A DNA stretch of 31,063 nucleotides from a virus. Under the pieces are notes generated by a model, which saw only the letters and a program-made list of their open reading frames with translations, ran no database searches and was not told the origin of the DNA. Both the position numbers and the translations under genes were made by a program. The stretch covers positions 1 to 31,063 of IMG/VR virus record IMGVR_UViG_3300032181_000323. One strand, written 5' to 3'. The first letter of the stretch is position 1; the number at the start of each line of letters is the position of its first letter. Positions 1 through 31,063 of the stretch are shown here, piece by piece.

Positions 1-118
1 GTACGAAAACGTTCATAGCAAGTTTCAGAGCGATATTGTTGGTAATGTTTACGATAATGAAGTCGAAGATCTCCATTTTTGGTGGGAAAGACCTAACAAT
101 CACTGGACTGGGCGCTGA
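1..118 (+). CDS. 3' end of an unrecognised virion-region gene (partial)
   Basis: The reading frame starting at base 2 is open from the left edge to a TGA at 116-118. It gives about 38 C-terminal residues, ending in the aromatic-rich tail HFWWERPNNHWTGR. I do not recognise the family. The position directly upstream of a gp25/gp6 baseplate block suggests a tail or baseplate gene, but that is context only. The TGA sits in the loop of the terminator at 110-132, so this is the last gene of its transcription unit. The start lies outside the window. Confidence 0.7.
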   Translation, partial: YENVHSKFQSDIVGNVYDNEVEDLHFWWERPNNHWTGR

Positions 119-132
119 TGCGCCCTTTTTTT
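110..132 (+). terminator. Intrinsic terminator overlapping the upstream stop codon
   Basis: A perfect 6-bp stem, GGGCGC (110-115) paired with GCGCCC (120-125), has a 4-base loop TGAT (116-119) and is followed directly by seven T (126-132). This is a textbook rho-independent terminator. The loop contains the TGA stop of the upstream gene, so the last codons form the left arm. It separates the preceding unit from the gp25-gp6 unit. Confidence 0.88.
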
Positions 133-137
133 GTCCA

Positions 138-145
138 ACTAAATA
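138..145 (+). promoter_or_regulatory. Late-type promoter box ACTAAATA
   Basis: ACTAAATA differs at two positions from the T4-type late -10 box TATAAATA. It lies just downstream of the terminator, 57 bases before the 52-codon ORF. It is well placed to start the transcript for the 52-aa ORF, gp25, gp6 and the gp7-like gene. No -35 element is expected for a T4-type late promoter. The call is inferred from sequence and position. Confidence 0.5.
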
Positions 146-174
146 AAACGTCGGGATAGAACCCCGTAAAAAGT

Positions 175-196
175 TCTCCTGCAAACCATTAGGAGA
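175..196 (+). promoter_or_regulatory. Hairpin pairing with the Shine-Dalgarno of the 52-aa ORF
   Basis: TCTCCT (175-180) is exactly complementary to AGGAGA (191-196) across a 10-base loop. The right arm contains the Shine-Dalgarno AGGAG (191-195), 7 bases before the ATG at 203. When folded, the hairpin would block ribosome entry. A second weak stem, CGGG (152-155) with CCCG (163-166), lies just upstream. A regulatory role is inference. Confidence 0.45.
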
Positions 197-202
197 CAAT
201 TG

Positions 203-361
203 ATGTCCATTCCTCGCAAGACACCTGTAGATTATGGCGACCAGTTTATGAAATCTGGTATGGTACTCATTACCGATCAGAGAGCTGACGCATTATTAAG
301 AAAAGCGAGCAAAAAGAGACAGGTTCCCCAACCTGACTATACAGAAAGGTTCGAGAACTAG
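203..361 (+). CDS. Small hypothetical protein, 52 aa
   Basis: This is an ATG-initiated ORF of 52 codons ending at TAG 359-361, with a strong Shine-Dalgarno AGGAG 7 bases upstream. The product starts MSIPRKTPVDYGDQF and has a basic middle (RKASKKR) and an acidic, aromatic end. It shows no signal peptide or membrane segment. I do not recognise the family. Its support is the good ribosome binding site, its fit between the terminator/promoter and gp25, and the lack of any competing frame. It fills an otherwise empty 270-base gap and probably belongs to the gp25-gp6 transcription unit. Confidence 0.7.
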   Translation: MSIPRKTPVDYGDQFMKSGMVLITDQRADALLRKASKKRQVPQPDYTERFEN

Positions 362-388
362 TATACATACTAAAGATCCCTAACTACA

Positions 389-787
389 ATGCCAAGAGAG
401 GTTAAATTTAAGGATTTATCCATCTCGATGGGTATCAATCCTGTAACTAAGGATATACTCAACACCACGGGTGAAGCTGCGGTGAAAAGGGCGTTGTACA
501 ATATTATTTCGACACGTAAAGGAGAGAGGTTTTACAGACCAGATCTCGGTAGTAATATTACCGATCTTTTGTTTGAACCTCTCGATGCTGCTACAGCTTC
601 TCTAATATCACAAGAGATAGAATTTGTTATCCGCAAGTACGAACCTAGAGTAAATCTAGTTCGTGCCGATGTTGATCTAAATTATGATAATAATGGTTTC
701 GACGTAGTTATCGCGTTTGAGATTATCGGTATAGAAACAGATGTGCAGGTACGCGAAGTAGAATTCTTCTTAGAACGAACTCGATAA
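389..787 (+). CDS. gp25: Baseplate wedge protein gp25 (gpW/gp25 family)
   Basis: This protein is 132 residues long, which to my memory equals T4 gp25. The family signature is clear: a KGERFYRPDLGSNITDLLFE segment at about residues 44-63 (x-RPDxG...LLFEP), followed by an amphipathic helix and a final beta strand pair ending VEFFLERTR. gp25 is the small lysozyme-fold sheath-initiator-type wedge protein that binds gp6 and sits at the inner baseplate where the sheath begins to polymerise. There is little Shine-Dalgarno match before the ATG. The stop overlaps the gp6 start by one base (TAATG at 785-789), so the two are translationally coupled. The gp25-gp6 gene pairing supports the call strongly. 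Confidence 0.95.
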   Translation: MPREVKFKDLSISMGINPVTKDILNTTGEAAVKRALYNIISTRKGERFYRPDLGSNITDLLFEPLDAATASLISQEIEFVIRKYEPRVNLVRADVDLNYDNNGFDVVIAFEIIGIETDVQVREVEFFLERTR

Positions 788-2601
788 TGTCATACATTCA
801 GGTTGCAAATTTAGACTTTGATCAGGTAAAGACATCACTAAAAGAGTATCTACGCTCTAACAGTGATTTTACCGATTACGACTTTGAAGGTTCGACGCTT
901 TCGACCCTGATTGATCTGCTTGCGTACAATACTTACTATACGGCGTTTAACGCCAATATGGTAGTTAATGAAGCATTCCTTACTTCCGCCACTCTCAGGG
1001 ACAATGTGGTGTCTCTGGCGAAGCAAATAGGGTATGTTCCCAAGTCAACTGTTGCACCTACAGCTGTCATCAACCTGGAAGCTGATTATTCTTCCGAACA
1101 AAAAATTCCAGAAACCATAAAACTTCCTAGAGGTTCTCAATTCGTCACTAGAATTAATGGCGTATCATATTCCTTCATTACTGCAAGGGATTATGTCGCA
1201 AGCGTAGATTCTAGAGACATTGCTAATTTCAATGATATTGAAATTAAGGAAGGCAACTACGTAGTCGAGAATTTTACTTTTAATGCAGCTATTCCTCAGA
1301 GATTTATTTTGAGGAATCCAAATATTGACACCAGCACGATTAAGGTAACTGTTAGGGAAACGCTGGACAATACAAATGTTACTGAATATCAGTTAGCTTC
1401 TAATATCATTGGATATGATGGATCATCAAATATCTTTTTCATACAAGAAGGTGAAGATGAGAGATATGAGATCATTTTTGGTGATGGAGTCTTAGGTACT
1501 AAGCTTACTACTAATAACTTCATCGAAGTTTCTTATATTACGACTAACGGTTCAGATGCAAACGCCGCAAGAGTGTTTACTTTTGGTGCCGTTTTAGAGG
1601 ATGCTGTCGGTAACATTAATTATGCACCTACTATTACACTTACCACAGTATCAGCTGCTGGAGGAGGAGAAGAACTTGAATCAATCGATAGTATTAAAAG
1701 AAACGCTCCAAAAGTTTTCAATGCGCAAAATCGAGCGGTTACCGCAGATGACTACGAATCCGTTATCCGTAATATTTACCCTGCGATTGCTGACATTGTT
1801 TGCTTTGGTGGAGAAGAAGCAGATCCTCCCGAATATGGGAAGGTCAAAATTGTAATTAAACCTCGTTTTGCGACTAAGCTGTCGCAATATACAAAAAACT
1901 TGATTGGACAGGAACTGAAGAAATATGCGGTGGTGTCAGTCACCCCTGAAATTATCGATCCTTCCATCATTTACGTTGAATTGGACTCTAAGGTCTATTT
2001 CAACCAGTCTAAGACAACTCTTAATGAGTCTCAGTTGAAAGCTGGTGTTATCAGTTCTCTAGAGACATACAAAGGGACTTCTGATTTAGAAAAATTCAAC
2101 GGTCGCTTTAAGTATAGTCGTGTTGTTGGTATTATTGACTCTACGAACAATTCCATTACATCTAACGAGACCAGTGTCACTCTAAGGAAAGATTTCTTCC
2201 CTATTATGAACACTGTTACTCAATATGAAATTTGTTATCAAAATACAATCACTTCTGGATGCACTCATCCGTCTGTTCAGAGCACAGGATTTGTAATTGC
2301 AGAGTTTCCTAGTGATGTTGTTTACTTAGCTGACGATCAAATAGGAAATATCTACCTCTATAAGATTGATGCTACCACAAAAGACCGTTTTGTACTGAAT
2401 CCCCAGCAAGGAACTGTTGATTATGCCAAGGGAGAGGTAATGTTAAATCGGTTAAATATAATCAAGGGAACGTATGATGATAACAGGATTGAACTTCGTG
2501 TTCAACCTAAAAATAAAGACATTTATGCACTCCGTGAAGCATACTTAACTCTTGATTTAACAAGTAGCGTCTTCCTCATTCAAAAAGAATCGTTAATCTG
2601 A
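787..2601 (+). CDS. gp6: Baseplate wedge protein gp6 (baseplate J-like)
   Basis: This protein has 604 residues, close to T4 gp6. The N-terminus (VANLDFDQVKTSLKEYL, then FEGSTLSTLIDLLAYNTYY at about 37-55) is the conserved helical start of gp6/baseplate J proteins. The middle part (about 215-300) is a beta domain with FGDGVLGTKL, and at about 300-335 comes IKRNAPKVFNAQNRAVTADD, the typical J-like motif. gp6 dimers form the inner ring of the baseplate and clamp gp7 and gp25. It starts on the A of the gp25 stop. It ends TGA and is followed in the same frame by TAA and then the ATG of the next gene, leaving only three bases between them. The C-terminal 150 residues are less conserved and may contact the giant neighbour. 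Confidence 0.95.
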   Translation: MSYIQVANLDFDQVKTSLKEYLRSNSDFTDYDFEGSTLSTLIDLLAYNTYYTAFNANMVVNEAFLTSATLRDNVVSLAKQIGYVPKSTVAPTAVINLEADYSSEQKIPETIKLPRGSQFVTRINGVSYSFITARDYVASVDSRDIANFNDIEIKEGNYVVENFTFNAAIPQRFILRNPNIDTSTIKVTVRETLDNTNVTEYQLASNIIGYDGSSNIFFIQEGEDERYEIIFGDGVLGTKLTTNNFIEVSYITTNGSDANAARVFTFGAVLEDAVGNINYAPTITLTTVSAAGGGEELESIDSIKRNAPKVFNAQNRAVTADDYESVIRNIYPAIADIVCFGGEEADPPEYGKVKIVIKPRFATKLSQYTKNLIGQELKKYAVVSVTPEIIDPSIIYVELDSKVYFNQSKTTLNESQLKAGVISSLETYKGTSDLEKFNGRFKYSRVVGIIDSTNNSITSNETSVTLRKDFFPIMNTVTQYEICYQNTITSGCTHPSVQSTGFVIAEFPSDVVYLADDQIGNIYLYKIDATTKDRFVLNPQQGTVDYAKGEVMLNRLNIIKGTYDDNRIELRVQPKNKDIYALREAYLTLDLTSSVFLIQKESLI

Positions 2602-2604
2602 TAA

Positions 2605-5600
2605 ATGGCAGGTCCCAGTCTCGCAGCTCTGATTGAAAATCAGCTTCCTGATTTTATTGTCGAGGATTATCCCCTCGTAACGAATTTCCTGTCGAAATAT
2701 TATGAAGCTTTAGCGCTAAGTGAAGGTCCGACTGATATTATTAACAATTTCGAGAAGTATCTCGATGTTGACACATTTTCACCAGAGGTATTAGTCAAGA
2801 CTTGCCTCTTGGAACAAGAAATCGCTGATGGCAGCGATAGAATCGATATTGTTGTCAATAGGACAGATGGATTTCCTGATAAGAACGGTCTGATAATGAT
2901 CGATCAGGAAATTTTCCTGTATGAGACCAAAACTGCTACAGAATTTAAAAATTGCGTCAGAGGGTATAGTGCAAAGACAGCTCTTGGCGATTTATACAAT
3001 GAAATTTCATATCACGAGAGCAGTACATCTGTTCACAAGCAATTTGCGGAAGTTAGTAACCTGAGCAACCTGCTTTTGGCAGGTTTGATCAAGCAATACG
3101 AAGAGCAGTACACTTCTGGTTTTCCATATCAGTATCTTAGAGACCAGAGCAACAAAAACTTGCTTGTTAAGCGTATTAAGGACTTTTATCAAGTCAAAGG
3201 TACGCCACAATCTCTGGAATTCATTTTTCAGATTCTTTTTAGTGTCAAACCAGACATTTTCTATCCAAAAGAGAATGTTTTCAAGAGTTCGGAGTCTGGT
3301 TGGAACAGTAAAGAGCTTTTACTGGTCGAAGTCATCTCTGGAGACATTCGTGAGGTTGTTGGTAATGAAATTGTACAAACTCCCGACCCATATAACCCAG
3401 AACTGACAGCTGCGACTGCAATCATCGACAATATCGTTGGTGAACCGTACCAGGGCAGCAGACTGTACACTTTGACCATTTCTCCTGGTTCTAAAGAAGG
3501 TAGATTTTCGATTGCCCGTCGTACATTCTTAATGAATGCACTTTCCCAGAATGCGGGAGCTGGAGATCGCATAGATGTGTTCTCCACTATTGGTTTTCCT
3601 GAAAAAGATGGTCGTGTTGTCATCGGTGAAGAAGAAATCACCTATAGCACGAAGACTGCGACTCAATTTATCATTGCCGAGCGTGATGCTGCCATTAAAG
3701 AAGTTTCAAACAAGAGAAGCTTCTCTCATAGAAAGAGTGTTCGCTGTTTTACTAAAAATAATCTTACTGGCAAGTATCAAGACGAATTTGGCATTGCCAG
3801 AGAGACTCAGTTGAGAATTTACGGTCTTGTCGCTGGTCTTACTAGCGAAGGACTAGAATTAGAAAGCTCTTCTTTGGTTTATGGCGAAGAAGGTGATGAA
3901 AGTGTCTTTGATGTCGAAGATGGTGGTATTCCGTATATTGCTCTCGACAATATGGTCGAGTTTTCGTCTTCTGGGTTCTTTGATGACCTTCCTCTTACTA
4001 ATGAATGGATTGTCAACGAAGATTTCACAAAGCTGAGTGCTTTTGATCCTACTAACATCGGATCTAGCAGTATTAAGGATAAACTGCTGTCAAACGTCTC
4101 TGCAATTTACAGAGATGATACAAATTACTATATTGCATCATCTGGTTTCCCATCATACCCGATTGGACCGTTTGATAACACCGCAGTTCCTCAAGATCAG
4201 GAACATTTAAAAATTATTCCCAGAAAACCTATAGCTGCTTCTGGTAGACAGTATTCTACTAATAGAGAAGTCGGTGTTCTGATTAATGGCGTTCCTTTGC
4301 TCAATCATCGGTCTCCTGATGGGTTAGCATATGGATCTATCACTGATATCGAGATTACAGACACTGGTAGGAACTATACAGTGCCTCCTACTGTTAATAT
4401 CGAAGGTGCTGCCGAAGCTTACGCTGAAATCAATGGATTGGGTCAAGTTACCAATATTGTAGTCACTAATCCTGGTTCTGGTTACTCTACACCCCCTGAA
4501 GTTACAATTACCTCTGGTTCTGGTGGTCAATTTACTACCGTAATCTCTCAGGGCGAAATTGCAAGTATTTCGCTGTCTATTAACCAACTGGCACAAGTTA
4601 TTGACGCTGGACAAGATTATACCGAACCTCCGAACGTCTTTATCTTCGATTCTAGCGGAAAAGGTAAAGGTGCGCTGTTTACTTGCCAAATTGACGCTAA
4701 TACTGGCACCATTACAGGATTTACGAAGCTTTCTGGCGGTTTCGACTATCAAGAGGCAACTACTACTGTTACTCTTGCTCCTAGACACCAAATTGCAGGC
4801 GCAAGAGCAAATCTGACTCAATGGAAGTTTAACAGTTACTTCTCCGAGACAGTAGACAACGGAAACACTTCTGGCATCGTCTATACGGCGTCTAGTGCTT
4901 CATATGGCAATGCATATGGTCATATCATCGCTCCGACCTCTCTGAAGATCCAGAGGAGCGATAATGTGGATGGTCAGGGTAACCCTCTGACCAATAAAAC
5001 CCATTCTCCTATTTTGGGTTGGGCATATGATGGAAATCCGATTTACGGGTCATTTGGTTATGACAATCCCTATCAAGACACTTCAGCAGCTTCTCCAACC
5101 ATCAAAAGGATGGAATCGTCTTGGAGATTGAAGACAACTCGTGGAAATGACTCTCCAAGCGAAGCTACGTATTCATTAGGTCGTTTTGTTAACGATTATG
5201 AGTATGTTGAGCGTTTAGGCGACCTGGACGCTAATAATGGTCGTTTCTGCACGACACCCGAGTTTCCTGATGGTGTTTATGCATATTTCTTGACTACAGA
5301 CTCAAATGAGACTCCACAGTTCCCATATTCGGTTGGAGAGGCGTTTTACAACGTTCCTGTCGAAGAGAACTGGAAAGAAGGTGCCAGACAGTCTGTATTG
5401 CCCAATAGAGTCCGTAGACGCCGTGTAAATGCTAGTGAGTCTTCTGGTGAGCTGTTAACCTCAAGAGTTAGCGGCGTAAACTATGGTCCTGTCACAAATA
5501 TCGAAGTTCACTCATCTTCTGCTAATTTTACAAATGAAGATGTTGTTTTCGTTGATAATACAACTAATGATAGTGGAGATGGTTTATTTGCAGCTGTTAA

Positions 5601-8600
5601 TGAAATTCAAGGTCAAGAAGTTGAATCTCTGTCCTGTAACTCTCCGAAGAACAATTATTTGATTACTAATGCTCCTTTGTTCCTAAATCACGAAACTGTG
5701 ATTACTCAAGAGAATACAGGTGCTACTGCACAAGTAATTGGTCAAATTGAGGAAATTGATCGTTTTGTTGTCAAGAACGTTACTGGCGAATTCAATTTAA
5801 CCGACAATATCAATTCTACGACAGAAATCTATAATCTGACATTTGATAATACTGTAGTTGCCGATGTTGGCGATGAAGTTGTTCTGCAAGTTCAATCTGG
5901 CGGAGTTGCGCACGAAACTGCTATTGGTAAAGTTTTACGCAACGTTTTTGATAAAAACACTGTTGTGGTCGAGTTGCAGGTTGCCAACCCCAATGAAACG
6001 ACAACATTAGATGAGGATGGGATTACAGTTATCACTATTCCCAGATCCAGTTATACAGATATTGGATATTTCACTGTTGGCGATGGCATTTCTCTTGGAC
6101 CCAGCGCTGCGACTATTGTCAGTATTAGATCTTTATCTAAAGGATTTAAGCTGCTGAATATTGAAGATAATATTGCAGTTCTTAAAACTAGAGATAAGGT
6201 TCACGGTCTTGCAGTTGGTGATGATGTCATCGTTACTGTCGAACCTAATGCCTCAATTGCAACACAACGTTATTTCGTCGAAACTAAGAAGTATCATACT
6301 ATTCAGCTTGAAAATGTCGAGAGATCTACAGCAATCAATGATTCTGGTCTCTCAAGACTTAGTTTGATTGGTGCTGGAACAGGATTTACTCCTAGCACCA
6401 CATTTAATGATGTCCCAGTTGATTTCTTTGGTGACTCTAGAACTGGTGTCGTACACGGCACTCTTAATGTTACAACAAACGCCAATGGCAATGTAGAATC
6501 AGCTGTGATTGCTAGTGGTGGTTCTGGTTATCAATATGGCGATATTCTCACAGTACCTCTTGGTAATCTTGGTGGTAATGTTGGTAGCAATAATTGTGCT
6601 TTCTTTGTTGATGCAGCTGGATTTGGCAGCAATAAGACTTTACTGACAGTTGATAACTCTAACGGTATTTCTGCAGGTGATGTTATTCAAATTACCGAAG
6701 AACTGTTGCAAGTTGTTAGTGTATCTGGTAATGATATTACTGTTACTAGAGGATATGATGATACAGAGATAGTTGATCACTTAGATGATATTGCAGTAAC
6801 TTTAATTACTAAAACCTATAGATTCACCAAAGATAATGTTATTAACTTTGGTTCCAGCACTGCATATATTGACAATTATAATCCCGCAACTCAACAACTT
6901 ATTGTATATTATGCTAACGAAGGCGATTTAGAGATTACTGCTAGCTCTATTTTCGTTGATGAAAGTGCTCCTACCAAGCAAGCAATAATCAACAGTGTCA
7001 CTGACACCAGCTTGAGATTTAGATTCCGTAAAGATGGCGATACTGAATGGTTTAGAAACGTTTCTCTCGATGTGCAGAGAACGTATCGTTATATCTTTGA
7101 TACTAGCGATGCATCATTGCTGAATAGACACCTCAAGTTCTACAGTAATGTTTACAGAACCAGAAAGCTTCTGCAAGCATTTGAGTCTGTGGAAAAACCT
7201 GGATTGAGTGGTTCGTACACTTCATTCCAGCTTGGTTACGGTATTCCTATCGATGGCACTAACTGGGAGCAGACTCCCATCTTAGATGTTCCTCCTAAGA
7301 TCTATTATGACGAACCTCTGGATCTGATCGATTCGGAAAATCAGTTCTTTACACTGGTTAGCGACCCGTTTGCTGGCAAGCACGCAGTTTTCTATGGTTA
7401 TGAATATGAATTTGCATATAGACTGCCAACCACACCACAGCAAGAAGGATTTACTAACGTTCAATACTACACTGATTCTCTTTATGCCATTGGTAGCATT
7501 AAGAGTATTAATGTGATTAGTGGTGGTAAGAATTACACCATTCCTCCTCAGCTGCCAGGTGTATTCCTGAACAAGCGTTTTAGAGGGTCATTTACTCCAT
7601 TAATCGAAGATGGTAAGATCACTTCTGTTACTGTTATTGATACTGGTCTTAACTATTCTAAACCTCAAGTACTCCTTGAAAATACCGATGGTGGTGCTAA
7701 TGCTCAATTCCGTGTTGAGCTGACTAACCAGGGTGCTGTCGGTCGTATTGTGCCTATTGAGCAAGGTAGTGGTTATGGTCCTAATACTACATTGAGACTA
7801 TACGAGTCAGATACAAAACTTTTTGCTCACGGTGAGAACATTGGTAAGCTTGCCACCTTAGAGATCATCTCTTCTGGTAAGGACTTTAATAATGATCCTA
7901 CTTTGCTTCCTCAAGTCAATCCTCCTGTTGTGATGACTCTGAGAAATTTCCCTGCTAGAGCTTTCTTGAATGGTGAGCAAATCACTCAAAGAAATTCTCA
8001 GGGTAAAGTTATTGCAACTGGTCGTGTTGACTTCTGGATCAATGGTATGAACATTCTGCGCATTAAGCAGATTGAAGGTAAGTTTGATCAAAGATATTCA
8101 CTCTACGGCGAATCTCTTCGTAGTACAGCCGACATTCAGAAGATATACGTTGCCAAGATCGATCCGATTATTGGACCTACTAGTACATCTATTGGTAACT
8201 TCCAAACTGACCGCAGTAAGCTGTCTGCTGTGTCTCAGAAGATTCAGGATGGTATTTACTATCAAGATTATTCTTATGTGGTCAAATCCACAGTTTCTAT
8301 TAATGACTGGAGAGACTTTGTTAAGAAGTTCACTCACCCCGCAGGTTTTAACCTGTTTGGTGAAGTTCTAATCGAATCTTTCGGAGATGCAGAGCAACCT
8401 GAAACTATCGATACTCCTCAGTCTGGAACTAAGGATAATGGTTTCGGTGCTGTTATTAGCATCATTGAACCTGGCGTTCTTGGCGTCACCACTACACATA
8501 AGTCTACAAGGATTACACAGTCTCACGTTAGAGTCGATACATTCAGACAACAGCGTGGTCTTGGCACCCTCAACTATAGTGAGCGTAACAATGTTGAGAT

Positions 8601-11600
8601 TGAGGTCTTTGACCTTGCTGTGTCTCCTGAGTTTGACGGCGAAGTCCAAGTGGACGGTACGATTACTGGCACAAAGACCTTCACGCTGTTTAAGAAGGAG
8701 ATTAACGAACCTCTGACACCTTATAAGGCACAGCAGCTGCTTGTGACCCTGGATGGTGTGCTGCAGGATCCCGATACTGCATATACTGTCAGCGGCAACA
8801 CGATTACATTTGCTGAAGCTCCTCTCGGACCTTATGTAGATTCTAAGACTGGAATTCAAGTTCCTGGTGTGACATTCTATGGTAAGTCTGTCAAGTTCCA
8901 AGATAATGCAAACAATGATCGTTATATGCTTGAGGCAAATAACATCACATCAGAGTTTGATGGTACTAGTACCGAGTTTGACTTGGGTATCGAAGTTGTC
9001 AGTGACGACCACCTGTTTGTGTCTCTTGACGGTGTTGTACAGGAACCTGACGTTGCATATGACTTGGTTGTTGGCGGCGCTGGCGAGATTCACTTCACAG
9101 AACCTCCTAGACAGGTTGGTAAGATTCTCGAGCTTGATATTACTGATGCAACCAACTATCTGGTAAATGATTTTGTTGTTGGTCAGACATCTGGTGCACG
9201 TGGTGAGATTGTTGCCAAGCGTTATTTTGTCGATCATAGATTCCTGGATGCTGCTGATATCTTAGATTCCAATAGCACAGTTCTTGCCGAAGAATCTGTA
9301 GGTATTCTGGATGACACTAGCAAGTTCTCTGCTGCTAATGGATTCTCTTATCCTGGTTTGGGCAGAAATCAGTGTATTACTGACCTGAAGTCCGTTCTCA
9401 AGAATATTGCCAGAGACCTCCAGCTTGGTGGTAACAGCAATACTTGGGATGCTGCTAAAGAGTATCTGCTCGATCCTGCTGATCCTAATTCGGACCTTAA
9501 GCATATTGAGGGCGAAGTTGAGGCGACTTTGTGGGCAATGAAGTACTTTAAGGATATGACTATCCTTGCACTTCGTAATAAGTTTGGTATTGATAACCTG
9601 ACAGCAGCTCAAAGAGCAAACTTAAATGACCCATATAATACAGCAAATGCCGTTGCAGATGAATTTATTGATGCTGCTAACTTATTAGATGCCAACCGCA
9701 ACTTCATTGCAGAAGAAGCTGTTGCTATGATGCTTGCTAATCCTGCAAATACGGGATTCACAATTCCTAACGGTAATGTGAATTGTATCGATGATGTTAA
9801 GGATATGCTGAAAGCTATCAGCTGGAACTTACAATATGGCGGTAATAACAAAGTCTGGGATGCAGCAGAACTCTACATTGATAGAAATGGTGCTCTAGAG
9901 CATATCACAGGACAAGTTACAGAAACCCTCGAAGTATTCACAAATGTCAAAACTCTCGCTGCTGATGTCATTCGCAACATCAATATCACACCAGTTGGTG
10001 CCCACGGCGTCACTCAGGTGTTTGATAACAGCATTACTGTTGAGACAAATGAGTGCGCAGCTGTAGAATCTGCTATTGACGTTTTGGTGGATCTGGTTGG
10101 CGATGCCGTACAGAACCCCAGTACATTTGAAACAAATGTAAGCAGAACTCTGCCATATATTTGGCCTCTTGAATTCAGCACTCTGACAGTAAATCGCGAC
10201 CTAACGATTACAGTCGATACTAGTAATCCTTACTGTGCGCAAGTTGAATCTGCAATTAGCACACTGTTTGATATTGTCACGACAACGATTTACGAATCTG
10301 CATATAACAACAATAACCACCTGCTGACAGTCACACAGGACTTCCCGAATCCCAACAGAATTCAAGTTGAGATGACTAAGAAGGACTTCCTGCAAGGTGA
10401 GGATATCCAATCCGAAGCTTCTCTTCTTACAGCAACTGTACAGAGTGTCAGTTCTATTGATCCTGGTATCCAGCAGAAGTTCTTCGCATTTAAACACGGT
10501 AAGTATTACAAACTAGACTCTATTGAGTCTCAGTTTAATGATGCACAAACTATCTTTGAACTTGAGAGAGATGGCGTTCCTTTCTATGCAGAAAGAAACC
10601 AGAACCTTGTGATTTTCCTAAACGGTGTTATGCAGGTCAATCGTGACGCATATACTGTTTCAGATAATATTATTGTGTTCAATGAAGCTCCTGCTACTGG
10701 ATCTTCTTGCTTTGTTCTGTACTTCTATGGTTTAGATCCTGAGCGTGTTCTGATTGGTTATAACATCGAACCACCTGGCACATTTAAGAAGTTCTTTAAA
10801 CTGACTCTGGACCAACAGATCTTACTGCCTTTGGAAGGAGCAGAGTGTTGGATTTCTACTGAACCTGGAACTGGTACATCTTATCCTTACCCATATTCAT
10901 TTGCTAGAGGTAGAATTTATAAACAGTCTTGGACTCCTGGTTCACAAAACGTTCTGTTTGTGGAAGGTGTTACTGCACAGAAGGTCAATTGGTTGAATGG
11001 TACCCTGAGTGTCACCAGAGATAGAGGTGCGTCAGCTTCTATCATTGATTTGCAAGTTCTTCAGGTTGAAGAATCTGTTAACGATGAACTTAGAGAAAAG
11101 CTTTTCAACAGACAAGATAGAATTAAGTCTAATCTCAGTCAAGGTGACTTAATCCAAATTGATGGTGAAGCAGAGACTCGTAGTATTGTAAGAGCTGCTA
11201 GAGACGCTCTGGTGACTTCAGGTTATGACTCAGACACCTCTGGTGATGTGGCATCATTCTTTAGATCTTATGAGTATGAGGTCGTTCTTAACGTCGGTCC
11301 TTATTCTGGTCAAATTGAAGGTTTTGGTGCACAAGCGATTGCAAAAATTGACGCAGAGATTAGATTCCATACTCTGACATCTTCTAGACAAGAGGATCTC
11401 GAATTTTTGCCTGGTGATGTTGTTGTTCAGTATCAAGATCAAAATGATACCTCCAGTCCTGTTATTTGGAGTGGAACTGTCAAAGAATATTCTCGCAAGA
11501 GAAGTACAATTGGATTTAGATCGGAATATATTGATGGAGCTCCATATACGGATCCTAGCGAAACTGCCTTCCGTCCTGGTGAGAGAATCTATGTTGATAA

Positions 11601-13605
11601 TGTCCCCAGCACTAATGCAATTGCTATCCAGTATTTGAAACCAGGCGGTGTGAATAGCATCGTTCTGACAAAGAGAGATAACACTGCTTATTATGAAGCT
11701 TACAGAGAATGGAAGCAAGCAAATGTTTGGAATAAAGGTGAAGATCTGTTAGGTAACGCATTTGTTCCTAAGAATGCTAGCGCTAATGACGAACCTGGCG
11801 AATACGATTTCAGCTCTGCTCTCTATGACGACTTGCTAAATCCTCAGATCTCAAAGAATTATCGCGAACCTCCCGTGATGATCTTTAGATCTGCACCTGT
11901 TACAGATTCTAATGGTGATCCTTTAACCTCTCCGAATGGCGGTGGCGCTAGAGCACGTGCCATTGTGGTTCGTGGCGAGGTTACTGACACTGAGCTGATT
12001 TCTTCTGGTTCTGGTTATAAGGTTCCTCCACAAATCCTCTTCACCAGAGGTTACTTTGTGTTCCGTAAGGATCCTTTGAGTGTTGTTAAATTTACGACGT
12101 TCGGTATCGAACCTCCGAAGATTGATTCTCCTGTCGGTGTTCAAAGCTTCCTACAAACCATCTTCAAAGGTGGCGCTTCAACTCGCTGGTCGCTGTTTAA
12201 TTCTCTTGCTCCTATTGGCACAAACCTTGTATTTGGTAATGCTGGCGCACCAATCTACCAGACTAAGAAATACTATGACGGTCGTGTAATCATTCAGAAG
12301 ATTCTCGATCTCGGACCTGAGATGCATCCTCAACCTGAGATTTACATCAACCTGGCACCAGAACAAGTTTTATGTGAGTGGAAAGAGACCCTTGCTATGC
12401 AGTCTATAATGACTGGTGGTGTACAAGGTATGTCTGTTGCTATCACTAGACATAAGAAGTCCGAAACTATGGTTCAGTATAATGCTGGTGTTGTTGAAAG
12501 GAGAGCTTTCAACAATCCCGATTTGATTGGTTTCGATTCTTATGACACTGGTTCTCTTGGATTGACTATTGGTTCGTTGGAATCTATGAAGTTTGAGATT
12601 CAACCCCAAACTAATAATTCTATCGGGCAAAATGGTTATTATACTGATGCTTCTGGTAGACAGATTAATTACATAATGGGTGATATGAATATCGAATTCT
12701 GGTCTAACCTGTATCCCAATCTGACTATTGGCGATTTTGAAGATAAAGAAATCCTCAACTCTCAGGTATATGCAGAAGGAGAGCAAAACTATTTCCGTTA
12801 TCAGCAGGGTGCCGAGTTCCACTTCAGAACTGCTAGCAAAGCTATGGTCCTGGATAACACATTCGGAGATGATGTTGTTCTCGTGAACAGCACTGCAGGA
12901 TTCCCAGCTTCAGGTGGCAAGTTCATCGTTGCTGTTCCTGGCACCGATAAGAGAGAGGAAATGACTTACACCTCTGCTACCAGCGATAGATTCCTTGGTG
13001 TTCAGAGACTGAATCCTCTCAGCACAGTGGAAGAAGGTTCACGGTTTACCGTTATGCCTATGTCTCCTACTGATAACAATGTGTCACTTACTAATGGTGG
13101 TACTGGATTGAACTATAACGGATTCTTTGCTTCCGATGTTCAATATTATATTTTCTACGGTGGTAGTACTGGTAACGATAGATGGATTCAGTGGGAATTC
13201 AGCACAGCTGAACAAATTGCAACATTCCAAAATCACACCACTATTACTACCGAATATATAAGGGGTAACGGTTCCAACGGTGGTGAAACACCAGGACAAG
13301 ATTTAGAGTGCTTCTTCTGGACCCAAGCAACTGGTTATGTTAAAGCTGGTAATGTTTGGGAATACTCCACCGCCAGCTTTAATAATGATGTAGGTATTGA
13401 TTGGAGCACTACAACTCTTACTATTCCAGCAACTGTCCAAACTGAAATTAATGCTGGAAATACTTTCAGATTATATTATCAGCAGCTTAGCATTCAAGCA
13501 AGTGCTGCCGATTACTTCGGAATTAGAACTTGGTGGTTGGATGACATCGATAGCGAACCTACTTATCCCGTGGGATCTGTTGTTATGACTGCCAACAAAA
13601 TATAA
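2605..13605 (+). CDS. Giant gp7-like baseplate wedge protein, 3666 aa
   Basis: One uninterrupted frame lies between gp6 and gp8, exactly where T4 has gene 7. Residues about 160-235 carry KDFYQVKGTPQSLEFIFQIL, matching the DFYxxKGxxxS..F.F..L motif near the gp7 C-terminus. Residues about 1900-1925 carry W-RDFVKKFTHPAGF, matching the following gp7 motif (W..DV..F.HPVGF). In T4 these lie close together; here they are about 1715 residues apart. Other modules, in order: GFP...RG repeats (78-126, 320-362, 1341-1395, 3423-3470), GxGY repeats (577-691, 1298-1324, 1632-1775, 3126-3151), a YHYH-like domain (790-912), LDGV/LNGV modules (2040-2169, 2667-2712), paired DAAxLLD repeats (2210-2332, 2353-2465), paired CAxVESAI repeats (2484, 2543), a conserved-looking block (3180-3400) and a beta-rich C-terminal domain (3480-3666). 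No Shine-Dalgarno is evident, so coupling to gp6 is likely. The gp7 identity is inferred from motifs and synteny. Most added modules have no known function. Confidence 0.85.
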   Translation: MAGPSLAALIENQLPDFIVEDYPLVTNFLSKYYEALALSEGPTDIINNFEKYLDVDTFSPEVLVKTCLLEQEIADGSDRIDIVVNRTDGFPDKNGLIMIDQEIFLYETKTATEFKNCVRGYSAKTALGDLYNEISYHESSTSVHKQFAEVSNLSNLLLAGLIKQYEEQYTSGFPYQYLRDQSNKNLLVKRIKDFYQVKGTPQSLEFIFQILFSVKPDIFYPKENVFKSSESGWNSKELLLVEVISGDIREVVGNEIVQTPDPYNPELTAATAIIDNIVGEPYQGSRLYTLTISPGSKEGRFSIARRTFLMNALSQNAGAGDRIDVFSTIGFPEKDGRVVIGEEEITYSTKTATQFIIAERDAAIKEVSNKRSFSHRKSVRCFTKNNLTGKYQDEFGIARETQLRIYGLVAGLTSEGLELESSSLVYGEEGDESVFDVEDGGIPYIALDNMVEFSSSGFFDDLPLTNEWIVNEDFTKLSAFDPTNIGSSSIKDKLLSNVSAIYRDDTNYYIASSGFPSYPIGPFDNTAVPQDQEHLKIIPRKPIAASGRQYSTNREVGVLINGVPLLNHRSPDGLAYGSITDIEITDTGRNYTVPPTVNIEGAAEAYAEINGLGQVTNIVVTNPGSGYSTPPEVTITSGSGGQFTTVISQGEIASISLSINQLAQVIDAGQDYTEPPNVFIFDSSGKGKGALFTCQIDANTGTITGFTKLSGGFDYQEATTTVTLAPRHQIAGARANLTQWKFNSYFSETVDNGNTSGIVYTASSASYGNAYGHIIAPTSLKIQRSDNVDGQGNPLTNKTHSPILGWAYDGNPIYGSFGYDNPYQDTSAASPTIKRMESSWRLKTTRGNDSPSEATYSLGRFVNDYEYVERLGDLDANNGRFCTTPEFPDGVYAYFLTTDSNETPQFPYSVGEAFYNVPVEENWKEGARQSVLPNRVRRRRVNASESSGELLTSRVSGVNYGPVTNIEVHSSSANFTNEDVVFVDNTTNDSGDGLFAAVNEIQGQEVESLSCNSPKNNYLITNAPLFLNHETVITQENTGATAQVIGQIEEIDRFVVKNVTGEFNLTDNINSTTEIYNLTFDNTVVADVGDEVVLQVQSGGVAHETAIGKVLRNVFDKNTVVVELQVANPNETTTLDEDGITVITIPRSSYTDIGYFTVGDGISLGPSAATIVSIRSLSKGFKLLNIEDNIAVLKTRDKVHGLAVGDDVIVTVEPNASIATQRYFVETKKYHTIQLENVERSTAINDSGLSRLSLIGAGTGFTPSTTFNDVPVDFFGDSRTGVVHGTLNVTTNANGNVESAVIASGGSGYQYGDILTVPLGNLGGNVGSNNCAFFVDAAGFGSNKTLLTVDNSNGISAGDVIQITEELLQVVSVSGNDITVTRGYDDTEIVDHLDDIAVTLITKTYRFTKDNVINFGSSTAYIDNYNPATQQLIVYYANEGDLEITASSIFVDESAPTKQAIINSVTDTSLRFRFRKDGDTEWFRNVSLDVQRTYRYIFDTSDASLLNRHLKFYSNVYRTRKLLQAFESVEKPGLSGSYTSFQLGYGIPIDGTNWEQTPILDVPPKIYYDEPLDLIDSENQFFTLVSDPFAGKHAVFYGYEYEFAYRLPTTPQQEGFTNVQYYTDSLYAIGSIKSINVISGGKNYTIPPQLPGVFLNKRFRGSFTPLIEDGKITSVTVIDTGLNYSKPQVLLENTDGGANAQFRVELTNQGAVGRIVPIEQGSGYGPNTTLRLYESDTKLFAHGENIGKLATLEIISSGKDFNNDPTLLPQVNPPVVMTLRNFPARAFLNGEQITQRNSQGKVIATGRVDFWINGMNILRIKQIEGKFDQRYSLYGESLRSTADIQKIYVAKIDPIIGPTSTSIGNFQTDRSKLSAVSQKIQDGIYYQDYSYVVKSTVSINDWRDFVKKFTHPAGFNLFGEVLIESFGDAEQPETIDTPQSGTKDNGFGAVISIIEPGVLGVTTTHKSTRITQSHVRVDTFRQQRGLGTLNYSERNNVEIEVFDLAVSPEFDGEVQVDGTITGTKTFTLFKKEINEPLTPYKAQQLLVTLDGVLQDPDTAYTVSGNTITFAEAPLGPYVDSKTGIQVPGVTFYGKSVKFQDNANNDRYMLEANNITSEFDGTSTEFDLGIEVVSDDHLFVSLDGVVQEPDVAYDLVVGGAGEIHFTEPPRQVGKILELDITDATNYLVNDFVVGQTSGARGEIVAKRYFVDHRFLDAADILDSNSTVLAEESVGILDDTSKFSAANGFSYPGLGRNQCITDLKSVLKNIARDLQLGGNSNTWDAAKEYLLDPADPNSDLKHIEGEVEATLWAMKYFKDMTILALRNKFGIDNLTAAQRANLNDPYNTANAVADEFIDAANLLDANRNFIAEEAVAMMLANPANTGFTIPNGNVNCIDDVKDMLKAISWNLQYGGNNKVWDAAELYIDRNGALEHITGQVTETLEVFTNVKTLAADVIRNINITPVGAHGVTQVFDNSITVETNECAAVESAIDVLVDLVGDAVQNPSTFETNVSRTLPYIWPLEFSTLTVNRDLTITVDTSNPYCAQVESAISTLFDIVTTTIYESAYNNNNHLLTVTQDFPNPNRIQVEMTKKDFLQGEDIQSEASLLTATVQSVSSIDPGIQQKFFAFKHGKYYKLDSIESQFNDAQTIFELERDGVPFYAERNQNLVIFLNGVMQVNRDAYTVSDNIIVFNEAPATGSSCFVLYFYGLDPERVLIGYNIEPPGTFKKFFKLTLDQQILLPLEGAECWISTEPGTGTSYPYPYSFARGRIYKQSWTPGSQNVLFVEGVTAQKVNWLNGTLSVTRDRGASASIIDLQVLQVEESVNDELREKLFNRQDRIKSNLSQGDLIQIDGEAETRSIVRAARDALVTSGYDSDTSGDVASFFRSYEYEVVLNVGPYSGQIEGFGAQAIAKIDAEIRFHTLTSSRQEDLEFLPGDVVVQYQDQNDTSSPVIWSGTVKEYSRKRSTIGFRSEYIDGAPYTDPSETAFRPGERIYVDNVPSTNAIAIQYLKPGGVNSIVLTKRDNTAYYEAYREWKQANVWNKGEDLLGNAFVPKNASANDEPGEYDFSSALYDDLLNPQISKNYREPPVMIFRSAPVTDSNGDPLTSPNGGGARARAIVVRGEVTDTELISSGSGYKVPPQILFTRGYFVFRKDPLSVVKFTTFGIEPPKIDSPVGVQSFLQTIFKGGASTRWSLFNSLAPIGTNLVFGNAGAPIYQTKKYYDGRVIIQKILDLGPEMHPQPEIYINLAPEQVLCEWKETLAMQSIMTGGVQGMSVAITRHKKSETMVQYNAGVVERRAFNNPDLIGFDSYDTGSLGLTIGSLESMKFEIQPQTNNSIGQNGYYTDASGRQINYIMGDMNIEFWSNLYPNLTIGDFEDKEILNSQVYAEGEQNYFRYQQGAEFHFRTASKAMVLDNTFGDDVVLVNSTAGFPASGGKFIVAVPGTDKREEMTYTSATSDRFLGVQRLNPLSTVEEGSRFTVMPMSPTDNNVSLTNGGTGLNYNGFFASDVQYYIFYGGSTGNDRWIQWEFSTAEQIATFQNHTTITTEYIRGNGSNGGETPGQDLECFFWTQATGYVKAGNVWEYSTASFNNDVGIDWSTTTLTIPATVQTEINAGNTFRLYYQQLSIQASAADYFGIRTWWLDDIDSEPTYPVGSVVMTANKI

Positions 13606-13614
13606 TTAAATCCA

Positions 13615-13627
13615 CTAAATATAAATA
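13615..13627 (+). promoter_or_regulatory. Late promoter TATAAATA for gp8
   Basis: A perfect TATAAATA lies at 13620-13627 and overlaps a CTAAATA at 13615-13621, so two late-type boxes are nested. The pair sits in the 55-base gap after the giant gp7-like gene, 33 bases before the gp8 start. This is the best promoter candidate in the first half of the window. Confidence 0.75.
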
Positions 13628-13660
13628 ACCTCGGATCCAGTCTCAGTATACGAAAATCCA

Positions 13661-15481
13661 ATGTCTGCAATTATCACTGATCTCTTTAGAATTCATAATG
13701 CACAGCAGTTCGTTGAGGCGCTGGCGGAACCTGACACTGCTTCTCCTGCAGAGGAAACGGCAGCTGAGTCTGGTACCCAACGTACTCGATTGTACTTCTT
13801 TATTGGACGCCCTCAAGAGTGGCGTGCGTACTTAGAATTGTACGCAATCAATAACACTTTCCAAGAAGGCGAGATCGTCTATCAGGGTTCTTCCTATCCT
13901 GGTGGCGCTACCGTCTATGGTACGGTCGAAAAAGTGTTCCCTAACTCGGTTCTTCTCTCTGGCGTTAACGGCGCTTCTGGTCAGAACTCCAACTTTGTTG
14001 CGGGTGTAACTGTTACAGGTAACACAGGTGGCGCTACTGCTAAGGCAGGTGTGTGGAGAACTGGTACTGAGAACACCCCCACACAACCTTTCGACTCGCA
14101 GGAAGAAAAGTTTGAGATCTTCGATGATATGATCTCACTGAAGCGCGTTAAGAAGGATGACGTGACCTTTGTGGTCAAGCGTTATAACTTCGGTGCTAAC
14201 ACCGTGTACGATATGTACAAGCCTGACTACAGCAGCGCCAAAACTGCTGCAACAGGTGCAACCTCTCTGTTTGCTTCCACATTCTATGTGATGAACAGCA
14301 GCTATGAGGTGTTCAAATGCATTTACAACGGTCAGACCCCTACCGATCCTAACGGTGTGGTCTCTGTGACCGAACCCACCAAGGTCCAGTCGATCTCTGG
14401 TATCTTTATCGAACCTGAAGATCCTGGCAACCCTGGTTTCCGTACTGACGGTAAGCGTCCGTACGTTTGGAAGTATATGTACACCATCCCTACTGATAGT
14501 GTGCTGAAATTCCTGTCTACTGACTTCCTTCCCATCGTGGAAGAGACCGCAGTGACAACCGCAGCTGTTGACGGCGCTATTGACACTATTTTGGTTACCG
14601 ATGCTGGTACCAACTACGACCCTGGTACTTACTATGCTCCTATTCAGGGCAATGGTGCTGGCGGTATCGCTAAGCTGGTTGTTGATGCTGGTGCAATTGT
14701 TGAGGCAAGTCTCCAAGCAAATGGCACAGGTTATACCTATGCTTCTATCAACTTGAGCGATGTCTACAGCGATGCTGCTCTGACTACTCCTTCTAACATT
14801 GACGCCAACAGCGATGCTACTGGTGGTGCTCTGGAAGTGATCATTCCTCCTCAGGGTGGTCACGGTAAGGACCCTGTTGAGGAGCTGGGTGGTAAGCGTG
14901 TGATGATTAACACTCGCTTGACCTATGATGAAGGTGAGGGCGACTTCCCGACTGATAACGACTTCCGTCGTATCGGTCTGCTGCGCGACCCTTTCAACTA
15001 CAACTCCACCGACTTTGCTACTGCTGATAACCTGAGTGCTACTCCTGCACTCAAAGTGCAGAACCCCTCTGGCGACTTCTTCGTTGACGAAGAGATCTCC
15101 CAAACCTACACTGATGGCAATGGCGACACCGTTATCGCTAAAGCTACTGTGGTTTCTTGGAAGGGTACTGTTGACGGTGTGACCTACAACATCCTGAAGT
15201 ACTTCCAGTCTCCTGATCGTCACACCCATAACGGTGTTGTGTATCCGTTTGATAATGGTGCTGACACGGTTTCTGGCGGAACTTCGCTTTCTACTGCTAC
15301 GGTAAATAGTACATACAATACTCCTGGTGGTCAGACTGACGGCGGTGTTATCTTTGCTTCTGGTCTCGCTAATCCCGAAATCGAAGGCAACTCTGGTGAC
15401 ATCATCTATATCGAAAACCGTCGCGCCATTTCTCGTGCTTCTGACCAGATTGAGGACATTAAGCTCGTTGTCGAGTTCTAA
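13661..15481 (+). CDS. gp8: Baseplate wedge protein gp8
   Basis: This protein has 606 residues against 334 in T4 gp8 (from memory). The ends match the family: RLYFFIGRPQEWRAYLE near residue 50 resembles the T4 FGRSEPW region, and the C-terminus GDIIYIENRRAISRASDQIE, ending KLVVEF, matches T4 GEMIYMENRPPI...DQTEEI. The middle has the gp8-type stretches YEVFKCIYNG (about 211-220) and RPYVWKYMYTIP (about 266-277). The extra length comes from inserted beta modules: EGEIVYQGSSYPGGATVYG with GNTGGATAKAG (about 70-130) and two GxxY repeats (about 305-360). gp8 dimers join gp7 and gp6 in the outer wedge. It has its own late promoter and no clear Shine-Dalgarno. Its arginine codons are nearly all CGT/CGC, unlike the AGA-rich neighbours. 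Confidence 0.93.
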   Translation: MSAIITDLFRIHNAQQFVEALAEPDTASPAEETAAESGTQRTRLYFFIGRPQEWRAYLELYAINNTFQEGEIVYQGSSYPGGATVYGTVEKVFPNSVLLSGVNGASGQNSNFVAGVTVTGNTGGATAKAGVWRTGTENTPTQPFDSQEEKFEIFDDMISLKRVKKDDVTFVVKRYNFGANTVYDMYKPDYSSAKTAATGATSLFASTFYVMNSSYEVFKCIYNGQTPTDPNGVVSVTEPTKVQSISGIFIEPEDPGNPGFRTDGKRPYVWKYMYTIPTDSVLKFLSTDFLPIVEETAVTTAAVDGAIDTILVTDAGTNYDPGTYYAPIQGNGAGGIAKLVVDAGAIVEASLQANGTGYTYASINLSDVYSDAALTTPSNIDANSDATGGALEVIIPPQGGHGKDPVEELGGKRVMINTRLTYDEGEGDFPTDNDFRRIGLLRDPFNYNSTDFATADNLSATPALKVQNPSGDFFVDEEISQTYTDGNGDTVIAKATVVSWKGTVDGVTYNILKYFQSPDRHTHNGVVYPFDNGADTVSGGTSLSTATVNSTYNTPGGQTDGGVIFASGLANPEIEGNSGDIIYIENRRAISRASDQIEDIKLVVEF

Positions 15482-15502
15482 TTCATAACAGAGACCTAAG
15501 AG

Positions 15503-18500
15503 ATGCCACAAAATACTAACCTGAATAGATCCCCGTATTTCGACGACTTTGATGCGGGGAAAAACTTCTATAGGATTCTGTTCAGACCAGGGTACTCGAT
15601 CCAAGCGAGAGAGTTGACCCAGCTGCAGTCTATGCTGCAGGATCAAGTCGAACAGGTCGGCAACAGTATGTTTAAGCAGGGTCAAATGGTGATCCCTGGT
15701 GAAGTCTCGTATTCCGATACGTATGACTATGTTAAGTTAAGTAGCGTCTCTCAGGTTGCACAGAATGTAGATGGCGAGATCAATTTCGTCAAATACAATA
15801 TTTCACAGCTAGTTGGTAGAATTCTTGTCGGTCAGACTTCTGGTGTCAAGGCATTTGTTGATAACTATTCTTTCGAGACTACAACAGATGCCGACACTAT
15901 TTTTGTTAAGTATGTCAGTTCAGGTGCTGATAACACCGACGTTAAGTTTAGACAAGGCGAATCTCTTAAATTAGAATCTGCAACTACTGACAACGATCCC
16001 ACATTAGTTGTTGGTACAGATGGCATCAAACCAGCAGATACTCCTGCTATGGGGTTTGGTTCTGCTGTTAACGTCCAAAAAGGTATTTACTTTATTAATG
16101 GTCACTTCGTACAAAACGAAGCTCAGACTTTGATTTTGGAGAAGTATAGTCGTACTTCTTCGTATAAAGTTGGTTGGGATATTACAGAAACTATCGTCAC
16201 CCCAGAGGACGATCCATCCCTGAAAGATAATGCTCAGGGTTATTCAAACTATTCAGCTCCTGGTGCACATAGACTGAAGATTAATCTTAGTCTTCAAAAG
16301 TTTGATATTGATGCACCTTCTAATAAGAACTTTGTCCAGTTGGTTTATCTCCAAGAGGGCAAGATTCAAAGACAAATCAAACAAACTCCTCCTAGTCAGA
16401 TTGAGGAGATTCTTGCGCGTAGAACATATGACGAGTCTGGCGATTATATCGTCAAAAACTTTATTGCCGATCTGAAAGAGTATTACAACTCAGATGGATC
16501 TGGTTTCTATAGCACTGATGCTAATGGTCTTATTAATGGACTAACTGAGTTGCAAGCTCAGGACAAATTTATTATGAGTATTGGTCCTGGTAAAGCTTAT
16601 ATTCGTGGTTATGAAGTTGAGAGTACCGATACCAAGTATATCGAATTAGATAAAGCAAAAGAAACACAAGACAGAGAAAATACAAGACTATATTCTACAG
16701 CTTTACCAACAGTTGGTGTTCGTGGTGTGCACGGCACTGTTCCTATTAGTGCTACTAGCGATGGCGAAGCAACTCCATTTAAGAAGGTTGACTTCTATCG
16801 CAAGTTTATCGACTCTTACCTAGGCACAAACGGTAAGGATAATAGTGTTGATACTGGTGTTTTTACAGCATCAGATTTTAGAGGTACAGCTTATAATAAT
16901 GATATCGCCACGATGACTGTATGGGTTTATCCTGGTGTTGACCCTGTTAATGGCGATCCTATCGATCTCGTTACTAATACTACTGATATTGTCTATACTC
17001 CTCTCAAGACTAGTCAGGCAGCTACGGTTTACCACTACAATGGCACGTCTTATGATGAGATCAAAGTGGTTGGTGCAAGATTTAACATTAACTATAAGAC
17101 AGATCTGAATAGGGAAGTCCCTTGGGTTGGAGATACTGCTGCTGGCGGTATGAATGATGGTTCGGTTGACGTTGTTCACGAACTGGTCCTCAGAGGTTCA
17201 ATCAAAGCTCTGTTTAGCATTCACCAGTCTTATCAAGCACACGGTCCAGTCAAACTTGGCGGAGCTGGCGGTGGCGCTGGAAATGGTATCTCGCTCTATG
17301 GCAATAATAGCGGCAGTACCTATTACGGTATGATTCTGGACTATACAGCTCCTGTTCATCCGATTATTGGTCGTGGTATTGCAAGAGACTTTAAGTTTAT
17401 CAGAACTCCTACTGGATTTGATAAGACGAAAAATGTTTTTGCTTCTGACAGTCAGCAAGACACTACATTTACTTTCAGTTATACCAATCCTATTCTGTTT
17501 AGCAGAATAGTTCTAACTGGCAATCACGCTTTTGAGACTGGTTCCAATATTCAAGGTTCTATCTCTGGTGCCACTGCAGTTGTTGAAGGTGGTCTGTCTG
17601 TGGGTCAAAATGACCCAGAAAATGCTGCCCTATCTCACGCTAATACACTTGTACTGTCAAGTATTGTTGGTGAGTTTGTAGAAGGTGAAGAAATTTTTGA
17701 TATGGATGACAGTTCTAAATCCGCTGTCATTGCTGTCGAAGGTCGCATTAGTCACTTTACTGTTCCATATGGCGGCGAAAACTATGCCGAGCAGATGGAG
17801 CTTAAAATTGGGCAGAGACAATATAAAGGCAATTATGTAACTGTCAGAAGAGAAACTGCTGTTGATGGCATTAATGGACAGCAAGATTATGTCCATTCTG
17901 TTTCATTTACAGATCTCGGCAGAAGAGAAATCACAGATACTTTTACTATTCCTCCGAGCATCGAAGTGGTTGACACTGGCGGTGTTCATAGTGCAGGTGA
18001 TGAGGATGCATATGTTAGAGCTTATCTTTACAAAAACGTAATTCAAACGTTTGGTACTGAAGACCTGCGTTCTATCGGTATGACACACGGTAGTTCTTCT
18101 AAAGTGTTCACAGCTGATATTCAGTACGCTGATGTCGATTATACTAATTTTGAAACTATCAGCAACAACTTACAGTATTCTGGTAAAGCCGATTGCGACT
18201 TCATCGAATCTACAAACTATACTGCACGTCCTGCAGATGAGTTGAAAGAAGATGATCTGATTCAAATTACTATCGATGGCGTTACTTATCGTTATGAGGT
18301 TGCAAGTGCTTGCAATGCTTCTACAGATAAAGTTGGTAGAATCTATTTGAAGCAACGTCTCTTAGTTGACTTTGACGCTATCACCGTTGCCAAAGTTTCG
18401 GCAAAGGTTAGCAACTCTGGTAGGTCCAGTCTTGTTCTTCCTCTGCCTAATAGTAAGGTTGCATCTATTCTTACTAACGATACCGATACAGGTATCACTT

Positions 18501-21500
18501 ACTATTCAAGAAAGCAGTTTATTGAGTCCGTTACGATTGACGGTACGACGAATGAAATCAACATTGCTGCTCAGCTTGATTTTGGTCAGCAGCAATTTGC
18601 TCCTTTCAATCAAGGTGATTATGTAATTGAAGTCTATAATGCTGGTGCAACTACTACCAGATATGGTGGTTCTACTGGAGATATTGTGCAGGATGGCGAC
18701 GTTCTGTATGTTGATTCTTCAATGGTCACTATCAATAGTGGCACAGGAGGAAACATTGCTGGTTCTCTTGATATTAAACTGCCGTCCGATTATTTCTATC
18801 AGTCTGGTGCATTGAATCTGGCAGATATGAAGCTGAAGATTTCTTGCACTATTGAGACTCAGAAAGCGAAACCCAAGCTTAAGACTGCTGTCAAAAACTA
18901 CAGAATTTCTATTGCTTCTGATATTGATAACGAAATTATTCCTCTCAGAGGCGACAACTACGATAATCCAACTGGACAAGTTAAGTCATTCTCTGATGTT
19001 TATAGACTGAGATATGTCTATGAAGGACAAGCTGGTATTGCACCTACAGTTAACGAAGCTGGCGAAATTGTTGGAGATTCTGGTACTGATATTACTGATC
19101 ATTTCTTGTTCGATAATGGTCAGAGAGACTCTTTATACGATACGTCTTCTTTGGTTAGAAAGCCTGGTTTCAGAACTCCTACTGGCACTTTAGTTATTGG
19201 TTTTGATTACTTCAAACACTCTGAAGGTGATTTCTTCGCAGTTGATTCTTATCTGCACGAAAACGGTGTTAGATATGAAGAGATTCCTGTTTTCACTTCT
19301 AATGTTTATGGTAAGAAGTCTCTAGCAGACGTGATTGATTTCCGTCCTCTGGTTGGTACATCGGCATTTGTGCCTGGTTACCTTAACGCTAGTGTGATGG
19401 ATCCTCAGTCCAACATTGCTGAGGTGTTTACTACTGGTGGTGTTACAGCTGCTTTGCCTGCTGACACAGTTAGCACTTCTTCTATTCCTTACACATTTGC
19501 TTGCTATTACGAGTATTATGTGGACAGAATTGATACCATTTATCTCAAGAAAGATGGTAAGTTTATCGTCAAGAAGGGTGCAGGTTCTAATGATCCTCAG
19601 TCTGCACAAACTATTGACGAAGCAATTAAGGTCTTTAAGATCTATATCCCAGCTTTCACTGATAGTTTAAGGAAGGTCAAAATCTTCCCTGTTGAAAACA
19701 AGCGCTTTACAATGCGCGATATCTCCAAACTCGAAAAGAGAATTGAGCGTGTTGAAAGATATACAATGCTGTCTGTTCTTGAGCAGTCTGCGCTGAATAC
19801 ACAGATTAAGGATGCTAGTACTGGACTTGATAGATTTAAGTCTGGTTTTGCTGTTGATAACTTTGAGAACTACAGTCTCTCCAATATTAATAGTGTAGAT
19901 TTTAAAGCTGCACTTGATCTGACCCGTGGTGCTCTGCGTCCTGAGTCTAAAGAGACTAGCATTACTCTTTCGGAATTAGATCCGACACCCACTTCTAGAT
20001 TGTTGGCAAATTATGTTGTCAACAATGGTATGGTTACTCTGCCGTTCACTCAAACAGTTCTGGCACAAAACGTTTTTGCTACTGAAACTATCTCGGTCAA
20101 TCCTTTCTTGATCTTTGCATTTAAGGGGTCTGCAGAACTGACACCTAATGTTGATCCTTGGTTTGATGAGTATCAGCTTCCTTCTTTGAATAATAACGAC
20201 AACCAGACTCTTGATCCTCTGGAAGTTTATGAAGATGGTGATATTGCTCTGTCGCAAATTCACGATGTCAGCAAGATTACTATTCTTGGTAATGACTCTG
20301 AGTTTAGTAATGTCAACTCCCTGAGTTCTGATGCTCCTGACACTGCTGAAGCTGAAGTTGTTCAGTCTAAGATTACTAGTTCTTCTAACCTCGCAGCTCA
20401 GAATACAGAACTTCCGTTGCAGCAGAGCAGCACTACCATTGGGGAAAAGACTCTTTCTACCTCTCTTACACTCTATGTCAAGGAGCAGTATGTAGAGTTC
20501 CATCTTCGTAAGATGAAACCAAATACCAGACTGTATCCTTTCTTGGATAACGTTGACATTTCTGGATACGTTGTTCCCGATCGTAATTATTCTGGTACTC
20601 CTGGTTCTTCTCTCGGACTGTGGGCAGAAAATATTGTTACCGATGATGCTGGTAATGCGTCTGGTGTTATCCTCATTCCTTCGGGAAGAAAACCAGCTGC
20701 TGATAGCAATTATCAGGAAAACATTAATGACTTGACTTTTGACGCTGCTGTTGGTCTTAAGTTCCCTCTGGGCATTAAGAAAATTAAGTTTACCAGTAGT
20801 TCTACTAACGGGATGCATCCAGAGACGTTTGCAAACGTTTCCTTCTTCGCAACAGCTGTTAAAGAACCTCCCCCGAATGATATCATTGCTGTCGAAAATC
20901 TCGATCAAGATGATAGAACTGATGGAACGCAGTATACAGAAAACATTCTTAATCCTGAGATTTCTGTAGTTGACCCTCTGGCACAAACTTTCCGTGTTGA
21001 AAGCTTTGAAGGTGGCGTGTTTGCTACTTCTGTCAATATGTTCTTCTCGCAGAAAGATTCGACTCTGCCTATCTCTATCAAGCTGACTGATACAATTGCT
21101 GGTAGACCCTCCAAGAATACATTGCCTGGTTCTAATGTTGTCTTAGATCCCAACACTTATCTGCGTGTTGTTACTAGTGGTTCTCACACCTTAATCAAGG
21201 ATGAGATTATTGAAGGTGATACTTCTAATGCTCAGGGTCCTCTCTTGAAAGTTCTTGACTCTCAGAACACACCTGTTCCCGAAGTCAATGGAAACTTTAC
21301 TCTTGCTACTTCTCAGGTTTACACCTTGGTCTTGAGTAATCACAACAAAGAGACATTTATTCCTGGTGAACCCCTCGTCATTACTTCTCTGACGGTTGCT
21401 AATAATGCAAGATCTGGTGATGATATCGTTTCGATGGAAATCGTTCAAGATTCTGGTTATCTGTCTCACATTGTTATGAACGATCTGGGCGATGGATATG

Positions 21501-23746
21501 CAGGTTCTACATCTGTTACCATCGAATCTCCTAGTCTGCCTGGTGGCGTTACAGCAACAGCTGTTCCTAGCGTTACTGATCAGAAGATCTACGAAATTAA
21601 TCCTACTCTTGGTGGTAGCGAGTACACAACAGCACCTAGTGTGTTGATCGTTAGTACAAGTGCTACACAGCTTGCATCGGCAACTGCTATTATTAAATAT
21701 AACAAACCAGCTGTGAGAATGGGTGTTGCTACAGATAGCAAAGCACTTATTCCTACAGAGTTTCATTTCCAGTACCCCGTATATCTTGAAAATGACCGTG
21801 AATACGCTATTATCGTCGAAACAAATAGCACTCAGTACCAGACGTTCATCTCTCGCCTTGGCGAAACTGAGATTAATAGTAACTCTACAGTTACTACTCA
21901 GCCTCTTCTTGGTTCACTGTTTAAGAGTCAGAATAGCAATCTTTGGACCGCGAACCAATACGAAGATCTGAAGTTTGAGATTCATCGTGCGCAGTTTGAA
22001 GTTGGCAAACCTGGCGTTATTCATCTGGTCAATAATGATCTTGGATATGAGAAACTTGGTCCTGGTCCTATCAGAACTGATGCAGATGGTTCTGGCACAA
22101 CTTCGAGTCAGTTGTTTGGCGCAAACACCAAGATTATTAAGATTGACCATAAGAACCACGGTTTAAATCCTGGTTCCTATGTTGCATTGAAGAACTCTGA
22201 TGGTGTTGGTGGTTTCTCTGCCACAAGCTTGAACAATCAGATTCTCCCAGTTGTTGATGCTGGTATTGACTTCTATACATTGGCAATGCCTGTTGTTGCA
22301 GGTGGTACTGCTAGCGGTGGTGGCAACGATATTGTTGCTCTGGGTCAAGTCAAGTTCGAGAAAGCTTTGGTCAAGATTGACGCTATGGATTATCCAGAGA
22401 CCGATCTGCAGACTAGAGTTCAAACAACTAAGATCAAACCAATCGATAGTAGAGAAACTATTACTGATTATGAGTTGGAAGAGTTTGTTCCTATTATTCT
22501 GAATAAGGAGTATTACTTCCCAACACAACGTGTTATTGCTTCTAAGCTGAATGAAAAAATGTATTCTTCTCGTATGAATGAGAAGAAGGCATTCACTGTT
22601 TCGGCAACTCTCAATACAACCAACCCCAATCTTTCTCCTATTATCAATCTCAAGAATCCTAAGGCAATTCTCACAACCAACCGTGTTGAGAGTCCTACTG
22701 GAGCTGAGAGCAGATACGGTAAGAAAGTCCAGCAGGTCGAAATGTATAAGACTGTTGTGATGAGATTTACCGATAGTGCATCCACTCCCGCAACTCTGGG
22801 TTCAGCTCAAACTTTTGAAGTTACAAGTGGTATCGGTCAGGTTATTACTGGTAAAACATCTGGTACCAAAGGTGTCCTGTCTTACTGGGATGCATCTTCT
22901 CCTGGTGAAATGTATGTGAGAATTATTGAAGGTGATGGTTTCATTCTTGGTGAAGAACCTGTATTCAGTGGTTCCTCTTCTTATAACCAAGAGTGGAACT
23001 TTGATGGTGTCACCACTAACCCCTCATCTGGCGCTGCTAATGGTTTTACCTTACCTCTGAAGATTGCTGGTGATCTGTCTCTCGCTCAGTTTGATATTGA
23101 TCCAGATATCGACATTGCTAACAACACTGATACCAAGACTGGTAATGCTATTAGATGGAACCAAGAAAATTATCGCCTCATTTTCAATTCCAATGATGCA
23201 GAATTTGTAATGGGCGATCTAGTTGGTGCTGGTAATGTCACGACTGGTCTCTACGAGTCTGGTTTTGATGTTATCAATAAGAGCTTTAATGTTCCTCAGG
23301 AAATTAAATATGTTTATGATGCATATGGTTTCCTTTTCACACCAGAAAGACTTAAGAATTCTTCTAACGTCGCGAACTATGTGACTAAGGAAATCTCTCT
23401 TGATAATCCTGGCAATGGAATTACTATTAAGCTTACTGCTGCTCTGCAGGAGATTGATGATGTGATTGTGATGTTTAAGACGAAGCGTGCTTCTCAGCAA
23501 GTCTTTTTCAACGAAATCAACTGGAACTATTTTAATATGAATGGTTCTCCCGATGTGTCTGTTGCTCCTTCGACTGGTACTAACTTCTCTGCAACTACAG
23601 AATCTGAATCTGACTTCAAAGAGTATTCGTATACTGTGAATGGTCTTAAGGACTTTAACTCTTTTGCAATTAAAGTGATTATGAAGTCACGAAATCCGTC
23701 TATGCCTCCTAGAATCAGAGACTTGCGTGCTATCGCTACTTATTAA
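15503..23746 (+). CDS. Giant DUF4815-type virion/baseplate protein, 2747 aa
   Basis: The N-terminus carries the DUF4815 signature seen in phage tail proteins: NRSPYFDDFDAGKNFYRILF, then RPGYSIQARELTQLQ, then YDYVKL (about 8-75). Next come GIYFINGHFV (about 194-203) and GKAYIRGYEVE (about 368-378). The family's later block (FDYFKHSEGDFFAVDSY with VIDFRPLVG) is at about 1235-1285, so large segments are inserted between them. A helical KLEKRIERVERY stretch (about 1409-1420) precedes a conserved region. DPLAQTFRVESFEGGVFATS starts near 1823, and PVYLENDREYAIIVE to SLFKSQN lies at about 2089-2140. SGATA-type and GxGY modules occur throughout (about 103-125, 1987-2065, 2450-2500). The protein follows gp8, the position of T4 gp9/gp10, but I see no sequence match to those. 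A peripheral baseplate or fibre-attachment role is inference. The spacing to gp8 is 21 bases and the ribosome site is weak. Confidence 0.85.
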   Translation: MPQNTNLNRSPYFDDFDAGKNFYRILFRPGYSIQARELTQLQSMLQDQVEQVGNSMFKQGQMVIPGEVSYSDTYDYVKLSSVSQVAQNVDGEINFVKYNISQLVGRILVGQTSGVKAFVDNYSFETTTDADTIFVKYVSSGADNTDVKFRQGESLKLESATTDNDPTLVVGTDGIKPADTPAMGFGSAVNVQKGIYFINGHFVQNEAQTLILEKYSRTSSYKVGWDITETIVTPEDDPSLKDNAQGYSNYSAPGAHRLKINLSLQKFDIDAPSNKNFVQLVYLQEGKIQRQIKQTPPSQIEEILARRTYDESGDYIVKNFIADLKEYYNSDGSGFYSTDANGLINGLTELQAQDKFIMSIGPGKAYIRGYEVESTDTKYIELDKAKETQDRENTRLYSTALPTVGVRGVHGTVPISATSDGEATPFKKVDFYRKFIDSYLGTNGKDNSVDTGVFTASDFRGTAYNNDIATMTVWVYPGVDPVNGDPIDLVTNTTDIVYTPLKTSQAATVYHYNGTSYDEIKVVGARFNINYKTDLNREVPWVGDTAAGGMNDGSVDVVHELVLRGSIKALFSIHQSYQAHGPVKLGGAGGGAGNGISLYGNNSGSTYYGMILDYTAPVHPIIGRGIARDFKFIRTPTGFDKTKNVFASDSQQDTTFTFSYTNPILFSRIVLTGNHAFETGSNIQGSISGATAVVEGGLSVGQNDPENAALSHANTLVLSSIVGEFVEGEEIFDMDDSSKSAVIAVEGRISHFTVPYGGENYAEQMELKIGQRQYKGNYVTVRRETAVDGINGQQDYVHSVSFTDLGRREITDTFTIPPSIEVVDTGGVHSAGDEDAYVRAYLYKNVIQTFGTEDLRSIGMTHGSSSKVFTADIQYADVDYTNFETISNNLQYSGKADCDFIESTNYTARPADELKEDDLIQITIDGVTYRYEVASACNASTDKVGRIYLKQRLLVDFDAITVAKVSAKVSNSGRSSLVLPLPNSKVASILTNDTDTGITYYSRKQFIESVTIDGTTNEINIAAQLDFGQQQFAPFNQGDYVIEVYNAGATTTRYGGSTGDIVQDGDVLYVDSSMVTINSGTGGNIAGSLDIKLPSDYFYQSGALNLADMKLKISCTIETQKAKPKLKTAVKNYRISIASDIDNEIIPLRGDNYDNPTGQVKSFSDVYRLRYVYEGQAGIAPTVNEAGEIVGDSGTDITDHFLFDNGQRDSLYDTSSLVRKPGFRTPTGTLVIGFDYFKHSEGDFFAVDSYLHENGVRYEEIPVFTSNVYGKKSLADVIDFRPLVGTSAFVPGYLNASVMDPQSNIAEVFTTGGVTAALPADTVSTSSIPYTFACYYEYYVDRIDTIYLKKDGKFIVKKGAGSNDPQSAQTIDEAIKVFKIYIPAFTDSLRKVKIFPVENKRFTMRDISKLEKRIERVERYTMLSVLEQSALNTQIKDASTGLDRFKSGFAVDNFENYSLSNINSVDFKAALDLTRGALRPESKETSITLSELDPTPTSRLLANYVVNNGMVTLPFTQTVLAQNVFATETISVNPFLIFAFKGSAELTPNVDPWFDEYQLPSLNNNDNQTLDPLEVYEDGDIALSQIHDVSKITILGNDSEFSNVNSLSSDAPDTAEAEVVQSKITSSSNLAAQNTELPLQQSSTTIGEKTLSTSLTLYVKEQYVEFHLRKMKPNTRLYPFLDNVDISGYVVPDRNYSGTPGSSLGLWAENIVTDDAGNASGVILIPSGRKPAADSNYQENINDLTFDAAVGLKFPLGIKKIKFTSSSTNGMHPETFANVSFFATAVKEPPPNDIIAVENLDQDDRTDGTQYTENILNPEISVVDPLAQTFRVESFEGGVFATSVNMFFSQKDSTLPISIKLTDTIAGRPSKNTLPGSNVVLDPNTYLRVVTSGSHTLIKDEIIEGDTSNAQGPLLKVLDSQNTPVPEVNGNFTLATSQVYTLVLSNHNKETFIPGEPLVITSLTVANNARSGDDIVSMEIVQDSGYLSHIVMNDLGDGYAGSTSVTIESPSLPGGVTATAVPSVTDQKIYEINPTLGGSEYTTAPSVLIVSTSATQLASATAIIKYNKPAVRMGVATDSKALIPTEFHFQYPVYLENDREYAIIVETNSTQYQTFISRLGETEINSNSTVTTQPLLGSLFKSQNSNLWTANQYEDLKFEIHRAQFEVGKPGVIHLVNNDLGYEKLGPGPIRTDADGSGTTSSQLFGANTKIIKIDHKNHGLNPGSYVALKNSDGVGGFSATSLNNQILPVVDAGIDFYTLAMPVVAGGTASGGGNDIVALGQVKFEKALVKIDAMDYPETDLQTRVQTTKIKPIDSRETITDYELEEFVPIILNKEYYFPTQRVIASKLNEKMYSSRMNEKKAFTVSATLNTTNPNLSPIINLKNPKAILTTNRVESPTGAESRYGKKVQQVEMYKTVVMRFTDSASTPATLGSAQTFEVTSGIGQVITGKTSGTKGVLSYWDASSPGEMYVRIIEGDGFILGEEPVFSGSSSYNQEWNFDGVTTNPSSGAANGFTLPLKIAGDLSLAQFDIDPDIDIANNTDTKTGNAIRWNQENYRLIFNSNDAEFVMGDLVGAGNVTTGLYESGFDVINKSFNVPQEIKYVYDAYGFLFTPERLKNSSNVANYVTKEISLDNPGNGITIKLTAALQEIDDVIVMFKTKRASQQVFFNEINWNYFNMNGSPDVSVAPSTGTNFSATTESESDFKEYSYTVNGLKDFNSFAIKVIMKSRNPSMPPRIRDLRAIATY

Positions 23747-23991
23747 TGCCTAGTCACATTCTCGCTGAACTTTGGGCGGATGATCATATGAAAAAGGTAC
23801 AAGGACACACAGATTATCATCGCGATGATACAGGAGCTATTATCAACCACGATAAAAGCTCCTTTGAGGCATACAAGCGTCAAAAAGCGCTTGCCGAAAG
23901 AAACTTGAATTATGAACAAGAGATTACTTCCTTGAAGAAGGATGTCTCCGATATCAAGTCTCTTTTAAAGGACCTGATTTCTAAACTATAA
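23746..23991 (+). CDS. Small coiled-coil protein, 81 aa
   Basis: This ORF starts on the last base of the DUF4815 gene stop (TTAATG), so it is translationally coupled to it. The N-terminal half, with GHTDYHRDDTGAIINHDKSS and then EAYKRQKALAER, is hydrophilic. The C-terminal 30 residues (EQEITSLKKDVSDIKSLLKD) show clear heptads of I/L/V and should form a coiled coil. Small proteins of this type, with an AIIN...AYK...coiled-coil layout, are familiar in T4-like marine phages, but I know no assigned function. A structural linker or assembly factor is possible. The TAA stop lies inside the next late promoter box. Confidence 0.8.
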   Translation: MPSHILAELWADDHMKKVQGHTDYHRDDTGAIINHDKSSFEAYKRQKALAERNLNYEQEITSLKKDVSDIKSLLKDLISKL

Positions 23992-23994
23992 ATA
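23987..23994 (+). promoter_or_regulatory. Late promoter TATAAATA overlapping a stop codon
   Basis: A perfect TATAAATA spans the last Leu codon and the TAA stop (23989-23991) of the 81-aa gene. It lies 24 bases before the 513-aa fibre gene, which has an AAGGA ribosome site at 24002-24006. It should start the fibre-gene transcript. Confidence 0.75.
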
Positions 23995-24018
23995 CTCACA
24001 TAAGGAACTGTTTAAACA

Positions 24019-25560
24019 ATGGCGCTTACACGAATCAGGAGAACTGGTTTAAATGATGGGTTGGTCAGTGACGCCAAACTGGATAGTGGTGTAGGCACCC
24101 AAGCGGTCACTACATCTGTTATCCGTAATGGCGCTGTCACGACCCTGAAGTTAGCAGATAACTCCATCACCACAGAGAAGCTCAGCACCGCTGGTGGTCT
24201 TGAGGCAATCAACACTGGGGTTATTAGAGATGGTGCGATTACTCCTCCTAAGATCGACACCACTGCGACTTTTAGCTTCTTTGCAGCATCAGTCGCTTCT
24301 TCTCTCTCGGTTACAGGAAAAGTTTCCAGAGATGACGCTTCGGGAACCGACGTATCTGGTTCAGATATTACTATTGCTGGCGGTGCTGGTACTGGTGCTG
24401 CTTCTGGCGGTTTTATCAGATTAAAGACTGCACCAGCATCTGGTACAACTGGCACAGGAGTTAATACCCTGGTTGATGCTGTTGTTATTACAGGTCAAGG
24501 TAAAGTTGGTATCGGTGTTGGTTCTCCCACTGAAGATTTAGAAGTTGCCAACAACGTTGTCATCAATGGTGAGCTGACTGTTCTTGGAACCACAACTACA
24601 GTTTCTACAACTAACACTGTGGTTGGCGATAAGTTGATCGAATTAGGTAACGGTATCGTTGGTTCACCTACTGGTGATGCTGGTATCGTTCTTGAGCGTG
24701 GTAGTGAAGATAATGCTTTCATCGGTTTCGATGAATCTGAGGACAAGTTTGCTCTTGGTATTGGTAATTTTACTGGTATTACTAGCGGCGATCTTACTTA
24801 TACCACTGGCACACTGATTGCCAATCTGGAAGCTAATTTATTAACAGTTTCTGGTCTAAATTCAGCTGTCGTCTTTGATGGTGCAGCTGTTACTATTGAA
24901 CCATCTGGTTCAAATATTCCGATCTTTAAAGTTGATCCTGTCAACAATAAAATTGGTATTGGGCAAGACCCGAATAACGGACTTGCTCAAATTTTACAAG
25001 TGCAAGGTACCGTTGGTGCTACAGCATTCATCGGTGATGGTAATGGTCTGACTAACCTGTCTGGTTTTACTGGTGCTGGTGATGGCACAGAAGCAATTCC
25101 TGGTATTTCGTTCTTCCAAGACCAGGATAATGGTTTTTATCGCCCTGCTCCAGATCAAATGGGTTTTTGCTTGGGTGGCAATGAGAAGATTCGTTACAAC
25201 GATCAAGGAGACTCGCTTGTCCTGACAAAAGATGTTCACGGTCAAGATGCTGGTATTGTGACAACTGCAACAATTCAAGCTTCTGTTATTGACACCTTTA
25301 CTTCTGCAGATTACTTTAGCGGTAAGTATGTTGTTCAGGTAGTGTCTGGAGCTTTTGTTCAGACTAAAGAAGTTCTGGTTATGCACGATGGTACTGACAT
25401 CTTCATTGAGGAATATGCCACTATGACATCTGGTGGACTTGATCAAGGTGCACTGGGTACGATTACAGCTCAGTTTAACGGCGGAAATGTTGAGGTGATC
25501 TTCACTCCAACATATGCCACAAACACCATTAAATACTATAGATCCCTCATCAGATCTTGA
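24019..25560 (+). CDS. Tail-fibre-like structural protein, 513 aa
   Basis: The N-terminus (MALTRIRRTGLNDGLVSDAK, then VTTLKLADNSITTEKLS at about 41-57) is the short repeat type common at the start of marine phage fibres. The middle contains GKVGIGVGSPTEDLEV (about 162-177) and NKIGIGQDP (about 313-321), variants of the fibre GIGTxSPxxxLxV motif, and FIGDGNGLTNLSGF (about 337-350). Residues about 424-513 form a domain with VLVMHDGTDIFIEEY and NGGNVEV that recurs at the C-terminus of the 389-aa fibre at 29671-30840. Ribosome site: AAGGA 12 bases upstream. Role: probably a trimeric fibre or its capsid/baseplate-attached shaft. The exact fibre type cannot be told from sequence. Confidence 0.85.
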   Translation: MALTRIRRTGLNDGLVSDAKLDSGVGTQAVTTSVIRNGAVTTLKLADNSITTEKLSTAGGLEAINTGVIRDGAITPPKIDTTATFSFFAASVASSLSVTGKVSRDDASGTDVSGSDITIAGGAGTGAASGGFIRLKTAPASGTTGTGVNTLVDAVVITGQGKVGIGVGSPTEDLEVANNVVINGELTVLGTTTTVSTTNTVVGDKLIELGNGIVGSPTGDAGIVLERGSEDNAFIGFDESEDKFALGIGNFTGITSGDLTYTTGTLIANLEANLLTVSGLNSAVVFDGAAVTIEPSGSNIPIFKVDPVNNKIGIGQDPNNGLAQILQVQGTVGATAFIGDGNGLTNLSGFTGAGDGTEAIPGISFFQDQDNGFYRPAPDQMGFCLGGNEKIRYNDQGDSLVLTKDVHGQDAGIVTTATIQASVIDTFTSADYFSGKYVVQVVSGAFVQTKEVLVMHDGTDIFIEEYATMTSGGLDQGALGTITAQFNGGNVEVIFTPTYATNTIKYYRSLIRS

Positions 25561-25568
25561 TATAAATA
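25561..25568 (+). promoter_or_regulatory. Late promoter TATAAATA before the 217-aa gene
   Basis: A perfect TATAAATA starts directly after the TGA stop of the 513-aa fibre gene, 28 bases before the next ATG. It is followed by the 10-base palindrome AATCTAGATT (25569-25578) and by CCTATCCGATA. That last element resembles the leader at 30865-30876. Confidence 0.75.
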
Positions 25569-25596
25569 AATCTAGATTCTAACTGCCTATCCGATA

Positions 25597-26250
25597 ATGA
25601 CTGTCAGAAACGTAGCAAAAAATTATACGTTTGAACAGCAGCGTCTTGAAATCAACGATATCGGCGCTGACAATGGCGACTTTTCTGGCAAAATCATTGC
25701 TCAGGCTGTTGCGAATAACCTTGTAGCGCAGACTATTACAGATTGTCTGCTTGAACTTGATACTGAGTTGGGACCCATCGCAAGTATTACTGGCGAGATT
25801 CCTGCTAACGACAAAGATAATGTGGTAGAGGCAATTAATTATATTACCGATACTATTATCAAAGCTTTATCTCAATTAACCACTGTAGATAAAACTAGTA
25901 TCGTTAATGCGATCAATGAACTTGATTCTGACGTTGGCGATTTGACACAATTGTCTGCAAACATTGCAGACCACACTAGTTTAGTTGCTGCTCTTAATGA
26001 AACAAAGGATATCATTGTTGGTGTTCTTTCTAACTTAAGTACAGTTTCTAAATCCAGTATCGTTGCTGCTATCAACGAAATTAAAGACATTACCATCGGT
26101 AATCTTAACAACCTCACAACACAAAACAAAGCAAACCTTGTTAATGCGATCAATGAATTGCAGGTTGAGGTGAATACTCTTGCTGCCCAGGTCGGTGTGT
26201 CTGTGGAAGCAGGTCTTGATGCTACTGCTCTTGCTATCGCTCTCGGTTAA
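25597..26250 (+). CDS. Repeat-containing fibre/coiled-coil protein, 217 aa
   Basis: The N-terminus (FEQQRLEINDIGADNGDFSG) resembles fibre attachment regions. From residue about 70 the protein is built of five degenerate repeats around the core (L.T..K..VVxAINEL). The V of each core falls at residues 77, 103, 130, 156 and 182, so the period is 26-27 residues. Such K.SLVxAINEL repeats are familiar in phage tail fibres and usually form elongated trimeric shafts. The C-terminal end (VEAGLDATALAIALG) is short. No Shine-Dalgarno is obvious. The gene is followed after six bases by the 214-aa gene, so the two probably share a transcript. A fibre shaft or connector role is inferred. Confidence 0.82.
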   Translation: MTVRNVAKNYTFEQQRLEINDIGADNGDFSGKIIAQAVANNLVAQTITDCLLELDTELGPIASITGEIPANDKDNVVEAINYITDTIIKALSQLTTVDKTSIVNAINELDSDVGDLTQLSANIADHTSLVAALNETKDIIVGVLSNLSTVSKSSIVAAINEIKDITIGNLNNLTTQNKANLVNAINELQVEVNTLAAQVGVSVEAGLDATALAIALG

Positions 26251-26256
26251 TAAAAA

Positions 26257-26901
26257 ATGGCAAATAAATTTATCTCAACTTCTAAAACAGGTATCGGCAC
26301 TGTCGAGACTTCTATCTACGCCGTAGAGCTGCAAGGCACGCAGGTGGAGAAACAGACTGTGATTATTGGGTGTAACCTAGCGAACACCACACAGACAGCT
26401 GTGATTGCCGAGGTTAAAATTAATAGATACCCAGCGTACTCTATCGATCCTCAGTATCCGAAAGACGATGTGTATATCGTCAGGAATGTCCCTATTCCTG
26501 CAGGATCTGCTTTTGAAGTAATGCAGGGTCAAAAAATCATTCTGCAATATAACCCAGATGGTTACAGACTCTCCACACCTGCTGTTAGCGATACACTTGC
26601 TGCAGACGTGACAAGTGCTAGTGTTGTGTCGATTACTATCAGCGACAACACTGGTCCTAAATTTAATCAGCAAGATTTCATTAAAGTCAATAATGAAATT
26701 ATGCAAATCACATCACTTGCAGGTGCAGGTGACACTACATTGAATGTGGATAGAGCACAGGCAAACTCTACTGCCACAACTCACACCAGTGGAGACTCAA
26801 TTCAAAAGATTGACGTTGGATTGGGTGATGAAATTCTCGTTACTTGTGATACTACAGGTGCTCTTGATTGCATCACTAGTGTTATGGAGGTCTCGGTCTG
26901 A
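26257..26901 (+). CDS. Beta-rich virion structural protein with inserted module, 214 aa
   Basis: Residues 1-107 and about 188-214 look like the two halves of one small beta-sandwich: ...PAGSAFEVMQGQKIILQ joins logically to GLGDEILVTCDTTGALD, the pattern seen in short marine-phage structural proteins. Between them, at about 108-187, lies an extra segment with DFIKVNNEIMQITSLAGAGD and a following NVDRAQ...H..GD pattern, akin to the GFP...RG modules of the gp7-like giant. Family and function are not known for certain; a small baseplate or fibre-associated protein is likely. Its TGA stop overlaps the ATG of the next fibre gene (TGATG), showing coupling. Confidence 0.8.
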   Translation: MANKFISTSKTGIGTVETSIYAVELQGTQVEKQTVIIGCNLANTTQTAVIAEVKINRYPAYSIDPQYPKDDVYIVRNVPIPAGSAFEVMQGQKIILQYNPDGYRLSTPAVSDTLAADVTSASVVSITISDNTGPKFNQQDFIKVNNEIMQITSLAGAGDTTLNVDRAQANSTATTHTSGDSIQKIDVGLGDEILVTCDTTGALDCITSVMEVSV

Positions 26902-28271
26902 TGGCATATCTTGGACTTAATCCTGAAGCTTACGTTTCAAAAATCAAGGAGCTCCAAGATATCTCGTCGCAATTCAACGGGACAGATACAAACTTTGAGC
27001 TTCGCACAACTAATGGTGATGTAGTTACAGTTGCACAATCTATGCAACTCACTGTTAGTTTGAATGGTGTTGCTCAGCAACCCAATACTGCTAGCGCTTC
27101 AAATGCTCCTGGATCCTTCTGGGTTCAGGGAGACAGAATTTACTTCTCCGAAGCTCCTGAAACAGGAGATACTTTCTTTGGTCAAGTTCAAAACTCTGTT
27201 GTCAATAATATGGATAGATCGGAGATTTTCTCCGAGACATTCACTGCCAATGGCATTGACTCTGACTTTACAATGACCAAAGCGCCACCGAATGTGCACG
27301 CGATTCTGGTGACTATTGACGGTCTGGTGCAACATAAGGATGCATATACTCTGGTTCAACAAAACCTAGTTCTTCGCTTAGACGATGCTCCTGATATTGG
27401 ATCTATCATCGAAGTCACTCACATCGGTTTCTCTTCGTCCCTGGTTGGACCTACCAGTGCTGTTAGTTCTTTTTACGGAAGATCTGGTGCCGTCGAACTC
27501 CTACAAACCGACGACATAAATGTTAGAGATATTGACTGCTACGGTTCTATTGGTGTCGGTAATTACTCTCCTAGTTTCAAGATCGACATTGACGGTGCTT
27601 CTAATACTAGCAACTGTCTTAGAGTAAAAGCTCAGACTTTACCGACGATTACATTAGAGTCGGCAGACACTGGCGGCAAAACGAGGTTAATCCAAAATGG
27701 CGATGACTTTCATATGTTCGCTGATGTTGGTGGTGTTACTACTGACATCTTTGTGGCAACTCAAGGATATATTACCACTCAGAATTCTATTGGTAGTTTC
27801 GCTGATAGAACTACTGTTAACATTGCGGGTGATTCCACTGGTGTTACCCAATCTCTGAACGATAATACTACAAAGATTGCTACTACAGCTTTTGTTCGCC
27901 AGGAAGTTGCTGACCTCATTGGGTCCGCCCCTGGTGCACTCGACACATTACAAGAATTAGCTACCGCACTCGGGGATGACCCCAACTTCTCCACTTCTGT
28001 GTTTAATGCTATTGCATTGAAAGCAGATGCTACCAGTGGTACTACAAATCTACAAACCCTAAACAATGCTACCATTAATGGGGTTTCTATTCAAGCTGAT
28101 CCTGGTGGTCCTGCACCTAACAGGATTCGTCTTGGTAATGTTATTTTCCCTGCTACCCAAGTTGCCGATATTGGCTATAACCTCGTGGTTGCTAGTAGTA
28201 ACATTGACGGAACCGTAAATATGGAATTCAGTGACCGCAATGAAATGCGGGACATCTGGTTGTTCAGCTAA
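26901..28271 (+). CDS. Tail-fibre protein with LDGV and fibre-repeat modules, 456 aa
   Basis: The N-terminus MAYLGLNPEAYVSKIKELQD, then SSQFNGTDTNFEL, is paralogous to the 389-aa fibre downstream. Two modules follow with VSLNGVAQQP (about 50-59) and VTIDGLVQHKDAYTL (about 145-159). Next come GRSGAVELLQTDDI (about 193-206) and a SIGVGNYSPSFKIDI variant of the fibre GIG..SP motif (about 215-229). At about 318-368 lie NDNTTKIATTAFVRQEV and PGALDTLQELATALGDDPNF, a hallmark phage tail-fibre repeat (Phage_fiber_2 type). It should form a trimeric fibre. It is coupled to the preceding gene. The C-terminus VNMEFSDRNEMRDIWLFS is short, so tip function may rest with a partner such as the glycine-rich protein downstream (inference). 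Confidence 0.88.
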   Translation: MAYLGLNPEAYVSKIKELQDISSQFNGTDTNFELRTTNGDVVTVAQSMQLTVSLNGVAQQPNTASASNAPGSFWVQGDRIYFSEAPETGDTFFGQVQNSVVNNMDRSEIFSETFTANGIDSDFTMTKAPPNVHAILVTIDGLVQHKDAYTLVQQNLVLRLDDAPDIGSIIEVTHIGFSSSLVGPTSAVSSFYGRSGAVELLQTDDINVRDIDCYGSIGVGNYSPSFKIDIDGASNTSNCLRVKAQTLPTITLESADTGGKTRLIQNGDDFHMFADVGGVTTDIFVATQGYITTQNSIGSFADRTTVNIAGDSTGVTQSLNDNTTKIATTAFVRQEVADLIGSAPGALDTLQELATALGDDPNFSTSVFNAIALKADATSGTTNLQTLNNATINGVSIQADPGGPAPNRIRLGNVIFPATQVADIGYNLVVASSNIDGTVNMEFSDRNEMRDIWLFS

Positions 28272-28283
28272 ATATCAAGGAGG
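28267..28283 (+). promoter_or_regulatory. Late-type box GCTAAATA plus strong ribosome site AAGGAGG
   Basis: GCTAAATA (28267-28274) covers the TAA stop of the 456-aa fibre. AAGGAGG (28277-28283) is one of the strongest Shine-Dalgarno matches in the window and sits 12 bases before the ATG at 28296. The promoter call is weaker than the ribosome-site call, because transcription starting after the box would leave little leader before the Shine-Dalgarno. Confidence 0.5.
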
Positions 28284-28295
28284 ATACAGTATACA

Positions 28296-28670
28296 ATGGC
28301 TCTCTCAAGAGGAAAACTTACTGGCAATGGGAAGAACATTCAGTTCGTCCCTGCGGGTACTGCTGGTACGATTTACGTAAATCCTGCAGCTACAAAGACA
28401 TATTTCAAAGGTTTTGTTGTTTTTAACGGCAACACTACTACTGAAACTGTGAACCTGTATCTGGCAGAAGACAATGTTGGTGCACTCGATACTGTCGATG
28501 CAGCAACCAAACCCCAACAGTTTATCAGACAAGAGCTGAGTTCTGGTGAAACATTCTATGTTGAACTGAACTATCCTATCGTCCTAGAAGACGAGAACGA
28601 TGCAATCTATGGTCTGACAGACACGGCAAATAAAGTCACTGTTATCTTAATTGGCGATAAGGAGTCGTAA
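28296..28670 (+). CDS. Small beta-rich structural protein, 124 aa
   Basis: The protein has alternating beta strands throughout: FKGFVVFNGNTTTETVNLYL at about 36-55, then SSGETFYVELNYPIVLED (about 87-104) and a final ANKVTVILIGDKES. It has no signal peptide or membrane segment. The pattern (a strand, a 'SGETF.VE' turn, 'DAIYG.TD', a last strand) is like small beta-sandwich structural proteins of T4-like marine phages and like the outer halves of the 214-aa protein, but I cannot name the family. It has a strong ribosome site (AAGGAGG). Its stop overlaps the start of the glycine-rich gene (TAATG), which suggests the two products act together, for example as a fibre tip and its base or chaperone. 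Confidence 0.8.
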   Translation: MALSRGKLTGNGKNIQFVPAGTAGTIYVNPAATKTYFKGFVVFNGNTTTETVNLYLAEDNVGALDTVDAATKPQQFIRQELSSGETFYVELNYPIVLEDENDAIYGLTDTANKVTVILIGDKES

Positions 28671-29650
28671 TGCCATTTCGTATTGGTAGTCTTAAAACTC
28701 TGAACTACGAAAGTCGGTTAGACAATATGACCGACGAGGGACATTTGCGTCCTTTTTACGATACGACTAAAATAAGAAATACTCCCATAGAAGCTGTCCG
28801 CACTATTCGCGTGACACCCCAAAATGGTGATCCAGTAATCAATCATAATCTTGATAGTCAAGGCGCTCTCGTTCTGGACAGAGGAGAATATATTTTAGAG
28901 ACAGTTGTCGTTAATGATGCTGTCTTTACTGTTCAGTTCACGATGTGGGGTGCAGGTGGAGCTGGTGGATCGCAAGCAGGTGGTATTGGTGGCGGTTCTG
29001 GATATACAGCTGGTGGTTTAAAACTCATCGCTGGACAGCAGTATTATATTTGCGTTGGCGGTGGTGGCGATCCCAGGTCATCTGCATCGGTCACTTCTGG
29101 TGGTGAGTGTGGTGGTGCTCTTGGTGGTCTTTCTGGTAATGAATATGGTGGATGTGGCGGAGGACTCACTGGAGTCTTCCGTAATTCTGCTGTTCAATCA
29201 AATGCACTTTTGATTGCAGCTGGTGGCGGGGGTGCTGGTGCTGATCAAAGTGCTGGTGCTGGCGGTGGAGCAAATGGTCAAATTGGTCAACTGTTCGATC
29301 AGAGAGGTGGCGGCGGAGGTTCCCAAACCGAGGGAGGTTTCGCTGGTTTTACCGATGCATTAGACGGCGCTTCTTTAAACGGTGGTAGAGCAGGTGCTCT
29401 ACTAACTTATCCTGGTGGCGGCGGTGGCGCTGGATACTACGGCGGCGGTGGCGGTGGTAGTGGTGATATCAATGGTCACGGTGGAGGTGGTGGTTCCAGC
29501 TTCATTGACCAGACTCGTATCATTGCTGGTTCTACCGCAGCAGGAAACAATAGACTTCCTGCAAATGGTGCCGATCCTGATAGAGGAGTCGCTGGTCAAG
29601 GCGGTCTCCAAAATCAGTCTGGCACTGATGGTAAATTTATCATCACCTAA
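28670..29650 (+). CDS. Glycine-rich putative adhesin, 326 aa
   Basis: The first ~85 residues form an ordinary domain (PFRIGSLKTLNYESRLDNMT, then INHNLDSQGALVLDRGEYIL). From about residue 90 (FTMWGAGGAGGSQAGGIGGG) to 295 the protein is dominated by glycine runs such as GGGGGAGYYGGGGGGSGD, broken by short hydrophobic strands (YYICVGGGG, NALLIAAGGGG, SSFIDQTRIIAG). It ends GTDGKFIIT. Glycine-rich segments of this type occur in phage receptor-binding tips (for example gp38 adhesins of some T4-like phages, which form polyglycine-II sandwiches) and in the Gly_rich domain family. Role as a host-binding adhesin is inferred from composition and from its position among fibre genes. It is translationally coupled to the 124-aa gene. 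The compositional bias looks real, since the frame has a clean start, stop and flanking genes. Confidence 0.85.
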   Translation: MPFRIGSLKTLNYESRLDNMTDEGHLRPFYDTTKIRNTPIEAVRTIRVTPQNGDPVINHNLDSQGALVLDRGEYILETVVVNDAVFTVQFTMWGAGGAGGSQAGGIGGGSGYTAGGLKLIAGQQYYICVGGGGDPRSSASVTSGGECGGALGGLSGNEYGGCGGGLTGVFRNSAVQSNALLIAAGGGGAGADQSAGAGGGANGQIGQLFDQRGGGGGSQTEGGFAGFTDALDGASLNGGRAGALLTYPGGGGGAGYYGGGGGGSGDINGHGGGGGSSFIDQTRIIAGSTAAGNNRLPANGADPDRGVAGQGGLQNQSGTDGKFIIT

Positions 29651-29656
29651 TAAATA
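29649..29656 (+). promoter_or_regulatory. Weak late-type box AATAAATA before the 389-aa fibre
   Basis: AATAAATA overlaps the TAA stop of the glycine-rich gene and lies 14 bases before the ATG at 29671, with AAAGGA (29664-29669) as ribosome site. It has one mismatch to TATAAATA. The space for a leader is very short, so this may be chance. Confidence 0.35.
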
Positions 29657-29670
29657 ATTTTTAAAAGGAA

Positions 29671-30840
29671 ATGGCGTACTTAGGCGTTACACCCAAAATT
29701 GGTAACATCCGTAAATTGGATGACGTTGCTGCACAGTTCAATGGTGTGGCAACTGTGTTCAACTTGCGTGTTGGTGGTCAGGTAATTTTCCCTGGTTCGC
29801 CTTTGCAGCTTCTCATCTCACTTGGTGGTGTGATGCAGGAAGCAAATGTTTCCTATCAAATTAATAATGACCAGATTACGTTCTCCGATCCTCCTAACCC
29901 TGGTATCGACTTCTTTGGTCTTGTTATCGGTGACACTATTGATGTTGGTGAGCCTTCTGATGGTACGATCAATGCCGTTAAGTTAAATCAAGGTGCCACC
30001 TTTACAATGGGTGGTCTAAACGTTAATGGTGCTGTCGCTATTGATAGTTCCACACTGGTGGTGGATGAAATCAATCACCGTGTTGGTATTGGTAGTGCAT
30101 CTCCCAACAACAGACTGTCTGTTTCAGCTGGCGATATCGAATTAGATCCTACTCAGTTATTGGTTTGGGGCGGTGCTGCAAATAAATCTCAGATTCAAGG
30201 TGCAAACCAAAACCTTGTTATCAAATCTGATGCTGCTACAAATGATGGATCTATTCAGTTGAATGGTGGTAGCGTTATCTTAAACAACAATCTAACTTTT
30301 GGAGTTGCTGGAGGAGTCAGTAACGTTGTTGCTGCTGGTGCTCATATGAGATTCTATGACTCTGGTCAGAGCACAAATGCATTCTTGTCTGGAAGCAATG
30401 TAGGTGTCACCCTTAATCGCGAGACCAGCATTAACGGTGCTTTACTCTGCAGTAGCACTATCAGAGCTGCAGATCGGATTATGATCGAGACATTTAACAA
30501 TGACGACCATATTAATATTACTGATTATACTGGTATTTCTGCTGGGACTTTAACAACTACCGCTGGTACAGAAGCTTTCGATACTCTGACTGCGGCAAAT
30601 GTCAGAGGTGCTAAGTATCTGGTTCACGCTTCTTATGGTGGTGACGTTTCTACTAGCGAGATCATTGTGACACATAATGGTACAGATGCATTTGTAACGA
30701 TGTTTGGTGATGTTCATACCAATCCTGGCAACGCTGTCGCTACATTCACAGTGGAGCTTACGGGTGGAAATGTAGAGGTCAGAGCGACTGGTACAGTTGG
30801 AACCTTTATCCAATTCACTCGATTCACAATGAATGTGTAA
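29671..30840 (+). CDS. Tail-fibre protein, 389 aa, paralogue of the upstream fibres
   Basis: The N-terminus MAYLGVTPKIGNIRKLDDVA, then QFNGVATVFNLR, and the following LLISLGGVMQEANVSY (about 50-65) are paralogous to residues 1-100 of the 456-aa fibre. HRVGIGSASPNNRLSVSAGD (about 137-156) is a classic fibre GIG.(S)P..RL.V motif. Residues about 303-389 (EIIVTHNGTDAFVTMFGD, then LTGGNVEV) match the C-terminal domain of the 513-aa fibre. The gene therefore looks like a chimera of the two: the N-terminus of one fibre and the C-terminus of another. Ribosome site AAAGGA lies just upstream. Role: host-contact fibre, type undetermined. Confidence 0.87.
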   Translation: MAYLGVTPKIGNIRKLDDVAAQFNGVATVFNLRVGGQVIFPGSPLQLLISLGGVMQEANVSYQINNDQITFSDPPNPGIDFFGLVIGDTIDVGEPSDGTINAVKLNQGATFTMGGLNVNGAVAIDSSTLVVDEINHRVGIGSASPNNRLSVSAGDIELDPTQLLVWGGAANKSQIQGANQNLVIKSDAATNDGSIQLNGGSVILNNNLTFGVAGGVSNVVAAGAHMRFYDSGQSTNAFLSGSNVGVTLNRETSINGALLCSSTIRAADRIMIETFNNDDHINITDYTGISAGTLTTTAGTEAFDTLTAANVRGAKYLVHASYGGDVSTSEIIVTHNGTDAFVTMFGDVHTNPGNAVATFTVELTGGNVEVRATGTVGTFIQFTRFTMNV

Positions 30841-30844
30841 TCCC

Positions 30845-30852
30845 TATAAATA
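30845..30852 (+). promoter_or_regulatory. Late promoter TATAAATA before the last fibre gene
   Basis: A perfect TATAAATA lies 47 bases before the ATG at 30900. The leader holds a small hairpin, CCGAT (30871-30875) with ATCGG (30879-30883), and then a purine-rich stretch GGGGAAAGGGA that can serve as ribosome site. Confidence 0.75.
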
Positions 30853-30899
30853 GAATTTGAAAACCTATATCCGATACTATCGGGGGAAAGGGAACCACG

Positions 30900-31063
30900 A
30901 TGGCAACGTCAAACATAAATTTTAATGCCAAAAACGGCTTGTCCGTTGCTGGTACTGAAGTAGTAGACGGCTCTCGAAATCTGCGGAATATCGCAACGGG
31001 AAACATCACTGGGAACCTGGACATCGGCGGCGACGTGAACCTTACTGGTACTAATAAAACATT
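30900..31063 (+). CDS. N-terminus of another tail-fibre-like gene (partial)
   Basis: An ATG at 30900 opens a frame that runs off the right edge (54 codons plus two bases seen). It starts MATSNINFNAKNGLSVAGTE and continues VVDGSRNLRNIATGNI then GNLDIGGDVNLTGTN. The NGLSV.GTEV.D.SRNL.NI pattern followed by G.L...GDVNL repeats is the usual beginning of marine T4-like phage fibre proteins. It has a perfect late promoter and a purine-rich ribosome site upstream, so the start is well supported. The C-terminal part, which would show the tip domain, is outside the window. Confidence 0.8.
   Translation, partial: MATSNINFNAKNGLSVAGTEVVDGSRNLRNIATGNITGNLDIGGDVNLTGTNKT

Follow-up and report, generated by a model that had tools for sequence, protein, structure and literature searches.

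What does a small glycine-rich protein do in a T4-like phage when it is encoded immediately behind a small beta protein, within a cluster of fibre-type genes? To our knowledge, most receptor-binding proteins of T4-like cyanophages have yet to be assigned. An earlier note on this DNA had put the protein forward as a receptor-binding tip resembling the polyglycine adhesins of other T4-like phages, perhaps produced in equal amounts with its base or chaperone. The DNA analysed, hereafter the window, is a 31-kb virus fragment (31,063 nucleotides) whose left part has the baseplate-region gene order of T4-like cyanophages, as in S-H9-1: first a gene for 132 aa at the gp25 position, next the gp6-type gene (604 aa), and then two giant genes on either side of one for 606 aa at the gp8 position; all but gp6 are named by position. 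The 40 best matches listed for the 604-aa baseplate gene, which lies upstream of the pair, are to Synechococcus phages or Cyanophage S-RIM32 (~49-52%). Photo_RC genes, a family that includes psbA/psbD, were found in two of the nine related contigs searched (both long), which makes a cyanobacterium the likely host of this lineage.

Structural-type genes run from 24019 onward and include a 456-aa protein that matches phrog_2631 'tail fiber protein' (E 1e-22) and a 389-aa protein that matches phrog_18673, likewise 'tail fiber protein' (E 2e-23). Within the 456-aa protein (window 26901-28271), residues ~292-384 resemble tail fibre or tail proteins of enterobacterial phages among the matches listed, residues 19-223 match a tail fiber protein of S-SRM01, and Mycobacterium phages account for most of the 531 records that match. 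At the other end, a further gene, served by a good ribosome site, begins at 30900 and is cut off by the end of the window (30900-31063); its counterpart in the related contig G002 encodes a 75-aa protein. The features on which the analysis centres are as follows.

28277 to 28283, plus strand: ribosome site AAGGAGG of the 124-aa gene, read from the sequence (-11.4 kcal/mol)
28296 to 28670, plus strand: 124-aa partner, a predicted jelly-roll beta protein of phrog_20100, a family of unknown function (ORF, AlphaFold, fold comparison)
28659 to 28664, plus strand: ribosome site AAGGAG of the 326-aa gene, within the partner's coding sequence (sequence, -8.8 kcal/mol)
28670 to 29650, plus strand: 326-aa glycine-rich protein, whose ATG shares one base with the upstream TAA (ORF)
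28670 to 28801, plus strand: residues 1-44, conserved N-terminal module, a putative docking segment (26 of 44 columns invariant)
28802 to 28945, plus strand: residues 45-92, beta strands that run into the glycine-rich domain and probably belong to a TNF-like domain (model, alignment)
28934 to 29518, plus strand: residues 89-283, glycine-rich domain, Pfam ALK_LTK_GRD (E 3.1e-12)
29519 to 29647, plus strand: residues 284-326, C-terminal segment, for which two strands are predicted at 288-291 and 322-325 (model, alignment)
29671 to 30840, plus strand: 389-aa fibre-type protein whose residues 150-280 vary strongly and which may take part in the pair's function (PHROG, alignment)

The overlap of the 326-aa start with the 124-aa stop is thus as the earlier note had described it. 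The ribosome site of the 124-aa gene, said there to be among the strongest in the window, has the most favourable duplex energy of the 13 starts scored (456-aa gene, -10.0 kcal/mol), by a scoring that used a generic anti-SD tail. Scans of IMG/VR returned 29 loci with the 124-aa query and 24 with the 326-aa query. Every contig with a 326-aa relative also appears in the 124-aa list, and the two genes are neighbours in 24/24, overlapping by one base in 13, abutting in 10 and separated by a 2-base gap in one. As for the remaining five 124-aa loci, one ends before the next gene (L026), three precede something else (L027-L029) and one was left out (L030); in the named phage S-CBWM1 (L001), too, the 124-aa relative precedes something other than a 326-aa relative. 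From these counts, the 124-aa protein is seen without the glycine-rich one, never the reverse. The pair was found only in contigs of uncultured T4-like phages, probably cyanophages.

The 326-aa protein contains 87 glycines, 73 of them among the 195 residues at 89-283, and six glycine runs of at least four, where shuffled versions average 1.1 and none of 2000 reaches six. Its three cysteines lie at positions 128, 147 and 162; C128 and C147 are invariant in 13/13 sequences, and C162 is replaced by Ser in three of the 13. Both the long glycine runs and the cysteines had been pointed out previously, for a span (28930-29560) that does lie within this reading frame but covers only about residues 87-297 of it. 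The sole Pfam family found on the protein is ALK_LTK_GRD (PF12810), at 47.4 bits against a curated cut-off of 24.5, and the match recurs at E<=0.001 in every one of the 13 aligned sequences, that of the window among them. Of eight shuffled copies made, three were scanned along with one reversed copy, and none of these four gave a Pfam match at E<=1; composition alone therefore does not explain the match. The protein's PHROG matches are to families of unknown function, and NCBIfam had no match for the three proteins scanned.

At the N-terminus, the invariant columns of the 1-44 module were counted over 10 sequences. Contigs with the module were the 24 that carry the whole protein and no others; thus tips were not seen to be exchanged on it, in a scan whose patterns were derived from our own alignment and could miss distant relatives. 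Against a phage collection, tblastn returned nothing for the first 100 residues and nothing for the full protein, the latter being uninformative because of the low-complexity filter. No PDB chain was matched by sequence with the protein or its profile A1, a scan of genome contigs with A1 gave 61 pattern matches and no confirmed relative, and A1 matched 0/10 named phages in a search run without a positive control.

The earlier note had likened the protein to the polyglycine adhesins of other T4-like phages, and this kinship was not supported. GP38 and Gp38_N did not match the 326-aa protein at E<=1, while the gp38 proteins of S16 and AR1, used as positive controls, matched both (GP38, 4e-73 and 5e-73; Gp38_N, 1e-19 and 2e-21) and gave no ALK_LTK_GRD match at E<=1. 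As the Pfam families differ in both directions, membership of the gp38 family was rejected.

AlphaFold modelled the 326-aa protein poorly, with a mean pLDDT of 45.7 and 206 of 326 residues below 50 (segments 1-41, 134-165, 173-181 and 185-307). The model is better at residues 41-130 (54-85 per ten-residue block) and at the last residues; residues 1-41 are predicted without helix, but at a pLDDT of 30-40. When this model was compared with the PDB using Foldseek, the top 20 chains were all ALK/LTK (best E 3.1e-4), with TM-scores of just 0.12-0.31, and the Pam3 fibre ranked 29th (E 1.8). In a second structural comparison, ranks 1-14 comprised 12 ALK/LTK entries, the Pam3 fibre 7yfw (Z 7.6, 141 aligned, 3.8 A) and the Bxb1 tail tip 9d93, chain 9d93_Qb (Z 7.2, 140 aligned, 3.7 A), spanning Z 9.0-6.8, and unrelated folds followed from rank 15 at Z 2.5 and below. 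The S16 gp38 structure (6F45) was absent among the matches listed by either tool. The protein may hold a beta domain with an inserted lattice of glycine strands: the best matches of the model, at Z up to 9.0, are ALK/LTK, but most of its glycine-rich part has a pLDDT <50. The structure prediction that the earlier note had called for points to ALK/LTK, the Pam3 fibre and the Bxb1 tail tip, from a low-confidence model. The drop in Z is clear; a Z near 8, below which the tool warns that a match may reflect merely a common arrangement, supports an ALK/LTK-Pam3 fold without proving it.

PF12810 was matched in 10 of 16 records searched and was absent there from S-CBWM1, S-PM2, S-H9-1, S-SRM01 and two of 12 contigs. 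In a further nine (P-SSM2, syn9, S-SSM7, S-SM1, S-SKS1, S-CAM1, the podophage HTVC019P (NC_020483), Bxb1 and S16) it was matched in none, and no control matched there either. Since Bxb1 has a matching structure yet no PF12810 match, absence by sequence is weak evidence.

The 124-aa partner was predicted with greater confidence (mean pLDDT 82) as an all-beta protein without helix, in keeping with its earlier description as a beta protein. In the second structural comparison its nearest matches were jelly rolls, namely nucleoplasmin-type domains (Z 9.3), a trimeric cement protein of a phage (Z 9.0) and Ena spore fibres (Z 8.4). Because Foldseek gave no match at E<=0.001, the likeness is drawn from this second comparison only, and the predicted jelly roll is a common arrangement that shows no function. 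A PDB search with the 124-aa profile produced three matches at E 0.99-1.1, and hhalign of the protein against five neighbouring proteins detected no kinship. Its surroundings elsewhere point to fibres: a weak P-SSM2 relative (E 0.005) sits between two genes annotated tail fibre, and the S-CBWM1 relative (38%) lies just downstream of a gene annotated tail fiber protein. In S-CBWM1 the 124-aa relative stands before a phrog_17104 protein (L001:6359-7177), and at another locus before a 246-aa protein without family match (L028:5357-6097). The simpler interpretation is that the 124-aa protein has a structural role close to fibres.

Variability was measured on 13 sequences, the window and 12 of the 24 loci, the other 12 being truncated or seemingly near-identical to those used, as judged by identity to the query. 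Mean pairwise identity was 0.765 over the whole 326-aa protein, with residues 89-283 at 0.81 and residues 41-92 at 0.60. Among the neighbours it was 0.81 (513 aa), 0.88 (217 aa), 0.81 (214 aa), 0.81 (456 aa), 0.80 (124 aa) and 0.69 (389 aa); the giant protein at 15503-23746, whose end diverges too (56-100% across the matched part), was left out of this comparison because its alignment is incomplete. The lowest ten-residue block of the glycine-rich part went down to 0.41, which is also the minimum of the neighbour of 513 aa. With fixed ten-residue blocks the lowest values were those of 101-110 (0.52) and of 41-90 (0.58-0.63). Glycine positions of the domain were more conserved (0.94) than its other positions (0.73). 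The ratio pN/pS was 0.31 in the glycine-rich part (pS 0.45) and 0.44 in residues 41-92, values that are rough because pS is high (0.45-0.63).

As a yardstick, gp38 of five T-even phages was compared with gp35, gp36 and holin of the same phages, giving 0.68 against 0.97, 0.89 and 0.98, with ten-residue blocks of gp38 down to 0.19 and many indels. Seven T-even records had been hand-picked from a listing of 30 and five were compared, ATK47 and slur03 being left out since the gene there is shorter, at 552 bases (annotated 'tail fiber assembly' and 'tail fibers'); S16 was added in a second count. By this yardstick the 326-aa protein is not a hypervariable tip. The hypervariability expected of a receptor-binding tip was thus not found, the domain at 0.81 being like its neighbours and lacking hypervariable loops of the gp38 kind, in a comparison among uncultured contigs.

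The 389-aa protein encoded next door behaves differently. Over 13 sequences its residues 1-130 average 0.88 and residues 281-388 average 0.79, while residues 150-280 average 0.40 and fall to 0.28 between pairs. The first 88 residues are common to the 456-aa protein (E 3e-13), and part of the last third is common to the 513-aa protein (E 2e-8). With its ends shared in this way with two upstream proteins, the 389-aa protein shows that the cluster reuses fibre modules. Judged by its sequence, this modular protein with a variable middle is a better candidate for strain specificity than the 326-aa protein, although the variable middle may instead be a shaft on which constraint is relaxed.

Another ALK_LTK_GRD protein, distinct from the first, was also observed (L082:5422-6369, minus strand, contig G002; 315 aa, E 2e-7). 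It lies ~52 kb from the first in two related contigs, its gene overlaps by 4 bases that of a 417-aa protein matching tail-fibre PHROGs, and it was found only in those two contigs in the close-relative scan of IMG/VR. A PDB sequence search with it returned nothing. It may be a more exchangeable tip.

We consider it fairly probable that the 326-aa protein is the cap or tip of a tail- or baseplate-associated fibre in a T4-like cyanophage, of the 'TNF-like plus glycine-rich' kind represented by Pam3. What stands of the original tip proposal is that the domain is of a kind proposed for phage receptor-binding tips and that the gene lies in a fibre-like cluster after a small beta protein; what has found no support is the kinship with gp38 and the hypervariability. 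The low variability may also be taken to indicate a conserved structural cap that closes or decorates the fibre or baseplate without host recognition, which we regard as a somewhat unlikely but substantial alternative. In its favour, the domain resembles most neighbours (0.80-0.88, the 389-aa protein excepted) in identity, has a pN/pS of 0.31 (pS 0.45), shares the minimum block of the 513-aa neighbour, and follows an N-terminal module confined to the contigs with the same protein. Against it, Pam3 gp24 and a gp24-like Klebsiella fibre, both built in this way, are proposed to bind the host (PMC9608196, PMC12671077), and a receptor common to the hosts would likewise keep a tip constant.

The alternatives that concern the partner and the adhesin family fare worse. 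A role of the 124-aa protein as the tip's dedicated folding chaperone, like that of gp25 for gp24 in Pam3, agrees with its being small and adjacent, having a strong ribosome site and preceding the tip in 24/24 contigs that have one. Yet gp25 consists of a beta sandwich and a trimerising alpha-helical domain (PMC9608196), whereas no helix is present in the 124-aa model, the best matches listed for it are jelly rolls, including the trimeric phage cement protein and Ena fibres, and its relatives stand beside other proteins in S-CBWM1 and L027-L029. Given the jelly-roll prediction and these relatives, the protein is more likely structural than a dedicated chaperone, and we hold the chaperone role, which the earlier note had offered as an option, to be improbable. 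A Tfa-like chaperone was dropped as well, the all-beta jelly-roll model being unlike the Pam3 sandwich-plus-helix; a chaperone encoded elsewhere is compatible with the data, the window being a 31-kb fragment. A true gp38-type polyglycine adhesin of T4-like phages, suggested by the similar composition and the position among fibre-type genes, is very improbable given the family searches described above, in which the S16 and AR1 controls matched strongly and did so without ALK_LTK_GRD, and given that the 326-aa protein has no hypervariable blocks with indels.

Under the favoured reading of a cap or tip, residues 1-44 would dock the 326-aa protein, possibly as a trimer, to another virion protein, and a beta domain of the TNF-like kind together with a glycine-rich domain of packed extended glycine strands would form the outward end, an arrangement like that of Pam3 gp24 and of the part of ALK/LTK that binds ligand. 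The jelly-roll protein of 124 aa would likely serve as the mount or as a neighbouring structural subunit. The tip would most likely touch a surface component common to the hosts of the lineage, with strain specificity sitting elsewhere, for example in the adjoining 389-aa protein. More speculatively, and in our judgement doubtful as a whole, a near-constant ALK/LTK-type tip, kept by a whole lineage of T4-like cyanophages on a coupled jelly-roll subunit, would bind a component that their cyanobacterial hosts share, and the variable fibre next door would choose the strain; if true, this would be a two-part system of a constant grip and a variable key. A small, separately encoded and conserved tip candidate of a solvable kind offers a tractable starting point, and its contrast with the variable block in the next gene points to the protein in which strain specificity could be tested.

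Several known systems invite comparison. The gp38 proteins of T-even phages and S16 are, like the 326-aa protein, glycine-rich and encoded beside fibre genes, and a tip role is known for them; they carry hypervariable blocks, which the 326-aa protein does not. For T2-type gp38, PMC12892980 describes hypervariable loops on a polyglycine sandwich and an interaction of PP01 gp38 with OmpC. ALK/LTK share with the 326-aa protein the glycine-rich (TG) domain PF12810, which provides both the family match at residues 89-283 and the best structural matches; they are animal receptors, and the domain alone is held in common. The tail-tip chain 9d93_Qb of the mycobacteriophage Bxb1 resembles the model in structure and comes from a genome unmatched by PF12810.

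Pam3, a contractile-tailed cyanophage, is the only one with a fibre of this kind met in our literature search, and others may be in print. As described in PMC9608196, gp24 is built from a helical shaft, a TNF-like domain and six loops that form a glycine-rich domain, and its authors liken it to C. elegans ALK and S16 gp38; residues at the distal ends are proposed as host-binding, the statement of a hypervariable distal tip and conserved stem rests on a comparison of the six loops of gp24, and the chaperone gp25 was undetected in virions. Host-adapted mutants of a Klebsiella phage whose fibre is gp24-like carry changes at two residues of the glycine-rich domain (PMC12671077). Like the 326-aa protein as modelled, at low confidence, gp24 has a glycine-rich end on a beta domain. 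Where gp24 has a long N-terminal helical shaft and the chaperone gene gp25, the 326-aa protein has a short N-terminal module, conserved and of unpredicted fold, and a partner encoded upstream that is predicted to be all beta. It is plausible that the 326-aa protein adds another example of the known ALK/LTK-Pam3 kind, its kinship corrected from gp38.
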